Assembly: GCF_038087665.1 (NCBI RefSeq)
Contig: NZ_CP149925.1
Span: 1,489,236-1,553,235 of the forward strand
Direction: 5' to 3'
Source of the DNA: Gallaecimonas sp. GXIMD4217
GTDB taxonomy: Bacteria; Pseudomonadota; Gammaproteobacteria; Enterobacterales; Gallaecimonadaceae
DNA length: 64,000 bases
In this document: one piece after another, positions 1 to 64,000 of the stretch
Position numbering within the stretch: the first letter of the stretch is position 1
Layout of the letters: each line of letters begins with the position of its first letter
Program-made: the position numbers and the translations under genes
The notes under the pieces: generated by a model
Told to the model about the DNA's origin: nothing
The model's database searches: none
Seen by the model: only the letters and a program-made list of their open reading frames with translations

Positions 1-77
1 GAGGCGGCGGAGGCGGCAGGCGAGGCCAGTACGGCACCTGCAACCGCGGCCACGACCGCAGCTTTGCGAATAAACAT
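1..77 (-). CDS. Exported protein, N-terminal fragment only
   Basis: An ATG on the minus strand at 77 opens a reading frame that leaves the window at base 1. The 25 visible residues are a textbook Sec signal peptide: Met-Phe-Ile-Arg-Lys, then an Ala/Val-rich hydrophobic stretch, then a small-residue region (Ala-Ser-Pro-Ala-Ala-Ser-Ala) suited to signal peptidase I. A GAGGGG ribosome binding site lies a few bases upstream. There is no Cys in the cleavage region, so a soluble periplasmic, secreted or outer-membrane protein is more likely than a lipoprotein. The mature sequence is outside the window, so function cannot be assigned. Confidence 0.7.
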   Translation of the reverse strand, partial: MFIRKAAVVAAVAGAVLASPAASAA

Positions 78-150
78 GACAGATCCCCTCTGTTTGTCCT
101 TAAGTGCCCGCTTAGGGCAGGCGTTGTTGTTCAGGGATCCAGTCTAGTCT

Positions 151-170
151 CGCGTCAAAAAATTGACGCG
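151..170. promoter_or_regulatory. Perfect 8-bp inverted repeat upstream of the exported-protein gene
   Basis: CGCGTCAA and TTGACGCG flank an AAAA spacer. The repeat lies about 75-93 bases upstream of the start codon at 77, in the AT-richer leader region. No T-run follows on either strand, so an operator or an mRNA-leader hairpin is more likely than a terminator. The rest of 78-334 shows no gene. Confidence 0.45.
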
Positions 171-334
171 CCTGTTTGAGGGCAAATCCCATATCTATCG
201 ATCGGGTCACAAAAACACCCTGAGCAGTCTTCTCCTCTCTCCTGCCAAGATCTAACGTAACCATCAGATATTTAAACTATTTCACTGATTTTGCCGCCGT
301 TGTATCGCCCCTGTTACAGGCGGTATACCGGCGT

Positions 335-991
335 TCAGAGTCGATAACGGCGTCTAACCTCGTCGATACAGCGATGCCGGGAGCTGCGTAGCCTTTCATG
401 GGGGGCAAAGGGGCTGCTGGCCTCATCGAGCAGGACAACGGCCCTGGCCAGCAGCGACCTGTCGTCGCCTTCGATGGTTGGGCGCTGCTGCCTGTCCGTG
501 ATGTCGTCGATCAGGCGAATGGCGATCTCCTTGTCGGCAATGGCTTCCGGCAGGCCGCTGTGGGTGCAAAGGCCATAGGTGCCGGCCAGGAAATGTTGCC
601 ACTCGTTGTTGATATGGTCATCGAGCGCCTGGGTAGCCAGTTTTCCCTGGGGGAAGAAGGCCCCGGGCCTGAAACCCTGGTCGGACAGCGTCTGCACCCT
701 GGCCCGGTAACGCCCGGCAAAGGCGCCAAAGGCCTTGTCGACATCGCCGCCCAGGCCAGCCAGCAGGCCCAGCCAGCTGCCGTAGCCCTTGGCGTAGAAG
801 CTGAGCGTTTCGCCTTCTTGGTGGCTGCCGAAGAAGGACTCCACCAACAGGGACAGTGCCAGGCGGTAGGAAGGTGCGGGCATCAGGCCCTGCTGCTGCC
901 AGGCATGCAGTTGCTCCCGGTCGCAGCCGGTTTGGGCCAGCAGCTGGGTTTCGGTCAGAAAGTGGCTTTGGAGGTAATCGAGGAGGGCCAT
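335..991 (-). CDS. DUF6058-like protein with N-terminal MerR-like helix-turn-helix, predicted SOS-controlled
   Basis: 218 residues. The start at 991 is chosen because AAGGA lies about 7 bases upstream and because the frame further upstream runs through the LexA box and repeats. Residues 8-35 look like a MerR-type helix-turn-helix: an LL..TG motif, then L-x-x-W, then GL-x-P-x-P-x-Y. The following Ser-Phe-Phe-Gly and Tyr-Ala-Lys-Gly-Tyr segments resemble the DUF6058 family as I remember it. That family name is from memory and is moderate confidence. The gene is monocistronic on the minus strand. A consensus LexA box lies 31 bases upstream of the start, so induction by DNA damage is predicted. 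No catalytic motif is recognised and the molecular function is unknown. Confidence 0.6.
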   Translation of the reverse strand: MALLDYLQSHFLTETQLLAQTGCDREQLHAWQQQGLMPAPSYRLALSLLVESFFGSHQEGETLSFYAKGYGSWLGLLAGLGGDVDKAFGAFAGRYRARVQTLSDQGFRPGAFFPQGKLATQALDDHINNEWQHFLAGTYGLCTHSGLPEAIADKEIAIRLIDDITDRQQRPTIEGDDRSLLARAVVLLDEASSPFAPHERLRSSRHRCIDEVRRRYRL

Positions 992-1021
992 GACGATCCT
1001 TGTGGTGGGGAATGACAGTGG

Positions 1022-1041
1022 AACTGTATAAAAATACAGTT
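1022..1041. promoter_or_regulatory. LexA (SOS) box
   Basis: A perfect 8-4-8 palindrome of the form AACTGTAT-AAAA-ATACAGTT. It contains CTGT-N8-ACAG with an all-A/T centre, which matches the gammaproteobacterial LexA consensus. It ends 31 bases upstream of the minus-strand start codon at 991, the expected position for repression of that gene. Confidence 0.8.
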
Positions 1042-1159
1042 GTTGAAGGAAGGGGTAATTGGGGGGAGGGAGTGCGTTCCAGATGCAGTTGTCGCGTCCG
1101 CCTGTGTGGATACAGTGATGTGGTATTGATGGCTCGATAAGACTGGAGGTGGTAACCAT

Positions 1160-1500
1160 CCCTGGTGGTTCCTTCCGGCCGGTACATCCTATGTACCGGC
1201 GCTCAGCTGCACGCAAGCCGCGCTTGCGTTTCGAGCTTCGCCCCTGGTGGTTCCTTCCGGCTCGCCCGTCCTGGGGCTACTCGGACCTTCCTGGTCCTCG
1301 CCCTTCGGGCCATCGTCGCCTTGCTCCAATGTTCAAAATCGTTCCAGACGATGTTGTCGCGTTCGCTTGCGTGAAAAGCAGGGGGTACTGGTTTGGTGGC
1401 TTCAATGAGGCTGACGTCAGAAACCGTCCATGGTGGTTCCTTCCGGCTCGCCCCTCCTGGGGCTCGCGTTCGCCTGCGTGAAAAGCCGTGCTTTTCACTT
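1160..1500. repeat. Cluster of imperfect direct repeats with internal hairpins
   Basis: A 17-base core, TGGTGGTTCCTTCCGGC, occurs exactly three times: 1163-1179, 1245-1261 and 1431-1447. The second and third copies continue with a further 17 bases that differ at one position (1262-1278 and 1448-1464). They share a second 22-base block with one mismatch (1358-1379 and 1465-1486). The third copy therefore looks like the second with about 79 internal bases removed. Perfect hairpins sit at 1178-1200 (10-bp stem), 1211-1229 (7-bp stem) and 1478-1498 (8-bp stem). Apart from the LexA box at 1022-1041, I see no credible gene between 992 and 1506. Confidence 0.75.
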
Positions 1501-1506
1501 CGAGGC

Positions 1507-2745
1507 TCACCCCACCTTGGCTTGGTTGGGTTCGATATGGCCGAAGATCACCTTGTTGCGACCGGAGTTCTTTGCCAGATAGAGGGCCTTGTCCGCGGTC
1601 AGGTAGAGATCCTTGATGGTGAAGCCTGGTCCGGGTGGCTGGCTGATCACACCGATGCTGATGGTGAGCCTGCCAAGGGGGCTTCCTTCATTGGTGATGT
1701 TGAGCTCTTCAACCTTCTTGCGGATACGTTCGGCGATCGACTGGGCGGCCCTGGGGCCGACGTTTGGCAGCACCAGTACGAATTCTTCGCCCCCGTAACG
1801 GGCGGTCAGGGAGTCCGACACCCGGATGGTGGACTTGAGCACGTTCGCCACCTTTACCAGCACATCATCGCCGCAAAGGTGGCCGTAGCGATCGTTGTAG
1901 GACTTGAAGTAATCGATGTCGCACATCATCAGGGTCAGGGGATGCTGGCTTTCCTGGCAACGTAGCCAACTGGTGGAAACGAAGTCATCCAATGAGCGCC
2001 TGTTGGCAACCTTGGTCAGGCCATCCAGGTTGGAGATCCTGGCCAGCAGCCGGTTGCTGGCCGCCAGGTCGCTGTTTTGTTCCCTGAGGACATGGGTCAG
2101 AAAAAAATGCTGCCTGGCCCCGTATTCATGCTGGTATGCGGCAAACATCCCCACCAGGTTGGTGCCCAGCAGGAACAGGTTGGTGATGATGAAGGTGGTG
2201 GGCACCAAGGGGCCGATAAAGACGCTGTGGACAATGAATAGCGAAAACAGAAAGAGCCCGGCGGTAAAGGCATACTTGAACTGCAGCTTGATGAAGCTGA
2301 AGCTGAAGAACAGGGTCAGGAAGAGTCCGGAATGGTAGACATTGAGGGATGCCGGCGGTGCAAGATAGGCCATGTAAAGCATGCCTATGCCGGCGACCAC
2401 CACCAAGAACAGCAGTAACGGCTGCCAGTAATGGCGAAACCCCTTCAGGAAAGAACCGCCGATGATCAGGATGGTCAGCGGGCTGAAAATATAAAACCGG
2501 TAGAGCCAGGCCAACTCGTAGTGTTCCGGCATGATCAAGGGGTCTATTATCGCGAAGAGGCCGTAATAGAGGGCGGCAATACAGAGCGCCAGCCTGGTAT
2601 GAAGGAGTGAGCGCTGAAAATAATGTTCGAGAAAGCGCTGCTCAAACTCGCCCTGATGGCCGCTGAAGCTGAGGTTGAGTGGTTGCAACGTCATGGTGGC
2701 GGAGCCCTGATCATCCTTGAAGGCTTCGCCAGGAAAATGCGCCAT
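1507..2745 (-). CDS. Membrane-bound GGDEF diguanylate cyclase
   Basis: 412 residues. The N-terminal half (about 45-205) carries five or six hydrophobic helices and acts as a membrane sensor. A short linker at 210-235 leads into a GGDEF domain (about 236-405) with the signature GGEEF at 318-322. A DxD-type metal site (CDIDYF) is near 275 and a conserved GxLTKVANRR opening is near 242. The predicted role is synthesis of cyclic-di-GMP from two GTP at the inner membrane. An RxxD at 308-311 could be an inhibitory site but sits one residue further from GGEEF than usual. The start at 2745 has AGGAG upstream. A second GGDEF gene lies upstream on the same strand, 132 bases away. Confidence 0.9.
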   Translation of the reverse strand: MAHFPGEAFKDDQGSATMTLQPLNLSFSGHQGEFEQRFLEHYFQRSLLHTRLALCIAALYYGLFAIIDPLIMPEHYELAWLYRFYIFSPLTILIIGGSFLKGFRHYWQPLLLFLVVVAGIGMLYMAYLAPPASLNVYHSGLFLTLFFSFSFIKLQFKYAFTAGLFLFSLFIVHSVFIGPLVPTTFIITNLFLLGTNLVGMFAAYQHEYGARQHFFLTHVLREQNSDLAASNRLLARISNLDGLTKVANRRSLDDFVSTSWLRCQESQHPLTLMMCDIDYFKSYNDRYGHLCGDDVLVKVANVLKSTIRVSDSLTARYGGEEFVLVLPNVGPRAAQSIAERIRKKVEELNITNEGSPLGRLTISIGVISQPPGPGFTIKDLYLTADKALYLAKNSGRNKVIFGHIEPNQAKVG

Positions 2746-2877
2746 TCCTAGGCTCCTGACTGAGTTACGGCTGCACTTCTTAGTTTAGTAACAACACCCG
2801 AAGCCCTAGGGGAGCCGGACGAAACTGTGATCCAAACCAGAAAAACAGCAAAAACGGCTATTTATTCGACATCCCGG

Positions 2878-3861
2878 TCAGGGATGGCCTTGGCTGATGA
2901 TGGGTGCCGTCACGTGCTGGTTTCTGCCTCTCGATTTGGCTTCCAGCAGCGCCAGGTCGGCCCGGCGCAGGGCAGGGAAGATATCGCGCTCGCATGTCGT
3001 CATGGGCGACATGCCACTACAGATGGTAAGGCGCAGTGCCATGTTGTGGTGAGCCACCGTCAGGGCGGCCACCTGATTGTGAATGCGGTGAACAAAGCTG
3101 TCTGCCATGTCGGCCGAACAGTTCGTCAGTATCACCACAAAATCGTCCGCACCCAGGCGGCCGAATATGTCGCCCTGGCGCAGCTGCCCCTGGATGCAGC
3201 TTGCCAGGCTGACCAGGATCCTATCGCCGACCAGTTGACCGTGGGTTTCATTGAACAGGCCGAAGTGGTCGATATCCAGTACCAGCAGGGTGAGCCTGCG
3301 ATCGCCGGATGACAGCCGCTGGCCGGCCCGGGACAGCAGGCCCTGGCGATTCAGTACCTTGGTTGTGGGGTCTTCAAGGAGGATGCGGGGAGCCCTGTGC
3401 TGGCGTTGCTGATAGTGGTGTGCCAGCCTGCCCATCCTTTCGTTGGCCGTGCCGGTCATATCCTGCCAGCACAGCATGCCGGCCAGGATCTGGCCCTGGT
3501 TGTCCCGGATCGGCGCCGCCCATGCTATCAGCCAGCGAAAGGCGCCATCATCCAGTTGGATAATGATCTCCTCATTTTCCACCACCTCACCAGAGCCTAA
3601 GGTCCTGGCCAGGGGCATGTCTTTGCCGGCAATAGGGGTGCCGTCGGGACGGAACAGCTTCATGCTCAGCACAGAGTCATGAATGCTGCTCCCCGTCAGG
3701 GGCAGGTCGGTATCGCCTCGGAAGCGGTAAACGGCGGGATTGCAGTAGAGGAGTTCGCCATCCGGTGCTTGAGCCAGGACGGTGCAGATGGGGCTGGCGG
3801 CCAGCACCTGCCTGAGCTCAAGCAGGGCAAGGGCACCGCCTTCTCTCTTGCCTGGTTCCAT
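2878..3861 (-). CDS. PAS-GGDEF protein with degenerate GADDF signature
   Basis: 327 residues and no membrane segments. A PAS-like sensory domain spans about 15-140 and a GGDEF domain about 160-315. The metal-binding DIDHF (196-200) and an RxxD inhibitory-site candidate at 228-231 are present, with the usual five residues before the signature. The signature reads GADDF (237-241) instead of GG[DE]EF. The second glycine and the glutamate are both changed, so cyclase activity is doubtful and the protein could instead act as a cyclic-di-GMP or GTP sensor. GGGAG precedes the ATG at 3861. It lies in tandem with the intact GGDEF gene at 1507-2745. Confidence 0.85.
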   Translation of the reverse strand: MEPGKREGGALALLELRQVLAASPICTVLAQAPDGELLYCNPAVYRFRGDTDLPLTGSSIHDSVLSMKLFRPDGTPIAGKDMPLARTLGSGEVVENEEIIIQLDDGAFRWLIAWAAPIRDNQGQILAGMLCWQDMTGTANERMGRLAHHYQQRQHRAPRILLEDPTTKVLNRQGLLSRAGQRLSSGDRRLTLLVLDIDHFGLFNETHGQLVGDRILVSLASCIQGQLRQGDIFGRLGADDFVVILTNCSADMADSFVHRIHNQVAALTVAHHNMALRLTICSGMSPMTTCERDIFPALRRADLALLEAKSRGRNQHVTAPIISQGHP

Positions 3862-3904
3862 GGTCTGCTCCCAAAGACCGGATGAGGCTTGAAGTATAGG
3901 GCAG

Positions 3905-4264
3905 TTATTTCACCAGCCGCAGGCTGATGGGGTAGCGGAAATCTTCACCATTGGCGGTCTTGACCATGGCCATGATCACCATGATGAGGTCGAAGATCAC
4001 CAGGGCCCAGAGCAGCAGTATGCCGATGAGAATAACCACCAGCACCGCCGCCATGGCGTAGGCGATGATCATGGTGATCTGGAAGTTCAGCGCCTCCTTG
4101 CCCTGCTCGTCGATATAGGGATGCTGCTCACGTTTCATCAGCCAGACGATGAGCGGCCCCAGTACGCTGCCAAACAGCGGCACTATCAAGCCGGCAAAGC
4201 TGGCCGCATGGCAGGCCAGCGCCCAGTTGCGGGTTTCGTTGTCCATCTGGTCGATTTCATTCAT
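3905..4264 (-). CDS. DUF4870 family small membrane protein
   Basis: 119 residues with about three hydrophobic helices (around 15-43, 62-84 and 84-103) and the family's typical features: an early W-x-x-x-x-HxxxF region, a central Gln-Gly-Lys-Glu-Ala-Leu-Asn-Phe-Gln, and a C-terminal Ala-Asn-Gly-Glu-x-Phe-Arg-Tyr-Pro. Function is unknown across the family. The start codon overlaps the stop of the upstream methyltransferase gene in an ATGA, so the two are probably translationally coupled. Confidence 0.85.
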   Translation of the reverse strand: MNEIDQMDNETRNWALACHAASFAGLIVPLFGSVLGPLIVWLMKREQHPYIDEQGKEALNFQITMIIAYAMAAVLVVILIGILLLWALVIFDLIMVIMAMVKTANGEDFRYPISLRLVK

Positions 4265-4728
4265 AGCCAGCGGCCCACCTTCTTGCAGTATTTTTCGTAG
4301 GCCTTGCCGAACTTGGCCTTCAGGTAACGCTCCTCCTTGGCAATGATCTTCTTGTTGAACCACCAAAGGGCCGGGGGCAGCAGCAGCAGGGCCCAGAGGT
4401 TGAGCAGCAGCAGGGCCAGGCCCAGGTATGCCAGCACCAGCCCCAGGTACATGGGATTGCGGCTGAGCCGGTAGGGGCCTTCCACCACCAGGGTACTGGC
4501 AGCCCTGTTGGGGAATATGGCGGTCTTCTTCCGGTGGAACAGCAGCAGGCCCCAAAAGGCCAGCGGAGCGCCCCCGGCCAGCAGCAGCCAGGCCAGCAAC
4601 AGTATGATGCCGCTGGCCTGGCCTTCGGCCAGGGGCCAGTAGAAGTCCAGGGCCACGGCCGCGGCAAAGGGCAGCACCAGCACCAGGGGGGGCGGGTAGG
4701 GAATACCCGGGCCGGCTTTCTTGATCAT
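4261..4728 (-). CDS. Isoprenylcysteine/phospholipid methyltransferase-like membrane protein
   Basis: 155 residues with four to five membrane helices. The C-terminal half has the ICMT/PEMT-type hallmarks: GPYRLSRNPMYLG followed by a hydrophobic helix, then EERYLKAKFGKAYEKY close to the C-terminus. In this family these segments bind S-adenosylmethionine and the lipophilic acceptor. The acceptor here is unknown. The ATG at 4728 is preferred to a GTG 15 bases upstream because GAGGAG (4733-4738) is well placed for it. The end overlaps the DUF4870 gene by 4 bp. Confidence 0.85.
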   Translation of the reverse strand: MIKKAGPGIPYPPPLVLVLPFAAAVALDFYWPLAEGQASGIILLLAWLLLAGGAPLAFWGLLLFHRKKTAIFPNRAASTLVVEGPYRLSRNPMYLGLVLAYLGLALLLLNLWALLLLPPALWWFNKKIIAKEERYLKAKFGKAYEKYCKKVGRWL

Positions 4729-4793
4729 CACCACTCTCCTCACCGTCGTATTGGGGTATGCTGTGCCCCACCTTTCAAACCCGAGCGGATCCC

Positions 4794-4994
4794 ATGAACT
4801 GGCAATCCTTCCTCAAGATACTGCACCTGCTGGGCTGGCTGCTGGTCGGCGTCGGCATCTATCTCTATGTGCAGGGGGCCGACCAGGACCTGAATTCCCT
4901 GCTGGTTCTGGCGGCCTGCTGGGGCCTGGGCGGGGTCATGGTGTCGCCCTGGCCCGTGGTCAAGGCCATCGAGTGGATGCAGCGCCAGCAATAA
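4794..4994 (+). CDS. Small two-helix membrane protein of unknown function
   Basis: 66 residues from an ATG at 4794. An in-frame ATG at 4758 would add 12 unlikely residues overlapping the divergent promoter region. Two hydrophobic helices (about 9-28 and 33-52) are joined by a short Gly-Ala-Asp-Gln-Asp loop, and the C-terminus is short and charged. The ribosome binding site is weak. It is divergent from the methyltransferase gene and convergent with the VOC gene, with only 4 bases between their ends. No family recognised. Confidence 0.6.
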   Translation: MNWQSFLKILHLLGWLLVGVGIYLYVQGADQDLNSLLVLAACWGLGGVMVSPWPVVKAIEWMQRQQ

Positions 4995-4998
4995 GGTG

Positions 4999-5340
4999 CT
5001 ATTGGTCGCTCCACACCGCCAGCATGTTGCCGTCCGGATCGGCGAAGTGGAAGCGGCGTCCGCCCGGGAAGGCAAAGATGGGCGCTATGATGCGACCGCC
5101 GGCGGCCTCCACGTGCTGCAGTTTCTTTTCCAGGTCCGGATGGTAGATCACCACCAGGGGGCGGCCGGCGGGGATGAAGTTGTCCATATAGTGAAAACCG
5201 CCCTTCATGCGGCCGTCGTCGAATGACATGTATTCCGGGCCCCAATCCTCGAATTGCCAGTCGAAGACGCATTCGTAGAACTCCCTGAGCCGTTTCAGGT
5301 CACTGGCGGGGAACTCGATGTAATCGATCTGGTTGCGCAT
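4999..5340 (-). CDS. VOC (glyoxalase/bleomycin-resistance fold) family protein
   Basis: 113 residues. The opening IDYIEFPASDLKRLREFYECVF and closing FHFADPDGNMLAVW are the two beta-alpha-beta-beta-beta halves of a vicinal-oxygen-chelate protein. Members are metal-dependent lyases, dioxygenases or binding proteins, and the substrate here cannot be read from sequence. The ATG at 5340 is preferred to a GTG at 5346 because AAGG is 8 bases from the ATG and only 2 from the GTG. Confidence 0.85.
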   Translation of the reverse strand: MRNQIDYIEFPASDLKRLREFYECVFDWQFEDWGPEYMSFDDGRMKGGFHYMDNFIPAGRPLVVIYHPDLEKKLQHVEAAGGRIIAPIFAFPGGRRFHFADPDGNMLAVWSDQ

Positions 5341-5534
5341 GGTCACGTCCTTTTGCGAGCTTTTCCTGCATCATAGCAAGCGGGGTGGAGAAGGCGACTA
5401 ACTGACTGCTTTTTATACCATTGCCGGTGAAATAAACGGCTGGCCGGGGCAGGGGCGTCGGGCTCTATTGTCTCCCCCCGCGGTTTCGTGGATCATAGGG
5501 GGAATATGTCGACTTTGTAGACCTTGAGGTTGTA

Positions 5535-7196
5535 ATGAGCAACGCGGGCGAAGCGCCACGTCCTTCCAATTTTGTTCGCCAGATCATCGATGCCGATCTG
5601 GCCAGCGGCAAGCACACTTCCATTCACACCCGTTTCCCGCCGGAGCCCAACGGCTACCTGCATATCGGCCACGCCAAGTCCATCTGCCTGAACTTCGGTC
5701 TGGCCCAGGACTACCAGGGTCAGTGCAACCTCCGTTTCGACGACACCAACCCGGTCAAGGAAGACGTGGAATTCGTCGAGTCCATCAAGCGCGACGTGCA
5801 CTGGCTGGGCTTTGAGTGGAGCGGTGAGATCCGCCACACCTCCGACTATTTCGACCGCCTCTACGGCTACGCCGTGGAGCTGATCGAGAAGGGCCTGGCC
5901 TATGTGGACGAGCTGAGCCCGGACGAAATTCGTGAATACCGTGGCACCCTCAAGGAGCCCGGCAAGCACAGCCCCTACCGCGACCGCAGCGTCGAGGAAA
6001 ACCTGGCCCTCTTTGAGAAGATGCGCGCCGGCGGCTTCGAGGAAGGCAAGGCCTGCCTGCGTGCCAAGATCGACATGGCCTCCAGCTTCATGGTGATGCG
6101 CGATCCCGTCATCTACCGGGTCAAGTTCGCCCACCACCACCAGACCGGCGACAAGTGGTGCATCTACCCCATGTACGACTTCGCCCACTGTATCAGCGAT
6201 GCCATAGAGGACATCACCCATTCCCTGTGTACCCTGGAGTTCCAGGACAACCGCCGCCTCTACGACTGGGTGCTGGACAACATCTCCATCGAGAGCCGTC
6301 CCCATCAGTACGAGTTTTCGCGCCTGAACCTGGAATACACCATGATGTCCAAGCGCAAGCTCAACCAGCTGGTGGTGGACAAGCACGTGGAAGGCTGGGA
6401 CGACCCGCGCATGCCCACCATCGCCGGCCTGCGCCGCCGCGGTTACACCCCGGGCTCCATCCGCGAATTCTGCAAACGCATCGGCGTCACCAAGCAGGAC
6501 AACACCGTCGAGATGGCCATGCTGGAGGCCTGCATCCGCGACGATCTCAACGAAAACGCCCCCCGTGCCATGGCGGTGCTGGATCCGGTGCGCATCGTCA
6601 TCGAGAACTACCCCGAAGATCAGGTGGAGGAGCTGGATGCCCCCAACCACCCCAACAAGCCGGAGATGGGCAGCCGCAAGGTGCCTTTCACCCGCGAGCT
6701 GGTCATCGAGGCCGACGACTTCCGCATCGAGGCCAACAAGAAGTACAAGCGCCTGGTGCTGGGCAAGGAAGTGCGTCTGCGCAATGCCTATGTGATCAAG
6801 GCCGAGCGCATCGAACAGGACGCCGACGGCAAGGTCACCACCATCTACTGCAGCTATGATCCGGACACCCTGGGCAAGGATCCCGCCGACGGCCGCAAGG
6901 TCAAGGGCGTGATCCACTGGGTCAGCAAGGACAAGGGCCTGCCGGCCGAGATCCGCCTCTACGACCGCCTGTTCAACGTGCCCAATCCGGGCGTGGGCGA
7001 GCTGGAAGAGACCCTCAACCCCGAGTCCCTGGTGATCAAGCAGGGCTACGTGGAGGCCTCCCTGGCCGGCGCCGTGGCCGAGAAGGGCTACCAGTTCGAG
7101 CGCACCGGCTACTTCTGCCGCGACGGCAAGCACCAGGGCCTGGTGTTCAACCGCACCGTCGGCCTGCGTGACACCTGGGCCAAGATCGGCGACTAA
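5535..7196 (+). CDS. glnS: Glutaminyl-tRNA synthetase
   Basis: 553 residues, the usual length of bacterial GlnRS (class Ic). It charges tRNA-Gln with glutamine in the cytosol. HIGH is at 43-46 within [15 protein letters not shown], and the KMSKS-equivalent MSKR is at 271-274. The C-terminal two-barrel anticodon-binding domain is complete, ending in [16 protein letters not shown] lies about 8 bases before the ATG. A strong intrinsic terminator follows directly. Confidence 0.97.
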
Positions 7197-7202
7197 GGCG
7201 TA

Positions 7203-7228
7203 AGCGCCGCCTGCGGGCGGCGCTTTTT
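7203..7228 (+). terminator. Intrinsic terminator of glnS
   Basis: A GC-only 8-bp stem (GCGCCGCC paired with GGCGGCGC, extended by A-T) with a 4-base loop, followed by TTTTT. It begins 7 bases after the glnS stop codon. Confidence 0.9.
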
Positions 7229-7232
7229 CGTG

Positions 7233-7487
7233 ATGAGCACCCAGTCCTCCTGCATCGCCTGCTGCGCCCTCAACGACGACCACGTCTGCGTCGGCTGCTA
7301 CCGCAGCATTTACGAAATCGCCAACTGGAACCGCCTGTCCGACGACGACAAGGCGGCGGTCAACGCCGACCTGCCCGCTCGCAAGGCCGCCATGCCGGCC
7401 TGGGGCTCGGAGCAAACCAAGCCCATCACCGGCGATCTGCACCGCGCCGCCAAGGCCGAATTCCTGAGAAAAAACAAGCAGTCATGA
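7233..7487 (+). CDS. DUF1289 family Cys-rich protein
   Basis: 84 residues. The N-terminal half has the DUF1289 pattern of four cysteines (Cys-x2-Cys-Cys ... Val-Cys-x-Gly-Cys-Tyr-Arg) followed by Glu-Ile-x-x-Trp. This probably forms a small metal-binding fold. The ATG at 7233 directly follows an in-frame GTG at 7230, and either could serve as start. The short distance to the glnS terminator suggests its promoter overlaps the terminator or that it depends on read-through. No biochemical function is known for the family. Confidence 0.8.
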   Translation: MSTQSSCIACCALNDDHVCVGCYRSIYEIANWNRLSDDDKAAVNADLPARKAAMPAWGSEQTKPITGDLHRAAKAEFLRKNKQS

Positions 7488-7542
7488 AAGCCCTTTGGGG
7501 CGATCAGGGTCTATGCTGAAACAAATTCAGCGGAGTACCCTC

Positions 7543-8139
7543 ATGACCACATTCCTTATCGCTGCCCAGCGGCTGCTGGACAAGACGCGCTGCCTCGATT
7601 TCCTTGGACCCCTGGCCCTGCGCCTCTACCTGGTGCCCATCTTCTGGATGGCCGGCACCAAGAAGGTGGAGAATTTTTCCGACACCGCCGCCTGGTTCGG
7701 CAACCCCGACTGGGGCCTGGGCCTGCCGTTCCCCGAGCTGATGGCGGCCCTGGCCACGGCCACAGAGGTGCTGGGCGCCGTGCTGCTGCTCATCGGCCTG
7801 GCCACCCGCTGGATCAGCATACCGCTGATGGTCACCATGCTGGTGGCGGCCTTTGCCGTGCACTGGCCCAACGGCTGGCAGGCCATCGCCGATCCCGGCG
7901 CTCCCTTTGCCAATGCCCAGGTGATGGCCTCGGCAGAGAAGCTGGCCATGGCCAAGGAGATCCTCCAGCAGTACGGCAACTACGATTGGCTGACCGCCAG
8001 CGGCAACTTCGTGATCCTCAACAACGGCATCGAGTTCGCCATCACCTACTTCATCATGCTGCTGGTGCTGTTCTTCAAAGGCGCCGGCAATTATCTGAGC
8101 CTGGACTACTGGCTGCGCCGCCGCTTCATGGGCCACTAG
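7543..8139 (+). CDS. DoxX family membrane protein
   Basis: 198 residues with four or five hydrophobic helices. An early RLYLVPIFWMAGTKKVENF is typical of the DoxX family, and a central ATATEVLGAVLLLIGLATRW helix pair follows. Family members are linked to redox or quinone-associated membrane complexes, but the precise role is unknown. The ATG at 7543 is preferred (GGAG about 10 bases upstream). An in-frame ATG at 7513 would add 10 residues. A terminator follows at 8142. Confidence 0.85.
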   Translation: MTTFLIAAQRLLDKTRCLDFLGPLALRLYLVPIFWMAGTKKVENFSDTAAWFGNPDWGLGLPFPELMAALATATEVLGAVLLLIGLATRWISIPLMVTMLVAAFAVHWPNGWQAIADPGAPFANAQVMASAEKLAMAKEILQQYGNYDWLTASGNFVILNNGIEFAITYFIMLLVLFFKGAGNYLSLDYWLRRRFMGH

Positions 8140-8141
8140 GC

Positions 8142-8167
8142 AAAAAGCCCCCATCGGGGGCTTTTTT
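8142..8167 (+). terminator. Intrinsic terminator after the DoxX gene
   Basis: AAAAAGCCCCC pairs with GGGGGCTTTTT around an ATC loop, and a run of six T follows. It starts 3 bases after the stop codon. Confidence 0.92.
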
Positions 8168-8207
8168 CTATCCAGGGCACATACTTAACGAAAAGCACCG
8201 CCCTTAA

Positions 8208-9776
8208 ATGGAGCCCATGTCCAACCTGCTGCTCTTTGCCGGCGCCCTGGCGCTGTTTTTGCACGGCCTGGACGGCCTGACCAAGGCCCTCAAGAAGCTG
8301 TCCGGTGACGCCATCAGCCGGCTGCTGTCGCGCTTGACCGACAGAGCCTGGCAGGGTGCCATGACCGGTGCCCTGGTCACGGCGCTTATCCAATCCTCCA
8401 CCGCCACCACGGTGTTGACGGTGGGCTTCGTGTCGGCCGGGCTGCTCAACCTGCGTCAGGCCGCCGGCGTGGTGCTGGGGGCCAATGTGGGCACCACCAT
8501 CACCGCCCAGCTGGTGGCCTTTCCCCTGGAAGAGCTGGGCCTGTCGCTGCTGGTGCTGGGCTTTCTGGCCAAGCACAGGCGCTGGGGCCTGCTGGCCTTC
8601 AACCTGGGGCTGCTGCTGTTCGCCATCCAGTTGATGGGCCACGCCATGGAGCCGTACCGGCAGGCGCCCTGGTTCGAGGCGGCCCTGGCCTCACTGCACC
8701 AGCCGCTGCTGGCGGCCCTGGCGGGGCTGGTGGCCACGGCGGTACTGCAGTCCTCTGCCGCCACCACCGCATTGGTGGTGGCCCTGGCCGGGCACGGCAT
8801 CATGCCCCTTGCCGTTGGCGTGGCGGTGGCCCTGGGGGCCAATGTGGGCACCTGCCTGACCGCGGTGCTGGCCTCCCTGCAGCAGGGCCGCAACGCCAGG
8901 CGGGTGGCCCTGATCCATGTGCTGTTCAACCTCATTGGCGTTGCCGTCTGGCTGCCATTGCTGGAACAGCTGTTGGAGCTGGCGCTGTGGCTGTCGCCCT
9001 CCGGAGACGTGGCCCGCCAGGTGGCCAATGCCAATACCGCCTTCAACCTCATCAACACCCTGCTGTTCCTGCCCTTGCTGGGCGGCCTGACCCGGCTGGC
9101 CAAGAAGCTGATCCCGGACCGGGAAGGTGGCCAGTGGCAGCCCCTGGACAGGCACCTCTACGCCAATGCCGACGTGGCCCTGAAGCTGACCCGGGAGCGC
9201 CTGGGGGTGATCAGCCGCAGCCTCTACCAGGAGTTTTCCGCCGGCCGCGCCCAACTGGGCAAGGATGAGAGTTCCAGGCTGTTGTCCCGGCTCGATAACC
9301 GCAACCGCCTGATGCTGAGCGATGTGCTCGACTTCCTGGGCGGCGCCGCGCAACTGGCCAAGGGCAGGGAAGGGGACCACAGCCGCCTGGTACGACTGGC
9401 CAACCTGATGGACAGCCTGCGCCAGCAGCTGATGGCGGAGCTGAGCCAATGGAAGGAAAACCGCAGTGGCATCTCCAGTCAGATGCAGGCGCATCTGGAG
9501 CGGCTGCTGGCCCTGGTGGAAAGGGCCTGGGAGGGCCTGATCCGGGCCATAGACGGCGAGGAGGGCGCCATCGAGGCCATCAGGGCACTGAAGCCCGAAC
9601 TGCGCGCCGCCGAGGCCCAGGCCTACAGCCACCATGCCAGCTCCCTGGTGGCCAGCAGCGCCTCACACCAGGGCACATTGCGGGCCGAGGCCCAGCTGAT
9701 CGAAAGGCTGCGGGTGATCTACAGCCTGCTCCGCCAATGCGCCAGGGTACTTGAGGAAGCCCCCGCCAAGGCGTAA
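8208..9776 (+). CDS. Na/Pi cotransporter family protein with PhoU-like C-terminal domain
   Basis: 522 residues. Residues about 1-310 form the transporter, with two inverted repeats each carrying the family signature QSS: ALIQSSTATT in the first and AVLQSSAATTALV in the second. Each repeat also has a GANVGT motif (GANVGTTITAQL and GANVGTCLTAVL). The C-terminal 200 residues are helical and charged, as in the PhoU-like cytosolic domain of NptA/YjbB proteins. The expected role is sodium-coupled phosphate movement across the inner membrane. A second in-frame ATG (8217) is an alternative start. I see no PHO box upstream. Confidence 0.92.
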   Translation: MEPMSNLLLFAGALALFLHGLDGLTKALKKLSGDAISRLLSRLTDRAWQGAMTGALVTALIQSSTATTVLTVGFVSAGLLNLRQAAGVVLGANVGTTITAQLVAFPLEELGLSLLVLGFLAKHRRWGLLAFNLGLLLFAIQLMGHAMEPYRQAPWFEAALASLHQPLLAALAGLVATAVLQSSAATTALVVALAGHGIMPLAVGVAVALGANVGTCLTAVLASLQQGRNARRVALIHVLFNLIGVAVWLPLLEQLLELALWLSPSGDVARQVANANTAFNLINTLLFLPLLGGLTRLAKKLIPDREGGQWQPLDRHLYANADVALKLTRERLGVISRSLYQEFSAGRAQLGKDESSRLLSRLDNRNRLMLSDVLDFLGGAAQLAKGREGDHSRLVRLANLMDSLRQQLMAELSQWKENRSGISSQMQAHLERLLALVERAWEGLIRAIDGEEGAIEAIRALKPELRAAEAQAYSHHASSLVASSASHQGTLRAEAQLIERLRVIYSLLRQCARVLEEAPAKA

Positions 9777-9814
9777 GGTAGGCCGTCATTTGATAACTGT
9801 TCGCAATTGAGCCT

Positions 9815-10375
9815 ATGGACGCCCTGGATTTCCTGCTGAACCGCACCTCAGACGCCGCCCTTACCGGCCCCGCCCCCTCGGCCGAAGCCCTGGAGAACTG
9901 CCTCCAGGCCGCTTTCAGGGTGCCCGATCACGCCGGCCTTCGCCCCTACCGTTTCGTGCTCATCGACAGCGATCAGGCCAGGGACAAGCTGGGCGGTCTC
10001 TGCCAGCAGGCGCTGCTGGCCGACAACCCGGACGCCGATCAGGCCGCCCTCGACAAGGCCGGGCGCCTGTTCTACCGCGCCCCCCTGGTGGTGGCGGTGC
10101 TGAGCCGCTACCAGCCCCATCCCAAGGTGCCGCTCATCGAGCAGCACATCAGCGCCGGCCTGGCCGCCCACGCCATGCAGATGGCGGCCCTGGCCCAGGG
10201 CTATGGCGGCATGTGGCGTACCGGCAGCTACGCCTACCATCCCCTGGTGCGTGAGGCCTTCGGGGTAGAGGGGGATGACCAGATCGTCGGTTTCCTCTAC
10301 CTGGGCACCCCGGTGAAAAGGAAGCTCAAGGTGCCCAGGCCCAACAGCGCCGATTTCGTCAGCCGCTTTCAATAA
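9815..10375 (+). CDS. Nitroreductase family protein, YdjA-like
   Basis: 186 residues, the compact size of the YdjA subgroup. HAGLRPYRFVLID near residue 40 (FMN-phosphate region) and GLAAHAMQMAALAQGYGGMWRTG near 115-137 are the family's characteristic segments. These enzymes are homodimeric FMN- and NAD(P)H-dependent reductases in the cytosol, and the physiological substrate is unknown. It stands between the cotransporter and the TPR gene in the same direction, with no terminator between them. Confidence 0.88.
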   Translation: MDALDFLLNRTSDAALTGPAPSAEALENCLQAAFRVPDHAGLRPYRFVLIDSDQARDKLGGLCQQALLADNPDADQAALDKAGRLFYRAPLVVAVLSRYQPHPKVPLIEQHISAGLAAHAMQMAALAQGYGGMWRTGSYAYHPLVREAFGVEGDDQIVGFLYLGTPVKRKLKVPRPNSADFVSRFQ

Positions 10376-10433
10376 GGGGGGCCAGGCGGACTAAGCTCTA
10401 GGGGATATCCCGCCCCTGCCATGGAGGAAGGCC

Positions 10434-12020
10434 ATGAAACTTGCTTATCCGCTGCTCCTTGTTCCGGCCCTGGCCCTGGCTGGCGCCGATTTCGGCGCCG
10501 ACCTCGGCCAGGTCGAACTTAAGTCAAGCTGCACCAAGCCGGCCCAGGCCGAGCTTGCCGAAGGCCTGGCGCTGCTGCACCACATGACCTACGAGGGCGC
10601 CAAGCCCCGCTTCGAAAAGGCCGCGGTGCTGGATCCCAACTGCGCCCTGGCCTATTGGGGCCAGGCCATGGCGCTGGTGCACCCGCTCTGGTCCGATCCG
10701 CCCGACGCCACTGAGTACGCCCAGGGCCAGCAGCTGGTCGCCAAGGCCCGCCAGGCCGAGAAGCAGGACGACAGGGAAAAGGCCATGGTGGCGGCCCTGG
10801 CCGCCTACTTCGAGGGCCAGCGCCAGGACAGCGAAAAGCCCCACCTCAAGGCCTTTGCCGCCGCTTGGCGCCAGGCCCATGAGGCCTTCCCCGACGACGT
10901 GGAGGTAGCCGCCTTCACCGCCCTCAGCCACCTGGCCCTGGCCGATCCCGGTGACAAGTCGTATCGGGTGCAGCTTCAAAGCGGTGCCATGGCCGAAAAG
11001 CTGCTGGCGGGGCATCCCAGGCATCCGGGCGCCCACCACTACCTGATCCACAGTTACGACTATCCGCCCCTGGCCGAGAAGGCGGTGGCGGCGTCCCGCA
11101 GCTATGGCGCCATAGCCCCGGCCGTGCCCCATGCCCTGCACATGCCCACCCATATCTTCACCCGCCTGGGCCTGTGGCAGGACGTGATCGACATGAACCA
11201 GCTGTCCGCCAAGGCGGCCCTGGCCCACCCGGCCGGTAACAAGGTGTCGCTCCATTACCTGCACGCCCTGGATTACCAGGCCTACGGCTACCTGCAAAAG
11301 GGCAGGGACGATCTGGCCCGGGCCATCCAGGACAAGATGGACGCCATCGGCGATCCCATCCAGCCCCATGTGGCGTCCGCCTATGCCCTGGCCGGTATTC
11401 CCGCCCGCAGGGCCCTGGAAAGCCAAAGCTGGGCCGAGGCGGCCGGGCTCAAGGCCCGCCAGCCGGCCGGTTTCCCCTGGGACCGCTTCCCGGCCATGGA
11501 GGCCATCAGCCATTTCGCCGTTGCGATGGGAGCGGCCCGTGCCGGCCAGCCGGAAAAGGCCCAGGCCGCCCTCAAGGCGTTGGAGCGGCTGCAGGGCCTG
11601 GAAAGATCCCCCTACTGGGCCAAGCAGGCGCAGATCCAGCTGCTCAGCGCCCGGGCCTGGGCCGCCTACGAAGGTGGTGACGAGGACAAGGGGCTGGCCT
11701 TGATGCAGGAGGCGGCGGCACTGGAGGCCGGCACCGAGAAGCACCCGGTGACCCCGGGGGAGATCCTGCCGGCCCGGGAGCTGCTGGCGGACATGCTGCT
11801 GGACATGGACAGGTTCCAGGAGGCCCTGGCGGCCTACGAGCTGGCCCTGAAACGCAGTCCCAACCGCTTCAACAGCCTGTTCGGTGCCGCCGTGGCCGCC
11901 CAGCAGCTGGGTGAGGACGACAAGGCCAGGGGCTATTACCGACAGCTTGTGGAGTTGGCCGGCGACAGCCGCCGGGCGGCGGTGTCTGTGGCCAGGGCCG
12001 TCCTCAAGGGCGAGGACTAG
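10434..12020 (+). CDS. Exported TPR-repeat protein
   Basis: 528 residues. A signal peptide (MKLAYPLLLVPALALA, cleavage around residue 16-18) is followed by tetratricopeptide-like helical pairs through the whole chain. Examples are ALAYWGQAMALVHPLW near 70 and ALAAYELALKRSPNRFNSLFGAAVAAQQLG near 460. HYLIHSYDYPP and HALHMPTHIFTRLG recur in a well-known group of uncharacterised periplasmic TPR proteins. Two cysteines remain in the mature part. An AGGAAGG ribosome binding site precedes the ATG. The stop overlaps the convergent HTH gene by 3 bp. Confidence 0.85.
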   Translation: MKLAYPLLLVPALALAGADFGADLGQVELKSSCTKPAQAELAEGLALLHHMTYEGAKPRFEKAAVLDPNCALAYWGQAMALVHPLWSDPPDATEYAQGQQLVAKARQAEKQDDREKAMVAALAAYFEGQRQDSEKPHLKAFAAAWRQAHEAFPDDVEVAAFTALSHLALADPGDKSYRVQLQSGAMAEKLLAGHPRHPGAHHYLIHSYDYPPLAEKAVAASRSYGAIAPAVPHALHMPTHIFTRLGLWQDVIDMNQLSAKAALAHPAGNKVSLHYLHALDYQAYGYLQKGRDDLARAIQDKMDAIGDPIQPHVASAYALAGIPARRALESQSWAEAAGLKARQPAGFPWDRFPAMEAISHFAVAMGAARAGQPEKAQAALKALERLQGLERSPYWAKQAQIQLLSARAWAAYEGGDEDKGLALMQEAAALEAGTEKHPVTPGEILPARELLADMLLDMDRFQEALAAYELALKRSPNRFNSLFGAAVAAQQLGEDDKARGYYRQLVELAGDSRRAAVSVARAVLKGED

Positions 12021-12307
12021 GCCAGCACCGCCTTGACGTCGTCCAGGTGGGCGGCTATCCAGTCGCCCTTGATGGGGCCCCAGTCCAGGATCCGGTAATG
12101 GCCCTGGTTGTGGCGGGCCCCCTCGCTCTGCTCGAAGCCGCAGCGCACGCCGATCTCCTCCAGGCTCTTGAGGGTGTCCTGGACGGTGCGCCTGGGCATG
12201 CCGGTGGCCTCCATGATGGCCGGCACGGTATTGATGCCGGAAGCGATGAGGTGGCAGAAGTAGTAGCGGCGGAAGGTGGCGGTCTGGGTACGGCTGATGG
12301 CGGTCAT
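12017..12307 (-). CDS. Winged helix-turn-helix regulator, small
   Basis: 96 residues forming essentially one winged helix-turn-helix domain: INTVPAIMEATGMPRRTVQDTLKSLEEIG is a helix-turn-helix with recognition helix RRTVQDTLKSL, and a wing follows (GHYRILDWG). It resembles small DNA-binding proteins of Vibrio and Shewanella that lack an effector domain. The ribosome binding site is poor. It ends overlapping the TPR gene and lies 51 bases downstream of cobO on the same strand, so it may be co-transcribed with cobO. Targets are unknown. Confidence 0.75.
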   Translation of the reverse strand: MTAISRTQTATFRRYYFCHLIASGINTVPAIMEATGMPRRTVQDTLKSLEEIGVRCGFEQSEGARHNQGHYRILDWGPIKGDWIAAHLDDVKAVLA

Positions 12308-12358
12308 ATCATTGAGTTCATTTGATTTTTTACCAGCTTAGCATCGACGGCCCGGCCG

Positions 12359-12952
12359 CTACCAGTCCAGGCCCCGGCGCGCCTTGATGCCGGCGTCGAA
12401 GGCGTGCCTGACCGCCTTCATCTCGGTGACGGTATCGGCCAGCTCCAGCAGCCGGCGGTGGGCGCCGCGGCCGGTGACGATCACGCTCATCTGCGCCGGC
12501 CGGCCCTTGATGGCGGCCAGCACCTCGTCCAGGTCCAGGTAGCCGTAGCTGAGCATGTAGGTGAGCTCGTCCAGCACCACCAGGCTCAGACTCGCATCGG
12601 CCAGGAAGGCCCTGGCCTGTTGCCAGACCGCCCGGGCGGCTTGGGTGTCGGCCTCCCTGTCCTGGGTGTCCCAGGTGAAACCTGTGGCCATCACCGCGAA
12701 GGGCACGCCCTGGCTTTCCAGTAGATCACGCTCGCCGCATTCCCAGCCGCCCTTGATGAACTGCGCCGCCGCGCCCTTTAGGCCGTGGCCCACCGCCCGG
12801 CACAAGGTGCCGAAGGCGGCCGTGCTCTTGCCCTTGCCGTTGCCGGTGAACACCAGCAGGGTGCCGCGCTCGGTCTGGGCCCCGGCAATGCGCTGGTCCA
12901 CCTTTTCTTTCAGGCGCTGCTGGCGGGCCTGGTGCCTTTGCTGATCACTCAT
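12359..12952 (-). CDS. cobO: Cob(I)yrinic acid a,c-diamide adenosyltransferase (CobO/BtuR type)
   Basis: 197 residues, the normal length of the CobA/CobO/BtuR family. The P-loop GNGKGKSTAAFGTL is near residues 37-50. VVLDELTYMLSYGYLD and the C-terminal VTEMKAVRHAFDAGIKARRGLDW are diagnostic. The enzyme transfers the adenosyl group of ATP to reduced corrinoid and makes adenosylcobalamin in the cytosol. It is transcribed divergently from metH with 69 bases between the start codons, so the two B12-related genes share a control region. I see no riboswitch there. Confidence 0.95.
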   Translation of the reverse strand: MSDQQRHQARQQRLKEKVDQRIAGAQTERGTLLVFTGNGKGKSTAAFGTLCRAVGHGLKGAAAQFIKGGWECGERDLLESQGVPFAVMATGFTWDTQDREADTQAARAVWQQARAFLADASLSLVVLDELTYMLSYGYLDLDEVLAAIKGRPAQMSVIVTGRGAHRRLLELADTVTEMKAVRHAFDAGIKARRGLDW

Positions 12953-13021
12953 CTTTATTGCTCAAATCCTGCTTTTGGGTATTATGGCCGTCTAAACGTA
13001 TAAAAGTCCAAAAGGTGTGCC

Positions 13022-16678
<3,657 letters not shown>

Positions 16679-16691
16679 GCTCAACGACCAT

Positions 16692-16724
16692 AAAAAACGG
16701 CATCGCCAAAAGGTGATGCCGTTT
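16692..16724 (-). terminator. Hairpin terminator between metH and the YdeI-like gene
   Basis: A 13-bp stem with one G-T pair and an AAAA loop. On the minus strand it is followed by a T-run of six, so it terminates the minus-strand gene ending at 16760. On the plus strand it has only TTT, so it may also work weakly for metH. Confidence 0.85.
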
Positions 16725-16759
16725 CATCAATGGCGAGGCCAGATAACGGGCCCTTGGTT

Positions 16760-17365
16760 TTAGCGGTCGCTAAGGCCCTTGCCGGCCAGGATCTGCGGTA
16801 TGCATTTCTCGACCCGGGCGGCCCTGGTGCTGGACTGCTTGGCGCCTTGGATATGGAGGTAGTAGGCGCGCTGGCGGCCCGGTGTCAGGGCGTGGAAGGC
16901 CTCGGCCAGGGCCGGGTCGTCGTCCAGGCGCGCAAGCAGCTCCTCGGGCATCGGGAATTCCTCGATGGCCTTGAAATCGACCCTGGTGCCGGCCTTCTCC
17001 ACCTCGATGGCGTCGCGGATGTACTGCTTCAGAGTGCCTTCCAGCTTGGCGACCTGAGCTACATCGGTGAAGGGAATGCGCCTTGCCCCCTGGGTGTTCT
17101 CGCCGGGCTTTTCCAGCAGGCCCTGGGGATCCGGCAGCAGGGCCCCCTTGGTGAACAGCAGCGCGCAGCTGTCCTTGAAGCCCTGCAATATCACCACGTT
17201 GCCGCCCTGGAAGCTGTAGCAGGGCTTGCCCCATTTAAGCTCCTCGGTGAGCCCGCAATCCAGGGCGATGGCCCTCAGCGCTTCAAGCTCTCGCTGCCAG
17301 CGGCTGGTCCTGCCGATATAGCCATCGACCTTGGGATTGAGACGGGTATTGATGTCCTGGTTCAT
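16760..17365 (-). CDS. YdeI/OmdA family protein with DUF1801 domain
   Basis: 201 residues. The first ~115 residues match the DUF1801 fold (TEELKWGKPCYSFQGGNVVILQGFKDSCALLFTKGALL). The last ~70 carry the OmdA segment with PMPEELLARL...AFHALTPGRQRAYYLHIQGAKQSSTRAARVEKC. This two-part architecture is common in YdeI-like proteins, which are tied to stress or bacteriocin-type resistance in some species without a clear mechanism. It is monocistronic and ends at a terminator. Confidence 0.85.
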   Translation of the reverse strand: MNQDINTRLNPKVDGYIGRTSRWQRELEALRAIALDCGLTEELKWGKPCYSFQGGNVVILQGFKDSCALLFTKGALLPDPQGLLEKPGENTQGARRIPFTDVAQVAKLEGTLKQYIRDAIEVEKAGTRVDFKAIEEFPMPEELLARLDDDPALAEAFHALTPGRQRAYYLHIQGAKQSSTRAARVEKCIPQILAGKGLSDR

Positions 17366-17485
17366 ATGGAACTCCTTTTCCTGTTTAAGTGTCGGCGGTT
17401 GCCCGCCCTTAGCCGGTGTTGTTTGATAGCTGGCTCTGCTGCAGTGGTCACCAATGCCAGGCAGTAAGTCTAGCCTGCCTATTTG

Positions 17486-17893
17486 TTAGGCTGGGGAGCC
17501 CGGCAACCGGGGGATGTCTTCCAACTCACTGTCCCAGCTTGCCTTGCTGGCGCAAAAGATATGGGCATTGGGCCTGATGGTCACTTCATCGTCCAGGCTG
17601 CCGGCCGGCACCACCAGCAGCTGCCCGTTCATCTGGGTGTTGGGCAGGGCCGAGCCGCACCGGCAGCAGAAGCTCTTCAGGTGCCGGGTATCGGGCAGCC
17701 GGTAGGTCCGTACCTTGTCCCGGCCGGACAGCCAGCTCAGCCGGGCTGTGGTTGAGAACAGGTTGGCGGCGTGGGCCGAGCCGGTGTCCTTCTGGCAATG
17801 GCCACAGTGGCACAGGAAAAAATGCTGGAAGTCGCCCTCGATTTGGAAGGTCACGTCGCCGCAAAGGCAGGAGCCACCGGTCGTCTTGCTCAT
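17486..17893 (-). CDS. GFA/CENP-V family zinc protein
   Basis: 135 residues from an ATG at 17893, chosen for AAGGAA 9-10 bases upstream. A longer in-frame reading from 17974 lacks family similarity. Zinc ligands appear in the family order: Cys-Leu-Cys-Gly near residue 8, Cys-His-Cys-Gly-His-Cys near 30-36, and Cys-Cys-x-Cys-Gly further on. The GFA name comes from glutathione-dependent formaldehyde activation, but most members have no shown activity. Confidence 0.88.
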   Translation of the reverse strand: MSKTTGGSCLCGDVTFQIEGDFQHFFLCHCGHCQKDTGSAHAANLFSTTARLSWLSGRDKVRTYRLPDTRHLKSFCCRCGSALPNTQMNGQLLVVPAGSLDDEVTIRPNAHIFCASKASWDSELEDIPRLPGSPA

Positions 17894-18097
17894 CTCTACC
17901 GTTCCTTCTGTTTCTTCTTCCCAGGCGGAGCCTCTGCCGGCCACGGGTGCCGATAGGCTTCTATCCTTCGTCAAAAAGCCATGTATGGCAAGCGGTTAGG
18001 TGACGCCATCCGCCCCCGGCCAACGGGAGGGGCCGTCTGCCGGCTGCTACACTTCGCCAGGGCAAGCCTTCATCCCCTTCGACAGGAGAGACACCCC

Positions 18098-18688
18098 ATG
18101 GCAATCAAGATAGTCACTATCTGCGGCAGCGTACGGCCCGGCAACTACACCCAGATGGCGCTGAACCTGGCCATAGACGAGCTGAACAAGCACCCAGACG
18201 TGGAGGTGACCAGCATCGACCTTAGGGAGCTGGACATGCCGCTGCCCGGCCTGCCGGCCAGCAAGCCAGGGGCCATCCAGGCCTTCCAGGAGACGGTCAG
18301 CGAGGCCACAGGTGTGCTGCTGGCCTCCCCCGAATACCACGGCGGCATTGCCAGCCCCATGAAGCTGGCCATCGACAACCTGGGCTTTCCCAGCAAGCTG
18401 GCCGGCAAGCCGGTGTCCATCCTCGGGGTGGCGGCCGGGGTCATCGGCGCCATCAAGTCCAGCGAGCAGCTCAGGGCCATCTGCGCCCATGTGGGCGCGG
18501 TGCCGCTGCCGCTGGCGGTGTCCATCCCCCATGTGCAGCAGGTGTTCGACGAAAGCGGCCACTGTAACGACGAGGCCGCCGAAGGTTTTATCCGCCGCAG
18601 CGCCACCAGCCTTATCGACTACATCAACAACCATATCTGCCCCAGGATCAGCCTGGAGGCCATCATGCGGGAGAGGGAGTCGGAGTAG
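18098..18688 (+). CDS. NADPH-dependent FMN reductase family protein
   Basis: 196 residues from the ATG at 18098 with AGGAGA about 9 bases upstream. The flavodoxin-like fold shows ITICGSVRPGNYTQMALN at the start (FMN phosphate loop) and ASPEYHGGIASPMKLAIDNL in the middle, the signature of NADPH-dependent FMN or azo/chromate reductases. It is a cytosolic flavin enzyme of unknown substrate. The neighbours are unrelated and the gene is probably monocistronic. Confidence 0.9.
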   Translation: MAIKIVTICGSVRPGNYTQMALNLAIDELNKHPDVEVTSIDLRELDMPLPGLPASKPGAIQAFQETVSEATGVLLASPEYHGGIASPMKLAIDNLGFPSKLAGKPVSILGVAAGVIGAIKSSEQLRAICAHVGAVPLPLAVSIPHVQQVFDESGHCNDEAAEGFIRRSATSLIDYINNHICPRISLEAIMRERESE

Positions 18689-18777
18689 GGCGTCGCCGAC
18701 AGGGCGGCCTAATAACGCCCGTAGCGCAGAAAGGCCAAGCGCAACAAGGACAATGGCTTAGTAAAGTTGCCCTGGCG

Positions 18778-19260
18778 TTAGGCCAGTGTGAGCCGAAACA
18801 GGCCGGAGGGCTCCCGGACAAAGCCCCGACTCTGGAAGAAGGCGATGGCCCTGGGGTTCTGGTCATCGACATCCGCCAGCAGCTGCCTGAGACCCTGGGC
18901 CCGGGCGTGGGCGACCATGGCGGCCAGGGCCTCACTCATCAGCCCCTGGCGCCAGTAAGGGGAGCCCAGCAGGCAGCCGAATTCGGCGGCGTTGCCCTCG
19001 GCGTTGAAGCTGTGCAGGCCGCAGGTACCGATCAGGCGACCACTGGCGCGCTCTTCCAGCCCCCATTCCAGGGAAACACCCAAGAGGTGCAATCGGGCCA
19101 CGCTGCTGAGCAGCTGGTCGACCATGGCCGGCTCGGTGAAGACGGGATCGGCGGCAAAGGCCATGGTCCTGGCGTCGCCGTAGACGGCGAACAGATCGGC
19201 CCTGTCGCTTGCCTTCAGGGCGCGCAGGGTGAGCCTTGGCGTTGTCAGTGTCGGTAGCAT
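18778..19260 (-). CDS. GNAT family N-acetyltransferase (RimJ/RimL-like)
   Basis: 160 residues from an ATG at 19260. The start LPTLTTPRLTLRALKASDRADLF is typical of the RimJ/RimL subgroup. An acetyl-CoA-binding segment of the type W-R-Q-G-L-M-S-E-A-L follows near residue 100, then an Asp-Asp-Gln-Asn-Pro-Arg-Ala-Ile-Ala-Phe-Phe motif. It acetylates an amine on an unknown acceptor, possibly a protein N-terminus. An upstream in-frame start (19335) would run into the divergent promoter region and is not favoured. Confidence 0.88.
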   Translation of the reverse strand: MLPTLTTPRLTLRALKASDRADLFAVYGDARTMAFAADPVFTEPAMVDQLLSSVARLHLLGVSLEWGLEERASGRLIGTCGLHSFNAEGNAAEFGCLLGSPYWRQGLMSEALAAMVAHARAQGLRQLLADVDDQNPRAIAFFQSRGFVREPSGLFRLTLA

Positions 19261-19432
19261 GGGTGCCAGTCTCCATTGCCGGTTTTTCCCGCAGGCCTCG
19301 GCCCTTAACTTATTCACAATTGGCCTTGGCAACAAGGGCTTGTGGCGCCCTGGTTGGCGTCTTGGCTGCCTGGCCCACTGCTACACTTCGGCTACGGCTT
19401 TGCTTTGCCGGTGCAGGGCGTTCGGGGGCTTA

Positions 19433-20554
19433 ATGGTCAGAAAACTGCTTTGGGCATGTCTGGGGCTGGCATTGGCGGCGGCCCTGGGGGCCGGCCTTTG
19501 GGCCATCAAGCTGGGCCAGTTCCAGGCCATGGCCCAGGCCGAAGCCAACCAGCAGTTCCCGCCCACAGTGGTGAACGTGGCCGAAGTCAGGCAGGAGCGC
19601 TGGCAGCCCAAGGTGGAGGCGGTGGGCTCGGTGAGCGCCGTGCAGGGGGCGCTGCTGCGCACCGAGGCCGAGGGCCAGGTGGAGCGGATCGCCTTCGAGG
19701 CCGGGGCCTGGGTCCAGGCCGGTGACGAGCTGCTGCGCCTGGACAGGGATGTGGAGCTGGCCCAGCTGCAGGAGGCCCAGGCCGCCGCCGAGCTGGCCCG
19801 GCTGTCGCTCAAGCGGGCCCGGGAGCTGCGCCAAAGCAGCAGCGTCTCCCAGGGCGATCTGGACGCGGCCCTGGCCAATGTGCGCCAGACCCGGGCCCAG
19901 GTGGCGCTCATCCAGGCGCTGATCGACAAGAAGACCCTCAGGGCGCCCTTTGCCGGCCGGCTCGGCATCCGCCGCATCAGCGTCGGCCAGTTCCTCGACA
20001 AGGGCAGCCCGGTGGTGTCGCTGCAGGCCCTGGACCCCGTCTACGTGGATTTTTCCTTGCCCCAGCAGCGGCTCAGCGAGCTGGCCCGGGGCCTGGCGGT
20101 GGAGGTAAGCTCGGACGCCTATCCGGAGCAGCTGTTCTCAGGCGTGATCTCCGCCTTCAACCCGGACGTGGACGCGGCCACCCGCACGGTGCGGGTCCAG
20201 GCCACCCTGGCCAATCCGGACGGTCGGCTCAGGCCCGGCATGTTCGTGTCGGTGGCCATGGTGCTGGAGCGCAGCAGCCAGGTGCTGCTGATCCCGGCCA
20301 CGGCCGTACAGCACGGTCCCTATGGCGATGTCGTGTTCCTGGTGGAGGAGGGCGAGCAGGGCCTGGTGCTGCGCCAGCAGCTGGTGCGCCTGGGGGCGCG
20401 CCGCGGCGATTTCGTGGTGGTGGTCGAGGGCCTGAGCCAGGGCCAGCAGCTGGTGTCCACCGGGGTGTTCAAGCTGCGCGGCGGCATGCCGGTGGTCATC
20501 GACAACAGCCTGGCCCCCGACTTCCAGCTCCAGCCCAGCCCGGGAAACAGCTGA
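19433..20554 (+). CDS. RND efflux periplasmic adaptor (membrane fusion protein)
   Basis: 373 residues from an ATG at 19433. One N-terminal membrane anchor (about 4-25) is followed by the barrel-sandwich hybrid (VEAVGSVSAVQGALLRTEAEGQVERIAF), a short coiled-coil hairpin (about 110-160) and the beta-barrel domain. This is the HlyD/AcrA-type adaptor that connects an inner-membrane RND pump to an outer-membrane channel. The next gene starts one base after its stop, so they form an operon. No outer-membrane factor gene is nearby. Confidence 0.93.
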   Translation: MVRKLLWACLGLALAAALGAGLWAIKLGQFQAMAQAEANQQFPPTVVNVAEVRQERWQPKVEAVGSVSAVQGALLRTEAEGQVERIAFEAGAWVQAGDELLRLDRDVELAQLQEAQAAAELARLSLKRARELRQSSSVSQGDLDAALANVRQTRAQVALIQALIDKKTLRAPFAGRLGIRRISVGQFLDKGSPVVSLQALDPVYVDFSLPQQRLSELARGLAVEVSSDAYPEQLFSGVISAFNPDVDAATRTVRVQATLANPDGRLRPGMFVSVAMVLERSSQVLLIPATAVQHGPYGDVVFLVEEGEQGLVLRQQLVRLGARRGDFVVVVEGLSQGQQLVSTGVFKLRGGMPVVIDNSLAPDFQLQPSPGNS

Positions 20555-20555
20555 G

Positions 20556-23500
20556 ATGAGGGCCTTCACCGACATCTTCGTGCGCCGCCCGGTGCTGGCC
20601 CTGGTGGTGAACATCATCATCGTCATCGCCGGTCTGCAGGCCTGGAACAGCCTGAGCGTGCGCCAGTATCCGCGCTCCGAGAACGCCTCTGTCACCGTGG
20701 CCACCCCCTATGTGGGCGCCAGCGCCGAGGTGGTGCGGGGCTTCGTCACCACCGAAATTGAAGGCGCCATCGCCGCGGCCGACGGCATCGACTACGTGGA
20801 GTCCAAGAGCCTGCTGGGGCTGTCGCTGGTCACGGCGCGGCTGGAGCTCAACTACGAGCCCACCAAGGCCCTGGCCGACGTCACCGCCAAGGTCAACCAG
20901 GTGCGCAACCAGCTGCCGCCGGAGGCGGAGCTGCCGGCCATCAGCGTGCAGTCGGCGGATTCCGAATTCGCCGCCGCCTACCTGAGCTTTTCCTCCCAGA
21001 GCCTGTCCCAGAGCGAGATCACCGACTACCTGGTGCGGGTGGTCCAGCCGAGGCTGGCGGCCCTGGACGGGGTGCAGCGGGTGGAGATCTACGGCGCCCG
21101 CACCTTCGCCATGCGTATCTGGCTGAAGCCCGAGCGCCTGGCGGCGCTGAACATCAGCCCGGCCCAGATCAGCGCCGCCCTGGCCGCCAACAACTTCCTG
21201 TCCGCTGTGGGCAGCACCAAGGGCGCCATGGTGCAGACCTACCTGACCACCAACACCGACTTGCACACCGCCGAGCAGTTCCAGAGGCTGGTGGTGCGCC
21301 AGGACAACGACACCCTGGTGCGCCTGGAAGACGTGGCCCAGGTGGAGCTGGGCGCCGAGGATTACGACACCGAGGTCAGCTTCAACGGCCAGACCGCGGT
21401 GTTCATGGGTATCTTCCCGCTGCCCAACAGCAACACCATCGAGGTGATCCAGGGGGTGCGCCAGGATCTGGAGGCCATCAAGGCCGATCTGCCGCCTGGC
21501 CTGGAGGCGGCCATCGGCTACGACGCCTCCGAGTACATCCAGAACGCCATCCACGAGGTGGTGGGCACCCTGATCGACACCCTCAGCATAGTGGTGGTGG
21601 TGATCTTCCTGTTCCTGGGGTCGGTGCGCTCGGTGCTGGTGCCGGTGCTGGCCATACCGGTATCGCTGATCGGCGCCGTGTTCCTGATGCAGCTGTTCGG
21701 CTTCACCCTCAACCTGTTGACCCTGCTGGCCATAGTGCTGTCGGTGGGCCTGGTGGTGGACGACGCCATCGTGGTGGTGGAGAACGTGGAGCGCCACCTG
21801 CGCGAGGGCCGCACCCCCAGGGAGGCGGCGCTGATCGGCGCCCGCGAGCTGGTGGGGCCCGTCATCGCCATGACCCTGACCCTGGCCGCCGTCTACACCC
21901 CCATCGGCCTGCAGGGGGGCCTGACCGGGGCCCTGTTCCGGGAGTTCGCCCTGACCCTGGCCGGGGCCGTGACCATCTCCGGCATCGTGGCGCTGACCTT
22001 GTCGCCCATGATGAGTGCCAAGCTGCTCAGAAGCGCCGAGAAGGAGGAGCGGGGCCTGACCGGCTGGGTCAACCACAGGTTCGACAGGCTGCGCGCCGGC
22101 TACGGGCGCCTGCTGGCGCGGACCCTCAGGCACCGCCCGGCGGTGTACGCCTTCTGGGCGGCGCTCAGCCTGCTGGTGGTGCCCATGTACCAGCTGTCGC
22201 CCAAGGAGCTGGCGCCGCTGGAGGATCAGGGTTTCATGTTCGGCATCATCAACAACGCCGCCAATGCCTCGGCGGACCAGAAGATCCACTTCGGCAAGGC
22301 GGCGGAAAAGGTGTTCCTGAACGCTCCGGAGCGGGAGCTGACCTTCCAGATTTTGCTGTCGCCCACGGACCCCTTCGCCGCCGCCCTGGGAGTGGGCGGC
22401 TTTTCCGGCATGGTGGTCAAGCCCTGGCAGCAGCGGGACAGATCCGTGGCCCAGATCGTGCCCGATATGCAGGCCCAGCTCTCGGCCATTCCCGGCCTGC
22501 AGATCTTCGTGGCCCAGCCGGCGGCGCTGCCGGGGGGCTCCAACTTCCCGGTGGAGTTCATCATCGCCAGCACCGCCGAGCCCGAGCAGATGCTGGCCTT
22601 TGCCGAGCAGCTGCAGCTCAGGGCCATGCAGAGCGGCGTGTTCTACTTCCCGCCGGAGATCGATCTCAAGATCGATCAGCCCCAGTCGGAGATCGTCCTC
22701 GACCACCAGAAGGTGGCGGCCCTGGGTCTGACCAACCGGCAGCTGGGCATGGATCTGGGGGCGGCCCTGGGCGGGGACTATGTCAACAGATTCAACATCC
22801 AGGGCCGGGCCTACAAGGTGATCCCGCAGCTGGTGCGGGCCCAGCGGCTCACCCCGGAGCAGCTCCAGGACATCTATGTCAGCGGCCCGGCCGGCCAGCT
22901 GGTGCCGCTGGGCACGGTGGCGACCCTGCAAAGCGATACGGTGCCGCGCTCCCTGAACCGCTTCCAGCAACTCAACGCCATCAAGCTGTCCGGCATGACC
23001 GCCCGGGTGGACGAGGGGCTGAAGGTGCTGGAGCAGGCCGCCGCCGAGCTGCTGCCGGCGGACTACACCGTCAACTACACCGGCGAGTCACGGCAGCTGC
23101 GCACCGAGGGGGGCAAGTTCCTGCCGGCGCTGGGCCTGGCCATACTGATGATCTTCCTGGTGCTGGCGGTGCAGTTCGACTCCTTCCGGGATCCCCTGGT
23201 GATCCTGCTGGGCTCGGTGCCCCTGGCCATGTTCGGGGCCCTGGTGTTCACCAGTCTGAAGATGCCCAACCCGGATCTGCCGTTCTGGACCGACGGCTGG
23301 ACCACCACCATGAACATCTACGCCCAGGTGGGCCTGGTGACCCTGGTGGGGCTGGTGTCCAAGAACGGCATCCTGATCGTCGAATTCGCCAACAAGCTCC
23401 AAGAGCAGGGCCAGGCCAAGCTGGATGCCATCCGCGAGGCGGCCATGACCCGGCTGAGGCCGGTGCTGATGACCTCGGTGGCTACCGTGGCCGGCCACTT

Positions 23501-23696
23501 CCCGCTGACCCTGGTGGAAGGCCCGGGTGCCGCCGCCCGCAACGCCATCGGCCTGGTGCTGGTGGGGGGCATGGCCATCGGCACCCTGTTCACCCTGCTG
23601 GTGGTGCCGTCCCTCTACATGCTGCTGGCCAGGCAGCACCGGCACGACGACGGCCAGGGTGCTAAGGCCCCAGAAAGTCCAGCACCCGTTCGTTGA
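20556..23696 (+). CDS. RND multidrug efflux permease (HAE-1 type)
   Basis: 1046 residues, the standard RND length. FVRRPVLALVVNIIIVIAG opens the first helix. The proton-relay aspartate pair of helix 4 is in GLVVDDAIVVVENVERHLREG, the second half repeats the pattern, and the last helices end at VVPSLYMLLARQH. It is a homotrimeric proton-driven exporter of hydrophobic compounds. It works with the adaptor directly upstream and needs an outer-membrane channel supplied from elsewhere. Confidence 0.95.
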   Translation: MRAFTDIFVRRPVLALVVNIIIVIAGLQAWNSLSVRQYPRSENASVTVATPYVGASAEVVRGFVTTEIEGAIAAADGIDYVESKSLLGLSLVTARLELNYEPTKALADVTAKVNQVRNQLPPEAELPAISVQSADSEFAAAYLSFSSQSLSQSEITDYLVRVVQPRLAALDGVQRVEIYGARTFAMRIWLKPERLAALNISPAQISAALAANNFLSAVGSTKGAMVQTYLTTNTDLHTAEQFQRLVVRQDNDTLVRLEDVAQVELGAEDYDTEVSFNGQTAVFMGIFPLPNSNTIEVIQGVRQDLEAIKADLPPGLEAAIGYDASEYIQNAIHEVVGTLIDTLSIVVVVIFLFLGSVRSVLVPVLAIPVSLIGAVFLMQLFGFTLNLLTLLAIVLSVGLVVDDAIVVVENVERHLREGRTPREAALIGARELVGPVIAMTLTLAAVYTPIGLQGGLTGALFREFALTLAGAVTISGIVALTLSPMMSAKLLRSAEKEERGLTGWVNHRFDRLRAGYGRLLARTLRHRPAVYAFWAALSLLVVPMYQLSPKELAPLEDQGFMFGIINNAANASADQKIHFGKAAEKVFLNAPERELTFQILLSPTDPFAAALGVGGFSGMVVKPWQQRDRSVAQIVPDMQAQLSAIPGLQIFVAQPAALPGGSNFPVEFIIASTAEPEQMLAFAEQLQLRAMQSGVFYFPPEIDLKIDQPQSEIVLDHQKVAALGLTNRQLGMDLGAALGGDYVNRFNIQGRAYKVIPQLVRAQRLTPEQLQDIYVSGPAGQLVPLGTVATLQSDTVPRSLNRFQQLNAIKLSGMTARVDEGLKVLEQAAAELLPADYTVNYTGESRQLRTEGGKFLPALGLAILMIFLVLAVQFDSFRDPLVILLGSVPLAMFGALVFTSLKMPNPDLPFWTDGWTTTMNIYAQVGLVTLVGLVSKNGILIVEFANKLQEQGQAKLDAIREAAMTRLRPVLMTSVATVAGHFPLTLVEGPGAAARNAIGLVLVGGMAIGTLFTLLVVPSLYMLLARQHRHDDGQGAKAPESPAPVR

Positions 23697-23790
23697 AGGC
23701 GGCCGCCTGCTCGAAGTTGGCCATGGCATGTCTCCAAAACCCTTTTTGCTCAATGTAGTAGCCAATGTTGGCGACAGGGGTTGCATGCAT
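23662..23790 (-). pseudogene. C-terminal relic of an alpha/beta-hydrolase
   Basis: On the minus strand 42 codons run from an ATG at 23790 to a TAG at 23662. The translated end, HAMANFEQAAAFNERVLDFLG, looks like the extreme C-terminus of an alpha/beta-hydrolase (conserved His, then an E-x-x-x-x-FN-x-x-V-x-x-FL helix). The core with the nucleophile is missing. It lies in the spacer between the efflux gene (overlapping its last 35 bases) and the blaI-like promoter. A chance frame is possible but the match to a family terminus is striking. Confidence 0.5.
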
Positions 23791-23812
23791 GCGACTAGTG
23801 TCGCATGATAAT
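23781..23812 (+). promoter_or_regulatory. Promoter and operator candidate of the BlaI-like/M56 operon
   Basis: A perfect inverted repeat with 8-bp arms (CATGCGAC and GTCGCATG, spacer TAGT) occupies 23788-23807. A TTGCAT at 23781-23786 and a CATGAT at 23804-23809, 17 bases apart, would make it a sigma-70 promoter with the palindrome between the two boxes. That is a typical site for an autorepressor. It differs from the TACA/TGTA core of BlaI operators in Gram-positive bacteria. Confidence 0.55.
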
Positions 23813-23837
23813 CCCAACAGTCACACGGCAGACCCTT

Positions 23838-24212
23838 ATGAAGCAGCAACCCTCGGCGTCGGAGCTGGCCATACTCAAGGCCCTCTGGCAGCAGTCCCCC
23901 CTCAGCGCCCGCGAGATCCATCAGCAGATCGAAGCACAGCTGGGCTGGTCCTATTCCTCCACCCGCAAGACCCTGGACCGCATGCAGGACAAGGACCTGT
24001 TGCAGGCCTTCGAGGTGCACGGCCTCAAGGTGTTCGAGGCCAGGGCGGACAAGGTGTACACCCTGGCCGCCTATGCCCGGGATTTTGCCGAGCGGGTGCT
24101 GGAGATCAAGGGGCCGGTGCCGGCGTCCTTCTTTGCCGGCAGCGAGCTTTTGAGCGACGCCGAACTCAAGGAGCTGGAGGCCCTGCTGGCCAAGGAGGGC
24201 GAAGATGAATGA
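23838..24212 (+). CDS. BlaI/MecI/CopY family transcriptional repressor
   Basis: 124 residues from an ATG at 23838. An N-terminal winged helix (ELAILKALWQQSPLSAREIHQQI and WSYSSTRKTLDRMQDKDLLQ) is followed by a C-terminal dimerisation helix region ending in acidic residues. Family members repress their own operon and are inactivated by proteolysis triggered by an M56 partner. The next gene is such a partner and overlaps by 8 bp, so the pair is a two-gene signalling unit. No beta-lactamase gene is adjacent. Confidence 0.9.
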   Translation: MKQQPSASELAILKALWQQSPLSAREIHQQIEAQLGWSYSSTRKTLDRMQDKDLLQAFEVHGLKVFEARADKVYTLAAYARDFAERVLEIKGPVPASFFAGSELLSDAELKELEALLAKEGEDE

Positions 24213-25632
24213 GTGGCTTGCCCAGCTGGCCCTGTCCAGCCTGATCTCCCTGGTCGTTGGGGCCCTGCTGTTGGGCATGCTGCTGGTGCTGGCCGGCCGC
24301 CTGGCCTGGCTGAACAGCTGGCGCGAGCCCTGGCTGGCCGCTGCCGTGCTGAGCTTCGCCGCCTTCTGGCTGGGCTTCCTGCCGGCCCTGGCGCAGGCGC
24401 CGGCCATCGAGCTGAGCCTGCCGGTGCTGACGGCGCCGGCCAAGGCCGGCCCGGTCGCCGCCGAACTGGCTGCGGGCGGCACAGATGAGGCCCTCTCCTG
24501 GCAGTGGTTGCTGCCGGCCTGGGGGTTGATCTGGGCCCTGGGGGCCGCCGCCTGCCTGGGCAGGTTGCTGCTGGGCCATGGGCGGCTGAACAGGCTGGTC
24601 GGGCAGGGCAAGGCGCTGCCAGCCGGAGGCGAGCTGGCCCAACACCTGGGGGTAAGGAACGCGCCCTTGGGGCTGCGGCTGGTGCTGGTGGAGGCGCCGG
24701 TGTCGCCCTTCGCCATGGCCTTGCCGAGGCCCACCCTGGTACTGAGCCGCTGGGCGCTTAACAACCTGAACCTGGCGCAGATCCGCCTGGTGGTGCGCCA
24801 CGAGCTGGTGCACCTGCAAAGGTGCGATCCCCTGGCGGTGCTGGGCCTGCAGGCAATGGCGGCGCTGCTGTGGTTCAACTGGCCGCTGCGGGCACTGGCA
24901 CGCAGGGCGGTGGACGCCCTGGAGCAGGGCTGTGATGAACAGGTACTGAGTAACGAAAACCCGAATGGGCGAAGGGCCTACGCAGAGGCAATGCTGAAGA
25001 CCCTTCGCCAAACCGCGACAGCTCACGGCAATGATCCTGTCGCGGCCTTCTCAACGCAAAACAAGAGGAGCTTTACCTTGAGAATCCGTCATATTCTGAC
25101 CGGCAAAGAAGGCGCCCGCAAGGGCTGCAACAAGGCAACCTGGTCTTTGACCCTGGCCGGCGGCGTGCTGCTGCTGGGCCTGCAGCCGCAACTGGCCCTG
25201 GCCGGCAAGGCCGGCGTGGAAGCCTTTGTCAGCCCGCTGCCCGATGCCAGGGTCACCTCCAGCTTCGGCATGCGGCCCTGGCCCTTCAAGGACGGGCAGC
25301 ACAAGAAGCAGCGCCTGCACAAGGGCATCGACCTGGGCGCGCCCAGGGGCACCAAGGTGCAGGTACCGGCAGCCGGTGTGGTCACCTTCTCCGGCAGCAA
25401 GGGCGCCAGTGGCGAGGTGGTGGTCATCGACCACGGCAACGGCATGGAAACCCTCTACGCTCACCTGGACAAGCGCCTGGTGGACAAGGGCGAGCAGGTG
25501 GGCCAGGGCCAGATCCTCGGCCTGGTGGGCAGCACCGGCAAGGCCACGGGCCCCCACCTGCACTGGGAGCTGCGCCAGGACGGCCAGGTCGTGGATCCGG
25601 CCAGCCAGGTGCCGGTGCTGGCCAAGCAGTAA
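24205..25632 (+). CDS. M56 (BlaR1-type) peptidase fused to M23 peptidoglycan endopeptidase
   Basis: 475 residues. Residues 1-335 hold four hydrophobic segments (about 8-30, 42-62, 101-122 and 315-330) and the M56 zinc motif HELVH at 199-203, followed by an acidic EQGCDEQVL. Residues 340-475 are a LytM/M23 domain with a full ligand set: H372 and D376 in HKGID, H420 in YAHLD, and H451/H453 in HLH. The C-terminal domain should be periplasmic. BlaR1 has a penicillin-binding sensor there, so here a cell-wall hydrolase takes the sensor position. A terminator follows at once. Confidence 0.92.
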   Translation: MNEWLAQLALSSLISLVVGALLLGMLLVLAGRLAWLNSWREPWLAAAVLSFAAFWLGFLPALAQAPAIELSLPVLTAPAKAGPVAAELAAGGTDEALSWQWLLPAWGLIWALGAAACLGRLLLGHGRLNRLVGQGKALPAGGELAQHLGVRNAPLGLRLVLVEAPVSPFAMALPRPTLVLSRWALNNLNLAQIRLVVRHELVHLQRCDPLAVLGLQAMAALLWFNWPLRALARRAVDALEQGCDEQVLSNENPNGRRAYAEAMLKTLRQTATAHGNDPVAAFSTQNKRSFTLRIRHILTGKEGARKGCNKATWSLTLAGGVLLLGLQPQLALAGKAGVEAFVSPLPDARVTSSFGMRPWPFKDGQHKKQRLHKGIDLGAPRGTKVQVPAAGVVTFSGSKGASGEVVVIDHGNGMETLYAHLDKRLVDKGEQVGQGQILGLVGSTGKATGPHLHWELRQDGQVVDPASQVPVLAKQ

Positions 25633-25635
25633 AGT

Positions 25636-25662
25636 AAAAAGGCGCCCTAGGGCGCCTTTTTT
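25636..25662. terminator. Bidirectional terminator between the M56-M23 gene and the DUF6580 gene
   Basis: A GC-rich stem (GGCGCC paired with GGCGCC around CTAG) is flanked by an A-run on the left and a T-run of six on the right, so it works in both directions. Its last bases overlap the TAA of the minus-strand gene ending at 25661. Confidence 0.9.
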
Positions 25663-26170
25663 ACTGGGCTCTGAGCCTGGGGAACTGCCGCTCCAGGGCG
25701 TGGAAGCCGCCGAACAGCAGCGCCGTGAAGAACAGGTTGCCCAGCAGGCTCTGCTGGAAGAACGGCAGGCCGGCGCTGAGGGACTGCATCAGTCCCTCGA
25801 TACCGGCAGGGTAATAGCTGCCCACCAGCCAGACGCCGGTGTTGGTGATCAGGAAGAACGCCACTGAGCCGGCCAGGCAGGCGCCCAGCACCGGCAGCGC
25901 CTTGATGTGGCCCTTGAGCAGCCAGCCCAGGGCCGTGGTCAGCATCAGGGCCCCGTACACGAAGGCCATGGTGTCGTGAAAGCCCAGCACCCAATCGCTT
26001 GCCACCATGGCCAGCACGGGTACCGCCAGGCCCAGGGTGCGGGAGCCGAAGTGGGCGCCGGCGAAGAGGGCCATGGCGGCCACCGGCGACACGTTCCAGG
26101 GGTGGGGCAGCACCCGGTACAGGGCGCACAGGGCAATGATGGCGAGCAGGCTGGCAAGGCGCGGGTTCAT
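25661..26170 (-). CDS. DUF6580 integral membrane protein, candidate cobalamin transporter
   Basis: 169 residues with about six membrane helices. The early Pro-x-x-Asn-x-Ser-Pro-Val-Ala-Ala-Met-Ala-Leu-Phe-x-Gly segment and ALVPVLAM-like SDW region recall DUF6580 and the S-component fold of ECF vitamin transporters. It starts 14 bases after the BtuB-type receptor gene and lies under the same cobalamin riboswitch. Transport of B12 or a precursor across the inner membrane is therefore inferred. Cysteines are at 15 and 98. A BtuM-like single-subunit transporter is one idea. There is no direct evidence for the substrate, and no BtuC, BtuD or BtuF gene is in the window. Confidence 0.8.
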   Translation of the reverse strand: MNPRLASLLAIIALCALYRVLPHPWNVSPVAAMALFAGAHFGSRTLGLAVPVLAMVASDWVLGFHDTMAFVYGALMLTTALGWLLKGHIKALPVLGACLAGSVAFFLITNTGVWLVGSYYPAGIEGLMQSLSAGLPFFQQSLLGNLFFTALLFGGFHALERQFPRLRAQ

Positions 26171-26184
26171 GGCGTTCTCCTGGT

Positions 26185-28104
26185 TCAGAATTGATAGCCT
26201 AGCGTGATCCGGGCGCGGCGACCATCACCGGGATAGCCGTTGTCCTCGCCCCAGGGGTTGAATACCGCCAGGCTCAGATGGTCCTCGTCCAGCAGGTTGT
26301 CGATGCGGGCGCTCAGCCACCAGCTTTCGCCCTGGTAGTGGGCGGACAGGGCGAACAGGCCGTAGGCCTCGGCCTTGTCGGCGCTGTTGCCGTCGTCACC
26401 GCTCAGGTACTGGCTGCCCCGGTACTGGTAGTCCAGGCGCAGCGACAGGGCGTCCAGCAGCTGCCAGGCGGCCCAGGCGCTGCCGCTGTGGCGGGATACC
26501 CAGGGCAGGGTCTTGCCGGCGTTGTCGCCGCTGCGCAGCTTGGCGTCCACATAGCTGTAGTCCAGGCCCCAGCTGAGGACCTCGAAACCGTGCTGCCACT
26601 GGGCGTTGAGGCCGCGGCGGCGGGATTGATCCCGGTTGACGTTGGCACCGGGGAAGAGGCCGCCTGCGGGGGCCGGGGCCTTGGGATCAAAGACGATCTC
26701 GTCCTTGAGCTCCAGCTGGTAGGCGCTGAGGCGCAGCGTCTGGCCGTCCAGCTGCCATTGCAGGCCGGCTTCCACGGACTCGCCGGTCTGGGGCTTGAGG
26801 CCGACGGTGCCGGCCGGGGTGTAGGCCTGCTCGTCCAGCTTGGCGAAGCGGAAGCTGCTTTCCAGGCGCAGGAAGGCGCGGTAGGCGTCATTGAGCCGGT
26901 AGTCCAGGCCCAGCTCCCAGGCGCTGGCGTCCTCGTCCAGCTCGACGCCGCCGGGGTAGCTGAGGGGATCGGTCAGTTCGTCTTCCACTTCGGCATGGCG
27001 GCCACCGGCCACCAGGCTCAGCTTGTCGCTGGCCTGCCACCTGGCCTGACCATAGAGGGCCCACTGGCGCTGGCGGTTGCGCCGGGCCAGCAGGCCGTCT
27101 TCATAGTCGCCGTCCAGCCAGTCCAGGCCCCAGAGCAGCGACAGGGCGCCGAGGTCGTGCACCAGGCGCGGATTGACACTGAGCAGCTTCTCCTCGCGGC
27201 TGAAGGGGGCGTCCACCGGCCAGTTCAGGAAGCTCTGGTTGGCGCGGCTGTCCCTGTGCCTGTGACTGGCGTCCAGCAGCAGTTGGCTGTGCTCGGCCAA
27301 CTGCTCCCGGCCATTGAGCTGCCAGGCACGGCTCTGGAAGTGGATGAAGTCCTTGGCGAATTCCGCTCGGCTGGCCTTGGGGTCGGCCTCGGCTTCGGCG
27401 AGGGGCAGGGGGCCAGGCTGGTCGCGGTCGTCATCCTGGAAGTCAAAGCCCAGGCGCCAGCCCCGCTGCGCGCTTTCGAAGCCGGCCAGGGCCGACAGGG
27501 CCAGGCTGTCGCTTTCGCTGTGCTGGCGATAGCCGTCGTCCTGGTGCCAGTCGAGGCCGCCCTCCAGGTAGAAGCCGCGGTCCAGGCCCAGGCGGCCCTG
27601 GCCGCTCAGGCCCTGTTCGGCGTCGCTGCCCAGGCTGGCGCTGAGGCTGGCTCTGTCGCGGCCCTGGGTGATGATGTTGATGACGCCGCCCACGGCCTGA
27701 TCGCCGTAGAGCACGCCGGCGCTGCCCTGGAGCACTTCGATGCGCTTGATCTGGCCAAGCGGCAGGCCCGCCAGTTTGGGCCCCTGCAGGCTGATGCTGT
27801 TGAGGCGGCGGCCGTCGACCAGCACCAGCACGTTGCTGCCGGCCTGCTCCGGGCCCAGGCCGCGCAGGGCCAGCACCGGGCCGGCGCCGCTGTCGGCAAC
27901 CTGGATCCCGGCCCGGCCGCGCAGCAGCTCGGCCAGGCTGCCGGCGCCACTTTGGCGGATCTCGTCTTCCAGGATCAGGGTGACGGCGCCGGTCAGGGCC
28001 TGCTGGGGCAGGGGCTGGCGGCCGATAACGGTGATGGTTTCATTGGCCTGGGCCAGGGCCGGCAGCAATGCCAACAGGGTCAGGCTCGTCTTGGTTCTAC
28101 CCAT
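26185..28104 (-). CDS. btuB: TonB-dependent vitamin B12 receptor, BtuB-like
   Basis: 639 residues from an ATG at 28104, giving a signal peptide (MGRTKTSLTLLALLPALAQA). A TonB-box-like ETITVIG follows directly after cleavage. The plug domain (about 40-150) has LRGLGPEQAGSNVLVLVDGRRLN and IKRIEVLQGSAGVLYGDQAVGGVINIIT. A 22-strand barrel follows and ends in the aromatic RARITLGYQF. The cobalamin riboswitch in the leader supports B12 as ligand. A start at 28143 would add 13 residues before the signal peptide and is less likely. Confidence 0.93.
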   Translation of the reverse strand: MGRTKTSLTLLALLPALAQANETITVIGRQPLPQQALTGAVTLILEDEIRQSGAGSLAELLRGRAGIQVADSGAGPVLALRGLGPEQAGSNVLVLVDGRRLNSISLQGPKLAGLPLGQIKRIEVLQGSAGVLYGDQAVGGVINIITQGRDRASLSASLGSDAEQGLSGQGRLGLDRGFYLEGGLDWHQDDGYRQHSESDSLALSALAGFESAQRGWRLGFDFQDDDRDQPGPLPLAEAEADPKASRAEFAKDFIHFQSRAWQLNGREQLAEHSQLLLDASHRHRDSRANQSFLNWPVDAPFSREEKLLSVNPRLVHDLGALSLLWGLDWLDGDYEDGLLARRNRQRQWALYGQARWQASDKLSLVAGGRHAEVEDELTDPLSYPGGVELDEDASAWELGLDYRLNDAYRAFLRLESSFRFAKLDEQAYTPAGTVGLKPQTGESVEAGLQWQLDGQTLRLSAYQLELKDEIVFDPKAPAPAGGLFPGANVNRDQSRRRGLNAQWQHGFEVLSWGLDYSYVDAKLRSGDNAGKTLPWVSRHSGSAWAAWQLLDALSLRLDYQYRGSQYLSGDDGNSADKAEAYGLFALSAHYQGESWWLSARIDNLLDEDHLSLAVFNPWGEDNGYPGDGRRARITLGYQF

Positions 28105-28167
28105 ACTTGTACCTACAAGTGATGGGGGCAAAAACATTACCACAGCGGGGCGGGGATGCCCTCAGGC

Positions 28168-28358
28168 CGAACCCGCACCTTGCCCACCGAAGTGCGCGGG
28201 TTTTCTTTCCTGGCCGGTCTCCGGACTGAGAGGGATGGCCGCGCCCTTGGCCTTCCCGCCCTTGGGGGCAGTGGCATATCAAGGGGCGCCCTCATCACCG
28301 TTGCGGGGGCAGTGCCGGGCTTGCACCGGCTTCCCGATTCTCCCCAGCTGGGGCACCA
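28168..28358 (-). ncRNA. Cobalamin (AdoCbl) riboswitch
   Basis: On the minus strand the B12 box AGTCCGGAGACCGGCC is at 28212-28227. Upstream of it (higher coordinates) are the GGGAAGCCGGTGCAAGCCCGGC-like core (near 28309-28336) and a GCAACGGTGA segment, in the order of the class. A hairpin with arms at 28170-28176 and 28196-28202 follows the B12 box and is probably the kissing-loop or expression-platform stem. There is no U-run on the minus strand before the start at 28104, so control at translation is possible. It governs btuB and the DUF6580 gene. Confidence 0.92.
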
Positions 28359-28532
28359 GAAAAAAAGGCAATCAATAGAATAGCTTGGTTAAAGCCGGGC
28401 CAGTGTAGGGATTTTTGATTGGGATGTCCAGACGGCCAAAAGGCGAGGTGGAGTGTATGGAAAGGTAAAGCCTGGGACCGGGCCGGCGGCGGCGGGGTCT
28501 TATCTAACAGGCCCCTGACGGAGGATGACGCC

Positions 28533-29669
28533 ATGTTCCGGCTCAACCTGCTCACCACCTTGATCTGCGCCGCTCTGGCGGCGGGCCCGGTGCTGGCCAA
28601 GAACGAACGTCCGCAACGGGTTCGGGATGACCGGGCGGCCCACCAGATCCACAAGCAACAGCAGCTCCATCGCCAGCAGCAGAAGGCCGCCAGCCAGCAG
28701 CGCCATCAATTCAAGGCGCAAAAATGGCAGGCAAAACGCCACAGCAAGGCCAGCCACAGGCCGCGCCGGGCAGGTGACGGCCGCAAGGGGGGCATCATCC
28801 ACCGCCATGGCCAGGCCAAGGTCCAGCAGTTAAAACAGCAGCAGCGCAAGGCCAGCCACAGGCCACGCCGGGCAGATGACGGCCGCAAGGGGGTGATAAG
28901 CAGCCGCCATGGCCAATTCAAGGCCAAGCAGTTCAACCAGCAGCAGCGTAAGGCCAGCCACAGGCCGCGCCGGGTCGATGACGGCCGCAAGGGGGTGATA
29001 AGCAGCCGCCACGGCCAGTTCAAGGCCAGGCAGTTCAACAAGCAGCAGCGCAAGGCCAGCCACAGGCCGCGCCGGGTCGATGACAGCCGTAAGGGGGTGA
29101 TAAGTAGCCGCCACGGCCAGTTCAAGGCCAGGCAGTTCGACAAGCAGCAGCGTAAGGCCGGCCACAGGCATCATCGCAGCCATGGCTTCGACGGTCGCCA
29201 TGACAAGGTGCATCGCTTCAATCGCCACCATGACAGGCTCAAGCACAAAGTGAGCCGGGGCCATCACAGGGGTTGGTACCACAACAAGGCCCTGCACAGC
29301 GGCCACCACAAGGGACGGCTGCATAAGCGCCGTTACCATGGCTACCACTACCATGGCCATTTCTATCCCAGCAGCGGCCTGTTCGTGCGCTACGCGCCCT
29401 TCGGTGCCAGCCGCATCGTCATCGGTGGCGTGGTGCACTTCGTCTGGGGCCACACCTACTACCGCTGGCGCCCCAGCTACCACCGCTACGAGATCATCTA
29501 CGTGGGCGATCCCGACTACGGCGACTTCTACCTGGCGCCCGGCACCGTCGTCGATGAGCTGCCCGAGGACGCCTATGCGGTGTACCGGGACGGGGTGCTC
29601 TACTACAAGTACAGAGGCATCTACTTCCTGCCGCTGGCAGAAGGCGGCTATGTGGTGGTGGCCTTTTGA
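28533..29669 (+). CDS. Exported basic protein with four 34-residue repeats and DUF6515-like C-terminus
   Basis: 378 residues from an ATG at 28533 with GAGG 8-10 bases upstream. After a signal peptide (cleaved near residue 22) comes a Gln/Lys/Arg/His-rich region. Four near-identical 34-residue units begin with KASHRPRR at residues 72, 106, 140 and 174, and a degenerate fifth follows. A His-rich stretch (210-290) leads into a Tyr/Val-rich C-terminus (300-378) ending YFLPLAEGGYVVVAF. That end resembles DUF6515-type envelope proteins, judged from memory. The very basic body suggests binding to nucleic acid, polysaccharide or LPS. It is divergent from the riboswitch operon. Confidence 0.8.
   Translation: MFRLNLLTTLICAALAAGPVLAKNERPQRVRDDRAAHQIHKQQQLHRQQQKAASQQRHQFKAQKWQAKRHSKASHRPRRAGDGRKGGIIHRHGQAKVQQLKQQQRKASHRPRRADDGRKGVISSRHGQFKAKQFNQQQRKASHRPRRVDDGRKGVISSRHGQFKARQFNKQQRKASHRPRRVDDSRKGVISSRHGQFKARQFDKQQRKAGHRHHRSHGFDGRHDKVHRFNRHHDRLKHKVSRGHHRGWYHNKALHSGHHKGRLHKRRYHGYHYHGHFYPSSGLFVRYAPFGASRIVIGGVVHFVWGHTYYRWRPSYHRYEIIYVGDPDYGDFYLAPGTVVDELPEDAYAVYRDGVLYYKYRGIYFLPLAEGGYVVVAF
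28746..29153 (+). repeat. Four tandem 102-bp in-frame repeats
   Basis: Units start at 28746, 28848, 28950 and 29052, each encoding 34 residues. Units 2, 3 and 4 are nearly identical at DNA level while unit 1 is more diverged. This fits recent expansion by slippage or unequal recombination. Copy number is likely to vary between strains. Confidence 0.9.
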
Positions 29670-29707
29670 TGGCAACTCAATGAACTTGTAGGCCTTTTAC
29701 TTGGCGG

Positions 29708-29729
29708 GGCCCAGCCTGCTGGGCCTTTT
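29708..29729 (+). terminator. Intrinsic terminator after the repeat protein gene
   Basis: An 8-bp perfect stem (GGCCCAGC with GCTGGGCC) and a 2-base loop are followed by TTTT. It lies 38 bases after the stop at 29669. The minus-strand yitT gene also runs toward it but would find no T-run. Confidence 0.75.
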
Positions 29730-29748
29730 CCTGGCCCTGGCCAGCGGC

Positions 29749-30357
29749 TCAGCAGGAGCTGGCCAGGTAGCGGCCCGGCTTGTGGTTGGCCATCAGCACC
29801 AGGTTCATCATCACCGCCCCCAGCACCGAGCAGAGCAGCAGCCAGGGGCTGACCACGAAGAAGCCGGCGACGATGATGGCGCTGTCGATGGCCAGCTGCA
29901 GCCGGCCGGCGCTGATGCCGAGCTTCTCCTGCAGGTGCAGCACCAGCAGGTTGATGCCGCCGAGGCTGGTCTGGTGGCGGAACAGCATCAGCATGCCGAC
30001 GCCGATCAGGCCGCCGCCCATCAGCGCGCTGTACAGGGGTGAGATGGCCTCGACCTGCAGCCAGGCCGAGAGGCTGTCGGCCAGCAGCGATACCAGGGAG
30101 ATGGCGGCGAAGGTCTTGAGGGAGAAGGCCAGGCCTTTCTGGCGAAAGCCCAGATAGAAAAAGGGCAGGTTGAGCAGGAAGAAGGCCTGGCCGAAGGAGC
30201 ATTCCAGCAGCTGGCTCAGCAGCAGGGCCAGGCCGGCGGTGCCGCCGGTGAGCAGGCCCACCTGCTTGAAGAAGAACACCCCCAGGGACACGAAGGCCGA
30301 CGCGATCAGCAAGGTGGTGAGGTCATCCCAATGGCTGTGGCGTTGTACGGCGTTCAT
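29749..30357 (-). CDS. YitT family membrane protein
   Basis: 202 residues from an ATG at 30357 with GGGGAG 6-7 bases upstream. Five or six hydrophobic helices are present, with the family's LTGGTAGLALLLSQ near the first loop and a later TSLGGINLLVLHLQEKLG. This is the N-terminal YitT_membrane domain only. The C-terminal DUF2179 domain found in Firmicutes is absent, as is usual in proteobacteria. Its transport or sensing function is unknown. Confidence 0.88.
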   Translation of the reverse strand: MNAVQRHSHWDDLTTLLIASAFVSLGVFFFKQVGLLTGGTAGLALLLSQLLECSFGQAFFLLNLPFFYLGFRQKGLAFSLKTFAAISLVSLLADSLSAWLQVEAISPLYSALMGGGLIGVGMLMLFRHQTSLGGINLLVLHLQEKLGISAGRLQLAIDSAIIVAGFFVVSPWLLLCSVLGAVMMNLVLMANHKPGRYLASSC

Positions 30358-30619
30358 GGCGCTCCCCCGCTGATAGACCGGCACAGCCTAGCGCCTGTCG
30401 TGCTGCTAATCTTTGATCTGGCTCCATAAAAGCATTCCCGGTACCAGAAAGCCGCTGCAGCGTCGGCCATATCGGCATAGGGCGAAGCGTTTGGCTTGCA
30501 TCGATGGCGGCGAGGGAAGGGCGGGGCTGCAGCGGAGAGGCTTAAGAAAACAATCGCAAAAACAAGGTGATGCTGCCATTGTGGGGGCCGAGGAAAGGGC
30601 GGGCAGGCCGGCCGCATGG

Positions 30620-30648
30620 TTGTGAAATTACGGCAAGATCTTTAGAGT
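30620..30648 (+). promoter_or_regulatory. Sigma-70 promoter candidate for the BCCT gene
   Basis: TTGTGA (30620-30625) and TAGAGT (30643-30648) are spaced by 17 bases, with the start codon 32 bases further at 30680. The rest of the 322-base gap from 30358 shows no gene or clear hairpin. Confidence 0.5.
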
Positions 30649-30679
30649 ACGTAGCGAAATCCGTCAATAAGAGATCCCG

Positions 30680-32260
30680 ATGAGTCATCATCAAGACAAA
30701 TACAGTATCGACAGCACCGACTACACGGTCGGTCAGGACAATGTCCAGAAATGGGGTTTCGACGTGCACAACCCGGTATTCGGGGCCAGTGCCGGTCTGA
30801 TCCTGCTGTTCCTGGTCGCCGTGCTGGTGACCGATCCCGCCACCGCCAAGGCCAGCCTCGATGGCCTGAAATGGAGCATCATCAAGAACTTCGATGCCCT
30901 GTTCATGTGGTCCGGCAATATCTTCGTGATCTTCTGCCTGGGCCTGGTGATCTCCCCCTTTGGCCGCATCCGCCTTGGCGGTGCCAACGCCAAGCCCAAA
31001 CATTCCATGTTGTCCTGGCTGGCCATGCTCTTTGCCGCCGGCATGGGCATCGGCCTGATGTTCTGGGGCGTGGCCGAGCCGGTGGCCTACCTGACCGGCT
31101 GGTACGAGACGCCCCTGGGCGTGGCGGCCAACACCGAAGAAGCGGCCCGCATGGCCATGGGCGCCACCATGTACCACTGGGGCCTGCACCCCTGGGCCAT
31201 CTATGGCGTGGTGGCGCTGTCCCTGGCCTTCTTCTCCTATAACAAGGGCCTGCCGCTGTCGATCCGCTCCATCTTCTACCCGTTGCTGGGCGATCGCGCC
31301 TGGGGCTGGGCCGGTCATATCATCGATATACTGGCGGTGCTGGCCACCCTGTTTGGCCTGGCCACCTCCCTGGGCCTGGGGGCCCAGCAGGCGGCGGCTG
31401 GCATCGACCATGTGTTCGGCACCGAAAGCGGTCTGAGCCTGCAGATCTGGGTGATCGTCGGCGTCACCGCCCTGGCGGTGATCTCGGTGGTGCGGGGCAT
31501 CGAGGGCGGCGTCAAGGTGCTCTCCAATGTCAACATGGTGATCGCCTTTGCCCTGCTGGCCTTCGTGGCCCTGCTGGCCTTTGCGGTGTCCATGGGCAAC
31601 CTGCCCACCACCCTGGGCGCCTACATCGAAAACATCATCCCGCTGTCCAACCCCCATGGCCGCGAAGACGAGGCCTGGTACCAGGGCTGGACGGTGTTCT
31701 ACTGGGCCTGGTGGATCTCCTGGTCCCCCTTCGTGGGCATGTTTATCGCCCGGGTTTCCGAGGGCCGTACCGTGCGCGAGTTCATCGTCGCCGTGCTGCT
31801 GGTGCCGACCCTGGTGACCCTGGTGTGGATGTCGGTGTATGGCGGCATCGCCATCGACCAGGTGCTGAACAAGGTGGGCGCCCTGGGCCAGGACGGCTTG
31901 ACCTCGGTACCCCTGGCCATGTTCCAGATGTTCGAGCAGCTGCCCATGAGCCAGCTGCTGTCGGTGGTGGCCATAGTGCTGGTGCTGGTGTTCTTCATCA
32001 CCTCCTCCGATTCCGGCTCCCTGGTGATCGACTCCATCACCGCCGGCGGCAAGATAGACGCGCCCGTGCCCCAGCGCATCTTCTGGGCCACCATCGAAGG
32101 CGCCATCGCTGCGGCGCTGCTGTGGATCGGCGGCACCGAGGCCATAGAGGCGCTGCAGGCCGGCGCCATCTCCACCGGCTTGCCGTTCACCCTGGTGTTG
32201 ATCCTGATGTGCGTGAGCCTGGTGATGGGCATGCGCACCGAGCCCAAGGGCAGCTACTGA
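30680..32260 (+). CDS. BCCT family betaine/choline/carnitine transporter
   Basis: 526 residues with 12 predicted membrane helices. The aromatic family signature is clear: GWTVFYWAWWISWSPFVGMFIARVSEGRTVREF near 340-375, and FFITSSDSGSLVIDSITAGG near 440. It imports a quaternary ammonium osmolyte or precursor with sodium or protons across the inner membrane. The substrate cannot be told apart by eye. The long charged C-terminal tail of osmosensing BetP-like members is missing. It is monocistronic, with a strong terminator downstream. Confidence 0.94.
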   Translation: MSHHQDKYSIDSTDYTVGQDNVQKWGFDVHNPVFGASAGLILLFLVAVLVTDPATAKASLDGLKWSIIKNFDALFMWSGNIFVIFCLGLVISPFGRIRLGGANAKPKHSMLSWLAMLFAAGMGIGLMFWGVAEPVAYLTGWYETPLGVAANTEEAARMAMGATMYHWGLHPWAIYGVVALSLAFFSYNKGLPLSIRSIFYPLLGDRAWGWAGHIIDILAVLATLFGLATSLGLGAQQAAAGIDHVFGTESGLSLQIWVIVGVTALAVISVVRGIEGGVKVLSNVNMVIAFALLAFVALLAFAVSMGNLPTTLGAYIENIIPLSNPHGREDEAWYQGWTVFYWAWWISWSPFVGMFIARVSEGRTVREFIVAVLLVPTLVTLVWMSVYGGIAIDQVLNKVGALGQDGLTSVPLAMFQMFEQLPMSQLLSVVAIVLVLVFFITSSDSGSLVIDSITAGGKIDAPVPQRIFWATIEGAIAAALLWIGGTEAIEALQAGAISTGLPFTLVLILMCVSLVMGMRTEPKGSY

Positions 32261-32280
32261 AGCGGCGCCCAGGGATGAAC

Positions 32281-32308
32281 AAGCCCGGCCAATTGGCCGG
32301 GCTTTTTT
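32281..32308 (+). terminator. Intrinsic terminator after the BCCT gene
   Basis: AAGCCCGGCC pairs with GGCCGGGCTT around AATT and is followed by further T residues. It begins 20 bases after the stop codon. Confidence 0.93.
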
Positions 32309-32309
32309 G

Positions 32310-33008
32310 TCAGCTCCACAGCTCGCCCACCGTCACCTCTGGCCTGTGGTGGTAGGCCAGCTGGGCTTGCAGCAGCTCGGCCGTGGCCAGGGCGTCGGTG
32401 AGGGCGTGGTGGGCGTGGTAGAAGGGCAGACAATAGCGCTGGCGGCAGTCGGCCAGGCGCAGCGAGCCGATGGGCTTTTTCAGCAGCCGGCCAAGCATGC
32501 CCTGGCGGGCCAGGAGGGCGCGCCGCTCCAGGGCCATGGTGTCGATGACCGGGAAATCCAGGCGCTCCTTGAGACGCTTTTGCAACGCCTTGGCCAGGAA
32601 GGGCCGCTCTATGTCCTGGCAGTGCACCACCACCAGCTTGCCGGCCAGGGCCTGCAGCAGTTCGTCGAGGATCAGATTGAGGGACGGGGCGCCGGTGACG
32701 TCGGAATGGGTGATGCCGTGGATCACCACCGATTCCTCGGCCAGGGGCATGGTGGGCTTGATCAGCCAATGGGCCGACTCCCGGCAGTAGATGCGCTGGC
32801 TGGAGAAGGGCACCAGGCCGATGCTGACGATGTCGTCGTGGTCCGGATCCAGGCCGGTGGTTTCGAAGTCCAGGGCCACCAGGGGCGCCGCCGAGATGGG
32901 GGTGTCGGCGGCCATCATGCCTTCCCCATAGTAGCGCTGCAGGCGCTCGTCCCTGGCCTGCAGCTGCAGCTCCATGAAGCGTTGTGACCAGGCGTTGCGC
33001 TTTGCCAT
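32310..33008 (-). CDS. DEDDh 3'-5' exonuclease (DNA polymerase III epsilon-like)
   Basis: 232 residues. The exonuclease domain (about 38-215) has ExoI as LVALDFETTGLDPD, ExoII around HGITHSDVTG, and ExoIII as HHALTDALATAELL with the catalytic His and Asp. This degrades single-stranded DNA or RNA 3' to 5'. The N-terminal 35 residues are helical and rich in Gln/Arg. Its ATG shares one base with the stop codon of the cNMP/CBS/DUF294 gene, so the two are translationally coupled. This pairing occurs widely in gammaproteobacteria. Confidence 0.9.
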   Translation of the reverse strand: MAKRNAWSQRFMELQLQARDERLQRYYGEGMMAADTPISAAPLVALDFETTGLDPDHDDIVSIGLVPFSSQRIYCRESAHWLIKPTMPLAEESVVIHGITHSDVTGAPSLNLILDELLQALAGKLVVVHCQDIERPFLAKALQKRLKERLDFPVIDTMALERRALLARQGMLGRLLKKPIGSLRLADCRQRYCLPFYHAHHALTDALATAELLQAQLAYHHRPEVTVGELWS

Positions 33009-34903
33009 CAGCGTAGCGGCCTGTTGGCGTGGTAGCAGAACTTGAGGTAGGCCTGGGCCTTGTCCAGCACCTGGAAGGCCTCCTTGAGATTGCGCCTTTC
33101 GAAGGTGGACAGGTTGTCAGGCTCGATATTGTTGTCGGGCTCCTCGCCGGCGGCGATGTCCAGGGCCTGGTGGCGGATGCGCACCATGGAAATGTATTCC
33201 AGGGCGTCGCTGAGATCCTGGGCCTTGCCCGGCGGCAGCAGCTGGGCGCCCTGGATGTCCTCCAGGCGCTCGAAGGAGTTCTGGGCGGTGGAGCCCGCCG
33301 CCAGGGCATGGACGCGAATGACGTCGGCCAGGGGGGCGGTGCCGCGGCGCTTGAGGTTGATGGTGTTGCGGTGGCGGCCGTCCTGCTCCATCACGAAGCC
33401 CTTGAAAAAGCCCAGCGGCGGCGTGCGGTTGCGGGCGTTGCGGGCCATGTTGGCCAGGAACCTGTTGTTGGCCTTGGCGTTCTTGGCGATGAATTTCTGC
33501 AGCTGCTTGGCCCATTCCAGCTTGCCCCAGACCCCGTCCAGGTCGAAGAAGATGGAGCTGTTGAGCAGGGCCTGGGGATCGGGCTCGTTGATCCACTGGC
33601 TGAAACGCTCCTTCCACTGCTCCAGGGTCAGGCGCCACTGGGGATTGCTGGCCATGATGCCGCCGTCGCAGTATTTATAGCCGCAGGCGGCCAGGCCGTC
33701 GCTGACGAACTTGGCCAGGGCCTGGAAGTAGGTGTCGTGCTGTTCGGCGTTGAAGCTGTTGTCGAGGATCAGGGCGTTGTCCTGATCGGTGACGATAAGC
33801 TGCTCGTCCCTGGCCATGGAACCCAGGGCCAGGAAGCAGTAGGGCACCGGCGGCGGCCCCAGCTCGGCTTCCGCCAGCTCCAGCAGCCGCTGCTTGAAGC
33901 TGCGGCCGATCACCGCCATGGCCGAGCCTACCATGTGGGAGTTGGCGTCTTCGTTGACCAGGCGTACGAACACCGCCGGCAGCTGCTGGGCATAGCTGGC
34001 CAGATCTTCCACCGTCTGCTGGGCGAAAATGCCGCGCACCAGCAGCAGGCTGCTCTGGGACTCGTGGCGGACGATGTCGGACATGGCCAGCATGCCCAGC
34101 GGCTGGCCCCGCTGCACCACCGGCAGGTGGTGGATATTGTCCCTGAGCATGGCCAGCATGGCCTCGAACACATAGGCGTTGGCGTCCAGCACCTGGCTGA
34201 CCGAGCTCATCACCTGTTCGACCGGGGTGGACAGGGGCAGGGCCTCGGCCAGCACCTTGATGCGCAGGTCGCGGTCGGTGAGGATGCCGATGATGGGACT
34301 GTCGTCGCCCTCGTCGTCCTTGTCGTGCTGGTAGCCGGGGTCTATGACCAGCAGCGACGAGACCCGCTCCTCGGTCATGGTGATGGCGGCATCCTGCACT
34401 GTGGTGCTCTTGTCCACCGTGACCGCCCCCCGGGTCAGCAGCGACTTGACCTTGACCGTGGTCAGATCGTTGCTGTCGGCCTGGTTGGAGACCGCCTGGC
34501 GCAGCAACGTCTTGTCCTCGGACTCGAAGAAGTCGGCGAAGGGCTCGAAGCGGTCGCAATAGTCGTTGAACTGGCCGGCGGGGATGCAGTAGATGAGGGT
34601 GTCTTCGATGGCCTTGGCCGGGAAGCGCACCCGCCGGTTCATCAACAGTCCCATCTGGCCGAACACGTCCCCCTCGGCCAGGCGGTTGTGCAGCTCGCCG
34701 GTACGCCGATAGATCTCCACGGCGCCGGAGCGGATCACGTAGAGATCCTGGATGGGGTCGGCGAACTTGAGGATGTCGGTGCCGGCCCGGAAGTAGGCCA
34801 CCTCCACCTGGCTGGCCAGGGCCTGCACGGCTTCGTGGGGCAGCTCCTCGAAAGGGGGATGGCCTTCGAGGAAGGCGGCGATTTCCAGTTGTTCGGCTTG
34901 CAT
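33008..34903 (-). CDS. cNMP-binding, CBS-pair and DUF294 nucleotidyltransferase-like protein
   Basis: 631 residues from the ATG at 34903 with AGGGG 8 bases upstream. In order: a cyclic-nucleotide-binding domain (about 10-120, LYVIRSGAVEIYRRTGE and GDVFGQMGLLMNRRVRF), two CBS domains (about 155-285, with ILTDRDLRIKVLAE), a DUF294 nucleotidyltransferase-like domain with GSMARDEQLIVTDQDNALI near 360, and the DUF294 C-terminal domain (about 480-620). The design is that of a signal-sensing nucleotidyl- or uridylyltransferase. Substrate and target are unknown. The coupled exonuclease may be the effector. Confidence 0.9.
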   Translation of the reverse strand: MQAEQLEIAAFLEGHPPFEELPHEAVQALASQVEVAYFRAGTDILKFADPIQDLYVIRSGAVEIYRRTGELHNRLAEGDVFGQMGLLMNRRVRFPAKAIEDTLIYCIPAGQFNDYCDRFEPFADFFESEDKTLLRQAVSNQADSNDLTTVKVKSLLTRGAVTVDKSTTVQDAAITMTEERVSSLLVIDPGYQHDKDDEGDDSPIIGILTDRDLRIKVLAEALPLSTPVEQVMSSVSQVLDANAYVFEAMLAMLRDNIHHLPVVQRGQPLGMLAMSDIVRHESQSSLLLVRGIFAQQTVEDLASYAQQLPAVFVRLVNEDANSHMVGSAMAVIGRSFKQRLLELAEAELGPPPVPYCFLALGSMARDEQLIVTDQDNALILDNSFNAEQHDTYFQALAKFVSDGLAACGYKYCDGGIMASNPQWRLTLEQWKERFSQWINEPDPQALLNSSIFFDLDGVWGKLEWAKQLQKFIAKNAKANNRFLANMARNARNRTPPLGFFKGFVMEQDGRHRNTINLKRRGTAPLADVIRVHALAAGSTAQNSFERLEDIQGAQLLPPGKAQDLSDALEYISMVRIRHQALDIAAGEEPDNNIEPDNLSTFERRNLKEAFQVLDKAQAYLKFCYHANRPLR

Positions 34904-34977
34904 GGCGGGCCCCTGGGCGGCGTGCACTCTTATGGGCGGAGGCTAGCACGGCAGCGCCGGGGGGACAAAGCTCCCGT

Positions 34978-35358
34978 TCAGTCTCGCCTTTCCACCCGCC
35001 AGGGCGGGTGGAGGCGGTTTTGCCCGGCCCAGTACAGCTTGATCTGGTTGCCGGAGGGGTCGAACAGCACCGCCTCGCGCCACAGGTAGCGCTCGTCCCT
35101 GGGCAGCTGGGCGAACTCGATGCCCTTGTCGATAAGCCTCGCCACCAGCGCGTCCAGCTCCCGGTGTTCGAAATAGATGACGGCGCCGTTGTGGAAGTCG
35201 TCGTCGCTGAGCCCCAGGGAGAAGCTGGCGCCACCGTCCTCGCATTCGAAGCGGGCATAGTGGGGGGTATCGACGATCTGCAAGAAGCCCAGCCTGCGGT
35301 AGAAGGCGGTGGCCTCGGCCATGTCCCTGACCGGCAGGGTGATCTGGTTGAGGTTCAT
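34978..35358 (-). CDS. VOC family protein
   Basis: 126 residues from the ATG at 35358 with AAGGTGA 6-7 bases upstream. LNQITLPVRDMAEATAFYRRLGF opens the first module, and WREAVLFDPSGNQIKLYWAG closes the second, with the metal-ligand-like Glu/His positions typical of the VOC fold. Function unassigned. It lies 13 bases downstream of the lipoprotein gene on the same strand, so they probably share a transcript. Confidence 0.87.
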   Translation of the reverse strand: MNLNQITLPVRDMAEATAFYRRLGFLQIVDTPHYARFECEDGGASFSLGLSDDDFHNGAVIYFEHRELDALVARLIDKGIEFAQLPRDERYLWREAVLFDPSGNQIKLYWAGQNRLHPPWRVERRD

Positions 35359-35371
35359 GGTGTCACCTTGA

Positions 35372-35707
35372 TCAGGGCTCGGCTGTGACCTTGACGGCGG
35401 AACGCTTGGACAGGGCCAGGATCTCGGGGTAGGTGAGACCGTTGATCCGGGGGCCGACCAGCTCATAGTTGGTGCTGTGCAGGGACTTGTCGGCCAGGAA
35501 TTGGTAGCCGCTCTTGACGTCAGCAAGCTGGATCCTGAGCAGGGCCATTTGCAGGGCGAACCTTTCCTTCCTGCTCAGGCCCTTGCTGATGGTGGCGATG
35601 CCCGCTTCGGTGGATTGCGCCGTGCTGCCGTCGACGCGGAAGTCCCTGTCTACCGTGGTACAGCCCACCAGGGCGACCAGCATTGCGGCAATGGTGAATC
35701 TATTCAT
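35372..35707 (-). CDS. DUF6694-like lipoprotein
   Basis: 111 residues. A lipoprotein signal peptide ends in the lipobox LVGC (Cys16). The mature part holds VDGSTAQSTEAGIATISKGLSRKERFALQMAL followed later by INGLTYPEILALS. This pattern matches what I recall of DUF6694 lipoproteins, in which 'G-(K/L)-T-x-x-E-I' ends the domain. It should be anchored to a periplasm-facing membrane leaflet. Role unknown. Confidence 0.8.
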   Translation of the reverse strand: MNRFTIAAMLVALVGCTTVDRDFRVDGSTAQSTEAGIATISKGLSRKERFALQMALLRIQLADVKSGYQFLADKSLHSTNYELVGPRINGLTYPEILALSKRSAVKVTAEP

Positions 35708-35806
35708 CTTTCTTCCCTGAAACTTTTGTTTATCAGTATGTTGCCGATGTTACATGGCCGTTTCGGCGGAAACCAGCCCCGGCCGAAGCCGAGGCTGGCG
35801 GCGCAC

Positions 35807-38800
35807 TCAGGCGTTGACGGTGGCCGGCGCGCCCTCGGCTTCGGCCAGGTGATGCTTCGAGGTCAGGCCAAGATCCTCCAGCATCAGGTAGAGGCCGGGC
35901 AGCACGAACAGCACCAGGGCCGTGGAGGTGCTGAGGCCGAACATCAGGCTCACCGCCAGCGGTTGCACCACCTGGGCCTGGAGGCTGGTTTCCAGCAGCA
36001 ACGGCAGCATGCCGGCCACGGTGGTGGCGGTGGTGATGAACACGGCCCGGAAGCGCTCCTTGGCCGCGTTGACCACGGCTGTGTGGATGGTCTGGCCTTG
36101 GCCGTGGTGGCGCTTGATGTAGGTGACCAGCAGGATGGAGTCGTTGACGACGATGCCGGTCAGGGACACGAAGCCGATCAGGCTGGGAATGGAAAAATCG
36201 TAACCCAGCAGCAGGTGGCCCCAGATCACGCCGATCACCGCCAGGGGGATGGCCAGCATCACCATCAGCGGCTCGAAATAGCTGCGGAACTGGAAACTGA
36301 GGATCAGGAAGACGCCGACCAGGCCCATCAAGAATTTCTGGGCCACGGACTTGCCGGTCTTGCCGCCTTCCTTGACCTCGCCCTCGTAGCTGACCCCCAG
36401 CCCCGGATGGCGTTCGAGCAACTCCGGGATCACCCTCTGCTGCAGGTGAGCGATGATCTCGCCGGCGTTGGCCTTGCCAGGCTGGATGTCGCCGATCAGG
36501 GTGACGGTGCGTTGGCCGTCGACCCTGTTGATGCGGCTATAGCCGCGCTCGTGGTGGAAGTCGGCGATGGCGGCCAGGGGGATCTGGCGACCGTCCGCCA
36601 AAGTGATCGGGAAGCCCCGCAACTGCTGCTGGCTTTCCCTGTCCTGGGCGCGCAGTCGCACGTCCAGCTCCAGGCTCTGGTCGCCGCGCTGGAACTGGTC
36701 GACCAGCTGACCGAAGAAGGCGGTGCGCAGCTGGCCGGCGACCAGGGCGCCGTCCACGCCCAGGGACAGGGCACTGGGCTTGAGCCTGACCACCCATTCC
36801 TCCTTGCCGGGGCGCAGGTCATCCATCACGTCCACAACGCCGTCGTAGCCACTGAGGGCGTCCTTGAGCCGGGCCGAGGCCTGCTGCAGCACGGCCAGAT
36901 CGTCGCCGTGCAGGCGGATTTCGATGGGGCGGCCGGCGGGACCGAAGCCGGGCTCCTTGAAGGCCAGCGCCAGGGCGCCGGGCACCTCGCCCATGGCCTG
37001 GCGCCAGCGCGCCTTGAGTTCGGCCAGGCTGGTGCTGCGCAGCTCGGCGGTGAGCAGATCCGCCCGCACCGTGGCCAGGTGGCTGCCCTGTTCGAAGGCG
37101 TCGAGGTTCTCATTGAACTGCACCGTCACGTGCCGGATCAGATCCTGGCCGTCCGGCTGCAGTGGCGCGTATTCGGCATTGAGCTTATCCAGCTCCGCCA
37201 GGCTCCGTGACACCAGGCGCTCGGTTTGCGACAGTGGCGTGCCCTGGGGCAGCAGCAGGCGCAGTTCGAGCACGTCCCCTTCCAGGTCCGGGAAGGCCTT
37301 GAACTTGAGCAGGCCACCGGCCAGCAGGCTCATCGACAGCAGCAGGCCAGCCACCACGGCGCCGGTGACCAGGTAGCGGCGGCGCACCGCTCCTTCCACC
37401 CAGCCCAACAGGGTGGTGGTGCGAAAGCGTTCGAAGGCGGCGTTGAAGCGACGCTTCCAGGCGCCCTCCTTGTCTCCCTGGCCTTGGTGCAGGGAATGGA
37501 TCAGGTGATTGGGCAGGATCAGGAAGGCCTCGACGAGGCTGACGCTGAGGGTGGCCAGGAGGACCACCGGGAAGACTTCCATGACGGCGCCGATGTCGCC
37601 TTCGATAAAGGCCAGGCCCAGGAATACCGCACTGGTGGTCAGGAAGCTGGACAGCACCCCGGGCCAGACCAGGGTGACCCCCTCTATGGCGCCCTCAACT
37701 ACCTTGCCGGCGCTCTTGACCTTGGCGGCGATACTCTCGGCGATGACGATGGCGTCGTCCATCAGCAGGCCCAGGGCCATCAGCAACCCGACCATGGAAA
37801 TCATGTTGATGCTGACCCCCAGCTGGGCCAGCAGCCAAAGGGCGCCCAGGAAGGAGACCGGCAGGCCCATGGCCACCCAGAAGGCGTAGCGCCAGGCGAA
37901 GAACAGCCACATGACCGTGAACACCAGCAGCAACCCCTGCCAGGCGTTGCCCAGCAGCATGTCGAGTCGGTCCTGGACGATCTTGGCGCTGTCGTCGGTC
38001 AGCGCCAGGGTGATGCCCTCGGGGGTCCTGGTCCGCTCCCGTTCCACGAAGGCGCGCACTTCGGCCACCAGGTCGAGGGCGTCCTGCTGCTTGTTCTTCT
38101 TGATCTTGAGCAGGGCGGCGGGCTTGCCGTCGAACCAGACCTTGACCTCGTCCTTTTCGAAGCCCTCGCTGACTCTGGCCACGTCGGCCAGACGCAGTTG
38201 GCCGCCCTCAGCAGTGGCGGCGATCAGCAGCTGGCCGAGGGCCTCGGCGCTCAGTAGCTCCTGGTCGAAGCGGAGCAGTACCGTCTTGTCGTCAGACTCC
38301 AGGGTACCGCTGGGCAGCTTCAGATCCTGGCGGCGGATCCGGGCCACCACGTCGTCCACCGACAGGCCGTACTGGCGCAGCAGCGGCAGTGACAGCTGCA
38401 CCTTGAGCTGCTGGTCGGAGAAGCCTTCGATGTCCACCATGGCGATGCTCGGCAGCCGTTGCAGCCTGTCCTTGAGGCCCTCGGCATAGGCCTTGAGCTG
38501 GTAGTCCGGCAGCTCGGCGCTGACCGCCAGGGTGATCAGGGGATCGTCCCGGCCCAGCTCCTTGACCACCGGCGCCTCGGCCTCGTCGGGGAAGCTGTCG
38601 ATGGCGTCGATCTCGGTCTTGATGTCGGTCAGCAGCCGGGCGATGTCGCCGCCTTCGCGCATCTCGACGGTGAGGGTGCCCATGCCTTCGCGGCCTTCGC
38701 ACTGGATCTCCGCCACGTCGCCAAGGCCGTCGACGGCCTCTTCCATGGGACCGCACAGGGCCTGTTCGGCCTGCTCGGTGGCGGCGCCGGGGTAGAGCAC

Positions 38801-38938
38801 CGACACCTGCACCTTGCTGGGACTGAACTCGGGGAAGGTCTCGCGCTTGAGATCCGGCAGCACCGACAGGCCCAGCACCGAGATACCGATCATCAGCAGG
38901 TTGGCGGCGGTAGGGTGGCGGGCGAAATAGGCGATCAT
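35807..38938 (-). CDS. RND efflux permease (second pump)
   Basis: 1043 residues. IAYFARHPTAANLLMIGISVLG opens helix 1. Helix 4 carries the aspartate pair in LGLLMDDAIVIAESIAAKV, and the C-terminal half repeats the fold with FVSLTGIVVNDSILLV. It is clearly diverged from the RND protein at 20556, belonging to the subgroup with RETFPEFSPSKVQVSVLYPGA near residue 35. It overlaps the adaptor gene by ATGA and is the last gene of a tetR-adaptor-pump operon. Confidence 0.95.
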   Translation of the reverse strand: MIAYFARHPTAANLLMIGISVLGLSVLPDLKRETFPEFSPSKVQVSVLYPGAATEQAEQALCGPMEEAVDGLGDVAEIQCEGREGMGTLTVEMREGGDIARLLTDIKTEIDAIDSFPDEAEAPVVKELGRDDPLITLAVSAELPDYQLKAYAEGLKDRLQRLPSIAMVDIEGFSDQQLKVQLSLPLLRQYGLSVDDVVARIRRQDLKLPSGTLESDDKTVLLRFDQELLSAEALGQLLIAATAEGGQLRLADVARVSEGFEKDEVKVWFDGKPAALLKIKKNKQQDALDLVAEVRAFVERERTRTPEGITLALTDDSAKIVQDRLDMLLGNAWQGLLLVFTVMWLFFAWRYAFWVAMGLPVSFLGALWLLAQLGVSINMISMVGLLMALGLLMDDAIVIAESIAAKVKSAGKVVEGAIEGVTLVWPGVLSSFLTTSAVFLGLAFIEGDIGAVMEVFPVVLLATLSVSLVEAFLILPNHLIHSLHQGQGDKEGAWKRRFNAAFERFRTTTLLGWVEGAVRRRYLVTGAVVAGLLLSMSLLAGGLLKFKAFPDLEGDVLELRLLLPQGTPLSQTERLVSRSLAELDKLNAEYAPLQPDGQDLIRHVTVQFNENLDAFEQGSHLATVRADLLTAELRSTSLAELKARWRQAMGEVPGALALAFKEPGFGPAGRPIEIRLHGDDLAVLQQASARLKDALSGYDGVVDVMDDLRPGKEEWVVRLKPSALSLGVDGALVAGQLRTAFFGQLVDQFQRGDQSLELDVRLRAQDRESQQQLRGFPITLADGRQIPLAAIADFHHERGYSRINRVDGQRTVTLIGDIQPGKANAGEIIAHLQQRVIPELLERHPGLGVSYEGEVKEGGKTGKSVAQKFLMGLVGVFLILSFQFRSYFEPLMVMLAIPLAVIGVIWGHLLLGYDFSIPSLIGFVSLTGIVVNDSILLVTYIKRHHGQGQTIHTAVVNAAKERFRAVFITTATTVAGMLPLLLETSLQAQVVQPLAVSLMFGLSTSTALVLFVLPGLYLMLEDLGLTSKHHLAEAEGAPATVNA

Positions 38939-40245
38939 GGCGCCACCTCCCGCGTGCGCAAGGCCATGCCGGGCACGGCCGGGAGCAGATCGGTGAGCAC
39001 CACCGTCTCACCGGCGGCCAGGCCGCTGAGGATGGCGGTGTAGCCGTCCTGTTCGAAGCCGGGCTCCACCTGGCGGATCACCAGGCGGTCCTGGTCGTCG
39101 ACCAGGTAGAGGTGGTCGCCGTGCAGGGCCTGGCTGGGTACCGCCGGCAGCGGTCGCGGTGTCCCCTTGACCCGCACCTGCAGGTACATGTCCCTGACCA
39201 GCGGCGGCCGCCGGCCGGGGGTGAAATCCGTCAGCGGATCCGGCAGCTCCACCATCAGCACCACGGTATTGGCATTGGGATCCAGGCCGGCGGCGATGCC
39301 GGTGAGCTTGCCGTCCCAGCGGTATTGGCGGTCGCCGACGCTGAGCAGGGCCTCGGCGTCGAGCCCCAGGGCGGCGACATCGGGCAGGCCCCCACCGCTG
39401 GGCAGGCCGTCCTGGAGCAGGTAGTCGGCCAGGCGGCGCATGTCGGCCATGGCCACCTGGACGCCGATCTCCATGATGCCGAGCCGGTAGGCGCTCAGCA
39501 GTGTCTCGCGTTCGGACACGTACTGGGCCAGCTCGGCCTGGACGCTGTCGATGCGGGCGTCGAAGGGCAGCCGAAGCTCGGTCTTGGCCAGCTGGCGATC
39601 GGCTTCGGCCAGGCGGGATTCGTTGACGCGGATCCTGGCCTCGGCCACCGCCAGCTCGTGGGGGATCAGCTTGAGGGCATTGTCCAGCTCCAGCACCTGT
39701 TGCTGCTGGGTCAGCAGCCTGGCCTCTTCCTGCTCCAGGGCGGACTTGGACAGGGAGCCCCTGGCGGCCAGGCCCCGCTTGCGTTCGAGCTCCTGGCGGC
39801 TGATGGCCAGGCGCTGCTGTTCCAGCTTCAGGCTCAGCGCCAGCTTCTGGCGATCCTGGCCGATGCGCTCCAGCTCGATCCGGGCCGAGGCCAGCTCGGC
39901 CTCGGCCTGGGCCAGCTTGAGCTGGTAGTCGGCCGGGTCGATCTTGAGCAGCAGGGTGCCGGCCTTGAGCACCTGGCCGGGCTCGAGTTTGGGGTGGCGG
40001 TACAGGATGCGGCCACTGCTCTCGGCCAGGGCCTGCCAGCTTTCCTTGGCCCGGACCCGGCCAAAGCCCTGGGCATAGGGGGTCATGGTCCTGGCCGCCA
40101 CTGTCATCACCTCGACCAGGGGCGCCGGCGGGTCACCTTCGCGCCGAGCCGGCGGCGCCTTGAGTGTCACCACCGCCACCAGTACCACCAGCGCGACAAG
40201 GGGCAACACCGCCAGCCAGCGTCTTTTCTGCCAGTCAATCTTCAT
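38935..40245 (-). CDS. RND efflux periplasmic adaptor (second pump)
   Basis: 436 residues. An N-terminal anchor helix (about 9-28) is followed by lipoyl-like halves around a long coiled-coil (about 120-215, rich in Leu/Glu/Arg/Gln), then beta-barrel and membrane-proximal domains. It joins the pump at 35807 to an outer-membrane channel not encoded here. It overlaps the tetR gene by 11 bp upstream and the pump gene by 4 bp downstream, so all three are translated from one message. Confidence 0.93.
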   Translation of the reverse strand: MKIDWQKRRWLAVLPLVALVVLVAVVTLKAPPARREGDPPAPLVEVMTVAARTMTPYAQGFGRVRAKESWQALAESSGRILYRHPKLEPGQVLKAGTLLLKIDPADYQLKLAQAEAELASARIELERIGQDRQKLALSLKLEQQRLAISRQELERKRGLAARGSLSKSALEQEEARLLTQQQQVLELDNALKLIPHELAVAEARIRVNESRLAEADRQLAKTELRLPFDARIDSVQAELAQYVSERETLLSAYRLGIMEIGVQVAMADMRRLADYLLQDGLPSGGGLPDVAALGLDAEALLSVGDRQYRWDGKLTGIAAGLDPNANTVVLMVELPDPLTDFTPGRRPPLVRDMYLQVRVKGTPRPLPAVPSQALHGDHLYLVDDQDRLVIRQVEPGFEQDGYTAILSGLAAGETVVLTDLLPAVPGMALRTREVAP

Positions 40246-40879
40246 AGCGTTGCTCCTCGGGCTGGAAAACGCCGGAGCTGAGCAGCTCGCCGTTGTGGCG
40301 GGCCAGCTTGTCCAGCAGGTCGTCGGTAAACTCGATACCGTCCAGATCCCGCAACAGGCCGCGCGCCAGCCAGGGAAAGCTGGCCAGGGCGATGCAGCTC
40401 AGCCGCAGCAGCGGCAGCGCCAGGTCGGGCTTGAATGTGCCGTGTCGGCTCAATTCGCTGATCATGGTTTCGAACAGCGGCAGGGGGCCCTGGCGCAGGT
40501 AATCCAGCAGGAAGTTCCGGCACAGGCCCTCTTCCAGGGCCAGCTCCTTGAACAGCAACGCCGGAAATTCCGGGTTCTGCTTCATGACGGTGTTGTAGGC
40601 CCGGAAGAAGTCCTCGAAACCGCCCAGGCGCTGCTGGCGGATGGCCTGGCCGATGGTGGCCATGACCTCGCCGGTCACCGCCTTGAACATTTCCTGGTAG
40701 AGACCTTCCTTGTTGAGGAAGTAATAGCGGATCAGGGCCGCGTTGACGCCGGCCTGGTCGGCCAGCATGCGGGTGGTGACCCTGTGGTAGGGGTGGCGGG
40801 TAAAGCAGTGCTTGGCGGCATCCAGCAGCTTTTGTCTGGCGTCGTCGCTGGCGCCGGCGGGACGACCTCGGTTGGGCAT
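40235..40879 (-). CDS. TetR family transcriptional regulator
   Basis: 214 residues from the ATG at 40879. The N-terminal helix-turn-helix (residues 12-60) reads ARQKLLDAAKHCFTRHPYHRVTTRMLADQAGVNAALIRYYFLNKEGLYQEMF, with the usual recognition-helix ending Tyr-Tyr-Phe. The C-terminal ligand domain (75-205) contains PEFPALLFKELALEEG, typical of a subgroup that regulates RND pumps. As first gene of the pump operon it is likely an autorepressor released by pump substrates. Confidence 0.93.
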   Translation of the reverse strand: MPNRGRPAGASDDARQKLLDAAKHCFTRHPYHRVTTRMLADQAGVNAALIRYYFLNKEGLYQEMFKAVTGEVMATIGQAIRQQRLGGFEDFFRAYNTVMKQNPEFPALLFKELALEEGLCRNFLLDYLRQGPLPLFETMISELSRHGTFKPDLALPLLRLSCIALASFPWLARGLLRDLDGIEFTDDLLDKLARHNGELLSSGVFQPEEQRYED

Positions 40880-40930
40880 GGGCGTATCTCGGTTGGATCC
40901 TTGCCTGCAGATACTAAGGATACGCCGCTT

Positions 40931-40948
40931 ATTCACCAGTTGATTAAT
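40931..40948. promoter_or_regulatory. Operator candidate upstream of tetR
   Basis: ATTCACCA and TGATTAAT form an imperfect inverted repeat (6 of 8 positions) with a 2-base spacer in an AT-rich patch about 52 bases upstream of the regulator's ATG. It is a plausible binding site for the autorepressor, but the match is weak. Confidence 0.35.
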
Positions 40949-41020
40949 TATCCAAAGGCCGGGTTTTGATGAATTTGCCGCATGGCGCGGGGCTGCTTCG
41001 TTCAGGATGGGACAGCGGTA

Positions 41021-41050
41021 AAAGAAAGGGCGACCCTGAGGTCGCCCTTG
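41021..41050 (-). terminator. Intrinsic terminator of asnS
   Basis: A 10-bp perfect stem (AAGGGCGACC with GGTCGCCCTT) and a CTGA loop. On the minus strand it is followed by TTTCTTTT. It starts 18 bases after the asnS stop. Confidence 0.9.
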
Positions 41051-41067
41051 TCGATATCCTGTCGGCC

Positions 41068-42468
<1,401 letters not shown>

Positions 42469-42686
42469 GCCTTATTCCTATATGGCTCATGATGGAAAGT
42501 GAGCTGACATCATACCTGCACGGCGCGCCAACACAAGACTGGACACGGGGCGAATGCCCCTTGAAGGCATGGCTGGCGCTATTTTGGCCAGAAGCTGGAT
42601 CAGCGGGCGCTGAACTAAGGCCTTGCTCTAGTGGCGAAGGCCTCCCTTCGGCTATGCTAGGGGCGTTTCAGGATTAAGGAGAGATA

Positions 42687-42941
42687 ATGATGAAGCGTTG
42701 GCTGATGCCCCTGACCCTGGTTGCCCTGCTGGCGGGCTGCTCCAAGGTCACCGTTGAGAACTACAACAAGCTGGAAGTGGGCATGTCCTACAGCGAAGTG
42801 GAAAGCCTGCTGGGCAGCCCGGACCAGTGCTCAGATGCGGTGCTGTCTGCCCGCTCCTGCGACTGGGTCAGCGGCGACAAGAAGATCACCATCAAGATCG
42901 TTTCCGACAAGGTGGCCTTCTACAACGCCGAAGGCCTCTAA
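42687..42941 (+). CDS. Small SmpA-like lipoprotein (DUF3862 type)
   Basis: 84 residues. A lipoprotein signal with lipobox LLAGC (Cys19) is followed by VENYNKLEVGMSYSEVESLLGSPDQC, the beta-alpha opening shared by BamE/SmpA-like and DUF3862 proteins, and ending in a short beta-sheet. Cys residues in DQC and RSC could form a disulfide. Two tandem ATGs (42687, 42690) follow AAGGAGA. A bidirectional terminator begins 4 bases after the stop. Specific role unknown. Confidence 0.85.
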   Translation: MMKRWLMPLTLVALLAGCSKVTVENYNKLEVGMSYSEVESLLGSPDQCSDAVLSARSCDWVSGDKKITIKIVSDKVAFYNAEGL

Positions 42942-42945
42942 GAAG

Positions 42946-42972
42946 AAAGCCGGCGCTCAGCCGGCTTTTTTC
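42946..42972. terminator. Bidirectional terminator shared by the lipoprotein and DUF3634 genes
   Basis: GCCGGC pairs with GCCGGC around GCTCA, with flanking A and T runs of which the T-run is six long on the plus strand. It overlaps the stop codon of the minus-strand gene at 42957. Confidence 0.85.
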
Positions 42973-43346
42973 TTTCTGGGATCCTTGCCATCCCGCCAGT
43001 GCCTAAAGAAGCTCTTATGGTAGCGATAGGCAGGAAAGGCGGAGCGGATGGCTTCCTTGTCCTTGATGGAAAAGTTGCCGCGGAACTTGAGGTCGACCCC
43101 GTAGCGTGTGTCATAGGCCTCTATGGTGCCCTGCATATGGGTGCCGGCCACCAGTCGCTTGCAGCTGGCCAGGAAGTCCTGGGGCACGGCCCCCTTGATC
43201 ACCTTGACCCGCCTGTTCTTGACCCGCATCCGAAACAGCCGGTTTTGCAGCCGGACGAATAGCAGCAGCGCCAGCATCAGCGCCGTCAGCGACAGGGTGA
43301 CGGTGGGGTCGATATGCTGGGCCAGCTCCCGTAGCCAGTCCTTCAT
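42957..43346 (-). CDS. DUF3634-like membrane-anchored protein
   Basis: 129 residues from the ATG at 43346 with GAGG about 8 bases upstream. One N-terminal membrane helix (about 17-35) is followed by a basic cytosolic part containing RVKVIKGAVPQDFLASCKRLV and FSIKDKEAIRSAFPAYRYHKSFFRHW, the DUF3634 pattern. The end is strongly basic. It lies 8 bases downstream of bioA on the same strand, so it is probably co-transcribed with it. Function unknown. Confidence 0.75.
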   Translation of the reverse strand: MKDWLRELAQHIDPTVTLSLTALMLALLLFVRLQNRLFRMRVKNRRVKVIKGAVPQDFLASCKRLVAGTHMQGTIEAYDTRYGVDLKFRGNFSIKDKEAIRSAFPAYRYHKSFFRHWRDGKDPRKKKAG

Positions 43347-43354
43347 TGGCAGCC

Positions 43355-44638
43355 TCACACCTCATGATTGACTACCTTCTTTATAGCAGCCGTCAATTTT
43401 TTGACGTGTGATGGGCTTAGCATATATGGCGGCATGATGTAGATGAGCCTGCCGAAGGGGCGGATCCACACCCCTTGCGCCACGAAGCGCTGTTGCGCTG
43501 CGGCCACATCGACCGGCTCTTTCATTTCCACCACGCCGATGGTCCCCAGTACCCGCACGTCCTTGACTCCCTCATGGTCCGCCAGGGGCATCAGGCCGGC
43601 CCTGAGCTCTTCCTCGATACGGGCCACCTGCTCACGCCAGTGGCCCTGGTTGAACAGGGCCAGGCTGGCGTTGGCCACGGCGCAGGCCAGGGGATTGCCC
43701 ATGAAGGTGGGGCCGTGCATGAAGCAGCCGGCCGGGGAATCGGCAATGCCGTCGGCAACGTCGTCCGTGCACAGGGTTGCCGCCAGGGTCATATAGCCGC
43801 CGGTCAGGGCCTTGCCCAGGCAGAGGATATCCGGGCAGACGCCGGCCCATTCCAGGGCGAAGGTCTTGCCGGTGCGGCCGAAGCCGGTGGCGATCTCGTC
43901 CAGGATCAACAGCACCTCGTAACGCTCGCACAAAGCCTTGATGCCCCTGACGTAGTCCGGGCTGTAGATACGCATGCCGCCGGCGCCCTGGACCACGGGC
44001 TCCAGGATCACCGCCGCCACCTCCTGGTGGTGCTGCGCGAAATAGGCCTCGGCCCGGCGCAGATCCTCGCTGGCGTCGCCGTCGAAGGGGGCCTCGGGGG
44101 CCGGCATGAAGATGTGACCGGGCAGCACCCCCTTGAACATCCAGTGCATGCCGCTGTCGGGGTCGGTCACCGCCATGGCACCAAAGGTATCGCCGTGGTA
44201 GCCGCGCCTTGGGGTCAGGTAGCGCTGTTTTTCGGGCCTGCCGCGCCCCTGCCAGTACTGCAGGGCCATCTTCAACGCCACTTCCACGGCGATGGAGCCG
44301 GAGTCGGCCAGGAACACCTTGGTGAGCGGCTCAGGGGTCATGGCCACCAGGGTCCTGCCAAGGGAGATGGCGGCGGGGTGGGTGATGCCGCCGAACATCA
44401 CATGGCTCATCTTGTCGAGCTGGCCCCTGACGGCCTCGTTGAGCAGCGGATGGTTGTAACCGTGGATGGCGGCCCACCAGGAGGCCATGCCGTCCACCAG
44501 GCGGCGACCGTCTTGCAGGATCAGCTCGGCGCCTTCGGCCCCGACCACCGGATAGCAGGGCAGGGGATCGCGCAGGGAGGTGTAGGGATGCCAGAGATGA
44601 TCGCGGTCAAAGGCCAGATCTTGCTCGGAAATGCTCAT
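43355..44638 (-). CDS. bioA: Adenosylmethionine-8-amino-7-oxononanoate aminotransferase
   Basis: 427 residues, the size of E. coli BioA (429). DHLWHPYTSLRDPLPCYPV and GMASWWAAIHGYNHP at the N-terminus are diagnostic for BioA. LILDEIATGFGRTG and the PLP-lysine segment CLGKALTGGYM are the class III aminotransferase core. It converts KAPA to DAPA using S-adenosylmethionine as amino donor. It is divergent from bioBFCD across a BirA-type operator, as in enterobacteria. Confidence 0.97.
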   Translation of the reverse strand: MSISEQDLAFDRDHLWHPYTSLRDPLPCYPVVGAEGAELILQDGRRLVDGMASWWAAIHGYNHPLLNEAVRGQLDKMSHVMFGGITHPAAISLGRTLVAMTPEPLTKVFLADSGSIAVEVALKMALQYWQGRGRPEKQRYLTPRRGYHGDTFGAMAVTDPDSGMHWMFKGVLPGHIFMPAPEAPFDGDASEDLRRAEAYFAQHHQEVAAVILEPVVQGAGGMRIYSPDYVRGIKALCERYEVLLILDEIATGFGRTGKTFALEWAGVCPDILCLGKALTGGYMTLAATLCTDDVADGIADSPAGCFMHGPTFMGNPLACAVANASLALFNQGHWREQVARIEEELRAGLMPLADHEGVKDVRVLGTIGVVEMKEPVDVAAAQQRFVAQGVWIRPFGRLIYIMPPYMLSPSHVKKLTAAIKKVVNHEV

Positions 44639-44651
44639 AAAACACTCAAAG

Positions 44652-44680
44652 GTAAACCAAATTCACTGGTAGGCGTTGAC
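44652..44680. promoter_or_regulatory. BirA operator between bioA and bioB
   Basis: GTAAACC (44652-44658) and CGTTGAC (44674-44680) are the two half-sites of the BirA palindrome, with 15 bases between them. The left half is perfect and the right half has 5 of 7 matches. It lies 14 bases from the bioA start and 57 from the bioB start. The biotin-loaded BirA repressor should close both promoters. Confidence 0.75.
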
Positions 44681-44703
44681 AGCTTAAAGGCTATCCCTAG
44701 ACT
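44676..44703 (+). promoter_or_regulatory. Sigma-70 promoter of bioBFCD
   Basis: A perfect TTGACA (44676-44681) and TAGACT (44698-44703) with a 16-base spacer. The -35 box overlaps the right BirA half-site, explaining repression. Confidence 0.7.
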
Positions 44704-44736
44704 AGCCAAGCAGACCAGAAAACCAAGGATAAGCAG

Positions 44737-45771
44737 ATGAAGCTGCGTCACGACTGGACGGTGGCCGAAGTTCAGGCCCTGTTCCAACTGCCTTTTAACG
44801 ATCTCCTCTTCAAGGCCCACGGCCTGCACCGCGAGCACTTCAATGCCAACGAGGTGCAGGTCAGCACCCTGTTGTCCATCAAGACGGGCGCCTGCCCGGA
44901 AGACTGCAAGTACTGCCCCCAGTCCGGCCATTACCACACCGAGGTGGAGCGCGAGCGCCTGCTGGAGGTAGAAAAGGTGCTGGAAGAGGCCCGCAAGGCC
45001 AAGGCCGTGGGCGCCACCCGCTTCTGCATGGGCGCGGCCTGGAAGAACCCCAAGGAGCGGGACATGCCCTATGTGATGTCCATGGTCAAAGGGGTCAAGG
45101 AGATGGGCCTGGAGACCTGCATGACCCTGGGCATGCTGAGCGCCGATCAGGCCGCCCAGCTGGCCGACGCCGGCCTGGATTATTACAACCACAACCTGGA
45201 TACCAGCCCGGAATTCTACGGCCAGATCATCACCACCCGCACCTACCAGGATCGCCTGGACACCCTGAAGAACGTCCGTGATTCCGGCATGAAGATCTGC
45301 TCCGGCGGCATCGTCGGCCTGGGTGAGGACGCCAGGGACAGGGCCGGCCTGCTGGTGCAGCTGGCCAACCTGGAGACCCACCCGGAATCCGTGCCGATCA
45401 ACATGCTGGTCAAGGTCAAGGGCACGCCCCTGGAGGACGTCGAGGATCTGGATCCCATCGAGTTCGTGCGCACCATCGCCGTGGCGCGGATCCTGATGCC
45501 CAAGAGCCATGTGCGCCTGTCCGCCGGCCGGGAGAAGATGAGCGACGAGATGCAGGCCCTGTGCTTCTTCGCCGGCGCCAACTCCATCTTCTACGGCGAC
45601 AAGCTGCTGACCACCGCCAACCCCGAGGCCAACAAGGATCTGCAGCTGTTCCGCCGCCTCGGCATCAACACCGAGAGCCGCCACGGCGCCGACGACGAGA
45701 CCACCGAAGCGGTGCTCAGCGCCCAGGTGGCCCTGGAGTCCCAGCCCCAGAACTACTACGAAGTACGCTGA
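44737..45771 (+). CDS. bioB: Biotin synthase
   Basis: 344 residues. The radical-SAM cluster motif is CPEDCKYC with cysteines at 53, 57 and 60, the same numbering as in E. coli. [13 protein letters not shown] and GGIVGLGE are further family signatures. It inserts sulphur into dethiobiotin, the last step of biotin synthesis, using a 4Fe-4S cluster for radical generation and a second cluster as sulphur donor. It is first in bioBFCD, and its TGA overlaps the bioF ATG by one base. Confidence 0.98.
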
Positions 45772-46865
45772 TGCTGGACGCTTGGCTCAGCCCCAGGCTG
45801 GATGAGATCAGGGCCAGGGGACTCTGGCGCCAAAGCCGCACCCTGGCGTCGTTGCCGGGGGGGCGGATCCGGGTCGAGGGCCTGGATGCCCTCAACCTGG
45901 CCAGCAACGACTACCTGGGCCTGGCCGCCGAAGGCGGTGCCGTCATGGGCGGTGGCGCTGGCGCCTCGCCCCTGGTCACCGGCCACAGCGATCGCCACCA
46001 GGCCCTCTGTGACCGCCTTGGCGACTGGCTGGGTTTCGAGTCGGTGCGGCTGTTCTCCTCCGGCTTTGCCGCCAATGTGGGGGTGCTGTCGCTGTTCGGC
46101 GACCAGACCATCTACCACGATCGCCTCAACCACGCCTCCCTCATCGACGGCAGCCGCCACAACGGTGGCCGCTTTCGCCGTTTTCCCCACCTGGACTACG
46201 GGACCCTCAAGGGCTGGCTCAGCGAGCCTGCCCTGGTGGTCAGCGACGGCGTCTTCTCCATGGACGGCGACACCGCCGACCTCCAGGCCCTGAAGGCCCT
46301 GGGCCAGCCGCTGCTGGTGGACGACGCCCATGGCATCGGCGTGCTGGGCAAAAGCGGCGCGGGCCTGTGCGAACAGCAAGGCGTGAAACCCGACATCCTG
46401 GTGGGCACCTTCGGCAAGGCCCTTGGCGCCGGTGGTGCCTTTGTGGCCGGCTCGCGGGCCCTGGGCCAGGCCATCGACAACCTGTGCCGGGAATACATCT
46501 ATTCCACGGCCCTGCCGCTTGGCACAGTGGCGCAGGTACAGGCCAACCTGGACCGGCTGGCTTGCGAACCCTGGCGCCGGGAACAGGTGCTGGCCCTGGC
46601 GACCTGGTTCCAGGCCCAGTGCCGGGAGCGGGCGCTGCCGGTGCTGCCGTCGGCAACCCCCATACAGCCGCTGCTGTGCCAGGACGCCGGAGCGGCCCTG
46701 GCCCTGAGCCGGGCGCTGCTGGACAAGGGCTTCTACTGCCCGGCCATACGGCCGCCGACCGTGCCCCAGGCGCGGCTGCGCATTACCCTGAACAGCAATC
46801 TGGACCAGGCGCAGCTGGCGCCGCTGCTGGATGCATTGGAGGCCCACCGTGACTGCCTTGCCTGA
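45771..46865 (+). CDS. bioF: 8-amino-7-oxononanoate synthase
   Basis: 364 residues. The start overlaps the bioB stop (TGATG). Residues around 150-190 show the Asp-Gly-Val-Phe-Ser-Met-Asp-Gly-Asp segment, then LLVDDAHGIGVLG with the PLP-contacting Asp/His, and GTFGKALGAGGAFV with the Schiff-base lysine. It condenses pimeloyl-ACP with alanine to KAPA. It is slightly shorter than the E. coli protein (384), with no missing motif. It overlaps bioC by 17 bp. Confidence 0.97.
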   Translation: MLDAWLSPRLDEIRARGLWRQSRTLASLPGGRIRVEGLDALNLASNDYLGLAAEGGAVMGGGAGASPLVTGHSDRHQALCDRLGDWLGFESVRLFSSGFAANVGVLSLFGDQTIYHDRLNHASLIDGSRHNGGRFRRFPHLDYGTLKGWLSEPALVVSDGVFSMDGDTADLQALKALGQPLLVDDAHGIGVLGKSGAGLCEQQGVKPDILVGTFGKALGAGGAFVAGSRALGQAIDNLCREYIYSTALPLGTVAQVQANLDRLACEPWRREQVLALATWFQAQCRERALPVLPSATPIQPLLCQDAGAALALSRALLDKGFYCPAIRPPTVPQARLRITLNSNLDQAQLAPLLDALEAHRDCLA

Positions 46866-47589
46866 GGTGGCCAGCGCCTTTGGCCGGGCCGCCGAGCACT
46901 ACGACGGCAACGCCAGGCTGCAGCAGCGGGTGGCCGACTGGCTGCTGGCCCAGGTCGATGTCCGGCACGGGCAGGCCCTGGATCTGGGCTGCGGCACCGG
47001 CTATTGCCTGGCCAGGCTGCCACAGCAGCACCGGCTGGGCGTCGACATCAGCGCCGCCATGCTGGCCCAGGCCAAACGCAAGGCGGCGGATGCCGAGCTG
47101 CTGCTGGCCGATGCCCAGGCACTGCCCCTGGCCGACGACTTGGCCGAGCTGGTGGTGTCCAGCCTGGCCCTGCAGTGGTGCCCGGATCTGGAAGCGGCCC
47201 TGGCCGAGGCGATGCGGGTGCTGAGGCCCGGCGGCCAGCTGCTGCTGGCGCTGCCCCTCAAGGGCAGCCTCAAGGAGCTGGCGCTGGCCTGGGGCGGCTG
47301 CGCCGGCCACCTGCTGCCCATGCCCGAGGCCGGGTGGCTGCGGTCGCTGCTGCCGTCCGGCGCCGAGCTGGTGGAGCAGCGCTTCGTCTGCCACTACCCG
47401 GACCTCGGGGCGTTGCGCCAGGGGCTCAAGGGCGTCGGTGCCCACCATGTGCCGAACCGGGCCAGGGGCCTGACCGGCAAGGGCCGCTACCGGGCCTTTG
47501 TCGACGCCCTGGAGGCCCAGCGCACCCCAGATGGGCTGCCGCTGACGTACCAAGTAGGACTGATCCGATGGCAAAAACCCTCTTCATAA
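46849..47589 (+). CDS. bioC: Malonyl-ACP O-methyltransferase
   Basis: 246 residues from a GTG at 46849, supported by GGAGG 7 bases upstream and by the family start VASAFGRAAEHYDGNARLQQ. The class I methyltransferase motif is LDLGCGTGYCLARL, with ADAQALPLADDLAELVVSSLALQWCPDL downstream as in BioC. It methylates malonyl-ACP to start the pimelate branch through fatty acid synthesis. The gene overlaps bioF by 17 bp and bioD by 22 bp. Confidence 0.94.
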   Translation: MTALPEVASAFGRAAEHYDGNARLQQRVADWLLAQVDVRHGQALDLGCGTGYCLARLPQQHRLGVDISAAMLAQAKRKAADAELLLADAQALPLADDLAELVVSSLALQWCPDLEAALAEAMRVLRPGGQLLLALPLKGSLKELALAWGGCAGHLLPMPEAGWLRSLLPSGAELVEQRFVCHYPDLGALRQGLKGVGAHHVPNRARGLTGKGRYRAFVDALEAQRTPDGLPLTYQVGLIRWQKPSS

Positions 47590-48200
47590 CCGGCACCGAC
47601 ACCGATGCCGGCAAGACCCACCTTGGCTGCGCCATCCTGGCCGGCCTCAAGGCCAGGGGCGTGCGCGCCGCCGGCCTCAAGCCGGTGGCATCCGGCGGCC
47701 GCGGCGATGCCGAACGGCTCTGGCGCCATTCCGGGCTGCAGCTCGGCCTGGACGAGCACAACCCCTGGCACTTCGAGCCGGCCATAGCGCCGCACCTGGC
47801 GGCCCGCCAGGCCGGCCGGCCGCTGTCGCTGGCCGCCCTCAAGGACTGGTTCGGCAACTGGCGGCAAAGCGGCGCCGATGTCTTGCTGGTGGAAGGGGCC
47901 GGCGGCTGGCGGGTACCCCTGAACGACGATGAGAGCTTCGCCGATCTGGCCAAAGCCCTGGAGGCGGAGGTGGTGCTGGTGGTGGGCATGAAGCTGGGCT
48001 GCATCAACCATGCCCTGCTCACCGCCGAGGCTATTCTGGCCGATGGCCTGGTGCTGAAGGGCTGGATCGCCAATGCCGGCCTGGGAGAGATGGCCTGCCT
48101 GGACGACAACCTGGCCTACCTTGAGGCCAGGATGCCGGCGCCGCTATTGGGCGTAGCCGGCCACTGCGCCGATCCGGCCGGGATCCGGCTGGAACTCTGA
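47568..48200 (+). CDS. bioD: Dethiobiotin synthetase
   Basis: 210 residues from an ATG at 47568. The P-loop GTDTDAGKTHLGCAIL is at the N-terminus. GLKPVASGG and LVEGAGGWRVPL are the DAPA- and nucleotide-binding segments. It closes the ureido ring of biotin using ATP and CO2. It is the last gene of bioBFCD and overlaps bioC by 22 bp. Confidence 0.97.
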   Translation: MAKTLFITGTDTDAGKTHLGCAILAGLKARGVRAAGLKPVASGGRGDAERLWRHSGLQLGLDEHNPWHFEPAIAPHLAARQAGRPLSLAALKDWFGNWRQSGADVLLVEGAGGWRVPLNDDESFADLAKALEAEVVLVVGMKLGCINHALLTAEAILADGLVLKGWIANAGLGEMACLDDNLAYLEARMPAPLLGVAGHCADPAGIRLEL

Positions 48201-48272
48201 GTTCGGGAACGCTCCGGCCCGGGATCTGTCTACTCCTAGTGGGTAAATGCCCGGCGTGAAAGGATGGCGGCC

Positions 48273-48929
48273 ATGGCCGATATCCCAATTGATGCCCAGG
48301 CGGTGCAGATCGAACTGCCCGATGCCCGCCTGGAAGGCAACCTGAACCTGCCCGCCACCGCCTCAGGGCTGGTGGTGTTCGTGCACGGCAGCGGCAGCAG
48401 CCGCTTCAGTCCCCGCAACCGCCAGGTGGCCCGGGCCCTTAACGACAGAGGCCTGGCCACGCTGCTCTTTGACTTGCTTACCGAGCAGGAGAGCGTCATC
48501 GACGAGCGCACCCGGGTGCTCAGGTTCGACATGGCGCTGATCGGCAACCGCATGGTCAAGGTGGTGAACTGGCTGATGGCGCAGCCGACGCTGGCGTCTT
48601 TTTCTATCGGTCTCTTCGGGGCCAGTACCGGGGCAGCCGCCGCGCTCATTGCTGCGGCAGCCCACCCCGATGCGGTGAAAGCCGTGGTGTCCCGAGGAGG
48701 CCGGCCCGATCTGGCCGGCGGTGCCCTGGCCAAGGTGCAGGCACCGACCCTGCTGATCGTCGGTGGCCTGGACGCTCCGGTGATCCAGCTCAACGAGGAG
48801 GCGGCCCGGCAGATGACCGCCGAGCTGGATTTGGAGATCGTCCCCGGCGCCAGCCACCTGTTCGAGGAGCCCGGCACCCTGGAGGTGGTCTGCGAGCAGG
48901 CCGCCGACTGGTTCCTCAAGCACCTCTAG
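48273..48929 (+). CDS. Alpha/beta-hydrolase, dienelactone hydrolase-like
   Basis: 218 residues from an ATG at 48273 with AAAGGA 8-9 bases upstream. An ATG at 48264 is in frame but too close to that site. VVFVHGSGSSRFSPRNRQVARAL gives the oxyanion region, GLFGASTGAAAAL the nucleophile elbow (Ser in G-A-S-T-G), and a late Asp plus GASHLFEEPG supply the acid and His. Such proteins often occur next to or fused with phosphoribosyltransferases. It lies 72 bases after bioD without a clear terminator between. Confidence 0.88.
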   Translation: MADIPIDAQAVQIELPDARLEGNLNLPATASGLVVFVHGSGSSRFSPRNRQVARALNDRGLATLLFDLLTEQESVIDERTRVLRFDMALIGNRMVKVVNWLMAQPTLASFSIGLFGASTGAAAALIAAAAHPDAVKAVVSRGGRPDLAGGALAKVQAPTLLIVGGLDAPVIQLNEEAARQMTAELDLEIVPGASHLFEEPGTLEVVCEQAADWFLKHL

Positions 48930-48936
48930 GCGTGAG

Positions 48937-49611
48937 CTAGCACCTTCCTGAAACCCTCAGCCCAGCCTGCAGCCACCGGCCGATATGGTGGATCTGCTCG
49001 AGACAGAGGCTGTGGGCCATGTCGTAGCCCTGGTAGTCGGGGCTATATCCCAGGTCCTGCAGCCTGGAGACGGCCTGCCGGCCAAGCTGCTCGGGGACGA
49101 TGTCGTCCTGGCGGCCGTGGTAGATCATCACCGGCAAGTCGCGGTTGGCATCATTGACGGTCACCGAATCGGCGGTGGCGAAATAGCTGGACATGGCCAG
49201 CAGCCCGCCCAGGGGCGCCTCGAAACTGAGCGCCGCCTCATAGGCCACCGCGCCTCCCTGGGAGAAGCCGGCCAGGAAGATACGCTCACTGGCGATGCCC
49301 CTGTCCATCTCGCGGCGGATCAGCGCCTGGACGGCCCTGGCCGAGGCCCTGAGCTGGGCCTCGTCGAGCTTTCGCTCCAGGCTGAGGTCGAGGATGTCGT
49401 ACCAGGCCGGCATCACATAGCCGCCATTGACGGTGACAGGTATGGATGGGGCATGGGGAAAGACGAAGCGGACGCCGAGGCTGTCGGGCAGGCCCAGCTC
49501 GGGGACCACGGGGGCGAAGTCGTTGCCGTCGGCGCCCAGGCCGTGCAGCCAGATCACTGCGGCCTTGGGGCTGTCCGAGGTCTGGATCTCCAGACAGGGC
49601 AGATGGGTCAT
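48937..49611 (-). CDS. Carboxylesterase/phospholipase family (EstB-like)
   Basis: 224 residues. VIWLHGLGADGNDFAPVVPEL opens the alpha/beta-hydrolase fold, and IFLAGFSQGGAVAYEAAL holds the nucleophile Ser in GFSQGG. YHGRQDDIVP and YDMAHSLCLEQI provide Asp and His. The family hydrolyses short-chain esters and, in related enzymes, acyl-protein or lysophospholipid bonds. It is convergent with the hydrolase at 48273 (7-base gap) and lies downstream of fklB beyond a terminator. Confidence 0.93.
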   Translation of the reverse strand: MTHLPCLEIQTSDSPKAAVIWLHGLGADGNDFAPVVPELGLPDSLGVRFVFPHAPSIPVTVNGGYVMPAWYDILDLSLERKLDEAQLRASARAVQALIRREMDRGIASERIFLAGFSQGGAVAYEAALSFEAPLGGLLAMSSYFATADSVTVNDANRDLPVMIYHGRQDDIVPEQLGRQAVSRLQDLGYSPDYQGYDMAHSLCLEQIHHIGRWLQAGLRVSGRC

Positions 49612-49620
49612 GGACTCTCC

Positions 49621-49648
49621 AAAGAAAAAGGCAGCCGGGGCTGCCTTG
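49621..49648 (-). terminator. Intrinsic terminator of fklB
   Basis: A 9-bp stem (AAGGCAGCC with GGCTGCCTT) with a 2-base loop, followed on the minus strand by TTTTTCTTT-type T-run. It sits between the fklB stop and the esterase start, separating two same-strand genes. Confidence 0.85.
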
Positions 49649-49656
49649 ATACTGAC

Positions 49657-50271
49657 TTATTCGATGTCGAGCAGTTCGACTTCGAAGACCAGTGCCGCAT
49701 AGGGCGGGATGGCGGCGCCGGCGCCGCGCTCGCCGTAGGCCAGCTCCTGGGGAATGGTCAGGCGCCACTTGGCGCCGACGCTCATCAGCTGCAGGGCCTC
49801 GACCCAGCCCTTGATCACGCCGGTGACCGGGAAGCTGATGGGCTCGCCGCGCTGTACGGAGCTGTCGAACACGGAGCCGTCGATCAGGGTGCCGTGATAG
49901 TGGACCTTGACCTTGTCGGCGGCGGTGGGCTTGGCGCCGCTGCCTTCGGTCAGCACTTCGTACTGCAGGCCGGAGTCGGTGACGGTGACACCGTCCTTCT
50001 TGGCGTTGTCGGCCAGGTAGACCTCCTGGGCGGATTTGAAGGCGGCGTGCTGGGCTTCCTGCTCGGCCTTCATGCGCTGGCTGATCTCCTGGAAGGCGGC
50101 ATTGATGGCGTCGGGGGCCACGGCGAATTCCTCGCCGCGCAGGGCGTCGGCCAGGCCTTGCTGGACGGCGCCGATGTCCAGGCCGTCGAAGGCCTGCTGG
50201 GCCAGCTGGTCGCCCATCTGGCGGCCGATGCCGTAGCTGGCCTGCTGTTCTGTGGTGTCGTATTGGCTCAT
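49657..50271 (-). CDS. fklB: FKBP-type peptidyl-prolyl isomerase, FklB-like
   Basis: 204 residues (E. coli FklB 206). The N-terminal dimerisation domain (1-90) begins with the family's QASYGIGRQMGDQLAQQAF, and a helical linker leads into the FKBP domain (about 100-204) with VHYHGTLIDGSVFDSS, FPVTGVIKGWVEAL and IPQELAYGERGAGAAIPPYAALVFEVELLDI. It catalyses prolyl cis-trans isomerisation. No signal peptide is seen, so it acts in the cytosol. Confidence 0.93.
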   Translation of the reverse strand: MSQYDTTEQQASYGIGRQMGDQLAQQAFDGLDIGAVQQGLADALRGEEFAVAPDAINAAFQEISQRMKAEQEAQHAAFKSAQEVYLADNAKKDGVTVTDSGLQYEVLTEGSGAKPTAADKVKVHYHGTLIDGSVFDSSVQRGEPISFPVTGVIKGWVEALQLMSVGAKWRLTIPQELAYGERGAGAAIPPYAALVFEVELLDIE

Positions 50272-50352
50272 GTTCGAATCCTTGGCATGGTCAAAAGACC
50301 GATGGTAACAAAGGCGGGCGCCGGCAGCGACGCCCGGGCGGGTGCTTGCCCC

Positions 50353-51060
50353 TTATTTGAGCAGCGCGCTGAGGTCGGCGTCCTGCTCGAAGCGCTCGAT
50401 ATCCTGGCCGGCCCGCAGCAGCAGGCCGCCTTTTTCGCCGCGCAGCACCAGGCTGTCACCCTGGCGCTCCAGGGCGGTGCCTTCCGGCAGGGCGAACACA
50501 AACTCGTCCGGGTTCAGGGCCAGGAACTCCGCCAACCGCTCGGCACGGGTCTCGCCGTTGTGGCCCGGGGGCTGGTAGTCGGTGTAGTGGGGGTTGAGCT
50601 GGAAGGGCAGCAGGCCCATGGCGGTAAAGCTGGGCGGCTCGGTGATCGGCATGTCGTTGGTGGTGCGGATGCTCTTGCCGGCGACGTTGGAGCCGGCGCT
50701 CCAGCCCAGGTAGGGCGTACCCTTGGCCAGGGCGGCAGGGATGGCCTCTACCAGGCCCTGGGCATAGAGCTCGCTGAGCAGGCGGAAGGTGTTGCCGCCC
50801 CCCACCGCGATGCACTTGGCATTGGCCACGGCGGCCCTGGCGTCATCGAACTCGTGGATGCCGCGCACGGTGAAGCCCAGGGGCGCCAGCGCCTCGCGGA
50901 CCTTGTCGGTGTACTGGTCCCAGCCGATGGTGACGCCGGCATAGGGCACGAACAGCAGTTCACGCTCGTCGGCGTGGACGAAACGGTCGATGAAGGGCAG
51001 GGCGTGGGCCAGGTAGGGGCTGTCGCCTTCGCGGGATGCGCTCAGCAGCAAGCAACGCAT
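50353..51060 (-). CDS. pepE: Dipeptidase E (alpha-aspartyl dipeptidase)
   Basis: 235 residues from an ATG at 51060 with GAGAG upstream. CIAVGGGNTFRLLSELYAQGL and the nucleophile motif LGWSAGSNVAGKSI are the S51 family signatures. GLLPFQLNPHYTDY follows with the family's conserved His. It hydrolyses Asp-X dipeptides in the cytosol. It is in line with fklB (81-base gap), possibly co-transcribed. Confidence 0.95.
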   Translation of the reverse strand: MRCLLLSASREGDSPYLAHALPFIDRFVHADERELLFVPYAGVTIGWDQYTDKVREALAPLGFTVRGIHEFDDARAAVANAKCIAVGGGNTFRLLSELYAQGLVEAIPAALAKGTPYLGWSAGSNVAGKSIRTTNDMPITEPPSFTAMGLLPFQLNPHYTDYQPPGHNGETRAERLAEFLALNPDEFVFALPEGTALERQGDSLVLRGEKGGLLLRAGQDIERFEQDADLSALLK

Positions 51061-51120
51061 GACAATCTCTCGTGTGCATGAATGGGACACAGATCATAAC
51101 GAAATTTTCATGGTGAAGGA

Positions 51121-51149
51121 CTTGAAAAGTACCACGGTGGACATATTAT
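51121..51149 (+). promoter_or_regulatory. htpX promoter candidate, sigma-70 with sigma-32-like -35
   Basis: CTTGAAA at 51121-51127 matches the sigma-32 -35 element and, as TTGAAA, also sigma-70. TATTAT at 51144-51149 is a good -10 with a 16-base spacer. The CCCCAT part of the sigma-32 -10 is mostly absent (only CAT). The start codon is 31 bases downstream of the -10 box. Confidence 0.5.
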
Positions 51150-51180
51150 GTCGTCATAACCTCGTTAAGGAGCCTATTTG

Positions 51181-52059
51181 ATGAAAAGGGTCTTACTCTT
51201 TATTGCAACCAACCTGGCCGTGGTGCTGGTGATGTCCGTGGTGCTCAGCATCCTGTTCTCGGTGTTCGGGATCCAGGGCCACTCCGTCACCGGTTACCTG
51301 ATCATTGCCGCCCTGTTCGGTTTTGGCGGCAGCCTGTTCTCGCTGATGATCTCCAAGTGGGTCGCCAAGCGTTCCGTGGGCGCCTACGTCATCGAGCGTC
51401 CCCGTGACGCCATGGAGCAGTGGCTGGTGGACACCGTGGCCCGTCAGGCCCAGCAGGCCGGTATCAAGATGCCGGAAGTGGCCCTGTACGACAGCCCGGA
51501 AATGAATGCCTTTGCCACGGGTCCCAGCAGAAACAACTCCCTGGTGGCCGTTTCCACCGGCCTGCTGTACAAGATGGACCGCGACGAAGTGGAAGCCGTG
51601 CTGGGCCACGAGGTCAGCCATATCGCCAACGGTGACATGGTGACCATGACCCTGTTGCAGGGCGTGCTCAACACCTTCGTGATCTTCTTTGCCCGCATGG
51701 TGGCCATGGCCGTGGACAACTTCCTGCGCGGTGACGACGAGGAAGGCGAGGGCCTGGGCTTCTTTGCCTATATGGGCGTGACCATCGTCATGGAGATGCT
51801 GTTCGGGATCCTGGCCTCCATCATCGTGATGTGGTTCTCCCGCCAGCGTGAATACCGGGCCGATGCCGGCGGTGCGCACCTGGCCAGCCGCAACAAGATG
51901 ATCGCCGCCCTGGAGCGCCTCAAGCAGGGCCATGAGAGCTCCCAGCTGGAAGGCTCCCTGGCCGCCTTCGGTATCCAGGGCAAGCGTTCCCTGGCCGAGT
52001 TCTTCCTCAGCCACCCGCCCCTGGACAAGCGCATCGCCGCCCTGAAGGTGGGTGCCTGA
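51181..52059 (+). CDS. htpX: Membrane protease HtpX
   Basis: 292 residues from the ATG at 51181 with AAGGAG 8 bases upstream. Two N-terminal membrane helices (about 4-25 and 35-58) precede the M48 domain with the zinc motif HEVSH in [20 protein letters not shown]. Two further helices (about 160-180 and 195-215) are followed by the third ligand Glu in [22 protein letters not shown]. It degrades damaged inner-membrane proteins alongside FtsH. A terminator follows. Confidence 0.97.
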
Positions 52060-52087
52060 ACCGACGTTTTTGCTTCTGCTCATCTTT

Positions 52088-52111
52088 GGCCGCCAACAGG
52101 CGGCCTTTTTT
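52088..52111 (+). terminator. Intrinsic terminator of htpX
   Basis: GGCCGCC pairs with GGCGGCC around AACA, followed by six T. It starts 29 bases after the stop codon. Confidence 0.92.
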
Positions 52112-52220
52112 ATGCCGGAACCCGGGCCGGGTTTGCGGCGTCCTAATTAAGTCAAAATGAATAAAAGCTGAATGAGCCAGGGCGGGTGGGGCTTGGACAC
52201 CTGCCAGAGGAGAACACGGC

Positions 52221-52745
52221 ATGATCACGCGGCATTGGTCCGGTCCCTGGCAAAGCCGGGAGCGGGTGGAGCTTCATGAATGCCAGCTCAGGGGCGAGGT
52301 GGCAGGGCAGCTGGACGGCGAGGCCTTTACGCTGAGTTACCAGATCCGCTGCGATCCCAAGTGGCGGACAAGGGAGGTCCGCATCGAACGCCAGGGAGGC
52401 GACACCCTGGTGATGGAAGTGGACAGGCGCGGCCACTGGCATGCCAACGGCAGGCGGCTGGTGGCACTGGACGGCTGCCTGGACGTGGATCTGGGCTTTA
52501 CCCCGGCCACCAACCTGTTGCCGCTCAGGCGCTGCCCCCTGGAGGTGGGGGAAACCATGATGGTCAGCGCGGCCTGGCTGCCGTTTCCGGACTGGCGCTG
52601 GCAACCCATGGTGCAGCGCTACACCCGCCTGGGCCAGGACAGGTACCGCTACCAGAACGAGGACAGCGGCTACACCGCCGATCTCATCGTCGACGAGCAC
52701 GGCCTGGTGCTTTCCTACGGCGATGTCTGGGCCACGGCGCCCTGA
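52221..52745 (+). CDS. Putative glycolipid-binding protein (DUF1089)
   Basis: 174 residues, almost all beta-strand. ARVE-like SRERVELHECQLRG at the start, LVALDGCLDVDLGFTPATNLLPLRRC in the middle and the closing YTADLIVDEHGLVLSYGDVW match the DUF1089 / glycolipid-binding family, whose founding Pseudomonas structure suggested a lipid or glycolipid cavity. Cytosolic, with no signal peptide. AGAGGAG lies upstream of the ATG. It is monocistronic and has its own terminator. Confidence 0.88.
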   Translation: MITRHWSGPWQSRERVELHECQLRGEVAGQLDGEAFTLSYQIRCDPKWRTREVRIERQGGDTLVMEVDRRGHWHANGRRLVALDGCLDVDLGFTPATNLLPLRRCPLEVGETMMVSAAWLPFPDWRWQPMVQRYTRLGQDRYRYQNEDSGYTADLIVDEHGLVLSYGDVWATAP

Positions 52746-52760
52746 ACCGCACACCACCAC

Positions 52761-52786
52761 AAGGGCCCCCACGGGCCCTTTTCTTT
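52761..52786 (+). terminator. Intrinsic terminator after the glycolipid-binding protein gene
   Basis: AAGGGCCC pairs with GGGCCCTT around CCAC, followed by TTCTTTT. Confidence 0.9.
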
Positions 52787-52970
52787 TGCCACATATTGAT
52801 GCCCGGTCCTAACAACGGCATTTTGCGCGCTGCTTGAGGAGCCGGGCCCTGCTTTGAGTCCCTTTACCCTGCCCGTGATTTGCGGCCCTTCCATCGAACA
52901 GCAACTTTCGATAAGAGAAAATATCGTAAGTAATCTCAGAGGTTAACGCGGTCGATATTTGCGCATTAAG

Positions 52971-52992
52971 TGTAAATAACGTAATATTTACA
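52971..52992. promoter_or_regulatory. Operator candidate of the KfrA-like gene
   Basis: A perfect inverted repeat, TGTAAATA-N6-TATTTACA, lies 26 bases upstream of the start codon at 53019 in the AT-rich end of the 273-base gap. A weaker CGATA ... TATCG pair lies further upstream near 52909-52926. Plasmid KfrA proteins bind inverted repeats at their own promoter, so autoregulation is likely. Nothing else is evident in 52787-53018. Confidence 0.6.
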
Positions 52993-53018
52993 TCATTACA
53001 TAAAAGGAGGTTGCCGCC

Positions 53019-54032
53019 ATGCCCCTGAATCCCCAAGGACACCAGCTCAGAGCCAACAAAGACAACGTATGGAAGGCCGCCCAGGCCCTGACGGAAATGG
53101 GCGAGAATCCCTCGGTCAACAATGTCCGCACCTGGCTTGGCGGTGGCTCCAACACCTCCATCAGCCGTTATCTCCAGGAGTGGCATGCCTCTTCTTTGGA
53201 GGAAAAAAATGTAAGGCTGGCGACACCATTACACCTCCAGCAGTCCCTGGATGCGCTGTTCCAACAGATGGAGCAGGAGAAATCGGTGCAGATCCAGCAG
53301 GCCGAGGCGGCCTTTGCCGACCAAGTGCAGGAACTCAAGGAGCAGCTGCAGGCCCTGCAGACGGCACTGGAGGGCCAGCAGGCCGAGAACGCCGAGCTGC
53401 AGAGCCTTTGCCACGAGCAGCAGCAGCGACTTGCGCAAGGGGCGCAACAGGCCGAACGGCAGCAACAGGAGCTGCTGGCCCGTGACAAGGCCCTGACTGA
53501 ACTCGGTGCCAGGCTCGAGGTAACCGAACAACAGCTGCAGGCCAAGGATGCCCAGCTCGGCCACCTGTTCCATCAACAGCAGCACTTCCAGGAAAAGCTC
53601 CAGGCCGCCCAGAAAGAAAGCCTGCAGGCATTGGAGGACAAGCTGTGGCAGGCCAACCACGCCATCGCCCAACTGACCCGGGAACGGGACAAGGCCCTGG
53701 AGGAGAACCGCAACCTCCAGGGGGTGGTGGCCGATGCCCGGGCCCTGGAAGGACAACTGCAACAGGCCAGGGCCCAGTGTGAAGAGCTGCAGCAGCAATG
53801 CCAGTATCACCAGGGCCAGGCCGAGGCCGGCCAGGGCCAGCTGGCCAGGCTGGAGGAGGCGCTACATGACAGCGTCGCCCTGGACGAGCTGAAGGCGGAG
53901 CTGCACGGCCAGCGGCAGAGCCTGGCCACGGTCGAGGCCCAGCTGGCCATGCTGGTGGAACAGGTGAAGAAACGCCAGCAGCTCAAGGCCGAGCTGGAAG
54001 CGCTGCAGGCCAGCCTGGCGGATAAGCCATGA
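53019..54032 (+). CDS. KfrA-like DNA-binding protein with long coiled coil
   Basis: 337 residues. The KfrA N-terminal DNA-binding domain (about 8-120) starts with VWKAAQALTEMGENPSVNNVRTWLGGGSNTSISRYLQEW, a helix-turn-helix of the plasmid-replication-region family. Residues 70-335 are an almost unbroken heptad-rich coiled coil full of Gln, Glu, Leu and Ala. AAAGGAGG is well placed before the ATG. The stop overlaps the recombinase start (ATGA). KfrA is known on plasmids as an autorepressor and segregation-associated filament protein. Here the gene is chromosomal, between htpX-side genes and radD, with no other plasmid genes. Confidence 0.92.
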   Translation: MPLNPQGHQLRANKDNVWKAAQALTEMGENPSVNNVRTWLGGGSNTSISRYLQEWHASSLEEKNVRLATPLHLQQSLDALFQQMEQEKSVQIQQAEAAFADQVQELKEQLQALQTALEGQQAENAELQSLCHEQQQRLAQGAQQAERQQQELLARDKALTELGARLEVTEQQLQAKDAQLGHLFHQQQHFQEKLQAAQKESLQALEDKLWQANHAIAQLTRERDKALEENRNLQGVVADARALEGQLQQARAQCEELQQQCQYHQGQAEAGQGQLARLEEALHDSVALDELKAELHGQRQSLATVEAQLAMLVEQVKKRQQLKAELEALQASLADKP

Positions 54033-54922
54033 GCCTGCCGGCACTGCCTTCCAACTGGCGCCAGGCGGCTAAGGCCCCGGCCACCCGGGACCAGTACCAG
54101 AAGGTCCTCAAGCAATTCGTGCTGGCGGGCTTTACCCTGCCCAGCAGCCCCGGCCAGCTGCTCCGTTACCTGGAGGAGCAGGGCGCCAGGTTCAGCGCCT
54201 CCACCCTGGAGCAGCGCATCAGCGCCATCGGCCTTTGGCACCGGGAGTCGGGCTTTGCCGATCCGGTGACCGCCGAGGTGAAGTCGGCCCTGCAGGCACT
54301 GCGCCGCCTTAAACGCCACCAACCAAGGCGCAAGGCGGCGGCCCTGAGCCGGAGCGATCTGCAGCGGCTGCTGTCGAGCTGTGACGATGGCTCCCTGAGC
54401 GGCCGGCGCGACGGCCTGCTGCTCAGCCTGGGTCTGGCGGCGGCGCTGCGCCGCAGCGAGCTGGCCGGGCTCGACTGGTCTGACGTGCGGCCCGGTGACA
54501 AGGGCCTGGGCGTGCAGATCCGTCATTCCAAGACCGACCAGCAGGGCCAGGGCCGCACCCTGGTGATCCCGCCCCTGGCTCCGCCCTGGGATCCGGCCCT
54601 GTGGCTGCAGGGCTGGCGTGAGGGCAGCGGCCTGAAGGAGGGGCCGCTGCTGGTAGCCATATCCCGCAACGGCCGCCTGGGCGGCAAGCGCCTGACCGGC
54701 CATGGCATCAACCACATCATCCAGAAGCGGGCCCAGCGCCTGGGCCTGGCAGGGGTCAGCGCCCACAGCCTCAGGCGCGCCTTCGCCACCCTGGCGGTCC
54801 AGGCCGGTGTGGGCCTGACCGAGGTGGCGGCGGTGGGACGCTGGCGCAGCCTGGAGTCCCTCAAGGAATATGTGGACGCCCAGCCGAGGGAGGCCATCGC
54901 CAGGGCGCTGGCGGCGGACTAG
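54029..54922 (+). CDS. Tyrosine recombinase coupled to the KfrA-like gene
   Basis: 297 residues. The core-binding SAM-like domain (about 10-95) is followed by the catalytic domain (105-295). The catalytic set is complete: R141 (ALRRSEL), K168 (HSKTD), H246 and R249 (HSLRRAF), W272 in the usual second-His position, and nucleophile Y281. It should therefore cut and rejoin DNA. It starts within the KfrA stop codon (ATGA), so the two are made together. No attachment-site repeats, excisionase or cargo are visible. XerC/XerD roles are unlikely given the context. Confidence 0.93.
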   Translation: MSLPALPSNWRQAAKAPATRDQYQKVLKQFVLAGFTLPSSPGQLLRYLEEQGARFSASTLEQRISAIGLWHRESGFADPVTAEVKSALQALRRLKRHQPRRKAAALSRSDLQRLLSSCDDGSLSGRRDGLLLSLGLAAALRRSELAGLDWSDVRPGDKGLGVQIRHSKTDQQGQGRTLVIPPLAPPWDPALWLQGWREGSGLKEGPLLVAISRNGRLGGKRLTGHGINHIIQKRAQRLGLAGVSAHSLRRAFATLAVQAGVGLTEVAAVGRWRSLESLKEYVDAQPREAIARALAAD

Positions 54923-54983
54923 CCCTTTTCTTTTTTAGCCTGGGCGGGGATCATAGGGCCACGTCCTTCCACAGTAAGCAGCC

Positions 54984-56675
54984 GTGAAGCTCCGTCCCTA
55001 CCAGCAACAGGCCGTGCGGGCCGTGATCCAGTATTTCAAAAAGGAAAAGGCCCCGGCGGTGCTGGTGCTGCCCACCGGGGCAGGCAAGTCCGTGGTCATC
55101 GCCGAGCTGGCCCGGCTGGCCCGGGGCAGGGTGCTGGTATTGACCCATGTGGCGGAGCTGGTGGAGCAGAATGCCCATAAGTACCGGCATTGGCGGGACG
55201 ACGGCAGCATCTTCTCCGCCGGGCTCAAACAAAAGGACCTGCAGGGCAAGGTGGTGTTCGCCTCCATCCAGTCGGTGGCGCCCAACCTGGATCGGTTCGG
55301 CGACGATTTTTCCCTGGTGATGATCGACGAATGCCACCGTATCGGCGCGGCGGAGGAGTCCCAGTATCGGCAGGTGCTGAAGGCCCTGCCCGGTGCCTTG
55401 GTGCTGGGCCTGACCGCCACCCCTTACCGGCTCGACCAGGGCTGGCTCTATAACTTCCATGCCAGGGGCATGGTCAGGACCACGGCCGAGCGCCTGTTCA
55501 AGCATTGCGTCTTTGAGCTGCCGCTGCGCCAGCTTATCGACGAGGGCTACCTGACCCCGGTCAGGGTGCTGCCGGCCCCGGCCATTCGCTACGACTTTTC
55601 GCTGCTGCCCCCAGGCGCCGGCGAGGCGGCCCTGGACAGGGCCCTGGCCGGCCAGGGCAAGCTGACCCCGGCCATAGTCCAGCACCTGCAGGCGGTGGCC
55701 GAAAGTCGACAGGGGGTGATGATCTTCGCCGCCAGTCGCCGCCACGGCCGGGAGGTAGCCGCCCTGCTGCCGCCCGAACAGACCGGACTGGTGCTGGGCG
55801 ACACCGCCGGCGCCGAGCGGGCCGCCATCATCGATCGCTTCAAGGCCAGGGAGCTCAAGTACCTGGTCAACGTGTCGGTGCTGACCACCGGCTTCGATGC
55901 CTCCCATGTGGATCTCATCGCCATCCTCAGGCCCACCGAGTCCGTGTCGCTTTTCCAGCAGATCGTCGGTCGCGGCCTTAGGCTCAGTGACGGCAAGGAG
56001 GAGTGCCTGGTGCTGGATTATGCCGGCAACGGCTTCGATCTCTTCGCGCCCGAAGTGGGGGAGCCCAGGCCGCCCGGCACCGTGCCGGTGGTGGTGCCCT
56101 GTCCGCTGTGTGGCCACCAGAACCCGTTCTGGGGCAGGGTGGACGGCGACGGCGACATCATCGAGCACTTCGGCCGTCGCTGCCAGGGCATGACGGGACC
56201 GCAAAGCCAGTGCGACTACCGTTACCGCAGCCGGATCTGTGGCGACTGCGGCGCCGAGGCCGACATCGCCGCCCGCCAGTGCCCTCAATGCCAGGCCACT
56301 CTGGTGGATGTGGACAAGAAGCTGCGCGAGGCCATGAAGGGGGCCAAGCTGCACCTGTTCAAGGTAGCGGCCATGACGCTGGCAGACGGCGGCGATGCCC
56401 TGGAGGTGAGCTACTTCGATGAGGCGGCCCAATGCCAGAAGGAGAAGCTGCCCTATGGCGGCACCCGTTTGAAGCGCTTTTTGGCCGAACTCAACAGGGC
56501 ACCCGGGGCCAGGTTCCTGCCCGCCGACAACACCCTGGTGCAACATGAGGGGCTGCTCCGCCGGCCGGACTTTCTGATCCTCAAGCGGCACAAGCGCGGC
56601 TTCTGGCAGGTCGGCGAGCGGATCTGCGACTACGAGGGCCGCTTCCAGAAGGCAGAACACGCGGGCCTGGCCTGA
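54984..56675 (+). CDS. radD: Superfamily 2 DNA helicase RadD (YejH)
   Basis: 563 residues from a GTG at 54984 (E. coli RadD 586). LRPYQQQAV is the Q-motif region, TGAGKS at 31-36 the Walker A and DECH at 115-118 the Walker B. TATPYRL, TTGFDASHVDLIAILRPTESVSLFQQIVGRGLR cover the later motifs. The C-terminal part has a zinc site of CPLCGHQ, CGDCGA and CPQCQ. RadD helps recombinational repair with SSB and RecA in E. coli. It lies 61 bases after the recombinase gene, with no terminator between. Confidence 0.95.
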   Translation: MKLRPYQQQAVRAVIQYFKKEKAPAVLVLPTGAGKSVVIAELARLARGRVLVLTHVAELVEQNAHKYRHWRDDGSIFSAGLKQKDLQGKVVFASIQSVAPNLDRFGDDFSLVMIDECHRIGAAEESQYRQVLKALPGALVLGLTATPYRLDQGWLYNFHARGMVRTTAERLFKHCVFELPLRQLIDEGYLTPVRVLPAPAIRYDFSLLPPGAGEAALDRALAGQGKLTPAIVQHLQAVAESRQGVMIFAASRRHGREVAALLPPEQTGLVLGDTAGAERAAIIDRFKARELKYLVNVSVLTTGFDASHVDLIAILRPTESVSLFQQIVGRGLRLSDGKEECLVLDYAGNGFDLFAPEVGEPRPPGTVPVVVPCPLCGHQNPFWGRVDGDGDIIEHFGRRCQGMTGPQSQCDYRYRSRICGDCGAEADIAARQCPQCQATLVDVDKKLREAMKGAKLHLFKVAAMTLADGGDALEVSYFDEAAQCQKEKLPYGGTRLKRFLAELNRAPGARFLPADNTLVQHEGLLRRPDFLILKRHKRGFWQVGERICDYEGRFQKAEHAGLA

Positions 56676-56759
56676 AGCCGGGTGCCAGATCTTTATCGGC
56701 CCGGGGTTCTCTATTACCTTTATTAAGAGAAGCAGTAACTTAAGTAGAGGAAAGTTGGC

Positions 56760-57239
56760 GTGGTAAACCCCTTGGAGATCAGGCGCATCCTGTTTTGCTG
56801 CATGGGCAATATCTGCCGCTCGCCCACGGCCGAGGCGGTGTTTCGTAAACGCATGCAGCTGCAGGGGATCAGCCTGGAGCTGGAGTCGGCGGGTACCATC
56901 GACTATCACGCCGGCGAAGGCCCGGACCGCCGTGCCAGGCTGGCCGGGGAGAGGCGCGGTTACGACTTTTCCAACATCCTGGCCCGGCAGGTGTGCAGCG
57001 AGGACTTCGTGCGCTTCGATCTGATCCTGGCCATGGACAGGCAGAACTATGCCGATCTGATGAGCCGCTGCCCCCAGCGCCACCGTCACAAGCTCAGGCT
57101 GTTCATGAGCTTCGCCCCCGAGACCGGTTTTGATGAGGTGCCGGATCCCTACTATGGCGGCGAGGGCGGGTTCGAGCAGGTACTGGATCTCATCGAGGCC
57201 GCCTCCGATGGCGTATTGAAGAGCCTGCTCGGCAAGTAA
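56760..57239 (+). CDS. Low-molecular-weight protein-tyrosine-phosphatase
   Basis: 159 residues from a GTG at 56760 with GAGGAAAG about 6-7 bases upstream. The P-loop C-x5-R is C14-M-G-N-I-C-R20-S near the start. The general-acid loop is in the C-terminal VPDPYYGGEGGFEQVLDLIEAA. It dephosphorylates phosphotyrosine. In gammaproteobacteria relatives control exopolysaccharide kinases, but no such kinase is nearby. A strong bidirectional terminator follows. Confidence 0.95.
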   Translation: MVNPLEIRRILFCCMGNICRSPTAEAVFRKRMQLQGISLELESAGTIDYHAGEGPDRRARLAGERRGYDFSNILARQVCSEDFVRFDLILAMDRQNYADLMSRCPQRHRHKLRLFMSFAPETGFDEVPDPYYGGEGGFEQVLDLIEAASDGVLKSLLGK

Positions 57240-57254
57240 CGCAACGGGCACAAT

Positions 57255-57282
57255 AAAAAGCCCCGCTTCGGCGGGGCTTTTT
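57255..57282. terminator. Bidirectional terminator between the phosphatase and rne
   Basis: AAAAAGCCCCGC pairs with GCGGGGCTTTTT around a TTCG tetraloop, so both strands end with five T. It lies between convergent genes. Confidence 0.95.
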
Positions 57283-57295
57283 AATGGCGAGAGGC

Positions 57296-60286
57296 TTACA
57301 CCTTGCTCATGGGCGCCGTGGCGCTGTTCTTGGCCTGGCTGAGGCCACCGGCCTGGCCGCTGTGGGCCACGGGCGGGCGCTGGTAGGGCTGGGGATCACG
57401 GACCGGCTGACCCAGTTCGTGCTCCACCGGCCTGGCCATGGCGGCCTCGGCGGTGCGGCGGGCACGTTTGACCGGGCGCACCGCACTTTCGTCTGTGACC
57501 GACTGCTCGGCCTTGGCCGGCTTGGCCTCGACCTCGGCGGGCTCGGCCTGGACCGGCTCGACAACCTCGGCTTGCGGCTGGGTTTCGACGGCGGGTTCTG
57601 CCTGCGGTTCGACCTCGGCGGCAACCTCTACGGTCTCCCGAGCCGGGGTGGTGCTCACTTCTTCCTGGGCTTCGGCCACGGGCTCGGCTTCGACCACAGG
57701 TGCGGCCTGCTCGGCAGGTGCTTCGATGGCGGCTTCCTCTACGACAGCGACCTCGGTCGCTTCGGCAACGGGCGCCTCGCTGGCAGCGGCTTCCTGCTGC
57801 TCTTCGCGAGCCTGGCGACGCTGCTGGCCGCTGGCGCGCATGTGGCGGGGGGAGCGGCGGTTGCGGCTGCGACGCTTCTCCTGGCCTTCACCCTCGGCTT
57901 CGGCTTCAACGGCGGGTTCGGCCTGGGCGACCTCGTCGGCCACGACTTCGGCTTCTGCAACCACCTCGGCAACCGGCGCCGGCTCCTTCGCTTCAACAAC
58001 CGGGGCCTGCACGGCTTCGGCAGCAATGGCGACGGTCTCGGCGGCTTCGGCGACCTCTTTCAGACGCACGGACTTTTCCAGCTGGCGGCGCTCGCGGCGC
58101 TGCTCGGGCTGGCGATGCTCTTCGATGGCCTCCTCGCGGGGGGCTTCATCGGCACGGCGCTGGGGGATCTCGCGATCGTCACGGCGGCGCTCGCGGCGCT
58201 CCTCGCGCGGGGCTTCCTGGCGCTCTTCACGCTGGGGCTGCTCCTCGCGGCCACGACGACCGTCGTCACGGCGACGGTCACGACGCTCCTCGCGGCGGCC
58301 CTCTTCACGGGCTTCGCTGCGGCGGCCTTCGTCGCGACGCTCTTCGCGGCGGCTGTCATCACGACCTTCGCTGCGACGCTGGCGACGGCGGCCCTGCTTC
58401 TGTTCTTCCTCACGGCGCTCGTCACGACGGCCTTCGCCGCGACGCTCTTCGTCCGGGCGACGGCCCTTCTGCTGGCGACGGGCCTCGGAGCCCTTGCGGT
58501 TGCGCTGCTGACGACGGTCACCCTTGCCATCCTGGCGCTGCTTGCCCTTGGGGGCTTCCTGTTCTTCGGCGGAGCCGAACAGGCCGCCCAGGGCCTTGAG
58601 CAGGCGGCTTACCAGGGACGGGCCGGCAGCCTTGGGCTGCTGCTTGGCAGCGGGCTTGGCCGGCTTGGCTTCGGCCTTGGGCGGGGCAGGGCGGGGGGCC
58701 TTGACCTGGACCGCGGGCTCGTCTTTCTTCTCCTTGCGGGCGGCCGGGGCCTTGTAGAGGTCGGCCTTGACCTCCGGCTCCTTGGCGATGGTGTGGGAGC
58801 CGTCCTCGATGCGATCGTCCTCGCGGTGGCGGATCACCTCGAAGTGCGGGGTTTCCAGGTGCGGGTTGGGGACGATGATGATCTGCACGTCCTGGCGGCG
58901 CTCGATGTGGCGAATGGCACCGCGCTTCTCGTTGAGCAGGTAGGCGGCCACGGCCACCGGCACCTGGGCCTCCACCTGGGCGGTGTTGTCCTTGATGGCC
59001 TCTTCCTCGATGAGGCGCAGGATGGACAGGGCCAGGGACTCGGTGCTGCGCACGGAGCCGGTACCCAGGCAGCGGGGGCACATCTGGTTGGCGGCTTCAC
59101 CCAGGCTGGGGCGCAGGCGCTGACGGGACATTTCCATCAGGCCGAAGCGGCTGATGCGGCCCAGCTGGACGCGGGCGCGGTCGGCACGCACGGCGTCACG
59201 CAGGCGGTTTTCCACCTCGCGCTGGTGGCGGGCCGGGGTCATGTCGATGAAGTCGATGACCACCAGGCCACCCAGGTCACGCAGACGCAACTGGCGGGCG
59301 ATCTCGTCGGCCGCTTCCAGGTTGGTGTTGAAGGCGGTCTCTTCGATATCGCCGCCCTTGGTGGCACGGGCGGAGTTGATGTCGATGGCGGTCAGGGCCT
59401 CGGTGACATCAATGACGATGGAGCCGCCGGAGGGCAGGCGCACCTCGCGCTGGAAGGCGGACTCGATCTGGGACTCGATCTGGTAGTAGTTGAACAGCGG
59501 GATATCGCCCTGGTAGAGCTTGACCCGGCTGACGAAGTCGGGACGCATCAGTTCGACGTTGGCCTTGGCATCGTTGTAGATGCGCTCCTTGTCGATGATG
59601 ATCTCGCCCACATCCTGGCGCAGGTAGTCGCGGATGGCGCGGATGATGACGTTGGATTCCTGGTGGATCAGGAAGGGAGCCTCACGGGACTCGGCCGCCT
59701 GACGGATGGCCTTCCAGTGGTGCAGCAGCACATCCAGATCCCACTTGAGCTCTTCGGCGGACTTGCCAACGCCGGCGGTACGGACGATCAGGCCCATGCC
59801 GTCCGGTACGGTCAGGCTGGACATCGCCTGCTTGAGCTCGGTGCGCTCGTCACCCTCGATACGGCGGGAGATGCCACCGGCGCGGGGGTTGTTGGGCATC
59901 AGCACCAGGTAGGAGCCGGCCAGGCTGATGAAGGTGGTCAGGGCCGCGCCCTTGTTGCCACGCTCTTCCTTGTCGATCTGCACTATGACCTGCTGGCCTT
60001 CGCGGAGTACGTCCTTGATGTTGGGACGGCCCTGGACCTTGTAGCCTTCGGGGAAGTAGTCGCGGGCGATTTCCTTGAGGGGCAGGAAGCCGTGACGCTC
60101 GGCGCCGTAGTCGACGAAGGCGGCTTCCAGGCTGGGCTCGATGCGGGTGATGCGGCCCTTGTAGATGTTGGCCTTTTTCTGTTCGTGGCCGGGGTGTTCG
60201 ATGTCGAGATCGTAGAGTTTTTGGCCATCTACCAGGGCCACGCGCAACTCTTCTGACTGAGTTGCGTTGATTAGCATACGTTTCAT
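57296..60286 (-). CDS. rne: Ribonuclease E
   Basis: 996 residues from the ATG at 60286, at the conserved [18 protein letters not shown]. The catalytic half (1-520) has the S1 domain (about 35-120), the DNase I-like active site with Asp in TAIDINS and VVIDFID, and the zinc-link CPRCLGTG near 404. The C-terminal half is a disordered degradosome scaffold with long Arg/Glu/Asp-rich runs (about 620-800) and Ala/Glu/Val-rich segments (820-960). It starts mRNA decay and processes rRNA and tRNA at the inner membrane. It is convergent with the phosphatase and divergent from rluC. Confidence 0.97.
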
Positions 60287-60583
60287 ATGTGACTCATTGT
60301 TCGTGAAGTCACAGCCGGCGTCATCGCGAAGATGCGTACTGGGCCTGGCCCCGTGTCTTGGGAATGGCAGCCTCACGGCTGGTGGCTTGGGGCGCTGTCG
60401 GCAAAAGTCACTGACAAACTATCTGAGATTGTTTGGCGCCGTTGGCGGCCAAATGTGTTTCAAATCGTGCTTCGTCCAGTCACGTATCCACGCAGCGATC
60501 CGAGCTGCGCCTTTCGTTCTCTTTATATGGCACCGGCCATGGGGCCGCTGCCAAGGTTTAATCTTGCGCCCATTTCATTTGCT

Positions 60584-60607
60584 GCCCGGGGCGCTTCCGG
60601 GCTTTTT
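60584..60607 (+). terminator. Orphan terminator-like hairpin upstream of rluC
   Basis: GCCCGG pairs with CCGGGC around a 7-base loop, followed by TTTTT. No gene on the plus strand ends before it. It lies 64 bases upstream of the rluC -10 box, so it could end a small RNA or stop antisense transcription from the rne leader. Confidence 0.6.
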
Positions 60608-60670
60608 CAGCACTTGGCATTATCCCACCAAGAAAGCGTCATTAGCAAGCATCGCGCTGGGCTTTGGCTG

Positions 60671-60679
60671 TGCTAGAAT
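60671..60679 (+). promoter_or_regulatory. Extended -10 promoter of rluC
   Basis: TG-C-TAGAAT is an extended -10 element ending 9 bases before the ATG at 60689. The intervening CCGCCCCT-type sequence is a GC-rich discriminator with no ribosome binding site. The transcript is therefore likely to have almost no leader. Confidence 0.6.
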
Positions 60680-60688
60680 GCCGCCCCT

Positions 60689-61648
60689 ATGAGTAAAGAC
60701 AAGAACAGCGCCACTGTACAGCTGGTGGCCGTTGAACCGGATCTGGCCGGGCAACGAATCGACAATTTTCTGCGCACTTACCTCAAAGGCGTGCCGAAAA
60801 GCCTGATTTATCGTGTTTTACGAAAGGGCGAGGTGCGCGTCAACAAGAAGCGCGTCAAGCCCGAGTACAAACTCCAGGGCGGTGATCTGGTGCGCATTCC
60901 GCCGGTGCGGGTCTCGGAAGAAAAGGCCCTGCCGTCGGCCAAGCTCAAGAAGGTAGCGGTACTGGAGTCCTGCATCCTGTTCGAGGACGACGCCCTGATG
61001 GTGATCAACAAGCCGTCCGGCATGGCCGTGCATGGCGGCTCCGGGCTGTCGTTCGGCGTCATCGAGGGGCTGCGGGCGCTGCGGCCGGATGCCCGCTTCC
61101 TGGAGCTGGTCCATCGCCTGGACAGGGATACCTCCGGCTGCCTGCTGGTGGCCAAGAAGCGCTCGGCGCTAAGGGCCTTGCACGAGGCCCTGCGCAACAA
61201 GACGGTGCAGAAGGACTACCTGTGCCTGGTTCGCGGCGACTGGCCGTCGCGCAAGAAGGCGGTTCAGGCGCCGCTGAAGAAGAACGTGCTGCAGTCCGGC
61301 GAGCGGATCGTCCGGGTCGATGCCGAAGGCAAGCCCAGCGAGACCCGCTTCAAGGTCCAGGAACGCTTTGGCGGCCTGGCGACCCTGGTGCAGGCCTCGC
61401 CCATTACCGGCCGCACCCACCAGATCCGGGTCCATACCCTCCACGCCGGCCACCCCATTGCCGGCGACGACAAGTACGGCGACCGGGACTTCGATGCCCG
61501 CCTTGTTGACGCCGGCCTGGACCGACTGTGCCTGCACGCCTGGCACCTGGCCTTCGATCACCCCGGCAGCGGCGAGCGCATCAGCGTCGAGGCGCCCCTG
61601 GACGGCAGTTACGCCCAGCTGGTCAAGACCCTGAGGGCCCGCAAATGA
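60689..61648 (+). CDS. rluC: 23S rRNA pseudouridine synthase RluC
   Basis: 319 residues (E. coli RluC 319). The S4 RNA-binding domain (about 20-75) is followed by the RluA-family catalytic domain with HRLDRDTSG at 142-150. D145 is the catalytic aspartate. SPITGRTHQIRVHTLHAGHPIAGDDKYG is the late family motif. It makes pseudouridines 955, 2504 and 2580 in 23S rRNA in E. coli. Divergence from rne is the conserved enterobacterial arrangement. Confidence 0.96.
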   Translation: MSKDKNSATVQLVAVEPDLAGQRIDNFLRTYLKGVPKSLIYRVLRKGEVRVNKKRVKPEYKLQGGDLVRIPPVRVSEEKALPSAKLKKVAVLESCILFEDDALMVINKPSGMAVHGGSGLSFGVIEGLRALRPDARFLELVHRLDRDTSGCLLVAKKRSALRALHEALRNKTVQKDYLCLVRGDWPSRKKAVQAPLKKNVLQSGERIVRVDAEGKPSETRFKVQERFGGLATLVQASPITGRTHQIRVHTLHAGHPIAGDDKYGDRDFDARLVDAGLDRLCLHAWHLAFDHPGSGERISVEAPLDGSYAQLVKTLRARK

Positions 61649-61715
61649 TCAGGGATGTCAAACTGGTGATCGTCGACCGCCTGGCAGGCGGCCCTGCGCT
61701 GTGGCGGGGGCGTGC

Positions 61716-62372
61716 ATGCTGACGGACACCGAACTGGTGATCTTCGACTGGGACGGGACCCTGATGGACTCGGTGGGTCGCATCGTTTCCTCCATGCAGG
61801 GCGCCGCCCTGGCGCTGGGCCTGGACAAGCCCAGCGACCAGGAGGTGCGCGACATCATCGGCATGAGCCTGAGGCCGGCGGTGCAGACCCTCTTTACCGA
61901 CTTGGAAGCCGACGGGGTAGAGCGGGTGGTGTCCGCCTATCGGGACCAGTACCTGGAACTCAACACCACGCCGACGCCGTTGTTCAGCGGGGTCGAGGCC
62001 ATGCTCAGGGAGCTGAAATCCCAGGGCAGGCAACTGGCGGTGGCCACCGGCAAGGCCAGACCGGGCCTGGAGCGGGTGTTCAAGGCGACCGGGCTCAAGC
62101 CGCTGTTCACCACCTCCCGCACCGCCGACGAGGCCCAGTCCAAGCCCCATCCGGACATGCTGGCGCAGATCCTGGCCGAGACCGGGGTGGCGGCCAAGCG
62201 GGCCTTGATGATCGGCGACTCGACCCTCGACATGCACATGGCCAAAAGCGCCGGGGTAAGGGCCCTGGGGGTCAGCTTCGGGGTGCACAGCCCAGAGCAC
62301 CTGCTGGCGGCGGGCGCCAGCGATATTGTCCACTGCTGGCGGCAGTGGCCCAAGCTGGCCCTGGCCGATTAA
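61716..62372 (+). CDS. HAD family phosphatase (phosphoglycolate phosphatase-like)
   Basis: 218 residues from the ATG at 61716 with a GGGGG-type ribosome binding site. Motif I is FDWDGTLMDS (nucleophile Asp11, Asp13), motif II sits in AVATGKA, motif III is the SKPHPDM lysine, and motif IV IGDSTLDM. The Gph/YieH-like cap domain lies at about 20-85. A phosphate ester of a small metabolite is hydrolysed and the substrate is unknown. It lies 67 bases after rluC, probably in the same transcript. Confidence 0.9.
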   Translation: MLTDTELVIFDWDGTLMDSVGRIVSSMQGAALALGLDKPSDQEVRDIIGMSLRPAVQTLFTDLEADGVERVVSAYRDQYLELNTTPTPLFSGVEAMLRELKSQGRQLAVATGKARPGLERVFKATGLKPLFTTSRTADEAQSKPHPDMLAQILAETGVAAKRALMIGDSTLDMHMAKSAGVRALGVSFGVHSPEHLLAAGASDIVHCWRQWPKLALAD

Positions 62373-62375
62373 CGG

Positions 62376-62402
62376 AAAAAGGCGGCCTGGGCCGCCTTTT
62401 TT
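62376..62402. terminator. Bidirectional terminator between the HAD gene and yceF
   Basis: AAAAAGGCGGCC pairs with GGCCGCCTTTTT around a 2-base loop, followed by another T. It overlaps the stop codon of the minus-strand yceF-like gene. Confidence 0.92.
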
Positions 62403-62979
62403 AGTCCAGGGGGGAAACCCCTTCCTTTGCCAGCATCTCCAGCAGGGCGATCAGTGGCAAACCCACCAGGGTGTTGGGATCACGGCCTTCCAGGCGTTCG
62501 AACAGGCTGATGCCGAGCCCTTCGCTCTTGAAGCTGCCGGCGCAGTTGAGGGGCTGCTCCTTCCTTATATAGGTGCGGATCTGGGCATCGGTCAGTGTCC
62601 GGAAGTGGACCTGAAAGGGCTCCACCAGGCTTTGGCGCTGGCCGCTGGCGCTGTTGACCAGGGCCAGGCCGGTATAGAACACCACCGTCTTGGCGCTGGC
62701 GGACTTGAGCTGCTCGAATGCCTTTTCCGCCGTGTGGGGCTTGCCGAGGATGGTGCCGTCGATGACGCAGACCTGATCGGAACCGATCACCAGGGCATTG
62801 GGGTGCTTGGCCGCTATCGCGTCGGCCTTGGCCAGGGCCAGCCGCTCGACCAGATCAGGGGCGCTTTCCCCCGGCAGGGGATGCTCGTCCACCTGGGGAT
62901 TGTCGGTGGAAAAGGGCAGCTGCAGCTTTGCCAGCAGCTGTTTTCTGAACACCGAGGTGGAGGCGAGGATCAAATCCAT
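62401..62979 (-). CDS. yceF: Maf-like nucleotide pyrophosphatase (YceF type)
   Basis: 192 residues from the ATG at 62979. [18 protein letters not shown] is the Maf signature SxSxxR variant, [20 protein letters not shown] the central Asp/Gln motif, and [32 protein letters not shown] the YceF-type C-terminal motif. YceF hydrolyses 7-methyl-GTP in E. coli. Position between rluC and yceD is conserved with enterobacteria, where it is also opposite in strand. Confidence 0.94.
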
Positions 62980-63110
62980 GCTATTTCCTTTACTTATGAC
63001 TTCACCCAAGCCCCTATTTTCACGTAAAATACAGCCCCGTTACAGGGTGGTCTGCACAGGTTGCAGCGCCATTAGGGTCCGGCCTGGCTTGCCAGCCGGT
63101 TTTTCTGTTT

Positions 63111-63139
63111 TTGACAGGGTTAACGGCTCCCGTTAATAT
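63111..63139 (+). promoter_or_regulatory. Strong sigma-70 promoter of yceD-rpmF-plsX
   Basis: A perfect TTGACA (63111-63116) and TAATAT (63134-63139) with a 17-base spacer. The -10 box is followed by GCGCGCCCT and the ATG at 63149. Transcription should start 2-4 bases before the start codon. The GC-rich discriminator is typical of promoters repressed by ppGpp. Confidence 0.85.
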
Positions 63140-63148
63140 GCGCGCCCT

Positions 63149-63670
63149 ATGCAAAAAGTTAAGCTGCCCTTAACCATCGATCCGGTGAGATGTGCCCAGC
63201 GTCGTGACGAGTACGACGGCCTGGTGCCTCTGGCCGAATTGACGCGTTTGCTGGAATTGACCGAATCCCGGCAAGGCAATGTGGATGTCCGTCTGAGCTG
63301 CGGCATTGACCTCCAGGGCGTGGTTTACACCAAAGGTGAAGCCCGCGTGGAGCTCGAGCTGGAATGTCAGCGCTGTAACCAGATCATGCGTCAGCCCTTC
63401 GAGGCAACCTTTGCCTGCACACCGGTTTTCGAGAATTCTGAAGTTGAAGAGCTCCCGGAAGCTTATGAGCCAGTCGAACTCGACGAAAATGGTGAGATCA
63501 ACCTGCGCCAGCTTATCGAAGACGAACTGATCCTGGCATTGCCACTGGTCGCAATGCATGCTGAAGATCAGTGTCCTGTGTCTGGATCAGAGATGAGCTG
63601 GGGCGAGATCGAGCCTGCTGATGAGCGTCCGAATCCCTTTGCTGTGCTTGAGCAGCTCAGGAAGAAGTGA
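63149..63670 (+). CDS. yceD: 23S rRNA accumulation protein YceD (DUF177)
   Basis: 173 residues. LSCGIDLQGVVYTKGEARVELELECQRCNQIMRQPFEATFACTPVF is the DUF177 core with the Cys-x2-Cys pair, and the end DEQCPVSG-like segment with a conserved Cys follows. YceD is needed for normal 23S rRNA levels in E. coli and plants. The gene heads the yceD-rpmF-plsX operon. No ribosome binding site precedes the ATG because the promoter is only 9 bases away. Confidence 0.95.
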   Translation: MQKVKLPLTIDPVRCAQRRDEYDGLVPLAELTRLLELTESRQGNVDVRLSCGIDLQGVVYTKGEARVELELECQRCNQIMRQPFEATFACTPVFENSEVEELPEAYEPVELDENGEINLRQLIEDELILALPLVAMHAEDQCPVSGSEMSWGEIEPADERPNPFAVLEQLRKK

Positions 63671-63693
63671 TCACTTTTTAAGGAGAAGGTCTC

Positions 63694-63861
63694 ATGGCCG
63701 TACAACAGAACCGCAAAACTCGTTCCAAGCGTGGTATGCGTCGCTCTCACGACGCTCTGACTACCGCTGCTGTGTCCGTAGACAAGACTTCCGGTGAAAC
63801 CCACCTGCGTCACCACGTGACTGCCGACGGTTTCTACCGTGGTAAAAAGGTGATCGGCTAA
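63694..63861 (+). CDS. rpmF: 50S ribosomal protein L32
   Basis: 55 residues beginning [22 protein letters not shown] and ending YRGKKVIG, the standard proteobacterial L32 without zinc cysteines. It is a late-assembly protein of the large ribosomal subunit. AAGGAGA lies about 9 bases before the ATG. It is 23 bases after yceD, as in E. coli. Confidence 0.98.
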
Positions 63862-63874
63862 GAGCCGAGCCTAG

Positions 63875-64000
63875 ATGGCTTTTACCTTAGCGGTAGATGC
63901 CATGGGAGGGGACCTGGGCCCCTCCGTCACAGTGCCCGCCATTGCGCGGGCACTGTCGCATTTCCCCAACCTGAACATTCGTGCATTTGGCAACCAACAG
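63875..64000 (+). CDS. plsX: Phosphate acyltransferase PlsX, N-terminal fragment
   Basis: Only 42 codons are inside the window. LAVDAMGGDLGPSVTVPAIARAL is the conserved PlsX start. PlsX converts acyl-ACP to acyl-phosphate for phospholipid synthesis. It follows rpmF after 13 bases, in the usual operon order before fab genes. The frame is open to the window edge. Confidence 0.95.
   Translation, partial: MAFTLAVDAMGGDLGPSVTVPAIARALSHFPNLNIRAFGNQQ

Follow-up and report, generated by a model that had tools for sequence, protein, structure and literature searches.

A kfrA-like/tyrosine recombinase operon upstream of radD in Gallaecimonas, probably a chromosomal relative of the TnpS/TnpT/rst recombination systems

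In the 64-kb stretch of DNA analysed here (the window), a KfrA-like coiled-coil protein and a tyrosine recombinase are encoded in tandem ahead of the DNA repair gene radD, with two candidate recognition sites upstream of the pair. The features are the following.

51178-52059, plus strand: left neighbour, presumably htpX; the protein lies near the locus in all five genus genomes.
52901-52934, no strand: putative recombination core site, lox-like in 13-8-13 form, GCAACTTTCGATA agagaaaa TATCGTAAGTAAT; called from an inverted repeat, a motif and a lox match.
52971-52992, no strand: perfect 22-bp palindrome, TGTAAATA-N6-TATTTACA; presumed KfrA operator and accessory (Acc) site.
53019-54032, plus strand: kfrA-like / TnpT-like gene, 337 aa; PF11740 (KfrA_N), E 2e-22, plus coiled coil.
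54029-54922, plus strand: tyrosine recombinase gene, TnpS/Cre-like, 297 aa; PF00589, E 3.2e-15.
54984-56675, plus strand: radD, DNA repair helicase; NF053632, 747.7 bits against a cut-off of 720.

Both genes of the pair are intact, and the second begins within the end of the first at an ATGA overlap (54029-54032). An earlier note on this DNA, made from the sequence alone, had described them as a KfrA-like coiled-coil gene and an intact recombinase, and this is borne out by Pfam and by an alignment of the window recombinase with 10 relatives (n=11), in which R141, K168, H246, R249, W272 and Y281 are invariant. The same holds for its placing of radD 61 bases downstream: NF053632 identifies the gene, whose start at 54984 lies 61 bp past the recombinase stop, with no overlap here. 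Across five species the KfrA-like protein is strongly conserved in its N-terminal part and in a C-terminal KRQQLK..LEA stretch. Against the Xer equivalog models the recombinase reaches 45.4 and 42.7 bits, below the cut-offs of 329.6 (XerD) and 335.15 (XerC). A phage or island integrase would be expected to come with att repeats or cargo and a variable position, and here the neighbours are the same in four of five genomes. The claim that the locus lacks an att repeat stands for its flanks, where about 10 kb on each side hold no repeat above chance, but not for the region upstream of kfrA, where the core site lies at 52901-52934.

The palindrome is centred at -37 from the kfrA ATG and exceeds shuffle expectation (0 of 100 shuffles of the window hold a match at ≤1 mismatch), so the perfect upstream repeat reported earlier is confirmed at 52971-52992. 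Its counterpart in the four congeners G001-G004 (the window genome being G000) is TGTAAT-N6-ATTACA at -29. The earlier note had also proposed to look for further copies of the palindrome, and had named a DNA-organising module as one reading; a search of the whole 3.35-Mb genome found this single copy and no other at ≤2 mismatches, and because of this uniqueness a genome-wide organiser is unsupported and was rejected.

The core site is centred at -101, 64 bp above the palindrome centre, with an 18-bp motif at 52909-52926. It contains the inverted repeat ACTTTCGATA-AGAGAAAA-TATCGTAAGT, with 9/10 arm letters paired around an 8-bp spacer (equalled by 5 of 1000 dinucleotide shuffles); read as 13-8-13, it shares 17/26 arm letters with lox, the highest lox score anywhere in the 220 bp upstream (0/300 shuffles). 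The distance from core to palindrome is 64, 65, 66 and 66 bp in G000-G003. At the aligned core place G001 and G003 carry CTAACTTACCAAAA-N6-TTTTAAAAT, and an inverted-repeat scan found no significant repeat in the core of G001-G003. Exact copies of CTAACTTWCCAAAA occur once in G001, once in G003 and twice in G002, there at the ends of a prophage, all at the core place; the exact search found none in G000 or G004, and with one mismatch the sequence occurs at seven scattered places. The upstream region of G004 retains the palindrome and lacks the core block.

Close forms of the recombinase were found only within this genus. Among 59 genomes, the window's own included, 23 have a match at E 0.001, and close matches (58-59%) occur only in G000 and its congeners G001-G003, the next being at 35% (E 6e-27). 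A four-sequence recombinase profile matched 44 of 394 genomes of the order at E 1e-20, G000-G003 all at E <1e-160 and the next best at 3e-45. A single genus (f25/g35) accounts for 20 of the 44, each with a related tyrosine recombinase; L148-L151, the four of its loci that were inspected, hold no KfrA_N gene.

kfrA, the recombinase gene and radD occupy the same place in three of the four congeners, hence in four of five genus genomes with the window. The order in G001 and G003 is htpX, glycolipid-binding protein, kfrA, recombinase, radD, and G002 differs by a prophage between the glycolipid-binding protein and kfrA. The recombinase and radD genes overlap in each of these three congeners. G004 keeps kfrA, the palindrome and radD, and the recombinase and the core are both missing; a 26-aa ORF with ATGA overlaps at both ends fills the recombinase place (L068 6766-6846). 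In the RadD tree G000 lies outside the other four (100/99) and G004 joins G003 (94/90), and because G004 is thus nested in the genus, loss of the recombinase there would be the simplest reading. Among G001-G003, dN is 0.20-0.21 for the recombinase, 0.18-0.19 for radD and 0.27-0.37 for kfrA, and against G000 it is 0.38-0.44, 0.28-0.29 and 0.48-0.52, so that constraint on the recombinase approaches that on RadD among the three congeners and is weaker than that on radD against G000; dN/dS ratios are rough, as dS is near or beyond saturation. Within this sample of five species of one genus, the synteny in 4/5 genomes, the constraint among G001-G003 and the radD overlap in three species uphold the earlier view of a fixed chromosomal recombination module rather than a decaying element. 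The proposed tie to RadD fares less evenly: the arrangement is conserved in the genus, but outside it 26 radD genes were found and the locus obtained for 25, and neither kfrA nor a recombinase of this kind lies within about 1.5 kb in any of the 25.

Wider relationships of the recombinase lead to Cre and to transposon resolution systems. A profile of 11 recombinases searched against solved structures finds Cre best (E 4e-25 to 2e-23), followed by XerC-like (2e-13) and XerD (1e-9) structures. With the four genus sequences as profile, Cre scores 46 bits, above three Xer-like proteins (30-35) and below L009 and L010, recombinases of the order (53-56), and the paired family. The window recombinase differs from the Cre/lox system of phage P1 in being 22% identical to Cre, in having a KfrA-type partner gene and in being chromosomal; the structure match and the 13-8-13 fit amount to a partial similarity, and the lox likeness is not specific.

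A KfrA_N-like gene accompanies the recombinase at 28 of 56 loci, adjacent and divergent at 25, in tandem at one (L172) and kilobases off at two (L033, L176); five KfrA_N-like genes and seven recombinases of this set also served to build the profiles. According to Pfam, a Tn3 transposase adjoins the recombinase in L143 and L152. L153-L155 are near copies of L152, with a similar large ORF in L153 and L154 and none in L155. The earlier note had held that finding the pair only on recent islands or plasmids of variable position would speak against it; the genus itself contradicts such a picture, which does suit some of these outside relatives with a Tn3 transposase.

The plasmid pWW0 carries a divergent recombinase/KfrA_N pair, which, in part from its layout, we take to be TnpT/TnpS of Tn4651. 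Its TnpT-like protein (L179 29463-30461) is a KfrA_N protein (PF11740, E 2.6e-26). The TnpS of pWW0 is 29% identical to the window recombinase (E 6e-29 in a single comparison), and the pairwise BLAST match between TnpT and the window KfrA-like protein spans just 44 residues. TnpT of pWW0 has KfrA_N relatives, although it has been described as being without apparent homologues. In the parts of the sources consulted, TnpS is the recombinase, TnpT its helper, and rst consists of a core and an accessory site between the two genes (PMC7157771, PMC4619425), with the names TnpS and TnpT exchanged in one figure legend of PMC7157771. Resolution of the pWW0 type is the one whose function is known from experiment. 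In the passages retrieved from the open-licence literature KfrA and TnpT are co-mentioned and not connected, and a search of that literature returned nothing joining TnpS, tyrosine recombinase and chromosome dimer.

Upstream of such pairs a common core motif, CGATAA-N6-TTATCG, can be recognised. It was scored in 21 regions, comprising 20 of the 28 loci and pWW0; L033, L041, L140, L153, L154, L162, L172 and L176 were outside this first test. The motif was read from those same regions, and for this reason the scores of the 21 pairs are not independent, while the score of the window is independent of the motif, though its site had been seen first. At least 10/12 letters are present upstream of 14 of the 21 pairs, in 11 of these 14 centred at -101 to -122; of the others, L147 is off register at -128, and L141 and L144 have centres at -37 and -31, probably owing to a start codon set too far upstream. 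The window scores 11/12 at -101 (reached by 0/500 shuffles), and this is the one match in its 64 kb, where 0.01 would be expected. Beyond the first set, L041 scores 11/12 at -104, L172 8/12 and L176 at most 7/12. The pair of L172 (1085-3160), from another genome of the class, is a KfrA_N gene and a recombinase gene in tandem without the core motif. The scores of G001-G004 are at chance (7-8/12; the 7/12 of G001-G003 is equalled by 489-498 of 500 shuffles), and pWW0, with 7/12, is no match; six of the seven misses, pWW0 among them, sit in a pWW0-like subclade of the recombinase tree.

Likeness to lox was rejected as evidence by itself. For 9 of the 21 pairs the core itself gives the best lox match (L031 19/26, L163 18/26), and for 12 that match lies elsewhere, as it also does in G002 and G003; the match of G001 is equalled by 32/300 shuffles, and G004, which has no recombinase, shows 15/26 at the palindrome (6/300 shuffles).

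Since the window shares its core motif with 14 of the 21 tested KfrA_N/recombinase pairs, some pairs lying near Tn3 transposases, and TnpT is itself a KfrA_N protein, the locus is best read as a relative of the TnpS/TnpT/rst systems. We propose, with a probability of about 0.72 judged from the sequences, that it is a chromosomal, transposase-free site-specific recombination module organised as one operon. With TnpS/TnpT/rst of Tn4651 and related Tn3-family transposons the window shares a tyrosine recombinase with intact catalytic residues, a KfrA_N coiled-coil helper, a palindrome near the helper gene and a core inverted repeat farther upstream; in the congeners G001-G003 the position of the core is kept, but not its motif. 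It differs in that its genes are in tandem with an ATGA overlap whereas TnpS and TnpT are divergent with the site between them, in that it occupies a fixed chromosomal place beside radD without transposase or terminal repeats, and in that its recombinase lies on a deep branch of its own. Because the pWW0 region fails the motif, the tie to that system rests on the proteins and the layout. In the free tree the four recombinases of the genus form a long branch outside the TnpS / KfrA-paired clade; when they are constrained to join the KfrA-paired clade, a grouping chosen once the tree was known, the likelihood is higher by 4.8 and the constrained tree stands (p 0.61). A common origin with TnpS is thus likely, not proven.

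By analogy, the KfrA-like protein, as the TnpT counterpart, would bind the palindrome by the promoter, repress its own operon and act as an accessory factor, and the Cre-like recombinase, as the counterpart of TnpS, would bind the two core arms 64 bp upstream of the palindrome and exchange strands within the 8-bp spacer at 52914-52921. Two directly repeated sites on one circle, either in a chromosome dimer or brought together by an element carrying a mimic, could in this way be resolved. The binding, repression and catalysis, and a standing role in dimer resolution, are inferred. Were this true, a transposon-type resolution module would have been retained by a host lineage within a repair operon, and its recombination site would be placed to the base.

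The core site of G002 is occupied by an inovirus prophage of 7344 bp (L066 7259-14622), inserted exactly in the core, with a GC content of 47.1% vs 57%. It is flanked by two copies of CTAACTT[A/T]CCAAAATATCCA (19/20-bp repeats), attL being CTAACTTACCAAAATATCCA and attR CTAACTTTCCAAAATATCCA, of which the left arm and spacer mimic the host and the right arm diverges. Its products include G2P, a G5P-like protein, a pI/Zot-type assembly protein, a minor coat protein and a regulator; the ORF of the HTH regulator (14258-14617) terminates within attL. Among the 10 ORFs of at least 100 aa that were scanned, none matched an integration family and five matched no family at all, and in ORFs of that size the 18-kb G002 locus holds no recombinase relative except the host's own. 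G2P is present in one of the five genus genomes, and the evidence comprises this one phage insertion.

In phage records G2P matched two records of filamentous phage I2-2 and Dulem virus 58, and among viral contigs a single locus, equal in length to I2-2. The recombinase found two distant loci in the viral collections, in which the core pattern and the KfrA profile found no relative; the 19-letter att pattern gave one match there, on a contig with structural ORFs resembling by eye those of tailed phages, which was taken as chance.

CTXphi-type phages integrate at dif by means of XerCD, and their phage site has one host-like and one divergent arm. The inovirus of G002 resembles them in its att arms and in having no recognised integrase, but the site that it used is not dif. 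It might be that the recombinase of the locus is uninvolved and that XerC/XerD inserted the phage at a dif-like site located there by coincidence. Integrase-free inoviruses that use XerCD and dif are described in the parts consulted of PMC5666396 and PMC4246890, and inovirus integration is treated also in PMC6813254; moreover, the G000 core agrees with the dif arms at 13/22 letters (equalled by 48/500 shuffles). Against this, the five other att-site sequences are equalled by 197 to 432 of 500 shuffles, as expected by chance, and G002 has a single canonical dif; the core block, furthermore, is kept in recombinase-bearing species free of the phage and absent from the recombinase-free G004. An XerCD origin of the att site was rejected on the chance-level dif similarity, and since the att repeats are no more dif-like than chance, the recombinase of this locus is favoured; the insertion points to it, a host recombinase other than XerCD, and we regard the XerC/XerD account as quite improbable. 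On the preferred reading, the inovirus would have exploited the core site of the module.

That the locus is what remains of an ancient insertion, by a Tn4651-type transposon or a plasmid, with resolution genes that survive but no longer have a function, would accord with the Tn3 transposases near some relatives outside the genus (L143, L152) and with PF11740, whose family name refers to plasmids. We nevertheless consider it decidedly unlikely: all six catalytic residues are retained, the dN of the recombinase among G001-G003 stays close to that of radD (with dS near or beyond saturation), three species keep the recombinase-radD overlap, and the window has no above-chance flanking repeats and no ORF matching either of the two Tn3 transposases (E 0.1). 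It is likewise unlikely that the KfrA-like protein is the working part, as a transcription or nucleoid factor in a kfrA-radD operon, with the recombinase a dispensable passenger. G004 fits such an arrangement, with kfrA, palindrome and radD kept and the 26-aa ORF in place of the recombinase, but the core is missing just where the recombinase is, constraint on the recombinase among G001-G003 nearly equals that on radD, and the genome holds no second copy of the palindrome at ≤2 mismatches.

A more specific role for the module can be put forward tentatively, namely that of a lox-like system for chromosome resolution additional to dif, cotranscribed with radD and retained near the terminus beside dif, through which filamentous phages lacking integrases would enter as an alternative to dif. 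A search at ≤3 mismatches gives a single canonical dif in every one of the five genomes (none with the reversed control), and kfrA lies 78, 65, 67, 82 and 84 kb from it in G000-G004; a random locus would fall within 84 kb of dif in 3.8 Mb with a chance of about 4%, the five genomes not being independent. In Legionellales, the consulted part of PMC9765430 describes how the integrated element LME-1 exposed the conserved inverted-repeat site of XerL/dif near the terminus. An integrated element likewise reveals a conserved site near the terminus here, but the genus also has a canonical dif, and the site in question immediately precedes the recombinase operon. Relative to the kfrA locus, dif of G000 (at C1:1620038) points the opposite way from dif of the four congeners, which suggests an inversion around the terminus.
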